Origin: Moniliella sp. 'wahieum'
Lineage: Eukaryota; Basidiomycota; Moniliellomycetes; Moniliellales; Moniliellaceae
Direction: 5' to 3'
Assembly: GCA_003971905.1 (NCBI GenBank)
Contig: RSEE01000060.1
Coordinates: 62,001-126,000, forward strand
DNA length: 64,000 bases
Below are positions 1-64,000 of this stretch, in pieces; the first letter of the stretch is position 1; each line of letters begins with the position of its first letter. Under the pieces are notes generated by a model. It searched no databases. It was not told the DNA's origin and saw nothing but the letters and a program-made list of their open reading frames with translations. A program made the translations under genes and the position numbers.

Positions 1-403
1 ACCGTGGACGGTAACCGGGGTAACCGGTTATACGTATAACCCGTAACGCGTAAACGTTAAATGGTGGAGGGCTAGTACGTTTTGTGACATGTGACATCTA
101 AAAGTACACCGAGTCGTGTGTACACCACAGCGATTGTGGGTTTGAGAAGGACCGTTACACGCTACGCGTTACATCATACCATACCGGGTTACTCGGTCAC
201 ATGTTGCACGCTACATGGATGTTCCGAGTCACTATCGCCTGTGGGCACACCGAAGCACCCAGATGCATCCAGAGGCTGTGAAGGGCACGATTGGGGGGGG
301 GGAAAGTGGGAGACACTCGCTATGAGTCTCGATCCATTTAGATCTTAGAGAAAGTGTGCATATACGTACCATAGCGTAGAATAGCATGATGCATGGGTCA
401 GAT

Positions 404-498
404 GAAGCTTGGAGCTTGAAGCTCTTGAAGCTTGAAGCTTGAAGGCCGGAATAGTGGCACAATAATCTGAAGCTTTTGAAGCTTGAAGAAGCTTGAAG
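404..498. repeat. AAGCTT heptad cluster
   Basis: AAGCTT recurs about six times, several copies in strict 7-bp register (unit AAGCTTG), others shifted by one or a few bases. It belongs to the window-wide family of micro-arrays built from a palindromic 6-mer plus one base. Confidence 0.75.
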
Positions 499-743
499 AT
501 GTTTTGCCGCCGTGTGATAAAGTGTTTCTGCCACAAGCATATGTGGATTGGTTATCTCGATCATCGATTATCGACTAATCTACCATGCACAACTGCACGA
601 TGTATAGGCACGAGATCGTTGAACGTTGACACATTGACCGTTGATACGTTGATCGACCTAGGAAGAGAAATATATTGGACCCATGTGGATTCAACATATA
701 TTCAACACGGCTGAAGTTCAACGTTGTTCAGCCTTGAAAACGT

Positions 744-771
744 ACGTTCAACGTTCAACGTTCAACGTTCA
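744..771. repeat. (ACGTTCA)4 heptad array
   Basis: Four perfect tandem copies of ACGTTCA (palindrome AACGTT plus C). Further AACGTT-like words lie just upstream, around 718-745. Confidence 0.9.
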
Positions 772-1086
772 ACATTCGCTGTTCACTATAGTTACCTAGT
801 TACCGGTTACCGGCACATGCACAACTTGAACAGGTCCTTTATGACGGAGAAGACATAACGTTCACGACGTTCATGTCATGATGAACAAGTTCATCGATTC
901 ATTTTCATCGAATGCATCGATCCTCGCTCAGGCGCTCAGCTGAGCGCTGCTCGTCGAGTGATTATCGAGAGTATCGATAAACCATCTGCGTCGTTAACGT
1001 CATTAACGTCATTAATCATCGACCTCTTGAATATGGTGGACTGTGGCGAGCGAGGCTCTCGGGAATATTAGTCGCAGTCACTAGTC

Positions 1087-1107
1087 ACATGTCACATGTC
1101 ACATGTC
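1087..1107. repeat. (ACATGTC)3 heptad array
   Basis: Three perfect tandem copies of ACATGTC, palindrome ACATGT plus C, 30 bp before the solo LTR. Confidence 0.9.
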
Positions 1108-1137
1108 ACACCTGGAAAGCTTATTAAAGTTGGTATC

Positions 1138-1351
1138 TGTTGGGACCCGTGGTCCCGTACTTAGGCCAAGGCGCCTCATCACCCTTCACCCCTGATTTGT
1201 CCTCCGAAGCCTCCACGTGTACTCAGGCTTGTCTGAATCCCTGTCTCTAGTGTGGCACAAGGCTTAGACCGCAACCACCACCATCGCGATTGCATTGCTC
1301 TACATTTCCAGAGGTTCTTCACCCAATCCCTTGGGTTCCTCCGGTCTTACA
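1138..1351. mobile_element. solo LTR, copy 1
   Basis: A 214-bp element begins TGTTGGGACC and ends CTTACA (TG...CA ends). It is flanked by a perfect 5-bp direct duplication, GTATC, at 1133-1137 and 1352-1356. A second copy at 45754-45969 differs by only two substitutions and three small indels and has its own, different 5-bp duplication. The first bases hold a small inverted repeat, GGGACC-CGT-GGTCCC. Ends, length and 5-bp duplications are those of a retrotransposon LTR left behind after LTR-LTR recombination. No internal retrotransposon genes lie nearby. Superfamily is not determinable. Confidence 0.92.
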
Positions 1352-1768
1352 GTATCGCCGTCGATGGCCCCCCACAACGAATGGTTTTTGAACACGTTGA
1401 ACAACGATTCGATCAACTGATCAACGTGGTCAACGTCGAGTCGCACGTTGTCCGACGGATGGGTGAGAGGTTCAGCCGCTAGCCAAGGCATGGTTACTCC
1501 GATTACTCCGGTTACTAGTTACTCCGGTCTAGTTACCAGTTCCATGTTGAAGCCTACGGCCTACCTATACCAGGAGATACTATGGTTACAAGTGCCAAGT
1601 AGGTACTTGTCTGTTGCTAGCGTTTACTGGTTACCTTACCATTACCAGCCTGTTGCCGGAGATGGATTATCGATTATCGAGATAGGTATATCCTGGAATC
1701 GACGGGCATCGATGATCGATGGTCGGTGATCCGGTGATCCGCGACTGTCTGAGATCTGAACCATTGGT

Positions 1769-1793
1769 GATCGATGATCGATGATCGATGATC
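1769..1793. repeat. (GATCGAT)3 heptad array
   Basis: Three perfect tandem copies of GATCGAT followed by GATC. The core ATCGAT is self-complementary. The same unit recurs at 39424-39446. Confidence 0.9.
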
Positions 1794-2615
1794 TTGTTTG
1801 GGGATGCTCGATGCCAATGCCCCCCAATGCCCCGCCTGCCCGTCTTCTCCCGAGCAGGCAGAGGATGGCAGGTGCGCCGAGCGCTGTGGGCCGAACGGGC
1901 GCCTGCCCGTGCTACATACGCTGCCCTCCGTTGTACGTTGTACGCTACGCAAGTGGACCGTGGAGTGGCCGTACAGCAGAGCTAGTAGCGCCCAGACACG
2001 CAGAGCATGGGGTGGCATGGTGCGTGGTGGCGCACAGCCGCCCATGGCCCAGGCGGACGGGCTATCAGGATATCAGCACCTGAGGATATCAGTGTGACGT
2101 GGGACATGGGACATGTACATGTGATGTGCCATGTGCTCGGGGATATGTCCCGTTCAAAAGAACAAGAGAACCACCAGTTTCGGCGGCAGACAAACGGCCG
2201 CGCTCGGCGCTCAGCCTGAGCTGAGCACGCGTGCAGTAAGGGCAGTGCGCAGGGGTAGGGTGGCCCAGTGCGGTCCAATGTCCAAAGCCTAATCCGCATC
2301 CTCGGGCCCTGAGGCCCTGAGGCGCTGAGCCCGAGGCCTGATATACCGGACAGATGAGGCGCAGAAGCTAGCTGTGGCACCGCCCCAGCCCACCCCTTGG
2401 CCACCGGGGCACAAATGGCGGCTGTGTGTGATGTCATTGAACACCCTGCCCAGGCCAGCACACTGTGACCTGGTGCCCGATGCTTCCCTGAGGCTTCCGA
2501 AGCTTCAAGCGAAGCCTCAAGCTCTCAAGCGGCAAGACTGCAGTCGATTGGCTGGGCAGCACCGAACGCAACGCCCTGAGGCCGAGGCCCTGAGGAGTAG
2601 TACCCGATAGGCTGA

Positions 2616-2657
2616 GTTAGCAGTTAGCAGTTGCTAGTTGCTAGTTACTAGTTATCG
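2616..2657. repeat. six-unit heptad array
   Basis: Six consecutive 7-bp units in perfect register: GTTAGCA twice, GTTGCTA twice, GTTACTA and GTTATCG. All start with GTT while the remaining four bases drift. This shows the 7-bp register is kept while the unit sequence changes. Confidence 0.85.
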
Positions 2658-3052
2658 GGCATCGGCTACCGCTTGCCGGACTAACAACATGTACCAGTTC
2701 CTAACTCCCCTGTGCGCTCGAGGCGCTCCGGGCCTGAGGAGGCTGGGGCCCTGAGGCCTGGGCCTGAGCGCCTGAGCGCCTGGGCCCTGGATGCACATGG
2801 CCTCAGCCTGAGGGCCTGAGGCAGCCTGAGGTCTGGTGCCCGGTGCCATGAGATCTGATCCCTGGGATCGATGAGATCGATGACGCTTCAAGCTTCAAGC
2901 CCCGAGCCGCCGAACCGCTGAGGGAGGGTCCGCCACCCCCCTAAAACCAAACCCATGTCAGAAAAAGATACAAAAGGGGCCCTGTTCTCGTCCTGACTCC
3001 GTGTTCCCCACCGCCACCGTTCTCCTCTCTCCTCTCCCCCACCTCTCGCACC

Positions 3053-3244
3053 ATGAAGTTCTCCTTTGTCGCTATCTTTGCCGTTGTGGCCGCTGTTGCC
3101 GTCTCGGCTGCTCCAGCCCCCCCCCCTGCTCCTGAGGGTGGTACGTGGCTTGCATCCTTACTCTTGGGATTCGTTTTTCATTAATCGTTGTTGCTGACAT
3201 GCTTTTGACCCGCAGACATGTGGTGCCAGGGCTGCGCCCGCTAA
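3053..3244 (+). CDS. small secreted peptide precursor
   Basis: A two-exon gene: exon 1 is 3053-3140, the intron 3141-3215 (75 bp; donor GTACGT, branch CTGAC, acceptor CGCAG), exon 2 is 3216-3244. It encodes 38 residues: a textbook signal peptide (MKFSFVAIFAVVAAVAV then SAA), a short Pro/Ala linker, and a tail ending DMWCQGCAR with a CxxC pair. The ATG follows a long CT-rich leader, typical of strongly expressed fungal genes. There is no C-terminal CAAX box, so it is not an obvious lipopeptide pheromone. I do not recognise a family. If a base is missing in exon 2, the protein could continue in another frame towards about 3400. Confidence is good for the signal peptide and intron, lower for the C terminus. 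Confidence 0.6.
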
Positions 3245-4948
3245 ATTGGCAAGATCCCAATCTGGGACTCCCACGCGGTGCACCCGTCGTCTTGGAGTTT
3301 GCCTTGTGCCACTTCCTTGATTCTTGTTCTTTTCCTACCCTCTCTTCTTGTCTATCTTGTCGCCAGGTGTATAGGCTTTGGGCCACGTGCAATGTAGCTT
3401 GAACGTCTTAACGTCTTGAACGTGGGAATGCTTTAAACCCCTATATCCTTCAGGATGTGAGCGCTTCGTGCTGTAGTCATCAGTTTGGATCTCCACACAG
3501 CCGAACTATTGCAATGGGTTTGAGCGCGTTTTGGGAACGGCGGGTTGCGTACATTACTTGGGCGACATGCGCCACACCATGGAATCTTCAACACCAAGCA
3601 GCCGAACTGATTCAGCAGAAGTTTCGAGCAAAACGGACCCACCACTTTTCCCATGCCTTAGATGTTACACACAGTCCTCACACCACAATGGACAAGAGGT
3701 CCGGTGGACTGAGAAAGAAGATGGAAAGGCGCGCTGAGATGGTGGGCCCGATGGCGAGAAAACGGTGGCAGAATAGACTCCTAGACGAGGTCATGGGACG
3801 AGCCCCGAGGAGGCATCCGCCCCTACAGTTTAGGGGAGTACAAAGGCCCTGCTCAAGTCCATGTCTGCCGTCTGCCGCGACCTGCGGCGGCCCGCGTGGC
3901 CCGCTCCTCAGGTCCTAGTTCAAGTCCTCCCAGATCCGGGCTCATCCCATTGGCCATTTCCTCGGACACGTCTTCACCGTCTCTGGTTCATACATGACGC
4001 ATCATCGAGCAGCGTTGTAGAAGGCCGAATGACGTCTCACTGGTAGAGATTCTCCTCTACCATGCATGACACGAACCGTACACCGCATACTTGACAAGGC
4101 TGTGTGCCTTTACAGTGAACCCATGACCACATAGTACTGCGCTTCATGCTTCAACCCCCGACTAGCCAGCCTGACACATTAACCGAAGAGACCACACCTC
4201 GTTTGCAACCACAAGCTCCTCTTCATCTGCTGCAGCTGCGCAGATAGGGGAATGCGAGTTCGTAAAACGACCTGGTCTCATTACGTCTCGCGTGTCATCC
4301 TGTGCGCCTCCTTTTTCCTTCTCGTTTCACAATAAAGGAGGTTGAATGATGCCGCAATGGGACAAACAACGTGTGATGAGATGCAGGAAAGCTATGCGCT
4401 GTTAATAGTCCAGTCGCCTTTGGATTGTACAGGCGGCCAAAAAGCTGTTCCCCCACTTCAAGGACAGGCAACTGTGTCTCTTCTTAGTTGCCTCTTCGCT
4501 ATCATTTGCCCTTGCCTTCCAGCTTCGGTCTCTCCCCGCCCATAACAGCTCTCTAGCGTCACGTCGCGTGGATCCGCTTCTAGCCACGTCGGAACAAAGT
4601 CCCTGGCATCCTTTCGGATTTAATTTGGGGCCTCTCGCGTTCCTGATACTCCTGTTTTAATACTGTGGAAGCTTGGGACACTCACGATCCAAGGCCAGAT
4701 GGAAGAAGGCCGGTAGTTACACTGAAAGAGCGATGCCGTCGCTCGCAAGGGATGCTAAATGCAGGCACGTACTATCGTAGCTTGATTCGAGGAACGAGCT
4801 AGAGACGCACCAGAGGCTACGTGCAGGTCAAGCAAATGGCAAGTTGGCCGAGCGCGCACCCAACTCAAGCCACCGACCATCGAAGGGCAGCGCGCGGGAC
4901 AGATGGCCCAAAGAAAGGGGACAAGTCAGGTCAAAACCGTACATCCAT
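3245..4948. other. intergenic region, no supported gene
   Basis: The longest frame is 3457-3918 (+), basic in its second half, with no recognisable motif, leader or splice site. The rest shows nothing I can support. The right end is the 3' flank of the 14-3-3 gene. Confidence 0.4.
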
Positions 4949-5805
4949 TTAGGCTGCCTCCTCGGCCGCCGGAGCCTCTGGCGCTGGGGCGGCAGCTGCA
5001 GGTGCGGCGGCCTCGGCGGTAGGTTCAGCTTCAGTCTCCTGCATGTCCGACGTCCAGAGCGTCAGGTTGTCCCGGAGCAACTGCATGATGAGTGTCGAGT
5101 CCTTGTAGCTCTCTTCGCTGAGCGTGTCGAGCTCGGCAATGGCGTCGTCGAACGCCTGCTTGGCAAGGTGGCACGCGCGGTCGGAGAGTTGAGGATTTCA
5201 TAGTAGAACACGGAGAAGTTGAGTGCCAAACCGAGACGAATGGGATGGGTCGAGGCGAGCTCAGCAGCAGCCACGTCAGAGGCTGCCTTGTACGCCTCGA
5301 GCGATTTGTCAGCACTGTCCTTGCGCGTCTCGCCCGTGGCAAACTCGGCGAGGTAGCGGTGGTAGTCGCCCTTCATCTTGTAGTAGAACACTTTGCTCTC
5401 GCCCGACGCGGCCGAGGGAATAAGGTGCTTGTCCAGTACGCTGAGAATGTCCTCACATACCTTGGCCAGTTCGGCCTCGATCTTCTCGCGGTACGCCTTG
5501 ATGATGGCGACCTGGGCAGTGTTGCCCTTGCTCTCCTCCTTCTGCTCGATGGAGGAGACAATGCGCCACGAGGCACGGCGAGCACCAATGACATTCTTGT
5601 AGGCGACCGAGAGCAGGTTGCGCTCCTCGACAGTCAGCTCTTGGTCGGCCGACGCGACGGCCTTCATGCTCTCGACCATCTCTGGGGGAGGGGTCAGGAC
5701 GGGGGGGCAAGGCAGGGCGCAGGGCGCAGGGGGGCACGTACCATCGTAGCGCTCGGCCTGCTCAGCGAGCTTGGCGAGGTAGACGTTGTCGGCGTGGGTG
5801 CTCAT
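4949..5805 (-). CDS. 14-3-3 protein
   Basis: Phosphoserine/phosphothreonine-binding adaptor. Reading from 5805, exon 1 gives [21 protein letters not shown] 60-bp intron (5682-5741; donor GTACGT, branch CTGAC) follows, then the diagnostic [29 protein letters not shown] and DYHRYLAEF blocks. The phosphate-binding Lys, Arg, Arg and Tyr of the family are present. Helices continue to VFYYEILN. There the frame breaks: one base is missing near 5178, in what should encode the conserved SPDRAC block. The next frame resumes with a normal helix 8-9 region and an Ala/Pro/Glu-rich tail to a TAA at 4949. Length is normal for the family (about 260 residues). It is divergent from the thioesterase gene, sharing a 617-bp upstream region. 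Identity is certain; the frameshift is probably a sequence error. Confidence 0.95.
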
Positions 5806-6422
5806 GGGGGGGCTGGGCTGGATCGGCAGGGGCGGTGGTGGTGGTGTGGTCGGGGGCTGCTCGGGCTGGCTGGGCTGGGACGGGATGGCGGACCGGAGGG
5901 GTTAGTGAGTACGCCGGGCCCAGGGCCCAGCACGCAGCCCGCAGCAGCGCCCTCGCGCCGCTGGCCCAGCGCTCAGCGCTCACGCGCTGGCTGGCCCGAC
6001 TGCCCCTGCCTCCCGCGGGCCCAGAGCGAGGGGCGCGCCGGCAGCCCCCGCGCTGGGCGCACTGGGTGCAGCAGGGGTGCACTGCTGCACTGGGCCTGCA
6101 CCGGCTGCGCGCGTGCGCGCCACTTGGGCCGGCTGCTTGTCGCTGGGCCACGCCAGAGCCACGCCGTGCCTGCCTTGGCCTGCCTCGGCGCACCCGGCCA
6201 CGAGGGGGGGGTGTGACAGCTCCCACATCACATGTCGCGTGCGACTGGCAGCAGGCACGTGACGCGCGCATGCCCCCGTGCAGCTTACATCAGCAGGACA
6301 CTTGCCGGGGAGCAGCCCAGGCACAAATTTGCTGTTGGGAGGCACGTCCACATCGGCCCTCCACTCTGACCGGCAATCGCCGCGCGCCATCCGCCTGCCT
6401 GCGCCCCCTGCCTCTGCGCACC

Positions 6423-8186
6423 ATGAGGCTGCTCCGCATCGCCTTCCTCGCCCTCGGCGCTGCTGCTGCCGCCACCACCGCCACCGCCCTTTCCATCCAC
6501 TCCTCTCCCCGCCCCCCGCCTCCTCCTCCGCCTCCTCCGCCGACCACCCCCACCCCGTCGTCGTTTGGCATGGGCTCGGCGACAGTGCCCAGTCCGAGGG
6601 CATGACTGGCTTTGCCGATGCCCTGCGGGAGGCCTACCCCGGCATCTTTGTCCATCTCGTCGCTCTCGCCGACACGGCAGCGGCGGACCAGCGGGCGACG
6701 CTGTTTGGTCTGGTCAACGACCAGGTGGCGCAGGTGTGCGAGCAGCTGGCGTCCATCCCCGAGCTGCAGGACGGATTCGATGCGATTGGCTTCTCGCAAG
6801 GCGGGCAGTTCATGCGTGCATATGTGGAGCGCTGCAATGCGCCGCCTGTCCGCAACCTCATCACGTTTGGCAGTCAGCACATGGGCATTGCCGGTCTGCC
6901 CCCTGTGCGCCGCGCGACTTGCTGTGCCGCGCAGCGTCGGGCATGCTCCGCAACGGCGTCAACACCGACTATGCCCAGTCCCACGTCGTCACCGCGCAGT
7001 ACTACCGCAATCCGCGTAGCCCTGCCGAGTTTGAGGGCTACCTGGCCCACAACCACTTTTTGCTTGACATCAACAACGAGCTCGAGGTCAACGAGTCGTA
7101 CAAGCGCCGTCTCTCCAGCCTGTCCAACTTCATCATGGTCGTATTTTCCGAGGAGCAAACTGTGGTGCCCAAAGAGAGCGGCTGGTTCGCCGCCTACCCC
7201 CTGGCCGAGGCGGACGAGCCCGTGGATCTTCCCCCCGTTCCGTTGCGGGAGAGCTCGATCTACAAGGACGACCGGCTTGGCCTCCAATCGCTTGATCGCC
7301 GCGGAGCGCTCGTCTTCGAGACGTGCGAGGGCCCGCACATGTCTATTGATCCGGCGTGCCAAGATAAGATTCTAGGGCGCTGGCTGGGTACGCCCGCGTC
7401 GCAATTTGCCCAGTGGGAGGGGCGGCCAACGGCGAGTGTTCTGAGTCATCTTGGGTGGCCTGAGACTGGTTCTTGGCGCTGGCCACAGTGCACTTTCATG
7501 AGCAACCCAGATGGCTCTCGTCGTCTACGCATCGAGCCGGCTGCGTCCGCTCATGTAGCCCACTCGAAGGAGCATGCCCCCTTCCCCCCCATCGACATTG
7601 ACTATACCACGGCCGAGCTCGTTGCTGTGGTCATCCTTGTTGTCCTGATCTCATTGCTGTTCTGGAAAGCTGTGATTGTGATTCTGATGGTTATTCTTAC
7701 TGCCATTCTCTTCCCTGGGTTGGTCGGTGCTGTTCTTGCCTTGCCGCTGGTCATGGTCGCGTTCCTGGTGGGGTGCGTGATTTACCTCCCGTTTGCGCTG
7801 ATTGCTTCCCTGGTCCGCCGAAGGACGCAGCCCCAAGGCATTCTGCTCCCCTACCATCCCGCGTGGGAACCAAGGCGACCGACTACGTACGGTGCCGTCG
7901 GCCCGGCCGTCTTTGTCCAGGGCGTTCGTCCACCTCAGCCCGTCCCGCACCCTCACCCAACTCCTGTTCCGTCCCATCCCCCCACCCCCTAGCTCGTGCC
8001 CCTCAACCATCTTCGTCTACGGTTGCACCCGATGTGGAAGCCGCCCCCCCCAGCTACGACGAGGTGGTCTGTTTCACCTCTTCCCCGCAAGTGAACCCCG
8101 TGACGTATGTCGGTCAGCGGGGGGTGCTTGTCCAGCCGTCATCTCAGGATTGGTTGGTCAAAGTGTTTCCCCCCCTGTTCCTCTAA
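6423..8186 (+). CDS. palmitoyl-protein thioesterase with C-terminal membrane and PPxY tail
   Basis: Lysosomal/vacuolar-type PPT1 family enzyme that removes S-acyl groups from proteins. The start gives a signal peptide (MRLLRIAFLALGAAAAA). After a proline-coding C-rich run the frame shifts into the family block HPVVVWHGLGDS, then GFSQGGQFMRAY (nucleophile Ser in GFSQG) and GSQHMGIAGLP. A second break at about 6901 (one C short) leads to DLLCRAASGMLRNGV, VVPKESGWF, DRLGLQSLD and ETCEGPHMS (catalytic His). Where PPT1 has its catalytic Asp, this protein appears to have Glu (FSEEQTVVP). Beyond the usual domain end (about residue 320) there are two to three hydrophobic segments (7608-7815), a Pro-rich cytosolic stretch and, after a third break near 7990, a PPSYDEV motif (PPxY, a ligand for WW domains) close to the TAA at 8184-8186. 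No intron is evident. Confidence 0.85.
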
Positions 8187-9406
8187 GTTGTTTCCATGTT
8201 GATATCAGTTCGATGTGTTGTTCAAACCCCCCACCCCACCCCCCCATTCCAGCTGTACACTTGTCAGCACGTTGCATGGATTTTGTCCTCGCGATCCCAT
8301 TCCCCAATTGTCCGTGACATGTGGCACTCCTCTACTGGCTTTCCTTACCGCTGAGGGCTGAGGGTTGAGGCCGGTGACCACGGTCCTCGCCCCGAACCCA
8401 TTCCCCATTCGTGGTCTACGCTCCAGACGATGCAGGCGAAAGCTTCTCTGCCGTTCTGGCGGTGGCGCTATTTGTTGTAGGATCAATTTCGTTTTTTCCC
8501 ATCTAATCCCGCTCGCGGCGCGGGGCATGACCTCAGGCCAGAACAGGTCCTCCCTCGTAGTTTGAGGTCAGCTCAGTTCCCATGGCTGCACGCTCAATGA
8601 CGCGGACGGAGAATCGTTGTTGTACCCAAAGTAGAAGGCCGGCCATCCACGTTGCGGCAGCATGGGGGGAATGATGCAGAGGTATGTGTATGGACCATAG
8701 AAGGTGTAAGGTGTAAGCAGATAGCGAAACGCACACTTCAGTCTGAAGCTTGAGCTTTAGCTCCACGCCGGGCCGTCGCCGCGGGAACGACTCGCCTATT
8801 GGTAGCCGGTACCGTTTCCTGCGGGTGTGTGCAATGAGACGAGGGGGAGCTGGTCTGGGGGGTCGGGAGCAGGTGGCTCGAGCTGGCCCATGCTGCGCCA
8901 AAGGCGGGGAACAGCCATTGCAGGGGCACGGCGGGGCAATCTGCAACACTTGTACAGACAGCTGGGATAACTAGTAACTAGGGGTGGCAGACTGGATCAG
9001 TTCTCCTTGAGCTTGAGCTTGAGCTTGAGCTTGAGCTTGAGCTTGAGCGTGTGAGCCTGGGACTGAACTTGAGCTGCTCAAACGTCAACTTGAGTTGGGC
9101 AGAGCCCCGCTGCAGCTGAACCTTGAGCCTCCAACCTAGCTACGGACGTGCGACTGTGCTGGTACGTCGCCCGACAGATCTGCATGCATTGTAACGAGGT
9201 GCTGTCGGGCAGGATGACAGGCAAGCTCTGGTCCTGACCTTAACCTAACCTGGGCCCTGGGCTAACGGGTGGAAGAGCAAAATGGGGGGCTAAACAGCGA
9301 GACTCCACCCGCTGGGGAGCAGGCGGTTGGAAACCCCAAGAGGCCCTGGGCGGGGGAGGAGGGAAGAGGAGGGAGGGAGGGGGGGTAAACAATGTCGAAC
9401 CAACGA
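8187..9406. other. intergenic region between converging gene ends
   Basis: 3' flanks of the thioesterase (+) and OPT transporter (-). No supported gene. It contains a (TTGAGC)7 array at 9007-9048 and other TTGAGC words to about 9130. Confidence 0.5.
9007..9048. repeat. (TTGAGC)7 array
   Basis: Seven perfect tandem copies of TTGAGC. It differs from the other micro-arrays in having a 6-bp period. Confidence 0.9.
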
Positions 9407-12400
9407 TTAGGTCACGATTCCATTGGGGGGCGCCTTGAGCCATGGCACGTTCGCGTAGTCCCGGGTATTCTTCATCACGTCTGTGCCCCACCAGCGCACC
9501 TGGATCGAGCCGTCCCGTGGCAGCTGCAAGGCAAGGAAGATGATGATGCTGGCGATCGCCGCGCCGGCATCAAGCGCGGCCGAAGTAATGTACTGGTACC
9601 GGTCCCAGAATTGAAGGAAGTGTGGCGGACAAACCATTGGGTGAGGATGTTGGGAATGATAAAGACCACATTGACCGGTGTCGAGGAAGGGATAAAGGTA
9701 GCAGCCAGCAGCAAGACCGGTGCCGACACATACTCAATTTGCGGTCGGGTCTTGCCCACAAACCAAATCGGGATGGGCAACAGTGCCCCCCCAACATCCA
9801 CCAGTACAGCGACTGGTACAGCCCACTCCCGCCAAACAACCGTCGCGGCCCAATGGTGCCCCAGACAATCGAGCTGGTGTAGGCCTGCTGGGCACCGAGA
9901 CAGATCATGCCCCCCTGCTGCAGGATTGCACAGGTCGTGCACTTTCCACATCAGGAAGACTTGGTGCCGAATTGGACCGCGTACGTCCACAGCACAAACA
10001 GCGTCTGTGGCCACAATCGACACGCGCGGCGGCACCTTAAGGTAGTGTCCCATTTTGAGCGCCGAGGCATAGAGCAAAGCAATGTTGTTGACCGAGATGC
10101 AAAACGTCTTGAACAGAATGTTGGTGGAAGCCGAGCCGGGGTGCATGTAGCCTGCCACCAAGTCTGCCAGGACGTTGGTGAACGAAATAAACAGGTTGGT
10201 CTGAGCGAAGACGAGGCCGGCAGGAAGAAAAAAGATGGCGCAGATGGAAAAGGCAACGACCAAACTAAAGATTGGCATTTGTGTGTCCAGCCCCGTACCG
10301 CCCCAATCCCAATCACAAATCCGACCGGCAGAAAGCAAAAGTACACCCATTCAGGCACTTGCGGGTACTTGAACATCATCTTGGCGTGGATATCATCCTT
10401 CTCTGCCCGACCGTACTTGATCACACCCGCCACTGCGTTGTAGTAATGCAACACAAAGTGGACAAGGAGAGCCATGGGCATGGCAAGGCCAGCGCCATAG
10501 ATGAGATAGAACCCGTAGGAAAGAAAGGCTGGGGAGTAGGCATCGTACTTTTCCTCGCTGTAGGGGCCATGGGGCCCATCCAGCAACCGGGTCACATCGT
10601 ACGCGTGTGCGTATTGTCGTACACGCCGGTTCCCAACAGAGGGAAATAACCAAAGTTGAGGCTCTGTGTACACATACAGGCAGGGTTAGTGTAAGGCGAT
10701 GACCAACGGAGAGAAAAAAGGTAAGTACACACGTTGGTGAAGAGCAAAACGGTGCCCAAAATAATCCAAAAGATGCAGTAAGCAATGGCCAGGTTCAAGC
10801 TGGTCCACCAAGGCGGGACCAAAGGCGACGTGATGGTAGAAAATCTGTGTCCAATCGAGCGACATGGGGAACAGGGCCAACCCATTTTTGAACCCAAATA
10901 TGTGGTTCACCGCGACCGAAGACGGATTGGTCCAGCATACCCAGTTGAAAAAACTCAATGCGGTAGCCAAGTAGGTTGGGATGAACTGCCAACAGGACAT
11001 GCCAACCATGAGGAACTTGAAATAGCGCAGACGAGTGAAGCCATTGATAGGTTCCTCTTCGGCGTGCAGGACATTGATAAGGAGAGAGATGGTCAAGTTG
11101 TAAGGCCAAATGGTGCTGGCTGCGCGAACGAGGAAGCGCTGGCTCAACCAGCCAATCCGATTCCAACAAACGCACTGGACCAGCTCACGAGCAGTCCCAG
11201 GGCAAAAGCGCCGCCTTTGACACGGTGGTCCCAAAAGTACTTGTTGTCGATCGAGGGAAGGATAAAGACGGGATAACTGGTGTAATTGTTAACAGTAACC
11301 ATGCTCATCTGGGCCAGTAGACCATGCTCCTTCATTGTCCACTCGCCCGGGTTGAGGTCGACAGTGGCCCCTTCCCCGAACAGGAAGGAAGGTAAGGGAA
11401 TCTTGACATGGGGCATGTGGCGCGCCCATGCTTTGCCCGTCGGCCAAGCAAACAAAACCATCAGCGGCGCGTCAATGTGGGAGAGGGGAAACGTAAGGTC
11501 CAATACGCATTGGCAGCGACCGAAATGGTGATGCAGGTGAAGGCAATAACCCAAACCCGCAAAGTATTGCATGCTTCGTCCACGTCGTCGCTCTGGACAC
11601 TAATCTGACCTCGACATAGGGACTGTCTTCGAATGTGGGTCTTGGAGTACGACAGTCTGCGGCCGGCGTTTGTTGGATGGTTGTGGATGGAGAGGCTGGG
11701 GGGTTCGACGTGCACGTGGTCGCTAGGGAGTTGATGTGAAGGTCTGAACCTCATCCCGCCCAGGTCGTACTTGATCTCAGACATTTCCGATTCCTCTCCA
11801 TCACCAAGACCCGCTAGGGGCGAAAAGACATCGACAGAGTGCTGGGCGCTAGGATAATGCAAGAATGCGGCTTGACGGACGCAGCGGCCAGATTGGTCCC
11901 GCTCGAAGGGGCGGTAGGGGAACTGTGGGCGACAAAGGAGAGAGGGTGGTCAAAGGTAGAATCGGCAAAAGCTTGGTTGTAGGCGGGATGATGAGCCGAT
12001 GTGGTGCGCACAGCAGCTGGAGCACCAAGTTGCTCGTCCGTGTCGTCCGCGAGCGGGGGGGCTGGAAGGCGAAAACCTGGTCGAGGTCCTCTTCGTCCGA
12101 GTCCTCCTCACATTCCTCTCGGATACGCCGGAAGTGGGCATCGTCGTCAGCGGTGTTGCGACCATGAGGATTAAGGGCGATATCAGGGCGTGTGGGGGCA
12201 ATGGCGGAAGAGAAGGCGGAAGGAGTATGATCGCCCCGGCCGCGCGTAGATGGGCGGAGGTTGGAGGTGCCGGGGCGTGCGCGGGGCCAGGCATTTGCAA
12301 ACTCGTACGCTGAAACAGGCGCAGCACCGGTGGCAGCATGGAAGAAGGCGAAGGGGGCGTCGGCGGGGGAAGGCGGCGGCGGAGGCAGTGGCGGCAGAAG

Positions 12401-12574
12401 CAGCGGGATGGTGGCTGGTGCCTGGGCGGAAGCGAGGAGGGTCGCGGCGGCCGCTGTGGCTGTGGCTGTGGCTCTCGCTGTCGGAGGCAGACGAGGGGCG
12501 GGATGGGGGTGAGGGTGGGAGGAAGGCGAAGGGCGATGGGTCGAGCGCGCCTCGTCGTCGAGCGAACCGGCCAT
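9407..12574 (-). CDS. OPT-family oligopeptide transporter
   Basis: Multi-pass plasma-membrane proton-coupled importer of small peptides. From the ATG at 12574 (MAGSLDDEARS) there is a long Pro/Ala/Ser-rich cytosolic N terminus with an acidic patch (EECEEDSDEEDLDQVF). The conserved OPT entry motif follows: EDSPYVEVR in one frame and SDDVDEACNTLRVW in the next. Membrane segments then continue with family blocks such as NGFTRLRYFKFL, LLFTN joined across a 69-bp intron (10664-10732; branch CTAAC) to SLNFGYFPL, and NVLADLVAGYM with KMGHYLKVPPR. The C terminus is VRWWGTDVMKNTRDYANVP, with the stop at 9407-9409. At least five frame changes are needed. Length (about 1000 codons) suits a basidiomycete OPT with an extended N terminus. 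The family is certain; the 5' boundary is less so. Confidence 0.85.
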
Positions 12575-13358
12575 GGCGCCGGGCACGTGGGGGGGGAGGC
12601 GGCGAAAGGCGGCCAGGAGACGCGTGGGGGGTGGGTTGGATGGGGCCGGCAGGAGCGCCGCACGAGCTGGCCTGGCCTGGGTTGGAGGTGGCCGAGGGTG
12701 GCCGAGGGTGGGCGGGATGCGGATGGACGGGATGGACGGGATGCGCTGGATGGGCGGGATGGGCGGGATGGGCGTGGGGATGGACTGGCATAGGCGCCAT
12801 GCCATGTCACATGTGATGTGGGATGCAGGGTGAGGTCGGTCTGAGAGCCCCCGCAGTGTTCCTGAGGCATCACGTGACGTGTGACGCCACCCGGCCAAGC
12901 ACAATGGAGGCCCCACAGGGCCACTGTGCTGCTGGCCCAGCCGCCGATTGAAAGTTGAAATGCACCTCGGGCGCCGCGGCGCTGGATCGTTGCGCGTGGA
13001 GCAGGTCGACCCATCTCACCGGTCACCCATCCCCTCCATGCCACACGTCAAACCACCGCAGCACAGCACCAGCCACCCCCATCCCGCTTGTGCGCCAAAA
13101 AAATACCAAGAAAAGAAAAACGATACCGCCGGCAGACTCCTACCGAACAGTGGACCATCAGTACAGTGGTTATGCCTGCCATACTGGCGGGGGCTGGCAG
13201 AGCCTATAGCCTGAAGGAAGGGTGTTCCCATTTGCGTTAGCCCTGCCGCCGAACCTGTCACACTCGAGAACCTAGCAATAAAAACTCGTAGCTTGTTTTG
13301 AATCCCCACCGGCACCCTTGAACAATTCCCTACGCCACCACTCCTCGAGGAACCCATC
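12575..13358. other. region upstream of the OPT gene
   Basis: GC-rich with repeated GGGATGGGC-like words near 12740-12780, so simple-sequence expansion is likely. No supported gene. Its 3' end includes a candidate promoter for the plus-strand coding fragment that follows (AATAAAAA at 13277). Confidence 0.4.
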
Positions 13359-13385
13359 ATGACTCTCTCGGGCATAGCATAGCAG

Positions 13386-13779
13386 TTGGCACCCAGAAAA
13401 GTTAGCTCCTTCCATCATGGAGTTGCTTTCCATCCAATCTTGATCTTATACCGCATTGGCCTTGGACGCCAGGACGTCCTCTTTATCTGTGATCGAATCG
13501 CAACTCCTTTTGGAGAGGTGTTTCTTCTGCCTCAAATGAAACGATTAGGTCTTCGGACTTCTTCCTTACGACAGGGCCGGGAGGAAGGGGACTGCTTATC
13601 TTTCTCCGCTCATCGTCGACATCAACTTTGCCGCCCGCTACTTCCTGCCCAAGCTCCGCCACTGTACCGAATTCACATATTCGCACCGTTTTGTTCGCCT
13701 CCCCATCTTCCAGCAAGCCACCCTTGACACAACCCTTCTACATCCCGACTTCCGCAAGCTCCGACCGCATATCCGCTGA
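13386..13779 (+). CDS. uncharacterised coding fragment
   Basis: A plus-strand frame from about 13580 reads GTAYLSPLIVDINFAARYFL, then PKLRHCTEFTYSH, RFVRLPIFQQATLDTTLLH and PDFRKLRPHIR to a TGA at 13777-13779. Its balanced composition, unlike the surrounding low-complexity translations, strongly suggests real coding sequence. The upstream part (RSSDFFLTTGPGG) lies in a second frame, so at least one frameshift or short intron is present. No ATG is secured; the only well-placed one (13359) runs quickly into a stop. I do not recognise the family. It is convergent with the uL6 gene. Confidence 0.4.
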
Positions 13780-14070
13780 CTTAACAAAGTCTCTGCATCT
13801 GCACCTCACACCCTGAACCAACCCAGTAGGCAGGTCGTGCAAGGGAGCCCTCCGGCTCGCCTTGCTGGATCTATGGGCGGAACTAACCGCGATTCGGTAG
13901 ACTAGATGCATACAGTCGTTTTGATGCCATTGACGACCTCGGCCGGAATGCAGCAGCCCGGCAGGAGTAGGACGACCCCGTCCAGGAGATCAGGCAGGAA
14001 ATCAAGGCAAGTTCCCAGCGGGAGGGATACCGACAACCTCGCGGTAGGGCATGCAGGGTAGGTGCCCAGT

Positions 14071-14651
14071 TTAATCTTCCGTCCTGGACGATCGTGCCCT
14101 TGGCCGAGACGTAGAGACCGTCCAAGAACTTACGGATATCCTTGTTGCGCACAAGGCAAGCACCGTGCATGTCGGCGGCCGACTGGGAGACGGCGTTGAT
14201 GTCGTTGCCCTCGATCAGCACCTGGTCCTTCTGCGCCTTGTCCTCCGTGATGGTCACACCCCGCGCATGGGTACGTGGCGCACGCGCTTCTCTCCCAAGA
14301 AGTTCCGAATCTCCACCGCCCGCTTGTCGCCGGCAATGATGAGGTTGACGGGGAAATGGGCGTAGACTGCGCGCACCTTGTACTGGAACCCCTTCGTCAC
14401 GCCCTTGATCATGTTGGCCACAACCGAAGCTGCAGTACGCAGGCACGCAACGTGCTTACGTCCACCGTGCCACACCACAAAGCGCACCTTGGTCCCCTTG
14501 GGGTCCTTGACCAGGCGGACCTCCATGTTGAGGTGCTTGAGCGACTTGCTCAGCTCGCCACGGGGACCCTTGACCCATACGTCGCGCGAGGCCACCTTCA
14601 CCTCGACATCGGCCGGACGGGGATCTCAATGTCCTTGTAAATCTGCAGCAT
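14071..14651 (-). CDS. RPL9: 60S ribosomal protein uL6 (L9)
   Basis: Large-subunit ribosomal protein. The ATG at 14651 gives MLQIYKDIEIPV; after a one-base break come DVEVKVASRDVWVKGPRGEL, KFLDGLYVSAKG, VYAHFPVNLII and VEIRNFLGEKRVRHVPMRG. A second break leads to AQKDQVLIEGNDINAVSQSA and NKDIRKFLDGLYVSAKGTIV. A final one-base shift brings a TAA at 14071-14073. The span is 581 bp, one base short of an intact 193-codon reading frame, matching the family. Upstream, a 191-bp intron lies in the 5' leader (14665-14855; donor GTAAGC, branch CTAAC, acceptor GTGCAG), 13 bases before the ATG, as is common in fungal ribosomal-protein genes. Confidence 0.93.
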
Positions 14652-14855
14652 TGCGAATGGGTTCCTGCACAACGGGGAGAGGAGAAACGTTAGTCGGCCA
14701 AGGTCCCGCACACGCCAAAACCCACTGTAATGATCCGGCGGGGAAGCGGCAGCTGGCAAGAGGAGGGCAGGAGAAGACGCCGCTTCCAAGCGCGGGTGGG
14801 CGTCGATCCTCAGCGCATCCACCAGCGTGCCATCCAAGCCCAAGAACCAGCTTAC

Positions 14856-16796
14856 CTTGAGGCCGCCCGGCTGTCGTGCTTGGTGCGTGGATGAAGAGGC
14901 GGGGCCGGTGGCCGCCAGCCTAGAGGCCGTGCCGAATCGGAGAGGAGAACAGCGCTGCTAGACTGCCCAGTGCCCACTTCGGGGTTTCGTCCAGTACGGG
15001 GTCGCTGTTGGCGCAATTATTCTTGGCTTTTCCCGCCAACCCTAATACCACCGCTACTTGACTATGGCAGCGAAGCGCCGGGCCTTAACATGCTGGCCGC
15101 CGGATGCCTCTGCCATGTTACCTGCAGCAGCACGATGCCACCACCAGGCCCGAATCTTCCATCGGCGTCCAATCATCGGCGTTCCACGTTTTTGCTCAGC
15201 CCCTCTATCCTTTCGGTCACGTTGCCCTTTCTTGGCCGCCCTAGTTTTCCAGAATAGATGGATCTCTCGGCGCTGGCGTCCGCCACACAGCCGGCAGATT
15301 ATATGCAAGTGATACTAAAAGCCCGCTCAGTGGTTATCAACGCATCCCGCCCTATATGCGGGGGAATATAGTGAGTCCCAGGACTTCCTGCAGGGATGTA
15401 TGGTCCTATGGACCTAAAGGGATGTGTATGATGCTTGGATTGATCGAACACGTATCGGTCACCCAAGAGCCTATCGTTCCTATAGCCACTTCCTTCAGGA
15501 CTTACTCTTAACCGTGTCTCCCTGTTTGGCGTATAGTATAAACCACCGGCATGCCAACATTTGTCCGGCTCTCCCATTTGTATCCTTCCTCTGTTGGAGC
15601 TGTTGAAGAGATCCCACTCTTGAAATAGAACTGCTATCTCTCTCTCTTTCCCCATCTTTCACAGATTGTGCTCTTTGACGGCCCACTGGTGTAGTGGCGC
15701 CGGCAGCCCAAGCCGGAACGTTCGGGTTCAACGTGCATCTCCTGTGGAATATTCCTTCCTGGCGCAGGAATATTCTCTAGCCTCCGTCCGTAGCCCACGC
15801 ACTCATGTGCAATGCAATACATTATCAACTGTCTGCTCTCTAGTCTTCCACAAGCCCGCATCCCTCTTCATCGGCAGAGCTTTTTGCCTCGTCTTCCACA
15901 CTTGTATAGGGTGCAGCTTGCATGTGGGTGGAGACTCTCCAGTGATACATAGACACGTGGCATAGAAACAGGCGCAAGGTCAAACAGAAACAAAGTCGGA
16001 TTCCCAGTCCAGACATATTAGCGACTAGGATAAGTCATGTGACAAAGTCTGGTCGTTCTGGGCAGGCTAGCAAGCGGAACCATAGGGAAAAAGTGGGCGC
16101 AAAATGAAAGAAAATGCAGTTGCCGTGTTGGGAGACCAGCATAAAACCGGACGGGGTTGAGGATTTGTGGAAATGCGGAAAGGCGCAAGAGGCGAGATGG
16201 GAGTTAGATACCACTCGAGAACGGATGCGGGTGCGTGCGGTCGAGTGTTGGAGTGATGGTGGGTTTTGAGAGATGATGGGGAGCAGCAAAGAAGGAACAG
16301 CAAAACCCCTTAGGGTAGAGATAGCGTCCCATACAGAAGCTGTATGCGTTGATCATGCCTGTGGCTTAAGGGAGGCAGTGGAAGTACGCGGCTTGGCCCG
16401 AGGCGTTGAGGAAGTCAAAGTGAGGTGCTTGTGGTTGGGGCTGTGGTTGAAGTGTTTGATCAGCTGTTGAAGGATGCGTTTTGAAAGACATGGATCTATC
16501 AGTGTACGTGGGAGCGGAAGGGGGGGCACGAATTCCCCATGGAATCCCTGCATGGTAGTGTCCACAAGCTATGACAAGGGGGTTTCCGCAATCCCGGCTG
16601 GTGTGGCCGGAACGGAACCTCCCACTTGAGGTCATGGAAGGGTCGAAATGGACGACTGGCGCGAACAGGTTGGGTCCATCGCGTTGGTGGCGTGTGTGTG
16701 CAGTGATTCGCTGAAGTCGACGGTCCCCGCAAACCATCCATGAAAATGGTTCCTGTAACGCCGGGCGTGCCACATGGTCCAAGGCGTATTTCAGTA
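14856..16796. other. intergenic region, no supported gene
   Basis: 5' flank of the uL6 gene and 3' flank of the cyclin. Possible continuation of the cyclin reading frame lies at 16366-16782 (see that gene). The longest other frame, 15299-15655 (-), has no motif. Nothing else is supported. Confidence 0.4.
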
Positions 16797-17740
16797 CTAG
16801 GTTTTGGGCCCTAGCACGTTGGGACTGGCGAATTTTTGGTTGAGCAAAGCAGAAGGATCGCCGGACAAACTCATCACAAGGCGGTGTAGCAGGTCAAAGG
16901 CCGCCTTTGCCGTCCCATCGTAGTAGAGCGGACGTAACTCTGGGCGTCCGTCATTCCACAGATGACTCGGGCAAGAGGATGAACAGCCGCTGCCAAATGT
17001 GCTGATGAAATACCGACAAATGCGCGGTAATAGAGGCTAAGTTGGGCCAGATAGTGAGCCACCCATTCGACCTGGGGAGGCTCTTGAAGAGCTTGGCACT
17101 TGAAAGATCCAGTCGCTTACCGTCGGCTGGCCCAAGCTCCATGACAAAGTGCTAAGGATGTGCTGGCTCATCTGGATGAACGATTTCATCAAACGTGCTT
17201 CGCACAGCTCACGGCATTGCTGTAACGAAGGTCGATGGGCCTTGGCGTTATCGTACTTGCTGGCAATGAGCAATGCACAGCATGCCATGAGCTGGCAGTG
17301 CTTACGCAGGACCACCCGTTTGGACATGTATCGATCGACATGTTGACCGCTTGGTACAGAACTGATTCGATGCCCATATTGAAGCTCAAATGCACTTCGA
17401 CCAAGAAGTCGATCAGGAAACGACGCATGCACCACCCAACATGGGGCTGAGAATCATCATTGCACCTGAGGCACGCTGGCTGCCTGCACGTCCAAATGAT
17501 TAACGTCAGTAATCGGGTCAACTGGATTGAAGACGAGAAGTAGATCTGTACCTCGAGCTGGAGCATGTGATTGATTGCATCCTCCTGGTATTCGTCTTCA
17601 AACATCCAGTCGGGCACGGTTGAAGCGACTGGTGGGATGGAAGAAAGTGAGCGAGAGTGCTTCAGCTGTGCGTGATTATTATCAAGGATGGCCAGCGACG
17701 GCACCGAGACGGAGCGTGCCATGGTCACAGACGATAGCAC
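16797..17740 (-). CDS. B-type cyclin
   Basis: Regulatory subunit of a cyclin-dependent kinase. From 17740 (or the second ATG at 17722) the N terminus reads MARSVSVPSLAILDNN and later DWMFEDEYQEDAINHMLQLE. An intron of about 70 bp starting GTACAG follows. The cyclin box then gives MRRFLIDFLVEVHLSFN and GIESVLYQAVNM. After a one-base break come YMSKRVVLRKHCQLMACCAL and LIASKYDNAKA; the Arg and Lys of the kinase-contacting MRRFLIDFLVEVH and SKY positions are seen. A second fold follows (VAHYLAQLSLYYRAFVG, AAVHPLARVI, TAKAAFDLLHRLV). A TAG is reached at 16797-16799, but an open frame continues to 16366, so the true C terminus may be longer. No clear destruction box was found upstream; a Pro-rich frame there could be more N terminus. 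Confidence 0.85.
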
Positions 17741-18111
17741 CGCTGCTTGCCCGGGCCCGGTGAGCTCCGGAGCCTGTGCGGACCCGGCGCCAGCTGGGGC
17801 TCACTCGGCTCGGATGGGAGTGCGGAACCATGCTGGGCGGCGTTCTGGTGGGGTGGTGGGGGGAGAGGCGAGTAGGCCGGCTGATGGACGACGTTCTGGC
17901 GCGGGCAACCGAGCCTTGGAGCTTGACGCAAGGATGCAGGCGACTGGCATGCGGAAGTCGGAACTGTGTGGTTGCCGAGTTAGATACGCCGATAGAAGGG
18001 TGATCATCGATCAGTTTGATCTATCGCAGAGAAGTTGCTACTCATCACGTCGGCGGCAGCAAGTACCAAGTGTTCTGCTGAAAACGCGCTCAAACATAGC
18101 ATAACGCAGGA

Positions 18112-18125
18112 ACGCGTAACGCGTA
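18112..18125. repeat. (ACGCGTA)2 heptad array
   Basis: Two perfect copies of ACGCGTA, palindrome ACGCGT plus A, part of a longer run of ACGCGT words. Confidence 0.7.
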
Positions 18126-19254
18126 ACTACTAGCCAGCGGCTTCTAGCGTCTCCTCGTCCTCAGTGTACTCAGTACTAGTTACTAGCTTTGCTACTGCGG
18201 CCTCAACGAATTCAACCAACGTACAATGTCACACAGCGCCACCACCGGCCACCGTGGATTGCGGCAACTTGCAAAACACCGTGCACACCCACATATTTGC
18301 TCAAAAGCTCTTGCCTCCACGTTTTTCCTTCCTTGCCGCCCAGTTGCCGCCCACGGGTGGGTCGAGGGTGGGTCGGCCACCCATATGCAGAGGTGGAAAT
18401 GCACCATGGATCACGCTCGATGCGTCCTGTCCGTGAGCCTCAGCTGAGGCCTGAGCCTCAGGCTCATTGCAGAGTTTCAGGGTCTCGCTGCTCAAAAGCC
18501 TCAAAGTCAACACCAGGCACCGTTTCATGCCATTCCCGGCCATCGGCCATCCCACACGGGGGGTACCGCTACTCCGTAGAGACTATAGTTTTTACTGATA
18601 CGTGATGGGCAGATGCGCTGACATGGCCTGTGGGTCGCATAGCCCCCAGGGTGCCGCGTGACGCGTGTGACGTCTGTGCTGCACGTTACCTATTTACCTG
18701 TACTTATTGGCCTTCTATACGTGTCGCAAAAATATAAGCTTCGATCAAAGACATTTGCTGATGCGCTGAAGGTTTGCAGAGGGCACACCAGGGCATATAC
18801 CGGGGCATACCCGAGACTTCAAGATGTTGGGCCGATATGGTATGGTATGTCTAGCTGCCGGAGGAATACCGGTAGGGACCATGTAGGACTGGGACGCCCC
18901 GAATTCATCGCCCCAAGGCGGATGAGATCGTGATGATATCGAATGCTGAATGAGGAGTGGAATGGAGGATGTGGTTCTGAGGAGAGGTACAGGAGGCTAT
19001 GAGAAGGGTAGGGCCTTATATAGACGAGGGTACCGCGGAGCTGAGGGAGCGTCCGGGCGGATAAGAGGGGGGTGATGACTATCACGCAGGATGGCGTGAT
19101 TGGGGCATCGCCCCAACATCGAAACATCAGTAAATCGGTAATCAGTATGTTCGGGAACCTTAATCTTAATCAGGTTGAACGTGCATCATACTGATCGAAC
19201 TGATCTGAGATGTGAGAGAGCCTGTGAGGATGAGGCGATGAGGGGTTAAATTTA

Positions 19255-19320
19255 AACGTTAAACGTTAAGGCTAAAGTCGCTTCAAGAGCGTTAAACGCG
19301 TTAAACGTTAAACGTTTAAC
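19255..19320. repeat. TTAAACG heptad cluster
   Basis: Repeated TTAAACG/AACGTTA words, several in 7-bp register, interrupted by one degenerate stretch. Palindromic cores include AACGTT and ACGCGT. Confidence 0.75.
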
Positions 19321-19756
19321 GCTAAAGCGCTGAAGGGTTTCTCTCGGATTTCAGATCTCAAGCCTACCTCAAGCTTTAGGCCTTAGGCCTCAGAAGTTAA
19401 CCGTAACTCGTAATCACCGGCCCATTGCGGAGGAGAATCATTCATTAGTCAGGCGTTACGCGTTAGGTTTAGGCCTTACGCGTTACGCCTTAGGGCCTTA
19501 GACGCCTCTAACTCAGATCTCAGACTGACCTCATGTGGAAAGCGTCGTGGCAAGCGCTAGTGTGGGCCCAAGATGCTAAGACCTCAATTTCAGAGGCCTA
19601 AGGTTATAGGGGCCGCGTCTGGCTAGGCTGGCTTTAATTCACGAAGTCCTGATCGATGATCATGCATTAACCACTGGCCACAGGTGAGCTCACCGGCCAC
19701 CGGGTCACCGGCCATCGATATCTGGTCCCTTCAGTGGTCCCTGTTAGTCCTCAAAT

Positions 19757-19770
19757 CACTAGTCACTAGT
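19757..19770. repeat. (CACTAGT)2 heptad array
   Basis: Two perfect copies of CACTAGT (palindrome ACTAGT plus C). The same core recurs at 28008, 47341 and 58641. Confidence 0.7.
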
Positions 19771-20503
19771 TACCCAGTGGCCCAAGTATAGTCACCACTC
19801 CGATCTTGGTTTGTGCTTCATATTCCTCTTTTCCCACCGTAACACCTGATGAGGGGCTTATTCCGCTGTAGACTGAATGGCATTTGTGTGTATACTGTGT
19901 ATCGAGGGCTGTTACTTTTGGGGGCCACAAAATAGTGAATATAGTATGTGAACGGATGGCGGGGGCACCAACTGGTCCTGCTCTCCTGGCGATTCCCCTG
20001 GTTCCTTAAGCGGGGTTGGCGCTACCGAGCGGCACACACCAAAATGAACGGGTCGGTTAAGGCGTAGCGTTTCCCTGTCCCAGTCTTAAGCTCTGTCAAT
20101 GATATGGATGCAAAAGTATGGAACATGTCCAGATGATCCTGTGTTGTGTTGTGCGCATACAGTACAACATGCACTCGGCTCTATATCTTTTGCCAAGATC
20201 GGCACGTGATCGATCCAAGAATAAGTGTTGTGACTGGGGGACGGGGCTATATATATCCGGAAGTGTGGTTAAGAGTGTATGGTCCCACACTGGCTAAATG
20301 TTTCCATCCCATATCGGGTGTGTATGCCAGTAGCACTCAATTAGCCATATACAAAACCCGCCGTTGGTACTCTTCTTAACCTCCAACACTATCCTATTAA
20401 GCAATCCTATAGCATGTCCTTACCAACAACAGCCTACCTTCTGTCACCCCACCATGGTGGTACTGTGTGGTCGACATCATCGTAGAGACCCAGGTGGGCA
20501 GGG

Positions 20504-20510
20504 TATAAAA
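20504..20510 (+). promoter_or_regulatory. TATA box with long CT-rich leader
   Basis: A TATAAAA word is followed by about 430 bp of strongly pyrimidine-biased sequence (20520-20945), as in leaders of highly expressed basidiomycete genes. The first plausible starts downstream are at 20948 and 21196. Confidence 0.5.
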
Positions 20511-21195
20511 TTCGCTCACCTAATCCCTCTTCCATCTCTTTCACGGGCCGACTTTGATACGCATTACACATCCTTCTCTTCCATTATCGATTATCGTCGA
20601 TCCCGCTTTTCGGCTTCTCTTCCCGTCACTCTCAGCTTTTTTTCTCCGTTTCTTTCCCTCTTCCTCTCTCTCGACTCGGCTTCTCTCCCAGTACTATCAC
20701 AAAATCCAAGAACCTACAAAAATCTCTTCTCTTCGTCTCCGTCTTGCTCTCCGCCTAAAAGCCAACACTATTATTATACGCCAGGTTCCGACTTTCTTCG
20801 TTTCCCTGTGTATTCGACATCTCTATGTCTCCTTCGCCACCCTTTTTTTACAAAATCGGCCCTTTCTTTGATCCCACAACATCACGGCCAAGCCACCCCC
20901 CATTTCTCTCCCCTCTCTCCACTTCTTCTAGGTACACTCCCTACTAGATGAACCACCCTTTGGATCAGGTCCCTTGCCCTCCCCACTCATCGGAGCCCAC
21001 CTTCACCTCCGTTGCGTATACAGCTCAACTGCCTCTGGACGCTCTTCTGTCTCTACCCGATGACTATAACATAAGACATTACTCGTGTGATATAGGTTCA
21101 AGCATCAAGCTGGTTGCCATAGTTTGGCTGATATCGCTCCATTTCCAATTTCTTCTTCGTCTCGAGCGTCTCGCTCCATCTTTCCACTTCGTACC

Positions 21196-21673
21196 ATGTC
21201 CTCGCTCATGCTTTTCCCCCAGCAGTTCGGATATAGGCCTGCCCCTCAGCCTGGGGAGGGACTAACTGAAGGGACCATGGCCACGAACGCATGACCCACG
21301 TTCTGGCTCAAACCCCGCAAGGATATCTATATCCTCCACCTCAAGGTTTGTGAGTAGACGAATGATGGTACTACAAGGGCAATTATCCTCAAGGTGAGGC
21401 TCATGATGGTTGTCAAAGGCACTTAGTTGGTTCTCAATGTGTATATCTCGCTTGTTCCACCAAGGTTCAGAGGCTTCAAGGGCGTCATCTGACATTGGGC
21501 TTCACGCTACGCCGTGATGCCTCGGTTCCATGCGTCAGCCTGAGGGAAAGTTCCAGTACGCAGACTATGTCTGTGCGAGAAGACCCAGATGCCAATTCAG
21601 AAAGCAAAGGCACCCGTCTTTCGGCGATTATACGCATCCTTCTCTCTCGGTGTGGTAATAACTGTGGCTAGAT
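21196..21673 (+). CDS. possible Gln/Pro/Tyr-rich protein
   Basis: The ATG at 21196 starts a 32-residue frame beginning MSSLMLFPQQFGYRPAPQP. After a shift the adjacent frame reads THVLAQTPQGYLYPPPQG and, past two stops, stays open for about 100 codons (from about 21369) to a TAG near 21671. It sits downstream of a TATA box and a long CT-rich leader. The composition suggests a low-complexity protein broken by sequence errors, but no domain is recognised and the leader could belong to a non-coding transcript. Confidence 0.25.
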
Positions 21674-22059
21674 CTTAGCCTTCATTAACGTGATTGGGCT
21701 AACAGGGCCATAAAACGATTGCACCGATTGCCGGCGGGGTTAATCACCGATCCGATGCGGGATAGTTGATAGGGTTCGTTCAGCTTGGGATAAAGCACTG
21801 ACCCCGTGCTGGATCCACCGCAGCAGGGATAAAACACACACTGCTCTCTTGCGAGGCCTTTCGGATTGCGCCTGAGCGCGACACAGCCCCTGCGCCAGGC
21901 CGGCATTGCCAGCGTCGAGCACCGAGCAGTCGGGACCACCGCACACGACAGCCTGCTGTCCACCACCTTGAGCTGTCCACAGAACAGGTAAGTCATGCTG
22001 CCGGAGTGTTTCCCTATGGTCGATGCCGAGCGCAGAATGCTGATGAGGCGGGGACAGAA

Positions 22060-22326
22060 ATGACCCGGGGCACGACTTCGTTTGGTCTGCGCCACATCAA
22101 GGCGCACACGCTCTGCCGCCGGTGCGGCAAGCGCTCCTTCCACAAACAGCACAAGGAGTGCGCCTCGTGCGGTTACCCCTCGGCTAAGACGCGCTCGTAC
22201 CAATGGGGCCAAAAGGCTATCCGGCGCCGTACTACTGGCACTGGCCGCATGCGCCACCTCAAGACGGTGGCGCGCAAGGCAAAGAACGGCTTCCGCTCGG
22301 GTGCCCCCAAGGCTGCCTCGGCCTAA
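22060..22326 (+). CDS. RPL37: 60S ribosomal protein eL37
   Basis: Small zinc-binding large-subunit protein. The 88-residue product is intact: [20 protein letters not shown], then the Cys4 zinc site (CRRCG and CASCG), [20 protein letters not shown] and [16 protein letters not shown]. Length and motifs match the family throughout. A 70-bp intron in the 5' leader (21988-22057; donor GTAAGT, acceptor GGACAG) ends two bases before the ATG. This gene needs no frame correction, which shows the sequence can be read cleanly over short spans. Confidence 0.97.
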
Positions 22327-24366
22327 GCTTGTCTGTGTCTACCTATATACTTCGTAGGCTGCACGCGGCGCGTGCATGCTGTACCTCTCCAAAATATGGC
22401 AATTTTGAGCCTCAAGTCCAACCGAACAGATCTATGGCTTGATGGGTTTGCATTGCTATATGAATGTCACTTGGACGAGATGCCGAAGAAAAGGATTGAT
22501 CCGGGCCGTGTTGCCGGGATATCCAGCTACGACAAGTGCCATTTCGCATACGGGATGGACAACCACTGCAGTTCAAGCACATGCTGTCTCCTTGTCCCTG
22601 GCCTACTTTCATCAATCATCCAGCATTGCGTAGGCTTCGCTAGTTTGATTGAGCACAGTAGGTGGTGGCATCTTCGGGGCGAGTGGGATCATTTTGTGCT
22701 CACCTGTGACAGCGAGCAAACCTCGTAACCATGATGCATGCTGTATGATGTGGTAACTGAGATATTTCAGCCTCCGGTTCGGCCCTTCTCGGATAGAACT
22801 GTACTCCACGAGCCTCTGTTTTATGGCCTGACCGTGCAGGGTGAAGGTGCCAGGCTTTGGTTGGCATATCAGCTAAGAGAGACGATGATAAGGTTTTTTG
22901 TCGGGACGGCTTCCTTCCTGCAATTCCGTAAAATAAGAGATCATGCAGATCATGAGAGAGCGCCGGACAAGAACAACTCGCTCCTGCTGGCGAAAGGGAA
23001 ATGAGTTGCGAAAGTGTGGTCGCCGTTTTGGAGGGGGACGCTAAGGCAAATTTGGTATCGGTGTTGTTTTGTGACCAAAAAAAGGCGAAATGGAAAGCAT
23101 TCCTAAGTAGTACGCGTAAGATAAGTATCGCGTTGGCCTGTTGTACACAAGACGCATTCAGCCTTACCACTGCACACCAGCGACTTGAGGGGGTTTATTG
23201 ACGAAGAGACGAGATAGTAACGAGAAGGGAGAACCAAGGATCATTTTGGGTAGCGACTAGAGATGATGGTATGATGGTAAACAAACACGGTCTGAGACCA
23301 TTTATTGTTTCCCCACTTTTAAGGGGCAAGCTAGCTACACCCTCCCCCGCGTCACCTCTATGGTCTCCCACGCTACAAAGGAAAACGTCAGTCGCTACCA
23401 ATCTCAATTCTTCTTGGAGCGAAGCAGCTGACGAAGCTCCCCCTGAGTGCAGGCCACAACTCCACAGCAGAAAGCGCCCACGAAGGGCAATGCCATTTAA
23501 CTTGAGCACATGACCCACCTTGGTTCCCGTATCTTGTCCAAGACCCACTCTGACCGCGGTCTTTTTCCTCTCGAAGCACGTACCCACGACCTCGGTCCCT
23601 TCTTCTCTTCTCGCTAGATCCCAGTCCCTTCGTAGCTTGAGGGTGGCGGGGCGTTATTCTTTATTCAAGGTCGTAGTCACGGAGGAGTGACGCAAGCTTC
23701 CGTGTTCCAAGAATGGTAATGCGCTGTGCAGGAACGCCGTCACCAGATGCCCCGGGGCCCGCCTGCCTTTCCTAACGTCACGTCTCGCCTATATATTCTC
23801 AGTGGGAATGCACCTATGGCTATATATACTAGTATTGTGGGTGATTTTGGTGCTTGGGTCGTCTATACTATCATTGATTCGATAGCGGAGACTGCGTATT
23901 TCCAACATCCGTTGTGTCGCTGTTGGAGTTTGGAGTGCTAGCAGATCAGCTTGATCAACGCTTCAGTACTCAGTACTCAGTCGGAAAAATGAGCACAGGC
24001 TCGTGAGCTCACGCGAGCAAAGCAGAGAGAGAGAGAGGTGGGGGGAGCGAGGCGGTGGTGGATTATGACAGAAGCATCAATCGGGCATAAGGGCAGTTCC
24101 CCGGAGCATCCCCTATCTGGGCTGTCTCGCTCCTTGGATTCTTGTAGTGACGGGGCGCTTGATCCAGAACAAGGAACTATCCCTGCCTATCTGGGCGATG
24201 AGACGAAGAGAACGACGGCCCCCGCCTGCTTACATCTCCGTGGGACCTACTTGTCGCAACCGAAAGACGCCAAGGGATTTGACCCGGCTGATGATGGGGA
24301 TGGCGATGGCCCTTGGGGTGCAGCAGGCGATTGCTCGATGGTCGATATTGACTTGATGGCCCAGGG
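22327..24366. other. intergenic region, no supported gene
   Basis: Several 60-150-codon frames on both strands overlap (for example 22372-22728 +, 22700-23170 -, 23195-23587 -), none with a recognised motif or splice context. A (CAGTACT)2 heptad pair lies at 23964-23977. Confidence 0.35.
23964..23977. repeat. (CAGTACT)2 heptad array
   Basis: Two perfect copies of CAGTACT (palindrome AGTACT plus C). The same word recurs near 46217 and 63040. Confidence 0.7.
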
Positions 24367-25044
24367 TTGCCGTGGGAAGAAAAACTACCTCTCCCAACGA
24401 AAAGATTCAAGGTATTTTACCTCAACATATGGCACATCACCATCGTCCTCGTCCTCGTCTGGTCTAAAACAACGCCCCACACCGTCTTCACTCGCCGTGT
24501 GCAGCCTATGGACCTAGATGGCCAGGCGAAGCCCGATACCTCGTACCCCCGCCAACACTGTCCCAATGTTTCTGCATCCAACGCGACTGGTACTCTCAGC
24601 ACGTCCACGAGCCACCAGGCCCCTTATTCCCACTCCTACTTTGATGATCAAAGGGCGGAAGAGTAGATGGAGTTCGACGAAAGTGATCCGGAAGCTATGT
24701 CTGCCGACGAGAAGGTACCGAGTGGGACGTACGAAACACATCTATCGGCGGAAAAGGATGGCAAGCTGGACATTTCAACTGGACACACCTACTATGTCGC
24801 CTCAAGCGGGTTAGCACCAGAAGTGTACGTGCTTCGAACCTCAAGTCGTCATTGTGACAGATCCAACTCACATGACAGCCACCAGTCTCACAACAGTACT
24901 CGGTCAAGAGATTCAGATCGCACCATTGTCGTCACTTGCCGCACCGGAGACGAAGGCGAAGGGAATAGGAAGGACTCGATCAGGTCTGACCTTATCCTCC
25001 CTTTCAGTCTCATGCCTTTCCTTGGGATGTGGCATGCTACCTGA
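24367..25044 (+). CDS. possible acidic, Ser/His-rich protein
   Basis: One frame is open from 24367 to 25042 except for a single TAG at 24664-24666. It holds stretches of coding-like composition: YPRQHCPNVSASNATGTLS, YFDDQRAEE, then MEFDESDPEAMSADEKV, THLSAEKDGKLDISTGHTYY and a Ser/His/Asp-rich run. The adjoining frame upstream (24038-24517) is similar in character. A base error at the TAG, or a short intron, would join them. No domain is recognised, no promoter was identified, and the ATG is unsure. Confidence 0.33.
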
Positions 25045-25874
25045 TGTTGAGAAACCCCTGCATTCGGATTTTGTTTTTTGTGCAACCACACCACACACCT
25101 CAGTCATGTATGCTCCTTCCCCGACCACATCGCCCTCTCACATTCCCAGTTTGCATCCTCCACCCCCCTTTCCCATCCGCACCGACTACATCCTCGGCTC
25201 TTGTCATTAAAGGCGGTTGTGATCGCCCGAAATGAGGGCACAGAGCATCAAATTCATCAGACATGACCTGAACCATCTCCGTCGCGTCGCTTGGGGACCG
25301 CAGCCCCCAAGAAGGTCGCTAAGGGCTCCAACAACATATTTTACCCGCTCAATTTTGCCCTTCCCACTTTTAGTACCACAACTAAAAGCGGATGGTGTTT
25401 CCTCTGTTCCATCTCTGCCTGCAATCCGGGCAGTGGGATGTGAAGCTTGCAGCACAAAACAATCAGTAGTTCAGATGAATACACTCCATTCTGACTATAC
25501 TTTCCCTTTCTTTTTTTTCCTGACCTTGTGGCCACATGGTGCTGACACTGCTTGAGCAGGCCAACAATGTGCAGAGTAAGGCTGCACATATGGGAGTGAT
25601 TATGACCACGGTTGCATCAAGGGCGACTAAGTTTTCGAAAAGAGCAAAAAGGTTAGGACTGTCGTCATCGACGTCATCCTCCAAGTCCATCCAGCACACT
25701 CTGGCGGACAGACAATCCGACGTTCCTGCATCAGCCGGCATGCAGAGCATCCCATTAGCATGTCTCTCCTCTATCTACTCCTTGACCCTCATTGTGCTCC
25801 ACAGTTGCTCTTGCGATGCATGCATTTTTGGACATGGCACCCTCGCGTCCAAGGAGGGTTTCCCAGGCAGCACA
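25045..25874. other. intergenic region, 3' flank of the Rieske gene
   Basis: A frame at 25536-26015 (+) runs antisense into the Rieske gene. It has Ser- and Lys-rich segments but no motif. Nothing is supported. Confidence 0.35.
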
Positions 25875-26871
25875 TTACCCGATGACAAGCTTGCCATCCG
25901 CATCGTTGAAGCTGTAAGTAGGAATTTCGAGGTTGAGCGGAGCAGGGCCCTTGCGAATACGGCCGGAAATGTCATAGTGAGAACCGTGGCAGGGCAGCAG
26001 AACCATCCACCATAGTCACCCGCCTCACCAATGGGAACACACCCAAGTGCGTGCAGACGCCGAGCATGACAAGCCATTCGGGGCGCTGGACACGCTGTTC
26101 GTCCGACTCGGGTCCCGAAGCGAGGCAACGTCCACCACGATTCGGCCTCCTTGATTTCTTCCGGGGTACGGTGGCGGACAAAGACGGGCTTGCCACGCCA
26201 TTTGATCACGGCATTCTTACCCAGCGGAATCGAATTCAGTTCCCCTCTACCTTGGCATGGCGAGAACGTCGGCGGAAGGACTAAGAGTGGAGGTAATCGT
26301 GCACAGCCGATTTGCCCCCCGCTGCCGTCAGAACACCCAAAGAGCCAATGACAAAGTACGACAGGGTCTGGTTCGCCTGCGGGTCCTTGACTCGCACATC
26401 GTCGTAGTCCGGCACCTTGGGTGCAACACTCTTGGTCGACGTAGACATGTACCGCTGCCCCCCCAGGCTGCGGGACGGGTTGGTGTTGAGCGCAGTTTTA
26501 AACGCACCGCTGGACGTCAGGCTACTTGCCCATTTGGGCGGCGCCTCGTGCCGAGGGTGCCCATGCTCCCCATGGGGCAGCAGACGCAGCTGCAGGGGCG
26601 TCGTCTTGGGAATACCAGTAGCCGTGGCAGCGACACTGGGCCTGTTGAACAGACACGGTCAGCATGGCGCATGGATACACAAGGCCGCAAGAACAGGAAG
26701 GCGGCTGAGTAGGCGCCACAACCTCGGGCAGACGCGCGGGAAGAGTGGGGGCCAGGCGGAAAACGGGGGGCGGGTGCATCGCACCAGGGCATGCGGGCAA
26801 TAGGAGCAGGATGGGGGGCACGTACGCCAGGTGAGGGGCTTCTTGAGCACGAAGCGCGTGAGGCTGGCCAT
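25875..26871 (-). CDS. RIP1: Rieske iron-sulfur subunit of the cytochrome bc1 complex
   Basis: Mitochondrial inner-membrane electron carrier of complex III. Exon 1 (26826-26871) encodes [15 protein letters not shown], start of a targeting peptide. A 184-bp intron (26642-26825; donor GTACGT, acceptor CAACAG) follows. Exon 2 continues with [20 protein letters not shown], then the membrane anchor region [39 protein letters not shown] and EEIKEAE. The [2Fe-2S] ligand loops are split between frames: [10 protein letters not shown] then [14 protein letters not shown], and a second Cys/His loop. It ends DGKLVIG and TAA at 25875-25877. At least four one- or two-base breaks are needed. Since every cluster-binding block is present in some frame, sequence error is the simplest explanation. 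Confidence 0.93.
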
Positions 26872-29050
26872 TCTGGAGGGTAGCAGGAAAGAAGCTGGGG
26901 CTGGCTTGCTCACCACCGCCTGGTTTGCTGCGTGCATGGCCGCTGGGTGCTGCTGCTGGCGCCCAGCGCTCCAGCACTCCCAGCCGCCATCCCGGGTGGG
27001 GCCGCAGGCAGCACGGCGCCTGTATGGTCCCAGCTTACAAATTCTGGCCTCAGACCCCGTGCTGGGCCCCGTACTGCGCCGCTGTTCCGTTTCTAATCCC
27101 GCGAACCAGTCCGATTTGAACATTTGCCCTGCGAGCACTGTGTTGATGCATTGCGTACGTAAGACAGGCGACAGTTGAACGTTGAAGTTGCGGCTTGGTT
27201 GCTCCCGCCTCTCCGCGGAATTGGACGTAGTAACCGACCACGCCTTTTACCAGGCACCAACCTCCAAGTACTTACTGATGAATTTCGCGCGACGCGTGAC
27301 GTCGTATCAATCGCCCCAGCCGTCCCTCCGCGCTGATCTTCACCACGCCTCTGCACACCACTCGTCTCGGCAGCTTAACGCTTACCTACGTAATCGCATA
27401 GTCGGCAGGTAATTCATTGATCTACTCCAACACAGTACGTATGGAGAGGGGGATATAAGGCGGTGTGTGTAACGGAGGCATGAAGCCGAAGATGGTGAAG
27501 ATTGGATCGAGGACGACACAGGCTGAGTACTCAGGAGTGTACTGAGTAGTAGGCCTTGTTGAGTACGCAGACCCAGTTGAGAAGGATCATGCTGTGTCTT
27601 TTCATGCAGCACGCTGGGTCTGATGCGCCCTGCGCAAAAGCGCAAAGCCAGTGCAGAGCGCAGATCATTCGACCAACACGGAGTACCAGAGAGCACTGCG
27701 GATCGAATGCACGAGCTAGCGCACTAGCATACCTGGACGTTGGCTCAGCCAGCGGGATTGAGACGGAGGGTGGGGGATGCGTCATGCATGGGTCTGGGTA
27801 TAGTTCTCCAGGGCCTCATACTTCTGGGCGTCAAATTTCAAATAGCCCCAAGAGGCCGCAATATAGGCAGCCTTGAAGCTTGATTGTCGAAGATCGGTCG
27901 TATCGCTTCAAACGCTTCAGGGCCGCAGCCAGCTGTAGCACAGACAATGCGCCGGCACCTAACCGGCATCGTCGGTGGCTAGTTGCTAGTAAAGCTTAAA
28001 GCCATTGACTAGTGACTAGTTACTAGTTAGCGCTTAGCGCTTAGCGCTTTATATTTATAGCAACCACACTACCTGGGGGTTGCCTGGCATGCGTGGCGTC
28101 GCAGTCGCATGTCATGCATGTCACATTGTCACATGTTGCTGTGGCGCTGTGCCTCCGGGAGGCCTACGCACTATGGCGGCTAGACTACAACGACGGTCCT
28201 CAGTATGTGGCAGAAGGTAGACGAGGGAGAACTAGCTGAACTATCGACGATCGATGATCGCATATAAGGCGCTGGGGTCGAAGCAGGCAGTGCGCTGGTG
28301 CCACAGAGCGGATGCACTGGCCAGAAACCGGAGCGCTAGCGACGTCGATCCCCGAACGCCACATGCAGGCGCAAACCCAACAGGCCGCAGTAGGTCGCTC
28401 TGGGGGAGCTGGAAGCTTGACACACCGTCCCGCTCGTCCCCGCCCGCTCGCCACTGTTCCGATGGACCGCCGATCACCAGACTGCAGCACAGCACCGGTG
28501 TGGTGCAGTTTTTTTCGCCATCCGCATGGGGCCAGGACGTCGGCCGGCCGCTGCGCTTTGCTTCGCTTCCCGCACTGGAATCGGTGACAGTCATCGATGG
28601 TCAGGACGAGATTGGCAAGTGGCTAGTCAAGTGCTAGTGACGAGCACTGGGGACGCGTGACGCGTGGCAAGGCACGGGGCGAGAGGTTGCAAGGGGCCCA
28701 ACGACGCAGCGCGGGCAGAGGAAGCGCTAATAACCAGTAGCTAGCAACTGCGCTCCCGCTCAGCGCTCAGCGTGAGCGCTGACTCGGCTGAGCCCCGTGC
28801 GTCCCGCCCCACTCCGCCCCGCAATCGGCAATGGAACAGTGGGCTGGTGCCTGGGTGCCGGTGGCTGGTGAGCTATGCCCGCTGACCGGTGACCGGCGAC
28901 CAGTGGGCACAGCCAGAGGCCCCCGCCAGTCTGAAAGACTTGGACAGCGCCGACTGCCTACCGCCTGCACCCCATCCACCTTCTGCGTCGCCCACCACCA
29001 CCACCGCGCCCCTCTCTTCACCCCCTTCCCACATTCTTTTGCTCGGCGCG
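26872..29050. other. intergenic region with heptad arrays
   Basis: No supported gene. It contains the longest perfect heptad array (28008-28049) and GATCGATGATCG words near 28240. The last 70 bases before 29051 are CT- and CACC-rich, a plausible leader for the lipase gene. Confidence 0.5.
28008..28049. repeat. six-unit heptad array with palindrome switch
   Basis: Six consecutive 7-bp units without interruption: ACTAGTG, ACTAGTT, ACTAGTT, AGCGCTT, AGCGCTT, AGCGCTT. The palindromic 6-mer changes from ACTAGT to AGCGCT at unit four while the 7-bp register is kept exactly. Confidence 0.92.
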
Positions 29051-30561
29051 ATGCGTGCTGTGCTGCCGCTTGCCCTTATCCTCGCTGTCGTGCTGGCCGC
29101 CCTGGCTGCGGCCATGCCTTCGCCCGATGCCTTCGCCCAGCCCAACCGTGAGCCGAGGGGCGTGCAGGCTGTCCGCCGCGCCTCGATTGCCCCCCGAGCG
29201 TCTAACAATGTGACCTACCGCCTCCCCACTCCGACCCCTTCTACCTCCGCCCGGCAACATTAGTCTCTACAAGCCCGGCGATGTCATCCGCACCCGTGTC
29301 ATCCAGCCCGAGTAAAGGTCAACGGTGCCGGCCGTACACCCAGATCCTCTACCGCACCACCACACCCAGGGTCACCCCTCGGCCACCGTGACGACTGCCA
29401 TCGAACCCGCCAGCGGATCGCCCCCGCGCATGATGTCCTACCACATCTGGGAAGACTCGACCAACCGTGACTGTGCTCCCTCCTACACCCATCCTCCTCG
29501 GCAACGATGCGCCCAACATCATGGTACTCGGTACGTGATCCCTCTCTCTTCCATTACTGCCTTCATGCTAAACCATCTTCTGCGTGTAGGCGACGATGTG
29601 CCGGTGTGGTTCGACTTTTTGTCGAAAGGCATCACGGTTGTCGGCCCGACTACGAAGGCCCCAAATCTGCGTTGTTTGCCGGATTCCAGGCTGGCTATGC
29701 CATTCTGGACTCGGCTCGTGCCGTCAGGAACTACCTCAATGGCCGGCAGACGCCAAGGTTACCATGACGGGCTACTCGGAAGGTGCACATGTGACCTGCT
29801 GGGCCGCCAACTTGGCCCCGTCGTATGCACCTGACCTCAACATTGTTGGCACTTCACATGGAGGCACAACCAATCGACATGGAGCTTACGCTGCGTCACT
29901 TTGACAACACGTCCTTCTCTGGATTTACGCTTGGTGGCATGCACGGCATGATGGCTGCTTACCCCAAATTCAACCGTACCATTACCCAGCATGCTCAACA
30001 GCGCGTCCTCACCGACCTGGCCAGCATCTACGCGCCTCCTGTCTGCCATGCAATCTGCGTGGCGCCGCCTACGCCAACATTCCTTACATGGAAATGCTCA
30101 ACTTGCCCAGTGGCGATCCCTACAACGATCCTGTCGTGCGTGTTGTTTTGAACCGGGAAACATGTGGAGTAACAAGTCCTCCGTGGGTGTTGGATACCCC
30201 AAGTTCCCCCGTATGATCTATCAAGGCCGGAATGACGATGTTATCAGCTACGCTGCGGTCCAGGCCTACGTCGACCAACAGTGCCAGCACGGCGCTAACA
30301 TTCAGTTTAACATTTACGAAGCCAACGCCCACACGGCTCCGCAACTTGTCATTGGCGGAGACCTGAATGCCATGCTGTTCACGCTCCAGGTGTTGGAGTT
30401 GGACGGCCAAGCCTTTGTGCCCGTACCGTGTGGATCACCCTCCCCACCTTGCTCAACCTGTGACATTGGGCGTCGACGATCTGCTCGGTGGCAACATTCT
30501 TGCTGCCTTCCAAACGCTTTGGAACCAAGGCCAAACCGTGCTGGGCAGCATTGGCTTGTAA
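29051..30561 (+). CDS. secretory lipase
   Basis: Extracellular triacylglycerol lipase of the fungal secretory-lipase family (alpha/beta hydrolase). The start at 29051 gives a signal peptide ([19 protein letters not shown]). After breaks near 29235 and 29314 come [32 protein letters not shown] and [18 protein letters not shown] 59-bp intron (29531-29589; donor GTACGT) splits [15 protein letters not shown]. The nucleophile elbow is in [18 protein letters not shown] (GYSEG). Later [19 protein letters not shown] carries the likely catalytic Asp and YEANAHTAP the His. The end is [17 protein letters not shown] and TAA at 30559-30561. At least six frame changes are needed. All three catalytic residues are present. 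Role: release of fatty acids from external lipids. Confidence 0.88.
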
Positions 30562-33216
30562 TCCCGTTTTCTTTTTCTTTCCTTTTGTTTGAACTGTATC
30601 CACTCCACCCTCTCTCGTAACACCTCCCTTGCTCTTGTTCTTTTTGCTCTGCCTGTGCACAGCCACATTTTTTATCCTCTTTTGGTCGTCTTGTCACGTG
30701 TCATTGCTACTTCTCGAGTGGTCTATGCCCTTCCATAGCCACCTCTGATGGTAGCTAGGGCTGAACTGTTGGTTTATCCCTCGGACATTTGATCCAAATT
30801 AACACCAGTTTCTGGTTAACTGTATGAATGGCGTGGACCTTGGCAGATGATAACGAGAAGAAGTACCGCCTACCACTGTAGGCATACCAGTGGGCAGCTC
30901 GCTCGTTCACTCTGAACATACTGACACGGACAAGGTGTGCAAATGTTGTTGAGCCGACCTAACCGAGCTGGCGCCCTACTATATGTCAGAAGAGTGCGGC
31001 CCGACCTCGGATGTGCTGGCTCATGCTGGCGTCGCAAGATTGCAACGGAGACGATAAAAAGAGTTGGGGCGTTTTATACAAACGCGCCTTGCCAAACACA
31101 GTACGGCAGCGATGTTTGGCCCGACGGACTGTTCCGGTGACTTCTGCAGAATGGTCGCATCCCGCTCTCACACCCTGCTGCGTTTTCGTAGCATCGGATC
31201 TTGTTCGTAAATGGCCTTCCTGCAGTTCCAAATCATCTCCCCTCTCTTAGGATGCGCCCTTCTGCTCTGCCCGGCGTTGTCGTAGTAACGTCAGAGAACA
31301 TATAACATCCCATGCTTTTCCTTCGTAGTCTCGTGTGCATCTCCCAAGAGCAAAACACTTTGCTTTCCTCATTGCTCCAAAGGGCTTCGTCGGTCATACA
31401 AGGAGAATCGCTCGATAAAATGGTGTGATCCGCGTAGGGTACTTGCACATAATCGATTTAGGAGACCAACGCACCAGTGTGTGCCAGAAAGAGAGAGATA
31501 CGGATTTGGCCAACTGGCGATGCCGGCGCGACACTATTTTGGGCCATACTTTGTGGTGGGCGTGGACTGCATCAGCAACTTGTTGTGGACGATCCCTGCT
31601 GGGACATGATACCTGCGCTTCCCCTGCCTCCCTACCCAAAATTAAATCATCTCCCAGCATCAACAACTCTGTGGGAGCTTCTTTCCGATATGAACTGTGA
31701 CTGTGAACGTTGACGACCACACTCAACAATCAACAGATGCGGCCTCTCGAGCCCCGAAGCAGACCCCGCGGCACGTGACATCGCCGTTGCCCACAGCGCA
31801 TTTATCTCAAGTCAACTTGATGCATGTAGCATGATGCATGGTTGACTGTTGCCATCAACCGTTGGGTCGGACGTGTATCCCGCCCTCGAGACTGTTGCAG
31901 ACGTTGCTGGGATTCTTGGACCGCTGATCTGGACATCATGAACAGGCCACGCGGGCTTGAACATCGTGATCCTGTGATCCTCCCCATATCACTCACTATC
32001 AGAGGAGTGGGGTGGGTGGGGCCAAAGGCCTAAGGCCTCGCTAAAAGGCCTAGCTAAGGTGTGCGCGAACGTTTAGCGTCGGAAATCGCATGAGTCGGAG
32101 ACTGAGCCTCGCCTCAGCGCCATCGCTCAGCCTGAGGTGTTTGTGCTGCAACTGTGGCGGTGACTGGGCGATAATGGGTCTCCTCCGGGTCCTCTGCAGT
32201 GGATTGGGTGGACCCTACTGAGACTACTAACCTGTGGGCCGAACCGAGAAGGAGGATTGCGGCGTAGTGCCAGAGACACTGTATTTAAAAAAAGTGCGGA
32301 AGCGCTGCCTCGTTTCGGATGGGAGTAAACTAATGCCTGGCAGTTAGGGCTTAACGAACAGCGCTATAGTGCTTCTGTGCTGCTTCGAATATGCCCTCGC
32401 CGCCTTTGAATTTCATGCAGGCACATGCCTGTGTGGGTTGCGTTGTTTGCGTTGTCCTCCGTCAAGCGTCGACGTCTCAGAGAAACGCACAACAGTCCAA
32501 CAGGATATATCACGCTGCCCTTCCGTGAGGAGAAGAGCAGACCCTATACTGGGGCGACCCGGACACTCAAGTGACTACCTAAGGCCACGGCAGGCAGGGC
32601 GACTAGCAGTGACTGGTGTTTGGCGGGCGGCGGGCGCAGAGACTGATGCCCCAGTGACATCATTATATTGATGTGAGGCAAGGCAACATCGCAGAGACGC
32701 CACAGCTACGCTCGCGTAAATGGCTCATTTTAAACCCAGCAGCCTGTGATGCACATGCGAAGGCACCGTCTTGTTGCAGCACAAGGGCGCACACCCACGA
32801 TGCTCTCCCAGCGGCAATGTGTGATCCAGGTTGGTCGATGTGCGGGGAAGGGACGGGGCAGTACGCGCCCTAATACCGTTGACAGCATTGGTCGGGCGGG
32901 GGCACAAGCACAGTGTGCGTGAGCTGCCATGGGCAACGGCTGGAGCCAGGGCAGACGCGAGGGTCAGCGCTCAGCCTGGCTCCCGCTCAGGCCGCACCGT
33001 CCCGTCCCCCCTCCATATATTGGCAGTGCCAGATCAGTGCAGGCACTCTACTCACTTGTAACCCCACCATCACCGCTTCCGCTGCAAGAGCAATTCCCTG
33101 CCTTTGAACCAGTAGATCTAACGCCCCAAGGCCGCCTCCCCCATCAATACGATCCACTATCGAACCATGGGCCTGCCCACGGCCGTTTCAGCCTTGGCCA
33201 AACCCCCTACGTCCCG
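30562..33216. other. intergenic region, no supported gene
   Basis: 3' flank of the lipase and 5' flank of the kinase. The longest frames (31394-31729 -, 31425-31700 +) are mutually antisense and motif-free. An in-frame open stretch ahead of the kinase (32929-33216) may be extra N terminus, though an ATATAT word at 33015-33020 suggests that transcription begins inside it. Confidence 0.35.
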
Positions 33217-34726
33217 ATGGGAGACGACACAGGTCCCCACAACAGTGAGGTGCGCTACATCCCCCAGCATCGCCGCCTTGGCCAGGGTGGATTCGGCACA
33301 GTGTCGCTCGCCAAGCGCTCGTCTGACCAAGCTCTGGTTGCGATAAAAAAGTCCGCTTCGAGACCCCCCAAGGCGGCTCTCCCGACAGCGAAGAGCGGGG
33401 GCGGCTCGAGTCCGAAATCCGGACACTCTATGCGCTTGCACCGCACAAAAACATCATAGGCCTCAGTGCCACTTGGTTCAACCCTGCCACAAAGTAAGTC
33501 TGACTTATCTGTCGCCCCGTGCCTCCTATAACGGGGAAATGGTTGTCGTATGCCAGCAGTTCGTCCCTTTCTCTTGTGGATGAGTCGAAAGCTAACAGTA
33601 TTACAGTGTCTGTTCCCTAGTGTTCGAATATGCCTCTGGAGGGTCGTTGGATGGGCTTATTTCCGCGTACCGAAACCAAGCAAACGGGCACACATTGGCC
33701 GGGCTGGATGTCAGTCTGGTGCGATCGCTGTTGCTCCAGCTCCTGCAAGCAATCGACGCTTGCCACAACTACACCGATCCCATCACGGGCGAGCAGAGCG
33801 TCATCCTTCATTGCGATCTCAAGCCGGCCAACATCCTTCTGGACCAGCGCATGCGACTCAAGCTCGCCGACTTTGGTATGAGCCTCTCGTACCCACGCGG
33901 CTGCCTCGGTGCGGCCTGGCCCGGTGGCACCGAATACTACCTTGCTCCGGAGCTGGTCGTTCCTCCGGCCAAGGCGCAGAGGACCGCGACCCCGGCGACG
34001 GACATGTATGCGATTGGGTGCATCGTGTACGAAATGTGCACCCTCTCCCGCCTGATTCGTCCGGGCCCCGGTGGCCGAGCGGTGCGTGCCGAACCGGTCT
34101 TACCCAAAGGGTACCCACCCTGGTTGGTCGAAGTGGTGCAGTACCTGGTGAAAAAGGAGGCAAGCCAACGTCCCCCCGCTCGTCAGATCTTGGCGCTGGA
34201 GGTGATGAAAGCAGAGGAACAACAACTGGCCCTCGTCCAGGCCAAAGCCGATGCTGAAGACCAGATTGCCAAATGGGAGAAATTGGGCCTTCTCCAGGCA
34301 ATTATGTCCCCCTCTGCGACACCCAATGTGCCAGTCCAGGGGCACAAGAATGAGCAAGCGCTTCTTTGTTCGTCCACCGACAAGTGGAGCAGTAACTTCT
34401 GGGACTCTGCCTATGACGATGCGTCACTCACGGCCCTACGGCGCGAGCTTGCAAAGTACATTAAGGCTAATGACGATGTAAGGGAGGAGCTCAAGGCGCT
34501 GGACAAACTGGAGCAGGAAGTGGACGGCGCTTACGAGGCCGTTGTCTCCATCGGACGCCGTGGTGCTGAATGGTTCCAAAGGGTCCGCGCCCAGATGGAC
34601 AAAGAACGGGCCCGAGCCGAGGAGGCGCTCCAGATGGACAAGATCATTCGCGGGATGTGCCACCAGCTCGACTGCATTGAAGATAATGTGCAGCGGAACG
34701 AACTTGCCCTGCCTGACGCCAACTAA
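33217..34726 (+). CDS. protein kinase with C-terminal coiled coil
   Basis: Serine/threonine kinase, loosely like the NIMA-related group. The start MGDDTGPHNSEVRYIPQ is chosen as the first in-frame ATG after an AT-rich core-promoter-like word; the frame is open upstream to 32929. Motifs in order: Gly-loop LGQGGFGTVSLAK, VAIKK (ATP-binding Lys), a break near 33360, ESEIRTLYAL (helix C Glu) in another frame, then a 113-bp intron (33494-33606; donor GTAAGT, branch CTAAC). Then VFEYASGGSLDGLISAY, the catalytic loop LHCDLKPANILL, LADFGMSL (DFG), TEYYLAPEL (APE) and DMYAIGCIVYEM. The catalytic loop has HCD instead of the usual HRD; Asp, Lys and Asn are kept. The last 110 residues are charged and predicted coiled coil (REELKALDKLEQEVD). 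Confidence 0.85.
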
Positions 34727-36392
34727 GCGTCCTTTTCCCATTCCCTCTTCTTACTACTACATATCCACAAGGTTCGGTTTTGGCTTTGGCTCACTCGACA
34801 TATGATTATATGTAAACTAAAACAACTAGTGTCTCTCTCTCGCCTCGAGGATTGGAATCTGCATCCCTTTTTTGTGACCGCACACGATGGTATTCTTACA
34901 TAGCTGTTACTATATATGGTGTACTACTAGTGGTAAGTATGAGGGTTTGTAGATAATTGAGTATACACCACTATATTATCGCTGCCTGTGGAGTGAGACT
35001 CTTTCTCCAACAGGAAAGATGATGATCCACTAGCAGCATAATATAAGGACGTATTTCACCAGCAGTATTTTATACATGTCCAGAGGATTTTAAGGATGGG
35101 GATGGACCACGCATTTTGAAGAGCCCCGGGACAAACGTGTGAGAAATACGGATGTGGAAAGGGAATGAGATGGGGCTACATTGACTTCTTTTTGAGTAGA
35201 CTGAGTTCGAGATAAATGTCAAAAGCATACCACAACAGTGGGAAGAGGAAGAGCTACAACGCTCCGTTGTACAGTACAGGTCGAGATGGACCGCAGAGGA
35301 GGTGATCCGGTCGGTGACGGTTCCTTGGCTTAGAATGATGATTGCTGGCATGCCGACCGTAAGATGTTGTCGCTGAGCTCCCACTTGCAATGATAATGTT
35401 GTATGGTCTGTATTCTTGCAGAAAAGTAAATGCTATGAACACAGTCAAACCCAAGGTTGGCACCAAAAGATAATCACGGCACCAAGGTTGTGGAAGGGGA
35501 GCAAGTACCACAGCCTTGATGGATGTGCAGCCTCTGGAGCCCGGAGAATGCCCCGCATCAGCAACCAAATGCGTTTGACCGGTGCAATGCACATCAACAA
35601 CGGGCGGGGTAGAGAGCATTCAAAAGACCAAGTCCTTCCCCTCAGCCCCACAACTTCTCCGGTCGCATTGGCATCTCTTGGCGAGGGCGACTGTGATGTT
35701 GAGGCGTGGAGTCCTGATGGTCATCGAGGGTAGTGCAATGACACGAATGGTGGTTGTCAAAGCCAAAAGTCAACAAAACACCCATAGAAAAAGACAAGTA
35801 GTTAATCGCCACTAGGGGCTATAGGCTGTGGAAGGGGAAAACTGAAGCGAGAGAACAACGGAACTTCTAGGTGGGAGGAGGCCTGGGAGCCTGTGAAGGG
35901 ACCTTTTGGCCAAACGCATGAGCCAACCGGTGGCTCCACAGCACCGTTTTTACTGTTCACACGTCCAGCTGCGACGGTTGCTTCGTGTCGACATTGCTCT
36001 CCTGAAAAACGACGTCTGGTGGACGTTGTGGGGGTCGAGGTGTGTTTGGGGTTAGAGAGATGTGGTCAACGCAGCGTCGGCGCTGCTCTTCTGCGGCACA
36101 TGGAGAGCCACACGGGATGCTCGGGAGAGGAGGCCAAGTGGGTACGCTCGCGCTTGGCGCACTGCACCAGTGTCGTCGCACCCATGCCCCACATTCGGGT
36201 TAAGCGCGCGTTAAGCATGGCGCTTACAGACGGCGCTGCCCCATGGCCGAGCAGGGCCGAATCATTTAATCGTTATTAATCACAGATGAAATCATCGAAA
36301 TCATCTCACAGGCAAGGGTGAATAAAAGCCCGCCTGGCCCGGCAATTCTCGATCCGGCACGCAACATCCCCACCTTGATCTCATCCTCCACA
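34727..36392. other. intergenic region, no supported gene
   Basis: Contains AT-richer DNA around 34800-35060. A minus-strand frame at 35254-35619 holds one hydrophobic segment (YLLVPTLGLTVFIAFTF) but no other support. The last 90 bases precede the reductase start. Confidence 0.35.
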
Positions 36393-37594
36393 ATGGCGCC
36401 TGCCATCCCGGCTACTCGACGCTCGTGGTATTTCGTCAAGTACGCAAATGGACCGCTTGACCCGGCCAAGTCGTTCGAGCTGAGGGCGGAACCCATTCCT
36501 GAGCTGAAGGAGGACGAAGTGCTGGTTGAAGTGGACTACTTGGCCGCCGAGCCGTCGATGCGCGGTACCATGCGTTCCACCGAGTCCTACCGTCCTCCTG
36601 CTCCACTCAATCAAGTCTTCTGGGCTCTGGGCACGGGAAAGGTCGTAGCTTCCCGCTTCGCCCCTCTGCCTGTGGGTACCTTCGTCTATGGCAACCTAGG
36701 CTTGACGACCCATGCGATTGTGAATGGACCTCAGGTCACCTCTCCCCGTGCGGGTGCGTTCGCCTTGCGTCCTGTTCCTACTCGCCCCACTAAGAATGGC
36801 ACCATCCTGGACGCGAGGGAATTTATGACTGCCTTTGGTCCTCCAGGGATGGCTGCCTACGTCGGCCTGCTCCACCCTCTGGTCGGAGCCCTGGGACGGT
36901 TCCGCGATACCAAACTGGAGGACGAAGTGGTGCTCGTTACAGGCGCTGGTGGAGCGACAGGGAACTATGTGATCCAGATTGCTAAGGCAAAGGGTGTCAA
37001 GAAAATAGTGGGGATTGCCTCCAAAGGCAAGCGCGATGCCGTGCTCGCTTCCGGTGCTGATGCTTTTGTCGCTTACGACGAGCCCGACTTCCAAGCCCAA
37101 CTCTTCCAGGCAACTGAACGGAAGGGGACATTGTAAGTACCCCTCATTTTACTTCGGAAGGGTCGTCGACCGGCTGAGTGCTAATATTTTGGGGAACAGG
37201 CTATTCGAAAACGTCGGAGGTAAAGTTTTCCAAACCGCGCTGCTGGCCTTGGAGGAAAATCGTGGTCGGGTGGCTCTTTGTGGGCTGGTGAGCCAATATG
37301 ACAGCCTGAAACCCGACGTAACTGTACAGCAAGTCTATCGTGGGGTATTGTTCTGTCGCGCCGGTTGACTGTCAACGGGTTCATTTGCAGTAACCCCATC
37401 TACCAAGACATCAAGCCGTTGAAGGTCTTACGGAGCTTTTGATGAACAACCAGATCCACTCGACCTACTACGAATACCAACCCTCCGGTATTGAGAACGC
37501 TGTGGATGCTATTTTGGCCATGCTACAGGGGAAGAATGTGGGCAAGACCACGATTGCGATCCGTCATCCGTCCGCTGTGAATTCCAAGATGTAA
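36393..37594 (+). CDS. NADP-dependent medium-chain reductase
   Basis: Zinc-independent MDR-superfamily oxidoreductase (prostaglandin/curcumin/alkenal reductase type), reducing alpha,beta-unsaturated carbonyls with NADPH. The start MAPAIPATRRSWYFVKYANG is chosen at the ATG with context ACAATGG; an in-frame ATG at 36318 exists. The N-terminal catalytic fold shows DEVLVEVDYLAAEPSMRG. The nucleotide-binding core shows VVLVTGAGGATGNYVIQIAK (Rossmann motif), then KKIVGIASKGKRDAVLASGA. A 67-bp intron (37133-37199; donor GTAAGT, branch CTAAT) joins to LFENVGGKVFQTALLAL and GRVALCGLVSQYD. A second short intron ending TTTGCAG near 37390 precedes NPIYQDI; its exact donor is unclear. After one break, VEGLTELLMNNQIHST and IENAVDAILAMLQGKNVGK lead to TAA at 37592-37594. 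Convergent with the F-box gene, 26 bp apart. Confidence 0.85.
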
Positions 37595-37620
37595 TAGTCC
37601 CCCGATTGGTGCATAACACC

Positions 37621-39207
37621 TCAAATGCATTTCTCTCCCGTGTGAAACTGTGACTCGTGGATTGCTTGTACATACTGCGCCGTGAGTGCCTCTAACCCCG
37701 TAAGGGTTTGGTCGTCAGCGCCTTGAACATCGCTGGGTTCCCGATCCCAAGGAGTGGACATATCCGTCTTTACGGAAGAACCGATGTAACTAGCACCTTG
37801 TCGCCCTGGGTCCGAACATGCCCAATGGTGCCCTAGCATGGCCCACTCGTTCTTGTTCTCCAAGGTAAGAGACGTTGCGCTTGAGAATGAATGAGGAAAT
37901 GAGCTTGAAGACGATACGAGAAACTTGGCCCAAGCCGCCCGGAAGGATGGTGGTGGACGTATGCGCCACATGAGCTTACTCCATGTGTTGTGCTCCATCT
38001 TATGGGCAATGTGTTGTTGTTCGTCATCTGTTGGATCGGGGTGCCCGCGTGCGCCTGTTGGCAATGGCCGTTCCCGTCCCCGCACCAATTCAAACACCAA
38101 GCGCCCTATCCGCATCGGCTCGTCCACCACCACCAAATTTTGCAAAGTAGGGGACGAAAGAAAATGTGCAGTGTTGCCCTTGCCAGGTACAATCCACCAC
38201 CCCCTTCCAGTCCATCCGGGATCACCCCTGGTGCCCGCGCTCTAAACAAGTCGGGGTTACCCGGAAAAGATGCGCGAGAGAACAATGTGGGTCAAGCTGC
38301 TGAGCTGGGCCAGCGCGCTGACAGAGGCGGGGGTGTACATGTGCAACTGGGTCATCCATCAGCGTTTGTGCCTTTCTCGCGGGGGAAGGGGACTCACCTC
38401 AATTCGCTTGAGCGCAAGCAATGGCCATGTTGCAACCGCATAATCAAAGGTGGGGGCAGCCGCATCCCCAGTGGCCGTACCAGTCCCGAGGGAGAGACGC
38501 CTTGGTTCGTTTGCTTGGCTTGGTAAGCAGTCGCTCGCTCCACCAGATCGTCCTCCTGACGCGATGCGAAGCCGGCCAGCGTCTCGGTGAGCGGATCGGA
38601 AGGATCAAAGAGGTAGCGTGGCCCAGCTTGAAGGGATAACTGATACGAGACTGCTCGTTCGGCTGCCAAATCGGGTCCGATCAGACACACTTCTTCCGCC
38701 TGGCCTAAACGGTAGGCTGCTCTTGTGGCCGACGAACCAGCGGGGCCGAGCAGCGAAGGGGATAAGAGGAGGTGAGTGATTGATGGCCCCACGGAAAAGA
38801 ATGGCATCCACGTCGAGTGCGTGCTGCGACCCCACTGCTCCAGGAACCATGTACTCCCCCCGTGATCTAGGAGTACGGCCGATCGAGTCCAGCGCGCTCG
38901 TTCTGTGCCCCTTGGCCCTTGTAGAGCAGAGCGAAAGAGGGAACCGCCCGCGGTCCAACGATACGAACATGTCGATACAACACTGGCTCATACAACTCTC
39001 GCCACACAGAACCAAGGAGGCAAAGAGTAATCAGCGTCGGCCGCGGCCGCAAGCCCTGGCGGGGCGAAGTCGAGGCGGGGCGGCCGCTCCGGCCGCGCTC
39101 CGCTCCTTATTCCCACATGCATCCTCCCATGTCGTAACACGAATCAAGGCATCGAAGATCTCAAGCAGCAGCTCAAACGGAAGATACGCAAACGGGTTGT
39201 TCACCAT
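37621..39207 (-). CDS. F-box protein
   Basis: Probable substrate adaptor of an SCF ubiquitin ligase. The ATG at 39207 opens with the F-box MVNNPFAYLPFELLLEIFD followed by ALIRVTTWEDACG. After a GC-rich run and a frame change the F-box tail and linker read ITLCLLGSVWRELYEPVLYR and HVRIVGPRAVPSFALLY, typical of fungal F-box proteins. Further segments in alternating frames (TWFLEQWGRSTHSTWMPFF, RYLFDPSDPLTETLAGF, then KMQNLVVVDEPMRIGRLVF) continue to a stop at 37621-37623. No C-terminal repeat type (LRR, WD40) is clearly recognisable. At least four frame changes are needed. A more upstream ATG at 39330 adds a Pro/His-rich leader and is less likely. Confidence 0.7.
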
Positions 39208-39423
39208 CCTGTCGTGGTCCTGTGGGACATAGCACGTGGGGAAGGGACGGTGGCTGTGGGGGAGAGAAATTGGAGATGGCAGCCCGATACCATTGATATC
39301 ATACCCCTCCCCAATGATCGAAATGATCATGATCGTTGAACGAGCCCCTCACGTAAGCCGCGCTGTGTGCCACCACGAAATATGTCATTGCAACGTGAGG
39401 CGCATGTGCATGGTGGCGGATGG

Positions 39424-39446
39424 TCGATGATCGATGATCGATGATC
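39424..39446. repeat. (TCGATGA)3 heptad array
   Basis: Three perfect copies of TCGATGA then TC (palindrome ATCGAT plus G), the same unit as at 1769-1793, located upstream of the F-box gene. Confidence 0.88.
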
Positions 39447-39779
39447 TCTTTGATCCGATGGCCATTCATATGATGATTTCTGAGGCCCACCGGTTAGAGT
39501 GCGGCTAGGGAACGCAATGAGCAGCACAAGAGATGAGTTTCAAGGCGTGCAAGAGGGCAGTCCGTCAGCCACAAGTCCTTCAGCAAGCTGAAGCTCTGAA
39601 GGGAAGAAGACAAGAGCCAGCAAGCAAGTCGGAACAGACAAAGGGGTGGCGCAGCCCGCGCAAGGGCGAAACACCCGAACCAGCGAGTGTCACCGATCCA
39701 TTGGAGAGAGTGTAGGTGAACCCTAGCACTACCCGCTAGCACCGCCAGCTCACCAGACAATATTGGTGTGGTAGCGTAA

Positions 39780-40353
39780 AAAGCGCAAATAAAGACACGG
39801 GGGCGCGCAGGATTATCCAGCGTGGCCTAAAGACTGGCAGAGAACCATGCGATCCACAAAATAAAAGAGGGAGAAATCCTCCACAGCCCACGCTCGGGAG
39901 GAGGTCTGGAGGTATAGGGAAATGCCTGTGTGGTGAATATATTCTGTGGTCCCCGTTCATCCCCTTCTTCGCTATCTTTTGCCAGAGAGGCGACAATACA
40001 GATGACACAAACCAAGAGTGTACCACTCGTGACCAGTGCCTTGTACTCCATGAGGTTGTGGCTGATTGAGAGGTCGGTCAAGAGAATTCGCTCCTATACA
40101 TCGTCGAAACAGAGGCGGATGATTATGATGAGATCAATGATGAGAGAGGTTACTACTAGTAGGGAGGGCAGACACATGATCTTGACAATGGGCAAACGGT
40201 GGCGATATCGTTCGCTTGGGCCAAAAGCAAATCTATTACAGAGGCCATTACCGCTTTTTAGCAAGTCTCTCGCCAGATTGCCCACGCCGGTCACAATAAG
40301 CAGAACGGTGGTGCACGCTTAGAATGAGACACAGATTGAAAAGAATCATTCAT
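39780..40353 (-). CDS. multi-pass membrane protein
   Basis: The ATG at 40353 starts MNDSFQSVSHSKRA. After a one-base shift near 40310 a single frame carries four hydrophobic segments: TTVLLIVTGVGNLA, VKIMCLPSLLVVTSLIIDLI (continuing to IIIRLCF), ALVTSGTLLVCVICIVASL and SPSFILWIAWFSASL. A loop with EEGDERGPQNIFTTQAF lies between the third and fourth. The frame contains one TAG at 40082-40084 between segments two and three. The pattern of four segments, the last with FILWIAW, recalls MARVEL-type or Sur7-like fungal proteins, but this is a guess. The 3' end is not secured and may run on in another frame to about 39500. Confidence 0.42.
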
Positions 40354-42618
40354 TACCCCCTCTCATCCTGGGAGGGAACGGCACCCATAGGCAAATGGCG
40401 CTTCCGACTGGGACAGGTTCTTTTGTCAGAGAGGCACCCCCTCCCAATCAGACCGGGGCGACAGCCCCCTCTCTAATAGGCTCCATATCGCACGATGCTA
40501 ACTGTGCATTGCTTTACCCCGGCGCTACTCTTGATACAGGTGACGGGGTGACGGTGACCGAGCCAGGACGAGCGCATCCTCTCCCCTTTTGTCTCCCTTA
40601 CCTGGGTTAGACCGACGTCAAACTAGGCCGGCTTGTCTCGGAACGTTGAACGCCGCTGAGCACGTTAAGCAAACCCACATGCGCTCTGTTGTGTCCAATT
40701 TAAACGGAACTTGTTCCCATCGATCTATGCAACTAGTAGTAGGATCAAGTCCCTTTCGTACGGCCGAGGTGGCCCGTGCATGAGCTTCTCTGAATCCTGA
40801 CTTAATGATCCTACTCGTCAATTTGGTCTCTTTGGCCTTGGACGCGAGTGTGCTCTAACTTGAGCCTCCGGATCTGGACGTCAGTTTCCTGATCTGAGCG
40901 TTTCCTTCTCGTTGTGTGATGCTCCCCTCATGCCTTTTTGAGTTTCTGCCTGAGGGCGGAGATCCTTTCCTTTACTTGCGCCTTTCTGATTTTGACTGTT
41001 CCTGTTCCTGGCTGAGTGTAGGGACATTTCCTTACTTTGGTTCGCTCCTTTCTTCTGAGAGCCCTTATCTCGATTCCGCCCCTCTTTCGTCGTTGTGTTT
41101 TGCTATTCGTTGTACCTGCCTATATATGACCCTTGATCCGCGCATGATCCTTTTCCCCTCTACTGAATGGTCATTCTCCGTCTTTTTTCTTCTCATTTCG
41201 TCTTGCTTTCGTCATCTTTCTTCGTCATCTTCGTCGTCGTCGTTTCATTCGTCCTCCTTTCTTTCCTCTTCGTCCTTGTACAACATCCCTTACCAATCCA
41301 TCCTTTTCATCCATCACAGGCAACTCCCGTGTTTTACTCTTAGTTCACCATCACAGCAGTCCCACCGACTTTTTGCTTCCAGCGACCATCTCTTGGTCTT
41401 CCAACATCCCTTCGACTGGGTATCCATTGCCGTCGATCCTCTTTCAGTCTCATCTGTACGGATCACATGGCGATCCTACAAGAGAGTTAAATTGTTCTGT
41501 AACAGGACATGTCAAACCCTATCTTTGCCTGCGTCAACTTCCAGCCCGAACTTTAGGACCACACCACTACAGGCGTGCTAGTCTTGCTCGTTTTGGGCCC
41601 ACCGCAACTTGCCGCCACGAGAGCGAACACTCAATGGAGAGGCCTCACATCCCCTCTAGCTCCGTTCGGATCTGCCAGTACAGTGGTCGGGCTTGATCAA
41701 CCGTAAGAACCTGTCCTCCTCCAAGGGAAAGCACCCCTAAACTATGGGCCGGGCCCCAGTCCGGGATCCACCCATGACGGCTCTCACCCACTGAAGCAGA
41801 GCTGGAGAATATATCAGTCAAGGGTTGATGTTACGTTTGGCCCAGGCCACAGTACAGCCGCAGTCCTGTTTCGATGTGAGGAATAGATGAAATCGATGAA
41901 AGAGGAGGCAGAAGCATTGGGATACATTTGGCACTTTGTGTTATTAATAGAAGCGAAGAATGCCGCGCATATACCGTCAAGTATACTATGACGAATGCAT
42001 AGATCTCTCCACGAGAGCTCTCTATTGCGTCGTGGAGAGATGATAGCTTCTTCTGACAGACCCTCTGCGGTCCTGTAGACACTCCGGGTAGGACGGGGGC
42101 CATATCCTAGATCAGACCTATCAATATCAGGCCTATCCGGGCCGTCCATGGTTTGCTCACTTCACGTTCGACATCAACAGTCTGGCCGGGGTGCCAACCC
42201 AGTGCCTCGCTCTTCCGGCAGGTTTGAAGCTTCAATATTCAAGCTTCAAGAGCTAGCATAAAGCACGATGCGTGACGCGTGATGCATGGGCCACCCTTCT
42301 GTACCCTTCTGCACCCTACTCTTCAACCTCAAGCCGCCGGTCGTGAATACTCGCAGTTCGCAGCCCAGGCAAGTAAAACTTCAATTACAAGCTCTGAGGG
42401 AATCGGGGAAGATGCCCATCGCTCAGGCGCTCAGGTCCTCAGGCGCTCAGCAAGCCGCGCGCCACGTTGGATGTGCGCCAGTACTCAGACTGAGTGTACT
42501 GAGTACTACTCAGTGCTGCGGGCTGGACACTGTGACATGCCACACGAGGAAGTGCTATCGGATGATACTCTTAGTGCCTTCAGCCTTCGCTTGCTTCTGT
42601 TGGAGAGTAGTGCCTAAT
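40354..42618. other. intergenic region with promoter-like block
   Basis: A TATATAT word at 41121-41127 is followed by about 450 bp of CT-rich sequence. The first ATG afterwards in good context is at 41634 (20 codons, MERPHIPSSSVRICQYSG), followed by GTAAGA near 41703, which could be a splice donor. No recognisable protein follows. Nothing else is supported. Confidence 0.35.
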
Positions 42619-42730
42619 GCTGGGGTTCCCCTGCACGGCCCTCGGTAGATCGGTGACGCTCACTTAGCCGGGCGGAAGAGTTCCGCTCGCAGGGCGCGCA
42701 CGCCCTGCTCGCTTCATCTCCCTTCTCTCT
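42619..42730 (+). repeat. dispersed 112-bp repeat, copy A
   Basis: Aligns without gaps to 44239-44350 (100 of 112 positions identical by eye, about 89%). It contains a near-perfect hairpin, GGGCGGAA-GAG-TTCCGCTC, and ends in a CT-rich tail. No target duplications or TG...CA ends were found. Confidence 0.8.
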
Positions 42731-42779
42731 GTCATCATGCATCAGGCCTCAGGGGTCACCGGTCATCCAACAGTCAGCA

Positions 42780-43180
42780 TCCTCCTTTATCCCACCTTCC
42801 ATTCTCGCCCCTTCCCACATTTCTTATCCAACTCCTGACCGTTTCCAGCCAATTGATTGAGTAATACAGGCAACCTCTCGTCTCCACTTAGCTGCCTCAT
42901 CTTCATCATCCAACCTCATCGCCCAGTCGCGCGAACTTTCCTTCAGTGGCGTCGATTCCCCCTACCACAGCATATCGCGTGGGTTCCTTTCACAGCTACG
43001 TCGACGGCCGCCCCTTCCCAGCTTCAGCTCTGGCAGTGTTTTCCCTCCACTGCACCTACCCGTCCCTAAGCCCCGGACGCTTCAGACACGTTACTACCCC
43101 CAAGCGGCGCATACGCAGCCTTGGCACGCGTACAGCCGCCTCGGATTCACGCCACCAAATAGCCCAAACCTGAAACTACC
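42780..43180 (+). CDS. possible first coding exon, unknown protein
   Basis: A CT-rich leader with an acceptor-like CTGACCGTTTCCAG near 42836 precedes 300 bp that translates as varied, non-repetitive peptide in more than one frame (for example YRVGSFHSYVDGRPFPASA in one and TRYYPQAAHTQPWHAYSR in another). A GTGAGT donor follows at 43181. This suggests a spliced gene broken by indels, but the frame, start and function cannot be assigned. Confidence 0.25.
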
Positions 43181-43772
43181 GTGAGTACTCCACCTAAGGG
43201 ATTGCACCCCATCAACCTGGGTGAGAGCCTCCTGGCAGGGCCCAGGGTAAGGATCGAGCCCCCATCCACCGATCATCCTTGCTCCATCCCCTCCCATGTC
43301 CCACCGATCCCCTTCTTGTCCCCCCTTGCCCCCCCCGCCCCCCCCCTCAATTGCTCTCGACCACTCCGCCTTGTGCCTCGGTTACTATTTGCACCACCGC
43401 CCCTCTTTGAGCCAGTCAGAGACGCGTCGGGTGGTCATCCGTCTTCGAAATAAGCATTGTGGGGAGTCGGCATCCCTGTGGCCATGGCGCCGGCAGTGGC
43501 GGCACAACTCTCGGCGCGGATTGAAGGCACACTGTGCTCGAGCGTGGTCGTTGGTGCGGCAAGGGGGGCACCGCCAGTGAGCACGGGTGGGGGGCATTGT
43601 AAGGTAGTGGAGGACGCGTCGACGCGACTTAGGTGTCATTTAGGTGTGATATGCCCGATTATTAGCCAGCTGGCGCAGCAAGCCTCCCCCCGTCACGTGC
43701 AGGCAAGGGAGCAGTAGGGTTGTTGGCGGATTTGATGGGTACTCGTATATGGAACTAAAGGATACTCACCGG

Positions 43773-44132
43773 TCACGCGTCGCCGTTGCCCCATACATCG
43801 AGATGGAGCAGAGGTGGGTCGATGAACGTTGGAGACAAGCCAGTATAATATTTCGGTGGTGGATATACGTGTACACTTTTTGATCCGTTCCGAGTGTCGC
43901 AATGGGAGAATGTATGTAAGGTCGGAGGAACCCAAAAGGAATTGGGTGGAGAGCCTGTGAAAAAGTAGAGCAAACCAAAGGCAATGGTGGCGCCATCAAG
44001 CCTTACGGGCTCAGAGCCTCTCATGCACATGCTACACCACTTGGAAGAAACAGGGGGTTCGAACCACCAGCCAGGTGTATACACATGGAGGCTTCGAAGG
44101 CCAAGCTTGAAGCTTGAAGAAAGAGGGGACAA
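43773..44132 (-). CDS. possible 119-residue protein
   Basis: An uninterrupted frame beginning MSPLSSSFKLGLRSLHVY, with GATIAFGLLYFFTGSPPNSF and a C terminus SPTFIDPPLLHLDVWGNGDA. Composition is coding-like but no domain is recognised. A GTGAGT lies right after the stop, so the frame may instead be one exon of a longer gene. It lies between the two copies of the 112-bp repeat. Confidence 0.28.
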   Translation of the reverse strand: MSPLSSSFKLGLRSLHVYTPGWWFEPPVSSKWCSMCMRGSEPVRLDGATIAFGLLYFFTGSPPNSFWVPPTLHTFSHCDTRNGSKSVHVYPPPKYYTGLSPTFIDPPLLHLDVWGNGDA

Positions 44133-44238
44133 AAGAACGATTAATGGTATGCGATAAATCGACCAGGCACTCAGGGCTCAGGAGCTTAGGCGCCTTGGCC
44201 TACGCACGGCCAACAAGACGGATCTGTTAGAGGGTACT

Positions 44239-44350
44239 GCTAGGGTTCTCCTGCGCGGCCCTCAATGGATCGGTGACGCTCGCCTAGCCGAGCGGAAGCG
44301 TTCCGCTCGCAGGCCGCGCACGCCCTGCTCGCTCCATCTCCCTTCTCTCT
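44239..44350 (+). repeat. dispersed 112-bp repeat, copy B
   Basis: Same orientation as copy A and exactly 1620 bp away. Its hairpin is perfect: GAGCGGAA-GCG-TTCCGCTC. The word TAGCCGAGCGG resembles the A-box of Leu/Ser tRNA genes, but no matching B-box or cloverleaf was found. Confidence 0.8.
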
Positions 44351-45753
44351 CTCCTTTCTCCTTCCCTTCAGACGTTGCTTGAAGACTTGTGGCTCACCAC
44401 TTTGCCTTCACGCCTTGTCTGAAGGCTGCTTTGCAGCTGATCCATAGGATCGCGAGTGCTCTCAAGTCGCACTCTAGCAGGATCTTGGTCTGGGTTAGAA
44501 CGAAGAAAGGAATGGCAGAGTACCTAAGAGGATCGGGACACGAATGCTGATGTGTGGTACATGTGACAGACACCCTCAGGTATTCAATTTTCAATGTTTA
44601 GTTAGCACTTGGCGTTTATAAAATTGTTCCAGGCCATTCGCTCTCGCCTGCTGGTAGTACATACTACGGCCTGCCTAATCTTGATGATCTGGATAATTGA
44701 TAATCGGAAACCAGATGGTCGGAGTGGGCGATTGGTGATCTGTGATCGATGATCTAGATGATCGGGAACGATGTGATGCATGTGACGCTGACGAGAGTGA
44801 TAAAGCTTAAAGCGACTAGAGGCTAGTGGGGAGGGCTGCTGCTATGTTGGTAGTGAGTAATTGTACGTATTGATGGGGAAGCTACAAATAAATCTGACAC
44901 ATGTGATTCACAGGGCCTTGGCTTCACGCATCATGCACATCATGCATCATAATGATCGATGCACTATGTCCATGTGCAACGTTCAACGTTCATATTCTTA
45001 GATCTTGCCCGTTAGCGCGTTAGCGTTCCACGTTACGCCGGGAGTGTCATGCATCACCCATTGCATCCCGCGTGCTGGGCAGGCCCGCTCGTCGCGTTGC
45101 GCATTCCAACGATGCCGGTGCCAGTATGGCCTCTATGTCCGCTGCGAACCGAGCACGAAGAAACCCGTTTTTGCCACGTGTGGGCGGGGGTGATGCAGGT
45201 GATGCTCAGGGCTCACTGTGGTAGCTGCAGTTAAGCTAGGCTGGTGCCAGCGACCCCGCGCCTCTTCAGCACACCTCTTGGTGGAGCGCGATGCACATTG
45301 TGCACGCTGGACACGATTCGGTGCCAGCGGTGGTGAGCCTGGTGAGGTTGGTGACCGGTGACCGGTGAGGCCCGAGGTGCGGCGGGGTGGGCTTGGACCT
45401 TGGGGCGCCACACGACGCACATAGTGCAGAGTGCCTCTATACGGTCTACGCGGGGCACACATTTGGGTACTGAACACGTTAAACGTACTGAGTACTGAGT
45501 TCAGTAGTAATGATCCTGGTGACCCAGCGACGTCCTAAGTGCAGTTATGCAATGACAGAGAGAGACAGGAGCTAGGTTGAACGTTGAACCCAGACTGAGG
45601 ATCAGAAGAAGAAGGAGAAGAATGAGAAGAAAGGAGAGCGGCACTAGGCCAGGGGATAGGGATACTGGTGTGGTGCCCGGATGAGTAAGATGGTCAGGAG
45701 TGCCGCGGAGGTGGCTGGCCCATAGGACCCTGGTCAACAAGTAGTGAACTCAC
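44351..45753. other. gene-poor DNA between repeat copy B and the second solo LTR
   Basis: No supported gene. It contains ATGCATC- and ACCGGTG-type heptad words (for example 44925-44955, 45354-45367). Confidence 0.5.
45354..45367. repeat. (ACCGGTG)2 heptad array
   Basis: Two perfect copies of ACCGGTG, palindrome ACCGGT plus G. The same core recurs at 28880 and 50550. Confidence 0.7.
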
Positions 45754-45969
45754 TGTTGGGACCCGTGGTCCCGTACTTAGGCCAAGGCGCCTCATCACCC
45801 TTCACCCCTGATTTGTCCTCCGAAGCCTCCACGTGTATACTCAGGCTTGTCTGAACCCCTGTCTCTAGGTGTGGCACAAGGCTTAGACCTCAACCACCAC
45901 CATCGCGATTGCATTGCTCTACATTTCCAGAGGTTCTTCACCCAATCCCTTGGGTTCCTCGGTCTTACA
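45754..45969. mobile_element. solo LTR, copy 2
   Basis: 216 bp, TGTTGGGACC to GTCTTACA, flanked by a perfect 5-bp duplication CTCAC at 45749-45753 and 45970-45974. It is nearly identical to the copy at 1138-1351, and in the same orientation. The low divergence and intact duplications point to recent insertions followed by LTR-LTR recombination. Confidence 0.92.
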
Positions 45970-47581
45970 CTCACTGACTACCGAATGCCAATAGCCTTTG
46001 GGCTTTTCTGTTGGTCATCGAGCAGTGTCATTCATGTCTTCATTGAATATTGAGTAGTGCACTATACAGCCACTAAAGCTAGTCACTGTGGCATGTGAAT
46101 GTGACATGTGGCAGATCACCGATTTTCATCATACGTCACGCGTCACACGTCATAGCCACCACGCATCCGGAAGAACCCTCACTTGATTGAAAATGGGTAA
46201 TCGAAAATCGATCTAATCAGTACTCAGTAACTCAGTACTCACAGTAATTCAGTGGCGGCGGCGTGGGGGCTTGGGAGGCTGAGGCGCAGCTGTTAAACTG
46301 GACGGAGGCCCGCGGAGGCACTGGTCCGGCCTCAGGCCAGGTTTGAGGCCACTCCTGAGGCCCAAATAAGACTGAGCTTCACAGGTAAGGCGCTGAGCCG
46401 CTCAGGCTGAGGGGGCTCCCGTCAACGCTCAGCGACCGCCTAAGCCTCAGATCCTGGAGGCTATCTTGCAACGGGTGGCGCAACAGGGCGCAACGTGTAT
46501 CCCCCTATTAAGCTTTGTAATGGCCTTGGACCGAACCGAGATACGCCAATGTTGTCCGACTCAGTGCGCAGTCTCGACTAGCCTAGTAGCTAGTAGAGGG
46601 AGCAGCGACTAGTGAGCTAGTGACCTGACCTTGGCGCTGCCAGCAGGCCCTGCATTCAGCAATTCGATACAGATCGATGATCATCAATCTCGATGCATGT
46701 CTGCCCCATGGAAACGTACCCCCCGTACTATCCTTTAATGCTCGCTCTCTTCTTTTTACGTGTTGCTGCGTTCTGAACGACGCACTAACCATGTTCAAAA
46801 CGCCTTGCGCTTAACCCCGCCGTCGGCGCAGTCCAGCAAAAGGCAAGCAACGTGCCCTGTTTGCCCCCAGCGCCTCAGCTCCAACAGCATCACCGCGGGC
46901 GTCGCGCGTCGTTTTTGAGATAGGAGGCCCATATACGCAGTACGGATGGGCATATCAAGCCCTGTGACGGGTGGCGCTGTCTGTCAGAGAGTGTGCCAGC
47001 AACGCCAGCAACGTTAGCAACGTTAGCAACGCCCTTGCGTGCGTTGGCAGCACACGCACAGCGTAGCGCCCCCCAGGCAGCACGACGCAGCCGCACGCAG
47101 CCCCCAACGCACTTCGTTCCCAGCCCAGGCACAGGAAGGCACGCCTGTGCGAGTGGAACGAGGCGCCGTCTGCTGCTGTCTGCTGCCTCGCTGGGCAGCT
47201 CTGCCACCGCGCATCCTGCACCCTGCATCATGCACATGCATCACCGATCGTTGGTCACGCATCGCACATTATGCGTCACTGCATCACTGGTCACCGGTAA
47301 CTAGCTTCACTAGCATTACTAGATCACGAAGTCACCAGCTAGTCACTAGCACTAGTCACTAGCGCTAGTCACTGGTCCCTAGTCCCAGGCTCTGTCCCAA
47401 TCGCTAAGCCTAGGCCCTCGTTGCTCGTCACGTGTCGCATGTCATGCATCATGCATCATGCACCATGCATCACCGGCCACTGACATCATATATCATGCGT
47501 CATGTATCATACATCACAACACCCGCCGCTCCGGCCGAAGACAGACTGACCTTCTGCCACGGCCTGCAACGGGAGCCACGC
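45970..47581. other. gene-poor, palindrome-rich DNA
   Basis: No supported gene. It contains ACTAGTC/ACTAGCG words (47335-47375) and the ATGCATC array at 47444-47471. The right end borders the Crz1-like gene. Confidence 0.5.
47444..47471. repeat. ATGCATC heptad array
   Basis: Four consecutive 7-bp units: ATGCATC, ATGCATC, ATGCACC, ATGCATC. The same unit recurs at 57602-57622. Confidence 0.88.
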
Positions 47582-49650
47582 ATGTCAATATTCATTTTGA
47601 ACGCGCAGCATCACTGTGCCCAGACCAGCGCGACATACACCCTGGTCGCGCATGGAGCCCCCATCGGCCGGCCATTGCCTTCCGACAAACCGACACGGGC
47701 GCTTGGCCACAGCCACCTGCCCACCCTCTCCGCCTTCTCCATCCGCTCCAGCTTCTGTGCCCTCGTCCTCTTCATCCTCTTCATCCTCTCCACCGGCACC
47801 CTCCCCCGTACCACGCCAGCCTCTCTACCCTGCCCCCATGCGTCCCGTCGCAAGGCTACCCAAGCCGCCTGCCAGCGTGCCCAGCAGCTCCAGCAGCTCC
47901 CACCGCACCGCCGGCGCCCCGCCACGTCCCCTGCGCTCGCCGGTACCTACGACCCCACGCTACAAGACCGTTATGACCACCCCATCCCCCCTGTTCCCGC
48001 CGTCGCCCCCCCTCCTTTCTGGGCTACCGCAGCTGCCGCAGCACAGGCGACAAGCCTTGCTATCCCTCCGCAGGCTCTCCCCCATCCGCGCCACCCTGCT
48101 CGGCTCGAGCGCCCCCAAGACCTGGCATCCCTCGAGGCGCAGCGGCTCGACTCGTATGCCCAATTCAAACACTTTCTCGGTCTTGAAAAGGACGCGGACT
48201 TGCCCCCCGTATGCTCCCCAAGCGCTCTCGTGAACGGGATGGTTGCGTTACCGTCCCAGGTCAAGACCCCGTCCCAGGCTTCGGGCTTGGTATTTCCGCC
48301 TTCTGGCGTCTCTCCACGTTCAAGTCTGCCTGACGGGGCCCCGGCGCATCCAAACGCCAATCCACAAACTTCTGTCCCACCTGCTTCACTCAGTCTCGAT
48401 CGCCTGACATTCAGCTTTGATCCCTCGGGCGCCGACTTGGCCCCTGTTGTTCTGGCTGGTAGCCAACCCGTGTTTACCACTCATGCGCTCCCTCTGGTCA
48501 CAGCGCCACCGCCCCCCTGCATTCTAGCGCAGGACTGCAAGAGTGCCGAAGGGGTTTTTCGATCCGGACGCGAGGAGCGCACCGTTTCTCACATGTCGGT
48601 TGGCAAATCGACTGGCTCGCGCCGCTCGCATCCATACCGCTTGGATACCAAGAACCACCGCCGCAGCCCCTCGAACGTTTCAGACCGGTCTGATTTGAGT
48701 CCAAAGGCATCTCCCCTTGACGGGAAGGCGGCTACGCTTCCCGTACTTGCTCCGCATTCACCCATAAGCACAACCTCAGGCTCAGAGCAGTCCCGAGCCG
48801 AAAGTGCACTTGACTCACCGGCAAGCCAGACGCCCAGCGTCTTATCTCCTCCGCAGTCGGCCGGTGAAGCATCTACGGACCGCCGCCTCTCGCACCTGTC
48901 CACCTCGGATACCGGATTGGCAGAATTGGGGTTGTCTAACAAGCCCATCCACAATCTCCAAGTAACCACGGCCAAGACCAAGGCTGCCTCGGTGTCGCGT
49001 CGAAAAGCAGCGGCGCCCTTCAAGTGTCCTGTTCCTGGCTGTGAGAGCTCGTTTACGCGGGCTCTCAACTTGCGTGGTCATCTCCGCTCCCACACGGACG
49101 AACGTCCATACTCATGCCGGTACTGCGAGCGGTCCTTTGCCCGTGCCCACGATAAGCGGCGACATGAGAAGTTGGTGCGTATCCCCTTCTGTCTTGTTTT
49201 TCCTCAGCCAAACTGACATCCTCCCGGAAGCATTTGAATATCCGTCCTCATACCTGTGAAAGTTGCGGCAAGATGTTTGCGCGTGTAGATGCCCTGAACC
49301 GCCACCACCGCCAAGAAGGGGAGGTGTGCGTTCCTCGGTCCGAGAGCGGTACTTCCCCGATGCCTACAGGACCGACCCCCATGGCCCCTTCGCCCGTGGG
49401 TCAGATCTTGACCCCTACCCTACCCTATCCCCCACCGCAACTGTCCTATGCCTCATTCGGCTCTGCGTCATCAGCAAGCAGCCCTCTGGCACCGCCCACT
49501 ATGCCAACGACGGAGCTGCTCGTGCCGCACCTTCCCATGTTGGCCGACTGTAACCCCGCCGGACCGCCTATGGCCTACGTTCCTCTTGTGCCCGATGGAC
49601 TTTCGGACCCAGGGATCTGGGCCCCGCGCTTTGCTGGCCACGTGTTGTGA
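47582..49650 (+). CDS. Crz1-like C2H2 zinc-finger transcription factor
   Basis: Probable calcineurin-pathway transcription factor. A long Ser/Pro-rich region precedes three C-terminal fingers: finger 1 FKCPVPGCESSFTRALNLRG, linker HTDERPY, finger 2 CRYCERSFARAHDKRRHEKL, finger 3 HTCESCGKMFARVDALNRHH then RQEGEVC. The order and sequence of fingers two and three (FARAHDKRRHE, FARVDALNRH) closely follow the Crz1/CrzA family. A 56-bp intron (49175-49230; donor GTGCGT, branch CTGAC) splits finger 2 just before its last zinc-binding His, and only acceptance at 49230 restores that His. The stop is at 49648-49650. The start is uncertain: the frame is open from 47432, the first non-repeat ATG is 47582, and a Ser/Pro-rich neighbouring frame at 47838 suggests an indel. 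No clear PxIxIT docking motif was found. Confidence 0.8.
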
Positions 49651-52600
49651 TGACGGGTTGCTTACTGGCCCTTTTCCTTTCCCCTTTCCTTTCCCCTTTC
49701 CTTTTCCTTGTTCCTCTGTCGCACCTCAGTTACCTATTGGCTTGCCCTGATATATGACCACCCTATATATTTCTCCTCCCCTCCTCCTCCGCCCCTCAAA
49801 CCACTCCCCTGCGTGCTGGCCTTCGGCTTGCGGCTTTGTCTCCATTCCCTTGGAGATGCCGCCTTACTATCTTAGCCTGCCCCCTCCCTTCTTCCTCTTT
49901 CGGCTCCTACAACTCAGTTTCGACATTGGCAGGGCGAGGGGAACTCTATGAGAATTCAAGGCAAGGGGTGGGAGGCTGGGGGGCTGAATACTTTTGTTGC
50001 TATTTGGGGGCTCATCGGCCACCAGTGCACGTTCACACGTTCACACGCGAAAGCGCATCTAAACATTACTTCTACGCTCTCGCGCTCATCTTGATGGCCT
50101 GTGGGTGGGTGTTGCGGTTATCAGGTACTGGTATAGGGAGTGTGCCGAGGCCACATACTCGTACAGCCATGCCGATGCTTATGAATGATGTACTGCATGG
50201 CCGGCCCACGACGTCTCGGCTGAAAGGCTGAGGCTGAGTAACTGAACTGAGTGCTCCTGACACCTGACATAGTTTGCTCACTGTGGGGTTTCTGCCGAGG
50301 CATGTGGGACAAAGTGAGGCCTGAGGGCCTGGGGAAGCGCTAAGCTGAGCTCGCGTTGTCCCCGCCGTCCCCACGCTGGCTAGTGGACTAGGACTAGGCT
50401 AGACTACTCTTGCGCAGGTCGGTCGGGGCGAGGGGTGGCTGAAAGCTTAATAGCCAGGCTCAAACTACAGCTGGCTAGCAGCGTGCACCATGCGGTCGTG
50501 GGCGAGTGTTGCGGTGGGGGCACTTTGATCGATCATCGATCCATGCTCGGTGACCGGTGAATGTTGACCGGTGACCCCGTGGGGGCTAGGCACTAGGGAG
50601 GGGGGTGGGACGGTCCCATACATGCCCCCGCGAAGCCCGGTACAAGTGACTGGTGGCTAGGATATAGTGCGTATGACATCACAGTGAAGCTTGAAGCTGG
50701 AGGTCACGACTTCTCAAGTGCCTTTGTTCCCAGGCGCAGTCGCTGCGCGGGCATCTCGAGATTCCCATCTACTCTACCAGATCCATTGTCCTCCCGCGCT
50801 CCTCAGTTCGACATTTGAGTTGGACGTTAGACTGACCAACCCTCGGCCTCATTAATCATTTCGGCTCCGACGCGCGACTGGGGGCATCGATGACGATGAC
50901 TATAGCGAGGCGGAAAGAGACGCAGCTGTATGTAGACACGGATGCATTTCGGTGCTGCTGTGGCTCTCGCGGGGGGCCGGTGAGTTCATCTGCTTGTGGA
51001 ATATGGAAGGCTTGTGCGTGGAGGCCGGAGGGGACGCGTGTTGTCGCAGGTAGTACGGGTAATGTATGTATCTGATGCATGACTCAATGATGAACAATTC
51101 ACACAGGAAAGCGTTTTTGGTTAGAGCGTTTTTATTCGTCGGTCTCGGAGTCTGCCGACCCGGCCGCGCCGACCAGCAACTGCCGAACGCGGAGCATCGG
51201 CCGAAAGAATCCTCAAGACATCCCCCCACACTAGGGCCGTATACTAGGCAGGGACACGCTCTGCTGCTCCACCTACATAGCATTTTTCCAAGAGACGTAG
51301 GCTCGTGTCTCTTTCCATGTCCCAGGCATCGATCATCCCATCGATCCCTCTCCCCCGTCGGGTCCCGAGGGACTATAGGGAGCACCATCCCCGCCTTGCA
51401 TCTTCCTCTCTCCCCTTTCTCTCCTCCGTCGCGGTCGTGTCGGCCATTGCATGAAACCTAAGTATAGTAGCCCTCCGATTCCGGACGCGACGATCGATGA
51501 TTGGTGAAATACCACATAGCTAATCGAAAATGCCGGTAACAAGGTTCCGGATAGATATGTGAGGACTACGTACGAAATTCAAGGTGGGCAAGGCCCACAA
51601 GATTGTGAACCAGAAATTTCGATTAGCCATGCAACGTGTTGTGGGTGGGTGTGTTGGTCAAAACTGTAGGGATTTTTACACAACACAACACTATACGGTG
51701 TTGGGGAACTTGATTGGCTGTGGCTATATATAGAGCTGACTATAGTGAGTGGCGCATACAGATGCATACCACGTGCTTTTTTGTTTGTACCACAGGAGAA
51801 CCCCATTGTTTACCAATGGTAAGTTCTCCAGAACAAAAAAGATCAAGCGCCTAAAAAGTCACGAAGTGAAGAGTGGACGCCAGTCTCCGTCAACGTTCAA
51901 CTTAACTCGTATTAGTATACTCAGTGGGGAAGATGATCGAATGACCGCGCGTCAGTACTCAGTGTTAATAGACGATGTGCTACCTTCCTCTCAGCTTCAA
52001 GCTTCACTAGCACGACTCGAACACCGAACCATTGAATTTATCGGACAACCTACTTTTGTGAGCTGAAGTCCCCTATAGCCAACAGGCCTTTTAGAGGCAC
52101 GAGCAGAAAAAGTTATGTAGTAGTTTTCCCTCTGCCCCTTAGCGTCATCGACCTCATCGATGGCCGATCATTAATTTATCGTCACACGCGTCACCTAACG
52201 TCGTTGCTCTCTTTCTGTGCCTTTGTGTTTCACCCCATTCTTGCTGCCAGAGTAAGACTGGTGTACGTTGCGAAGACTTACTCATAAGCAACCTACAGCA
52301 TACCAAGGAGATCCGGAAAGACACAACGAAGGTGAGACAACGGGGGATCCTCGATCCGAGGACTATAAGTAGGCGAGACGAGGAAGAAATATTTGTGTTT
52401 TTTTGTGTGGTTTCTGCCGACGCCCGTTTGCTCCTCCGGCCACAGGCCACCTCAGGCCGGCCTTAGGCTCGAAGTGGTAAAAGCTTAAGAAGACTACACT
52501 GTATGCATGTGCTATCCAGGGGACTGGCACCTAACATCGCGTTGTTATCATATGCAACGCCAATATCCACCCGCAAGGGTCAAGTAGAAAGGAAAATGAG

Positions 52601-52753
52601 GTGTCGCTGCTCTAAGTAGGAACGGTAAAAGGGCACAACAACAATTTTGAGCCCACCACAGCCGCATCATATCATACCAATGATGTGGGCTTTGAAAAAA
52701 AGGAAAAAAAATAAGTGTAGGTGACGGAGCCTTCCCTTCAAGCGTCAGCTTGT
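49651..52753. other. intergenic region, no supported gene
   Basis: 3' flanks of the zinc-finger gene (CCTTTTCC repeats around 49670-49710) and of the GGT gene. GC-rich, palindrome-rich DNA lies at 50200-50700. No frame with a recognised motif. Confidence 0.4.
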
Positions 52754-54775
52754 TCAAGGCAGGGCCGCCGCCCGAGCCGAAAGCTGACGAACTTCTGAGC
52801 CACCGAGAAGTGTGGCATTGTCGAACCGTTGAATCCCCTGGGCGGTCGAGCCACCCGGAGCAACATAGGTGATGTTGTGGCCGACCTCAGTGAGGAAGGC
52901 AGCGGTTTGGTTGGAAAAGCCAACCCAGCCCGGGATGACTGGGTCGGATTCGGCCCATTCCAGTTGCGTGGTATCCGGAGAGAGTTGGTTGTGCCAGCGT
53001 GGTTGGGCGAGCGACTGCTGAACATTAATTTCGCCCTTGCTCGAGAGAAGGTTGAAACCGTTGATGATGTTGGCCGTGATGATTTTCGACCCGCCCGCCG
53101 AGCCAATCGCAAAGAACAGTTCCCCCGTCGTCGCATTTTCTCCAATCGTGGGTGAAATGGAGGAGAGTGGCCGTTTCCGGCCGCAGGTTCGTTTGCGGGC
53201 GAAGGGGCGTACCCAAACGAGTTGGCGCCCGGCACGGCAAAGTCGTCCATCTCGTCGTTCAACAGAATTCCATCCGACGTCCACACCTGGCTACCCCAAA
53301 TCAGGTTGACCGTCGTGGTCAGCGTCACAGCGTTGCCCTGGGCATCGACTGCTACCAACTCGGACGTGCCCGCTTCCTTTGTGGCGGGGAGGTAGGCGGA
53401 AGGGTTGTATTCAGCCGCGGGAAGAACAGAGGTATCATTGATCAAGGCTGCCTTCCGCGCTGCATCCTCAGGGCTGATGAAGATTTTTTGAATGTCTGTC
53501 GCGTTCTTAACAAAAGCGGGGTCACCCAGTTCTGTACGCTCGCCATAGGCAAACTTGGTACTCTCAATCAACCGATGCAAGGTCACGTTCGAGTTGGGAG
53601 AGGTGGTGTTGATAGCATCAATGGTAGCCAAGGCAGAGAGCACAACGGTGCCCGAGCTTGGTGCGACAGAAGAGAAGACATTGTAGGACCCATTGGCAAA
53701 GGAAATGTTGTTGGCCTCGCGGACGATGGCAGTATAGTTGGCCAGGTCACCAAGGGAAAGGATGCCACCCGTAGCCTGAGCCGCGGCCACCGTATTGATC
53801 GCAATCTCGCCCTTGTAGAACGCATCGGCACCCTGTTGTTGGATGGTCCGAAGAGTTTGAGCGTACCGCGGCTTCTTGATAATGTCCCCCTCCTTGGCCG
53901 CCTGGCCCGTGGGGCAGTAAACCTCCCGGGCGTACGGCAAGCCACAGAGTGTCTCGTTGTAAGCAGCGATCTCGACGCCCAACTGGGACGGGACGCGGAA
54001 CCCGCCCTCAGCAATCTCGATGGCCTGTTCAAATAGGGTGGCCCAGGGCAACTTGCCATGCCGACTATGGAGTAGCTCCCATCCCCTCAGCTCTCCGGGC
54101 ACGCCCACTGCCAAACCACCAACGGTGGACGCATCCGGGTTGGAATTGTTGCTGTAAATGGTAGCGTTGCCGAGGGCAGGTAGCGATTCGCGAAAGTCAA
54201 TCGTTTCGTACGTGGCATTGATGCGGGCAGTGGGGTCGGAGCTATTGGTTCCTTCTGGTACAGAGCGCACGAGCATAAATCCGCCCCCACCAATGTTGCT
54301 GTGGAAGGTGTCAATGACGCCCACACAAAGAGCGGCACCAATGATCTACTCAGCGTTCAGGCTGGTTAGTCAAGCCCAGTTCCTTAACAAATAGACTGCA
54401 AGAAGATACGCACTGCGTCGGCGGCGCTCCCGCCCTTACCGAGCAAGTCAGCGCCCACGTTGCTGCAGACGTCCACTTCAGTGCTCACTGCCCCGCCCGC
54501 ACCTTGCACGGCATGCTCGGGAGCAAACCCCTGGGATTTTGCCTTAATGGCAGGCAGATCAGTGTCGTTGAGGGTGGTGTAGTTGCCCGATGGCAAGGGT
54601 GAGGCACTGGGATAGAAAACAGGGGCACTGCTGCTGGTCGTGGCCGAGGTGGAAGAGGCTGAGACGGATGTGGGAGCGGCGGAGCTTTGGGCTGAGGCTT
54701 CGTTCACATAGGGCAAGGGCGTAGCCTGGACGTAGAGGCGGCCAGGAGCAGCACCGTGGACAAGACGGCGCGCAT
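52754..54775 (-). CDS. gamma-glutamyltransferase
   Basis: Secreted or vacuolar enzyme cleaving glutathione and transferring the gamma-glutamyl group. The start MRAVLSTVLLLAAS is a signal peptide. After one break come TPLPYVNEASAQSSAAPTS and the family opening AVSTEVDVCSNVGADLLGKG then GSAADA. A 68-bp intron (54346-54413; donor GTGCGT, branch CTAAC) joins to IIGAALCVGVIDTFHSNIGG and GGGFMLVR. Later blocks: GLAVGVPGELRGWELLHSRH, RLIESTKFAYGER, then the autoprocessing site region GTSELVAVDAQGNAVTLTTT (likely nucleophile Thr) and LNDEMDDFAVPGANSFGYAP. A second break near 53190 leads to SAGGSKIITANIINGFNLL and a stop at 52754-52756. Length (about 640 residues) is normal for the precursor. Confidence 0.93.
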
Positions 54776-56814
54776 GCTGGGCGGGGGAGGGGGGCTGGTG
54801 GGAGAGACGAGGAAGAGAGGCGGCTGGACGGGTACTTTTTAAGTCGGCAGGCGGAGAAATTGCGTCATGGGAGAGTGATCGACAGAACTGCTGTTGATAG
54901 CAATGCACTGACCAAGCGGGCAGATATCGTATCCCCGGGCGGGGACCAGTCCGATCAGGCACTCTTCGTCAGAGCCCCCAGAAGACGAAGGCGAAGGCAA
55001 CAGGAGGTCCGTCAGCGTTCAGCGTCATCGACATCGACATCGTTCAGTACGCGCATCGATCATCGATCATAGGGAAAACGAGCGTTGGGCTTCTTCCTGC
55101 CTGTGGGCCCTCGGGGTAAAGGGGTGTAGTTTGGTGTAGTAGGGACGCTATAAGCGCCCATGCCGCTATCGGCCACTCCCATCTGGCTGCGCACGGCCCA
55201 CCCTCAGGCCCGCTGCTGCTGTTCTTGTGTGCCTTCGCGTTCGTTCTTGCGTTCGTTCGTTCGTTCGTGCGCTGCGCTGCGACGGCTGTCGATGTCGAGC
55301 ATGTCGATTTCATCGATCATCGGCATCATGCATCACAGATCATTGTAATCATTCGATGATCTTTGCGCATCCCAACCAGCACCACGGCAGTCGGGGGGGG
55401 CACAGCGCCACAGCGCCACCGCGCGCCTGCTTGGCGTGCCTGCACGCAGCGCTTCTGCTGGCCCCGTGCCTGCCGCATTCACACCATCCACATCCCTTCT
55501 CCGCCTCGCTGCAGCCACACGGTCCAACCCATGCGAGAGTCACATCGACTGTCTGCGTTGCAGCCACTGCCGCCACTGCGCAGCCCGGCGCCGATGTGCC
55601 GCGGCCCGCCTCTCGGCTTTTGTCTGTCTGCCTCGTCTGCCTATACTGTCTTTTCAGGTCTTATCGCGTTATCGCTTCCCGGCCGCCGTACCACGTGCAC
55701 CAGAATGCACCCCCCCACTTCTATTTCCGAGACGGCGGAACTGATCCGGGGAGAACACTCGCCCTTCCCCGGAGACCCTTCCTCCTCCCCTAGCGGCTGC
55801 ACCAACTCAACAGCTCCATCGTCTGGCCCTGGCCCCATGGGCTGCTTCACCATGACGCGGAGAGGAGCCCGTTTGAACGTCTTTTCACGCTCCTCAGGAG
55901 GGTACCAGCATATGTATGAACGCGAGGTCTTTTTCAGAACAACATGACCCTCAAAACACAGCAATAATTAACAACTCCCCCAAAAGAGACCATCTCGGAG
56001 GCACAACGCATGTCCCCCCATAGGGTCTCACCACTTGACAGCTGCGACGATCAAAACGATACCCGGCATCGCCAAGCGGATCACGCGCAAGGGCAACAAC
56101 TATCGACGGCTGCTGTGGGGTCAAAAAGCAGCATATACTTCTTCTATGGCTAACCCCAACACCGATCCCCCATGTCCCTACACTAGCAAACTGATTGTTT
56201 TGAGAGTAGGCCGTCTCAAGACCTCGCTTTCCTAAGACTTCGAGCGACGGCAGCCAGAGCGCCGAGATCATCTTTTCCGCCCGAGTTGATCCAGCTCTCT
56301 TCCCGGAGCGCCGTCAGAGGTGGGTAGGAGATGCGTTAAAGGGCAAAAGATTCCTAATACACTACATACTGTAGGTGCCAACCACTGATTTGGTCGGAAC
56401 TTGTGTTCCTACTCGCCCCGTCCCCACGTCTACTATATAGCCCTCCCATATACGACCACATTCATCTGGCAGACGCAGGCCTGCTTCCGTCAATGAACTT
56501 AAAATGATTAGCGAGGCCAAAGATGGGCAAGTTCACATCAGTCGGAACATTTAAACACCACAGACAGAAGAGCGAATGCGACTGTGCTACAAACTACTTG
56601 CAAATTCCAGACCACTGCCACTACCGCACAACCGACTGCGGCCAGCCAAAGACTCCTGGCGTGAAGTGCGTATTCAGAGAGAATATGAATCTGTGGCATT
56701 TCCCCTTCTATACACACCCACACGCTAGCAACACGTGGCCACGAGCATCGTGACGACGCATACTGCAACGTAATCGTTTCGGTAAACACGCATGTACTTT
56801 GCGATCACACGCGA
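54776..56814. other. intergenic region, no supported gene
   Basis: Frames at 55363-55947 (+), 55641-55964 (-) and 55951-56271 (-) overlap and contradict each other. One plus-strand stretch (56035-56235, KTIPGIAKRITRKGNNYRRL) has coding-like composition but no context. Nothing can be assigned. Confidence 0.35.
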
Positions 56815-57196
56815 TTAAAGACCAGGCAGGTTCTGGCCCGTGAGCGACTTGAAGCCCGACTCGAGACCGTTGCTGATCTCCTGGGTCTGGTTCTGGCTCA
56901 GGTCGTGGCCGAGGACCTGCTGCTCGCCGTACTCAACAGCCTTGTCAACATAGTCGTTGGTGAAGCCACCCTGCTGGCCCTGCTGCTGCTGGCCTTGCTG
57001 GCCTTGCTGGTTGCCCTGGGGCTGCTGTTGCTGTTGCTGGGATTGGAAGAGGGACTGGAAGAGGGAGATGGGGTTAGCTTTTCGTACTTTAAGGAGTATG
57101 CCTTGTGTGGGGCCATGCATCGCGCCTCCGGGACGCCTCGGCAATTGGTGACGGCAGGAGAAGAGGGGGAAAGGTGCAAAATAAACGTACGTCCAT
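56815..57196 (-). CDS. small Gln-rich protein with a 6-nt first coding exon
   Basis: Exon 1 contributes only ATGGAC (57191-57196). A 136-bp intron (57055-57190; donor GTACGT, branch GCTAAC, acceptor TTCCAG) follows, then exon 2 to the TAA at 56815-56817, giving 81 residues. The protein is MD-SLFQSQQQQQQPQ, a Gln/Gly run, then the ordered segment GGFTNDYVDKAVEYGEQQVL, GHDLSQNQTQEISNGLESGF and KSLTGQNLPGL. A consensus TATA box lies 61 bp upstream of the ATG. No frame correction is needed. Similar short Gln/Gly-rich proteins with an NDYVDKA-like segment occur in fungi, often described as stress-related; that is a loose resemblance only. Function unknown. Confidence 0.7.
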
Positions 57197-57256
57197 GATG
57201 TTGGAGTTGACAGTAAGTTGGTGAGGGTAATCAAGAGGAAGAGGAAGACAGAGGCG

Positions 57257-57265
57257 TTTTATATA
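57257..57265 (-). promoter_or_regulatory. TATA box of the Gln-rich protein gene
   Basis: TATATAAAA on the minus strand, 61 bp upstream of the ATG at 57196: an ideal position for a fungal core promoter and a sign of regulated or strong expression. Confidence 0.75.
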
Positions 57266-57601
57266 CCCGCCAGACACGCTTCCGCTGTGGATGGAACGAT
57301 GCACATCACGTGTGCAGTGGACGGATAAGGAACGGCGTTCGGGTGGGTGGATGGCTTGCCACAGACAAGGCGCTCGCCCTGCCGAACTGCTCGAATGTTC
57401 GTTGGACGGACATGGCGCAGACACAGCACTGGTACAGTCGCCTGCCTCGCATTGGCTGCGTACGCGTGATGATGATGCATGATGCACCGCTTTTCTAGTT
57501 GCGAGTGACTAAGTGACTCGTCCCTTGCCCGCGCGTCACTAATCACCAGTCGTTTTGATTCACCCCCGTAACAGTGGTACACTGCGATACCTTCATTGTT
57601 C

Positions 57602-57622
57602 ATGCATCATGCATCATGCATC
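57602..57622. repeat. (ATGCATC)3 heptad array
   Basis: Three perfect copies of ATGCATC (palindrome ATGCAT plus C). A related word lies at 57475. Confidence 0.9.
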
Positions 57623-58640
57623 ATGTACTCAGATGCTTCTCGGCATCATCGTGTCACCGGTCAGCCGTCACGTCACCCGTCAGCGTCACTACGCAATGGG
57701 TGGCACCCCCTTCTACTTCCGCCTAATGCATGAGTATCGAGTACCTGAGCGCATGGGTAGCCAGAACCTTGTCACTCTAACTCACTCTATAGAATCACTC
57801 ACTACCTCACTGCCTTCTCCGGCGGGGTTCCAACTATTGGGACCTATTGGGGGTGTCTTATGGCCCCTGTCTTTTGGTATGCCTCCACTTGACAGCACGA
57901 CCAGCAGATCCCCCGTCTGCTCCCACTAAACTGTTGCCATCGTCAAACGGATCTGCGATAACATCACAACCGCCACTACACTTGCCGGTCGCTGTGACAA
58001 GGGGATCACCGGTCACCGGCCGATAATTAAACGCCGTTCGGTTAGGTTAGAACACTGAAAAGGAAAAACTGCGGTTAACATGTAACACGCTGTCGAGATG
58101 GCCGCTCACAGTTTCGTTTGGTGGGTAGGCAGTCGCTGGTATAGGCCACCAGACGCTGTAGTGTCATGCGGAGGATGGCGATTTGACGGGCACAGCTGTA
58201 GAAAGGGTAAGGTGGAACGCCAAGCCGCTGAAAACGAGCATTAGAACCCGGCGTGGGGAGCAGTGTGGCCCGTTGAAGCGTAAAAATCAGATGCTCTCTT
58301 CGCGTGTTGAGAAAGCCTGAGGTCGAAAACTACGATTGTGTCTTTCGGCGGAAGCTGGAAGAGAGACTACAGAGGTAGGTATGCAGGTGGCAATAATGAG
58401 ATTGTGTAGTACGTTGCATGTGTGCACACAACGCGTCAACTGAACTGAGGGCAGGGTGTCCTGGGCCCGCCCTGATCAGGACTGACCCTCAGCGCAACAG
58501 ACCTGTTGCTGATGATTGGAGAGTATGGAGCATAGGAATTGTAAGGGTCGGGCGATACGAGTGAGACCAAGTCCCACCAAGGGAAGCACAAGATGCACTG
58601 GTAGAGGGACTGAATGAGAACAGGGTCGGCGAAGAGCAGT

Positions 58641-58654
58641 GACTAGTGACTAGT
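58641..58654. repeat. (GACTAGT)2 heptad array
   Basis: Two perfect copies of GACTAGT (palindrome ACTAGT plus G). Confidence 0.7.
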
Positions 58655-59388
58655 GAGAAGAGGTGTACCTGATTAGCAGCTATAAGAGGACCGTGATAGG
58701 AATCCTTACAAGATCGATTGGTAACTTAATCGGCAATCAGAGGGTAAATCGAGTGTGCCTATGCGACAAAATTGGTCTCGTTGAACTCGCCCTGAGCCGT
58801 CCGGGGTTGTGAAGACAACACTGATAATGAACATCGCGGATCTCAAGCTGAGGTACCGCCGACCAAAACGACCCGATCCGAATGGTGTACCATGAGAGAT
58901 CGCCCTGATTCAGCTGCTCCATTGATTCCTGGGTATCATGTATGATGGGGCCAGATAACACTGTTAGGAGGGCGCAGCTAGGTGTTGGTGCAATAGCTTC
59001 GTTCTGCTCTGGTTTAGGGTGTGAGAGCAGGAGGCCTTTCCTTTGCAGGATTGCTAGACGCCATTCGCACTTCTGAAGAGAGACACAGCAGTACTCCCTA
59101 TTCTAAAAAAGAGGGAACGGGAAAAACGGCCCGACGTACTGGACACATCGGGGCACATCGTACATCGTATACGTCCAGTAGGCTGATGAGGCGGTGGTGA
59201 TGGAGATGGGGCAACATCAAACACTATATATCACTCGGATTTCATTCACCGGTCACCTATCGCCATTTTTGAAATTGGCATTGATCATTTCGACGCGGTC
59301 ACGTTGGGTTCCGGCAGCGCGACGCGTTCACTGACCTTCATTTCTTCTTGGTTCTCTCCCCACCATCTCTGCCCAACAGCCGCTCCAC

Positions 59389-60249
59389 ATGACCGCCCCC
59401 CTTACTCCCCCGCTGGCAATTGCCAGCTCGATCACCGAGAAAGAGCAGGTGCAGGTTCATATCATGCCGTTCCAAATTGACTATTCGGGTCCCGCCCCGG
59501 TCAGCACCTTTCTTCTCCTTTCACCTGCTGAGGAAGGATTGGATTGGCGGCAGAGGTGGGGTCCGGCGTCAATTCGGAAGAGAACAAAAAGTTGAGAGAG
59601 AATGGGGAAGGACTGCCACCACTCCCTCAACTTACATCTGCATTTCGAGGAAGGCAAATGCATGCCACGCCCTTACCCCTTCCTCCAGGGTGGGGGGGGG
59701 TGTATACGAGGTACCTCCTCCCCCTTCCGCCGCCCAGGTGGTGGCACCACCAACGGCACTCCCGAGTAAGCCCAAGCCTGCACCCGCACCTGCCAGTACC
59801 AAATCCTCGGGCCACCCCAAAAAGTTTAGTCTCGATTCGGATTCGGATTCGGACTCGGACGAATCGGACGCCGAAGCCCAGCCAGGACCGGAACCGGTTT
59901 TGGATTGTGCTGCCGGTGACATGACCGCCGGACAGCTCCTCTTCTCCAACGGCTTTATCGATGAGGACGAGTCCATCATTCCGACTCCTACTCGACCCGC
60001 ACAGACGCTTACCCCTATCGCTGACTTGGCCCCGATGCCAAATGACCCGCGCAGCGCGCTTTTGGTATGGGCCGCGGACGGGCCAGCGGACGTGGGAGAC
60101 GACCGGTTCTTCCGCACTTTGGGCGAATGGCAGTCGGTTGTCATTGATTCGGTACGTCTTCTTTGCAAGAGGCGGAAAGATGAAAACTGACCCCGTGATC
60201 CCTTTGCCAGCTACAATCCTACGATGCCATCGGCCCAGAGGCACTCTAG
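59389..60249 (+). CDS. RNH203: ribonuclease H2 subunit C
   Basis: Non-catalytic subunit of the nuclear RNase H2 complex, which removes ribonucleotides and RNA from DNA duplexes. The start MTAPLTPPLAIASSITEKEQ leads into the family block VHIMPFQIDYSGPAPVSTF. After two frame changes the second signature appears, QLTSAFRGRQMHATPLPLPP then GWGGVYTR (the FRGR...P.G..G.V pattern of the C subunit). A low-complexity insert follows (Pro/Ala/Lys then SLDSDSDSDSDESDAEA), then the conserved tail DRFFRTLGEWQSVVIDS. A 59-bp intron (60152-60210; donor GTACGT, branch CTGAC) joins to LQSYDAIGPEAL and TAG at 60247-60249. The acidic linker is longer than in small family members. The gene ends 165 bp before the inserted LTR element. 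Confidence 0.85.
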
Positions 60250-60414
60250 CCGTCCAGGGCCGCAACCTCCTCGGGGCTTTCTCTTCGCCGTGTCTCGTGT
60301 TCGTGTGCGTTTCAGTCTGACCCAGGTAAGCTGGTAAAGGTTCACGCGTTACATCAATGCGAAAATGGCATGGGTTTGAAAATGCATCGCGACCACCATG
60401 TAAGCCAAAACGAC

Positions 60415-60652
60415 TGTTGGCCTAGGGAGCCGGACGGGCAGAAGGATGAGGAGAAGGTGATGGATTGGAGCCAGAGTTGGGTCTGGGTACAGAGGCATCT
60501 ATAGGAGGCTGGACTAGGCACAGGGACAGTGAGTCACACAGGAGAGAGTGCAGGGCACAGGGACAGTGACACGCAGGGACGTCAGCGTGGAAGCCGATGG
60601 AACCGAGGCGAACCTGGTCTACCGACTGGGAGCCAGAGGATCACAGTCAACA
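60415..60652 (+). repeat. left LTR of the miniature element
   Basis: 238 bp. Contains an internal duplication of GGCACAGGGACAGTGA. At 60500 it reads CTATAGG where the right LTR reads CTATATAGG. Confidence 0.93.
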
Positions 60653-61368
60653 CCCCGCTGGCCAGGGAACCCGGAGACATCGGGTGGGATGAGCTCCTGC
60701 CAGTGGATGTAGAGAGGGGAGGACTTGAGTGGCAACCGGGACGAATGGCCTGGAGTTGTGCATGGCCACACGACTGGCCTACACCCCCGCTGTCCAGGAT
60801 GACACCTGAACGAGCCGAGCGCTTGTGGTTGGTGTATTGTGCGACCGCCAGATGCTTGTAGAAGTCTTAGAAGTAAAAGTAGTAGGGGTTGCGCCCCGAA
60901 GCGATTTGGTGGGCAAAAGTAAAAAGCACCAGTTATAGGTGTAGTGAAAGAAAATTGGAAACTTGGAGTAAATGCGGTCCAAGGTCGTTTGGCATCAAAA
61001 TTGGATGCGTTTGGTAGTTGTTTGGTTCCGCATGCCTGGTGCCAGTGGGGTCCATTGGGCATGGGAAATGAACGGGCGCTATGCGTCAACCGTCTTGATC
61101 TGTTTGGGTTCTCTTTGTTGTTGAAAAAGAGGAGTGGAAGAAGTTGGGTGACCACCCCCCCCCATCCTTTCCCCAGGTGCCCCGGATGAATTGGCAATCC
61201 GGGGCGTGTAGCCGGGGGGGGCATGATGAGCAGCCACCCCCGCTTTCTGCGATTCGCCTGCGCCGTTTTGTCGTTGGAGGAATTTCGTCTCGTTGACGAT
61301 ACCGACACGTTTTGTTCCGTCGTGTGTTGTCCCTAAAAATCATTGCCCCATCTGTGGGGGACGAGTGT

Positions 61369-61446
61369 GCCGATTGTGGCGGTAGTATGCCGATTGTGGC
61401 GGTAGTATGCCGATTGTGGCGGTAAGGTGCCGATTGTGGCGGTGGT
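61369..61446. repeat. 20-bp minisatellite inside the element
   Basis: Four tandem units of TGCCGATTGTGGCGGT plus four variable bases. It lies in the interior of the miniature LTR element and is its most repetitive part. Confidence 0.88.
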
Positions 61447-61564
61447 GTTGTTGGGCGGGAGGACGGGTGTGCTTGTGGGCTTGGCGGCTTAGCTTGGGCT
61501 TGTAGGCTTGGGGGTGGGCTTGCTTGAAGAGCGCTCCCCTTCCGGGGGGATCAGATTGTAGCTC

Positions 61565-61804
61565 TGTTGGCCTAGGGAGCCGGACGGGCAGAAGGATGAG
61601 GAGAAGGTGATGGATTGGAGCCAGAGTTGGGTCTGGGTACAGAGGCATCTATATAGGAGGCTGGACTAGGCACAGGGACAGTGAGTCACACAGGAGAGAG
61701 TGCAGGGCACAGGGACAGTGACACGCAGGGACGTCAGCGTGGAAGCCGATGGAACCGAGGCGAACCTGGTCTACCGACTGGGAGCCAGAGGATCACAGTC
61801 AACA
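61565..61804 (+). repeat. right LTR of the miniature element
   Basis: 240 bp. Same as the left LTR except for the extra TA at the TATATAG word (61650-61656). Followed at once by the ACGAC duplication. Confidence 0.93.
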
Positions 61805-61944
61805 ACGACGGGCCATGGCAGATGGGAGAAGGGGCATCAAATCGCAAGCGTAGACATATCGCCCCGTTTTAGACAACGGAAACAGGGCCGCTGAACGGAT
61901 GCATGGGACATGAACGATCAACCCAAGCAATCGGGTCTAAGCCC

Positions 61945-62482
61945 TTAGGCCGAGGCACGAGCCACAGCAGGGTTGACCTTTTTGCCGTCCTTGTTGAAAC
62001 GCACACGCACAGGGGGTGCGCGGTTGCGGCGGTCAACACGCGAGCGAACACGCACCGTCTTCGAGTGAATGGCGCAGGAAACGCAGTAGTGGACCTTGTT
62101 GTACAGCTTGGGCAAGGTGTACTCGGCGTACACCGAAGCCTCGCTCATGTCACGCACAGCGGCGGCCTCCACCACGTTACGGACGGTGAAGCGCTTGATC
62201 GCCTTGTCCTTAGGAACGGCGCGGGAGCAGTTCGAGCAGCGAACAAAGTTGACATGGCCACGGCCGTGCTTGTTGCGGCCACCGTTCCTGCGTTAGTCGT
62301 CACTGGCAAAGGGGAAATCAATCAGTACACAGGACAAAAAACAGCCCGACACATCGTGACGGGAAGAACATTGCACTTGAAGGACGCAGCAGGCGGCGGG
62401 ATACGCCCATTGCGAATAGGAGAGCATCCTCACGCGCACAGGCACACATTGTCACCCCATCAAGAGGAAGGCGGGACTCACT
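61945..62482 (-). CDS. RPS26: 40S ribosomal protein eS26
   Basis: Small-subunit protein near the mRNA exit channel. A 179-bp intron (62303-62481; donor GTGAGT, acceptor TTGCCAG) appears to split the start codon: A is the last base of exon 1 (62482) and TG the first two bases of exon 2. The product then reads MTT, one missing G, and [20 protein letters not shown], with zinc Cys pairs CSNC and CVSC. Further blocks are [40 protein letters not shown] and [11 protein letters not shown]. The stop TAA is at 61945-61947. With the missing base restored the length is 119 residues, exactly that of fungal eS26. No other ATG gives the conserved N terminus. Confidence 0.92.
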
Positions 62483-62844
62483 CTGGGCAAAGAGGATCAA
62501 CTTGCTGTTGGCGAGCTAGCAGATGGGACGAACGCGGCTGTGTAGGGCAGCGCCCTGGTTTCCGATGGACGCCTGGGGCAACAATAGGGTTGGCGCAGGG
62601 TTGGCGCAATAAAATGTCCTTCGTACCAGTGTTAGGTAATCCACACTCCCCCATCGCTTCAGGGGTTGTTTTAAAAAAAAACCTCGCTCGATGACCGCAG
62701 CACCTGCGAGGGGCGGAATGGAAAAGGCCAGCCATTCGCTTGCTCCACCTTCTCCATGGCGAACACGGTGTTTATGTTGCACGTAACACACACTGAGGGG
62801 TAGAACAAATCAGTATCCCATATCCCAGCGTCGAAACAAAAAAA

Positions 62845-62941
62845 TGCTTCAAAGGGGAATCGAACCCCTGTCACATCGATGTCATACGAAGGCTGGCCCC
62901 GTGCTTGGCAACGATGTAGTATACCACTAACCCATTGAAGC
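62845..62941 (-). tRNA. tRNA-Gly (GCC) with intron
   Basis: Acceptor stem GCTTCAA/TTGAAGC, T-arm AGGGG-TTCGATT-CCCCT, anticodon stem CATCG/CGATG and anticodon loop TTGCCAT give a complete cloverleaf with anticodon GCC. A 26-bp intron (62880-62905) sits one base 3' of the anticodon, the canonical position 37/38. The discriminator base A is at 62845. It lies 360 bp upstream of the eS26 start on the same strand. Confidence 0.93.
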
Positions 62942-63292
62942 TTGTGCTATTCTTTTGAACGCACCAGTTTCGCACATGCGTGCAAACGTACAAATTATCT
63001 TAGCTGCGCACTACAAAGCTCACACCCCCAAAGCCGACACTCAGTACTCAGTCTAGATCACAACGCTCAAGCTCAACCCTCTCATTCTCCGTCAAACGTG
63101 ATGATCGAGATCAGTATATGCCCCTCTGTGGTCATCCCGCCATATCTCAGCAGGGCTTACATTCGCAGTTTCTTCAATCGGCATCCACTGGCACTGCCTT
63201 TCTTGCTTTCCTCCTCCGGGTAGTCTATGTGGTTGTGTATCGTCGTTCCTCGCCTTTCGGCGGCTTCTTAATCTCCTCTGTCGCCTCTTCAA

Positions 63293-63300
63293 TTTATAAG
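63293..63300 (+). promoter_or_regulatory. TATA box with CT-rich leader
   Basis: TTTATAAG followed by a CT-rich leader and, 55 bp on, an ATG in strong context (CAACAATGCC, 63355). This is a convincing promoter even though the coding region behind it is not resolved. Confidence 0.5.
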
Positions 63301-63354
63301 CCTTCTCCTCCATCGCACTTTTGCAACTCTACACAATCTCTAAAATTATCAACA

Positions 63355-63414
63355 ATGCCACCCCCTGTTGCACCTCTCGTGTCCCATCAGCTCACGTCTT
63401 GTGCTTCTCTATGA
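63355..63414 (+). CDS. possible start of an unknown gene
   Basis: A short frame (MPPPVAPLVSHQLTSCASL, then TGA). It follows a good TATA box and leader. A TTCTTTAACAG acceptor lies at about 63424-63434, so the frame could splice into sequence downstream, but no clear donor or continuing frame was found. It may be a short peptide, a first exon, or a broken gene. Confidence 0.25.
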   Translation: MPPPVAPLVSHQLTSCASL

Positions 63415-63840
63415 TTTCTCGTTTTCTTTAACAGAGTAAAACAACTCCATCGCGTTAGCGCACGTCATAAAGAAAAGGAGAACGATGACAAGTTCTTGAC
63501 ATTGAGTGGTCTCCTTCTTCTCACCCTTCCCCTCCTTCAATTTCACGGGCCAGGGGGGAGATAAGTCTACCACTGTCAGCACAAACCGGGGCTCACATCG
63601 GCGCTGAAGCGCTGAAGTCTCGTCAACACTTGAGACCCCCCGTCATCTCCGTAAGCAGAAAGCAGATGACATGCAGTGGATGCAATGAGAGAGGGGGGAG
63701 AACCGATGTGCAAATACAATAAGCACCCCGAACGTACCCAGAACGAGCACAGGATGATGTAGCGAACTACGGCACGTCTGTAACGGGGTGGCTGGCTTCC
63801 CAGGCGGAGACCTTCCCTGCCCATCGGAGAAAAGACTCAC

Positions 63841-64000
63841 GGAGGACTGAACGCGTTTCAGATCCAAAGTCCAAGGCTCATTGGAGTGAACGTAGGAGGG
63901 TCGAGAGTGATGCTTTGCTGTGCGTCGAGCAAAGCCTGAACAGCGGTCTGCGAGCAGAGGTTGCGTGTGTAGGGGCTGGACGCGAAAGCGGGGAGCTCCG
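63841..64000 (-). CDS. partial coding exon at the window edge, unknown
   Basis: Reading leftwards from the edge: ELPAFASSPYTRNLCSQTAV, then ALLDAQQSITLDPPTFTP and, after a one-base shift, WTLDLKRVQSS up to a GTGAGT donor at 63840. Composition is clearly coding-like. Possible downstream exon sequence lies at about 63740-63815. The rest of the gene lies beyond the window; no family is recognised. Confidence 0.45.

Follow-up and report, generated by a model that had tools for sequence, protein, structure and literature searches.

Palindromic micro-arrays in a Moniliella genome are anchored on TNA trimers at 7-bp spacing and may be excision footprints of a hairpin-forming transposon

It was found that the DNA of the basidiomycete Moniliella sp. 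'wahieum' carries many short units in which a 4-bp palindrome lies between two identical TNA trimers, and that the skeleton of its palindromic micro-arrays is TNA at 7-bp spacing. The window analysed here is a stretch of 64,000 nucleotides of contig RSEE01000060.1 (positions 62,001 to 126,000). Comparison with a second haplotype revealed that the local flank of a TNA site, and not a transposon end of fixed sequence, supplies the bases of the palindrome. The support for this flank-derived 7-bp event is good. As to its origin, the units are probably excision footprints of a recently active, hairpin-forming cut-and-paste DNA transposon, the parent element being putative.

The initial annotation of the window had described arrays whose unit is a palindromic 6-mer plus one base, and its main example was reproduced exactly: six 7-mers (ACTAGTG ACTAGTT ACTAGTT AGCGCTT AGCGCTT AGCGCTT) run without slip. 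The arrays thus stand, while for their unit TNA plus a 4-bp palindrome is the better reading. Read in this manner, a chain of five TNA-4pal-TNA units runs from position 28006 onward, and the switch from CTAG to GCGC occurs at one shared TTA. This CTAG|TTA|GCGC junction is common to both haplotypes, and the number of units differs on either side of it. Since the TNA at 7-bp spacing is constant, the palindrome can switch while the register holds. A second array that had been pointed out, six 7-mers anchored on GTT with a drifting remainder, was also recovered (Table 1). In the window, there are 19 chains of at least two consecutive units, 8 of which have at least three. None of the 111 window units lies within the 10.8 kb that served as the coding proxy, in agreement with the earlier statement that the arrays lie outside supported genes.

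Table 1. Positions in the window of representative TNA-anchored arrays, units, and alleles (strand as recorded).
Feature	Position	Strand	Remark
TAA-CGCG-TAA-ACGT-TAA	44..60	.	One register, two different palindromes
Chain TCA-CTAG-TCA-CATG-TCA-CATG-TCA-CATG-TCA	1078..1108	.	In-register palindrome switch; other haplotype has one unit fewer
TTA-TCGA-TTA	1667..1676	.	Other haplotype 7 bp shorter, with a single TTA
GTT-anchored drifting array, six 7-mers	2616..2657	.	Other haplotype has one 7-bp unit fewer
Dense TTA/TAA/TCA-anchored cluster	19246..19485	.	Palindromes vary: AATT, ACGT, AGCT, GGCC, CGCG
9-bp class, CGTCATC-GA-CGTCATC	25663..25678	.	Full 7-bp duplication plus 2 P-nucleotides; other haplotype shorter, with a nearby substitution and a 1-bp gap
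TGA-ACGT-TGA	27176..27185	.	Other haplotype has a single TGA (GT-TGA-AG)
TCA-AATT-TCA	27831..27840	.	One TNA in the other haplotype, as TAA with one substitution
Array of the initial annotation	28008..28049	.	Inside TGA-CTAG-TGA-CTAG-TTA-CTAG-TTA-GCGC-TTA-GCGC-TTA-GCGC-TT starting at 28006
Short allele GGTGGGGCC	32015..32023	.	Other haplotype GG-TGA-CC-GG-TGA-GGCC; short allele has TGG, one substitution
6-bp class, TGACG-C-TGACG	44783..44793	.	One P-nucleotide; other haplotype has a single TGACG
Short allele CCTAACATC	52530..52538	.	Other haplotype CC-TAA-GG-CC-TAA-CATC
TAA-CATG-TAA	58076..58085	.	Other haplotype 7 bp shorter, with one adjoining substitution

Is the arrangement specific to a period of 7 bp? 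I counted palindromes in the window and in a sample of 20 stretches of 10 kb from twenty contigs (200 kb), taken outside the window. Identical palindromic 6-mers exactly 7 bp apart number 32 in the window (0.1 in simulation) and 26 in the sample (1.0 in simulation), and at a distance of 8 there are 1 and 0, respectively. Perfect dyad symmetry was found in 66 of the 112 period-7 runs of window and sample (31 of 43 in the window alone), against about 10% for random 7-mers, and the palindrome has the form A....T (A-xy-YX-T) in 65 of these 66. At periods 5, 6, 9, 11, and 12, dyad symmetry is at about background; it is mildly raised at period 8 (7/36 vs 7%), period 10 (3/44 vs 2.5%), and period 13 (4/27 vs 0.4%). 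The complete motif, in which two copies of one TNA enclose a 4-bp palindrome, was counted 111 times in the window and 130 times in the sample, while dinucleotide shuffles gave means of 2.3 and 6.0 and maxima of 7 and 14. Thus, the comparison with shuffled sequence that had been suggested for these arrays came out far above the shuffles in both data sets. A plain count of palindromic 6-mers, suggested along with it, is less telling: the total is barely raised in the window (1065 vs 967 expected) and not raised in the sample (3065 vs 3186 expected), and the signal lies in the TNA core and in the 7-bp arrangement. Since the total is barely raised, this count, which was the first refutation test of the initial annotation, would give a weak result by itself.

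The preference for TNA is strong. Identical trimers around a palindromic 4-mer are TCA/TGA in 201 cases against 5.9 expected and TAA/TTA in 40 against 0.8 (34-50x), and the next best trimers reach about 4-5x. When the outer bases of the core are considered, T..A has 241 units and the remaining 15 classes have 8-43 each. The insert between TCA/TGA pairs at spacing 4 is palindromic in 201 of 376 cases, compared with 5/128 to 31/272 for five control trimer pairs. A different unit follows directly after 10 of the 241 units of window and sample, so that the 7-bp phase does outlive a change of palindrome, as had been claimed. The mean at 19 offsets other than multiples of 7 is 1.0, but this contrast is partly built in and 1.0 understates the expectation, because one TNA is given at offset 0. 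In a fairer comparison, 10 of 204 TNAs at the end of a unit (4.9%) have a different unit after them, and 234 of 9,669 other TNAs (2.4%) have a unit after them. The register follows from TNA anchoring, with an approximately twofold local excess, and the phase needs no separate mechanism because the events are anchored on TNA.

The assembly comprises 69.5 Mb in 223 contigs. Algal organelle-type palindromic repeats were the first idea, in view of a similar GC content and the palindromes, and were ruled out by the window proteins, which are those of Basidiomycota. The closest named species for the gamma-glutamyltranspeptidase of the window is Tilletiaria anomala (62% identity, 72% query coverage), and the ribosomal protein L37 has 76% identity to the same species over 51% of the query; an environmental relative is closer than T. 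anomala, with 82% identity. Contig C58 runs parallel to the window (contig C60), with 96.4% identity over 54,592 aligned bases when gaps are not counted, and many insertion polymorphisms lie between the two. C58 is the second haplotype within the assembly, at least in the window region. The presence of two haplotypes suggests that the organism is a dikaryon or a diploid.

The haplotypes differ by 862 indels whose lengths peak at 7 bp (30 indels, vs 15 at 6 bp and 10 at 8 bp). I sorted the 30 seven-bp indels by hand. Eleven of them fit a TNA with a palindromic filler: three are array-length changes (at 1084, 2641, and 58646), and at the other eight sites (1665, 2731, 27174, 27831, 32015, 52530, 55202, and 58077) the shorter allele has no second TNA copy. 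In the shorter alleles at 27831, 32015, and 58077, a substitution lies at or next to the TNA. Slippage of a microsatellite that grows only by copying an existing unit was ruled out, since there are units in one allele at places where only a single site is found in the other. The other 19 seven-bp indels do not fit the TNA rule, and this counts against a footprint origin. Two of these 19, at 1929 and 51039, carry a palindromic 4-mer flanked by TGT and not by TNA; they may represent relaxed targets or a second specificity.

The fitting alleles obey a simple rule, in which L2-TNA-R2 gives either TNA-R2-rc(R2)-TNA-R2 or L2-TNA-rc(L2)-L2-TNA. In other words, the TNA and two flanking bases are copied directly, and the reverse complement of those two bases is added. 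The rule was formed on five haplotype events and was then tried on other data. Among the 167 isolated units of the window and the sample, 137 have a flank match of at least 2 nt on at least one side (about 20 expected by chance), and exactly 2 nt is the commonest length of the one-sided matches. The 30 isolated units with no flank match speak against footprints. A second allelic or paralogous pair, L018 and L035, was fetched once the rule was formed. Its members differ by five 7-bp gaps: those at 5347 and 6386 are clean fits, those at 5437 and 5539 also fit but have substitutions close by, and at 6316 an array has changed in length. There are two 11-bp gaps as well, and one of them, GGTAGCC-GG-CC-GGTAGCC, has a TAG core and P-nucleotides from both ends. 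Between the window haplotypes, the majority of indels of lengths other than 7 do not fit; besides the cases in Table 1, examples that do are CTGAAG-CT-CTGAAG at 52063 (8 bp) and TCACG-C-TCACG at 50704 (6 bp). The joints in the allelic comparisons carry direct copies of 5-7 nt of the target site, and the isolated units as well as the junction spectrum described below have P-nucleotides taken from the flank rather than from element ends. It had been inferred from the arrays alone that a single process generates them; the haplotype comparison bears this out and makes the 7-bp events behind it visible.

The junction spectrum was obtained by scanning joints between identical cores, with TNA set against three control core classes. 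Joints in which one flank carries two reverse-complement bases and the other side is trimmed to the core number 146 and 125 for the two orientations (controls at most 3.0). The four 8-bp forms number 15-18 each (controls at most 1.9), and the 9-bp forms, in which the whole 7-bp duplication is followed by one full overhang, number 22 and 9 (controls at most 1.3). In static sequence, no clear excess is seen for the 6-bp forms with a single P-nucleotide, which number 26 and 11 (controls up to 16.9), and the 11-bp double-overhang form occurs once; both observations count against a footprint origin. Further 7-bp forms are also raised (77, 84, and 89), with counts that overlap where there are arrays or palindromic sites; the 77 plain R2-L2 joints include sites that are palindromic in themselves. 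The tip of the palindrome lies 2 nt past the TNA for copies of 5 (51/79), 6 (6/15), and 7 nt (10/15). Several simpler schemes were rejected. A plain 7-bp duplication with an R2-L2 joint and no P-nucleotides is disfavoured by the non-palindromic class at spacing 4, which is not raised for TCA/TGA (67/376). A footprint of fixed ends, in which each terminal repeat leaves TNA plus 2 nt, was ruled out because all 16 tetramers occur and because the flank predicts the tetramer. As for a target preference beyond TNA, the short alleles reconstructed for 104 one-sided units have no palindromy from position 2 outward; in these alleles, N prefers G/C and there is a weak T at -8.

The 7-, 8-, and 9-bp classes and the one 11-bp case fit a 7-bp NNTNANN duplication, flush hairpins opened 2 nt from the tip, and trimming of overhangs. 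I infer the stagger, the hairpins, and the nick offset from these sequence classes. An element would insert at NN-TNA-NN via a 7-bp staggered cut, and 7-bp duplications (NNTNANN) would result on either side. Upon excision, a hairpin would close each flank where the 7-bp duplication ends, and since the palindrome is even, this hairpin would be flush. A host nuclease may nick the hairpin 2 nt from its tip, and the 3′ overhang left behind would be a palindrome of 4 nt, R2-rc(R2) at one flank and the L2 equivalent at the other. End joining would mostly keep one overhang and trim the other to the double-stranded TNA, which would generate the 7-bp class; joints keeping more might generate the 8-, 9-, and 11-bp classes, and loss of a base the 6-bp class. 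Two in-phase TNA sites would be left per scar, at which later events or slippage could add another 7 bp, and the register would be kept because each scar leaves its TNA sites in phase. At the edge of an array, an event using the outer flank would produce a new palindrome in the unchanged register, as may have happened at 28008-28049. Such scars account for a 7-bp register that outlives a change of the repeat unit, which slippage cannot. Among the options that the initial annotation had offered, a recombinase footprint is the best fit. On the other hand, a low-copy element would not be expected to leave so many scars, which counts against this origin. The unit differences were read from haplotype pairs, in which either allele may be the ancestral one; for this reason, and because of the gaps in the search for a parent element, the transposon part of the explanation is held with moderate confidence.

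Could the scars arise without a mobile element? A domesticated transposase or another hairpin-forming nuclease might break NN-TNA-NN, and fill-in of the 7-nt stagger and opening of the hairpin might write the scar. The lack of a parent element in the DNA examined (about 340 kb and the inspected haplotype insertions) is in keeping with this, and so are passages of PMC4763223 in which Kat1, a domesticated transposase of yeast, makes hairpin-capped breaks. However, this explanation comes without a candidate gene, known flank hairpins appear to arise where a transposon end is cut off, and one staggered cut alone would not be expected to yield a 7-bp duplication plus flush hairpins. I thus consider it unlikely. 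Template switching during replication at TNA, which is self-complementary except for N, together with slippage and with no dedicated enzyme, seems slightly less likely still. The copied bases do stem, in either orientation, from the adjoining flank, as in the templated mutation of quasi-palindromes, and the three array-length changes at 1084, 2641, and 58646 resemble slippage. However, template switching should vary the arms, and the arm is fixed at 2 nt, the forms with 3 P-nucleotides numbering 0-4 each (controls at most 1.3). In addition, TNA is required at a fixed distance, and its N is kept rather than complemented, being the same on both sides in 241 of the 286 TNA-4pal-TNA units.

It is very improbable that the units come from a PIF/Harbinger (IS5-like) element that duplicates 3 bp (TNA) and is excised imprecisely. 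The target core of such elements is of a similar TNA type, and passages of PMC4561436 indicate that mPing tolerates several middle bases in its TTA/TAA-type duplication; however, the excision of mPing is described there as generally precise. The rule needs R2 at the left copy and L2 at the right one, neither of which a duplication of 3 bp can supply, and the duplication here is longer than 3 bp. Bare TNATNA is not clearly enriched (197 vs 93-309 in controls), and a search of the genome with the DDE_Tnp_4 profile (PF13359) gave 0 matches, the control having matched in 1 of 14 genomes (prokaryotes). Sites selected because a dimeric regulator binds them can be dismissed almost entirely, and so can ordinary microsatellites: the arrays are indeed found outside the coding proxy, and the copy number of some is variable, but 16 of 16 4-bp palindromes are found between TNAs, alleles differ by units built from local flank at single TNA sites, dyad symmetry at period 7 is far above the other periods tested, and no analysis run favours the dimeric binding protein proposed earlier.

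Most of what is known of hairpin-type excision scars comes from reporter genes. Duplications made by hAT elements are usually 8 bp in length, whereas the proposed duplication here is 7 bp with a TNA core. In RAG-mediated V(D)J coding joints, flush hairpins are opened some two bases short of the tip, which gives P-nucleotides, and RAG/Transib elements make 5-bp duplications; the hairpin opening is alike, but the scars here are genome-wide and are not programmed joints. To my knowledge, P-element excision is not known to form flank hairpins. In passages of PMC5873905, which is an example of such scars studied in a reporter gene, palindromic P-nucleotide insertions at Ac/Ds scars in Candida are attributed to hairpins, and together with passages of PMC4561436 it documents palindromic P-nucleotide scars of Ac/Ds in Candida, yeast, and plants. 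The hAT footprints described in these two sources (Ac/Ds in plants, yeast, and Candida albicans) resemble the present units in having duplicated target bases and hairpin-derived P-nucleotides with short arms. In contrast, the Ac/Ds palindromes are centred on one base according to PMC5873905, while the palindrome here is even and would come from a flush hairpin. Galileo, of the P superfamily, likewise has a 7-bp duplication with an odd-palindromic target, GTANTAC, according to passages of PMC4168063, but its core differs. The Kat1 breaks of Kluyveromyces mating-type switching are hairpin-capped and made by a fungal transposase, but they are described in PMC4763223 for one programmed locus, unlike the genome-wide scars here. 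In the titles and passages covered by the literature search, no description of genome-wide 7-bp TNA scars was recognised.

The density of units is 0.65 per kb in the 200-kb sample. By extrapolation from 0.3% of the assembly, the total is estimated at about 40,000-45,000 units, about 5% of which would be due to chance. Among 71 window units in blocks aligned with the other haplotype, 31 are identical there and 13 differ by substitutions only; for 9, the other allele is shorter by exactly 7 bp, and 18 have another length change. Since 27 of the 71 differ in length between the haplotypes, the process looks recent. It is tempting, though doubtful at present, to go further: an undescribed, recently active hairpin-forming system of transposition or breakage, with a 7-bp TNA-centred stagger, might write a large share of the intergenic micro-structure as a phase-locked, self-extending record of tens of thousands of events, perhaps through a domesticated host enzyme with no mobile element left. 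If the proposed origin of the scars is confirmed, one genome would hold thousands of natural products of hairpin opening and end joining, from which the nick offset (2 nt) and the trimming rules may be read without experiment, and behind them would stand a new recombinase that forms hairpins and has a compact target.

For the putative parent, no element with terminal inverted repeats and a 7-bp NNTNANN duplication was found in about 340 kb scanned (<1% of 69.5 Mb). The large haplotype insertions that were inspected likewise have no such duplication; they have other duplications or none that is clear. In six-frame profile searches of the genome, RVT_1 gave 71 matches, and thus the search works on this genome. 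The profiles of hAT (dimerisation domain, PF05699), KDZ (PF18758), Plavaka (PF18759), and P-type transposases (PF21787) gave 0 matches in this genome and none in the control genomes either, so that absence is not shown by these zeros. A MULE would be recognised by an 8-9 bp duplication and its MULE domain, and PF10551 gave 0 matches, with control matches in 3 of 14 genomes (prokaryotes). The profile of CACTA-type transposases (PF02992) has one match above the cut-off, at C17:557095-557541, and a weak second one on C34 below the cut-off; these matches are not tied to scars.

Several insertions were also observed in the region. The other haplotype (L029) has a 196-bp insertion at 31105-31109 that starts with TGTCA, ends with TGACA, and is accompanied by a GGCAG duplication, resembling a solo LTR. 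A 181-bp insertion at 41249 (TGTCACAG...TATGACA) is similar to it. Insertions of 254-256 bp at 44226-44479 and 39492-39747 have related starts (GTTAGAG) and are mostly missing from the other haplotype; GGATCT is found on the flanks of the former. A 117-bp insertion at 51515-51631 has inverted ends (CATAGCTAATCGAAA / TTTCGATTAGCCATG) and is not present in the other haplotype. A short element of about 100-150 bp, seen at L018:6903-7046, occurs at dozens of places in the genome.
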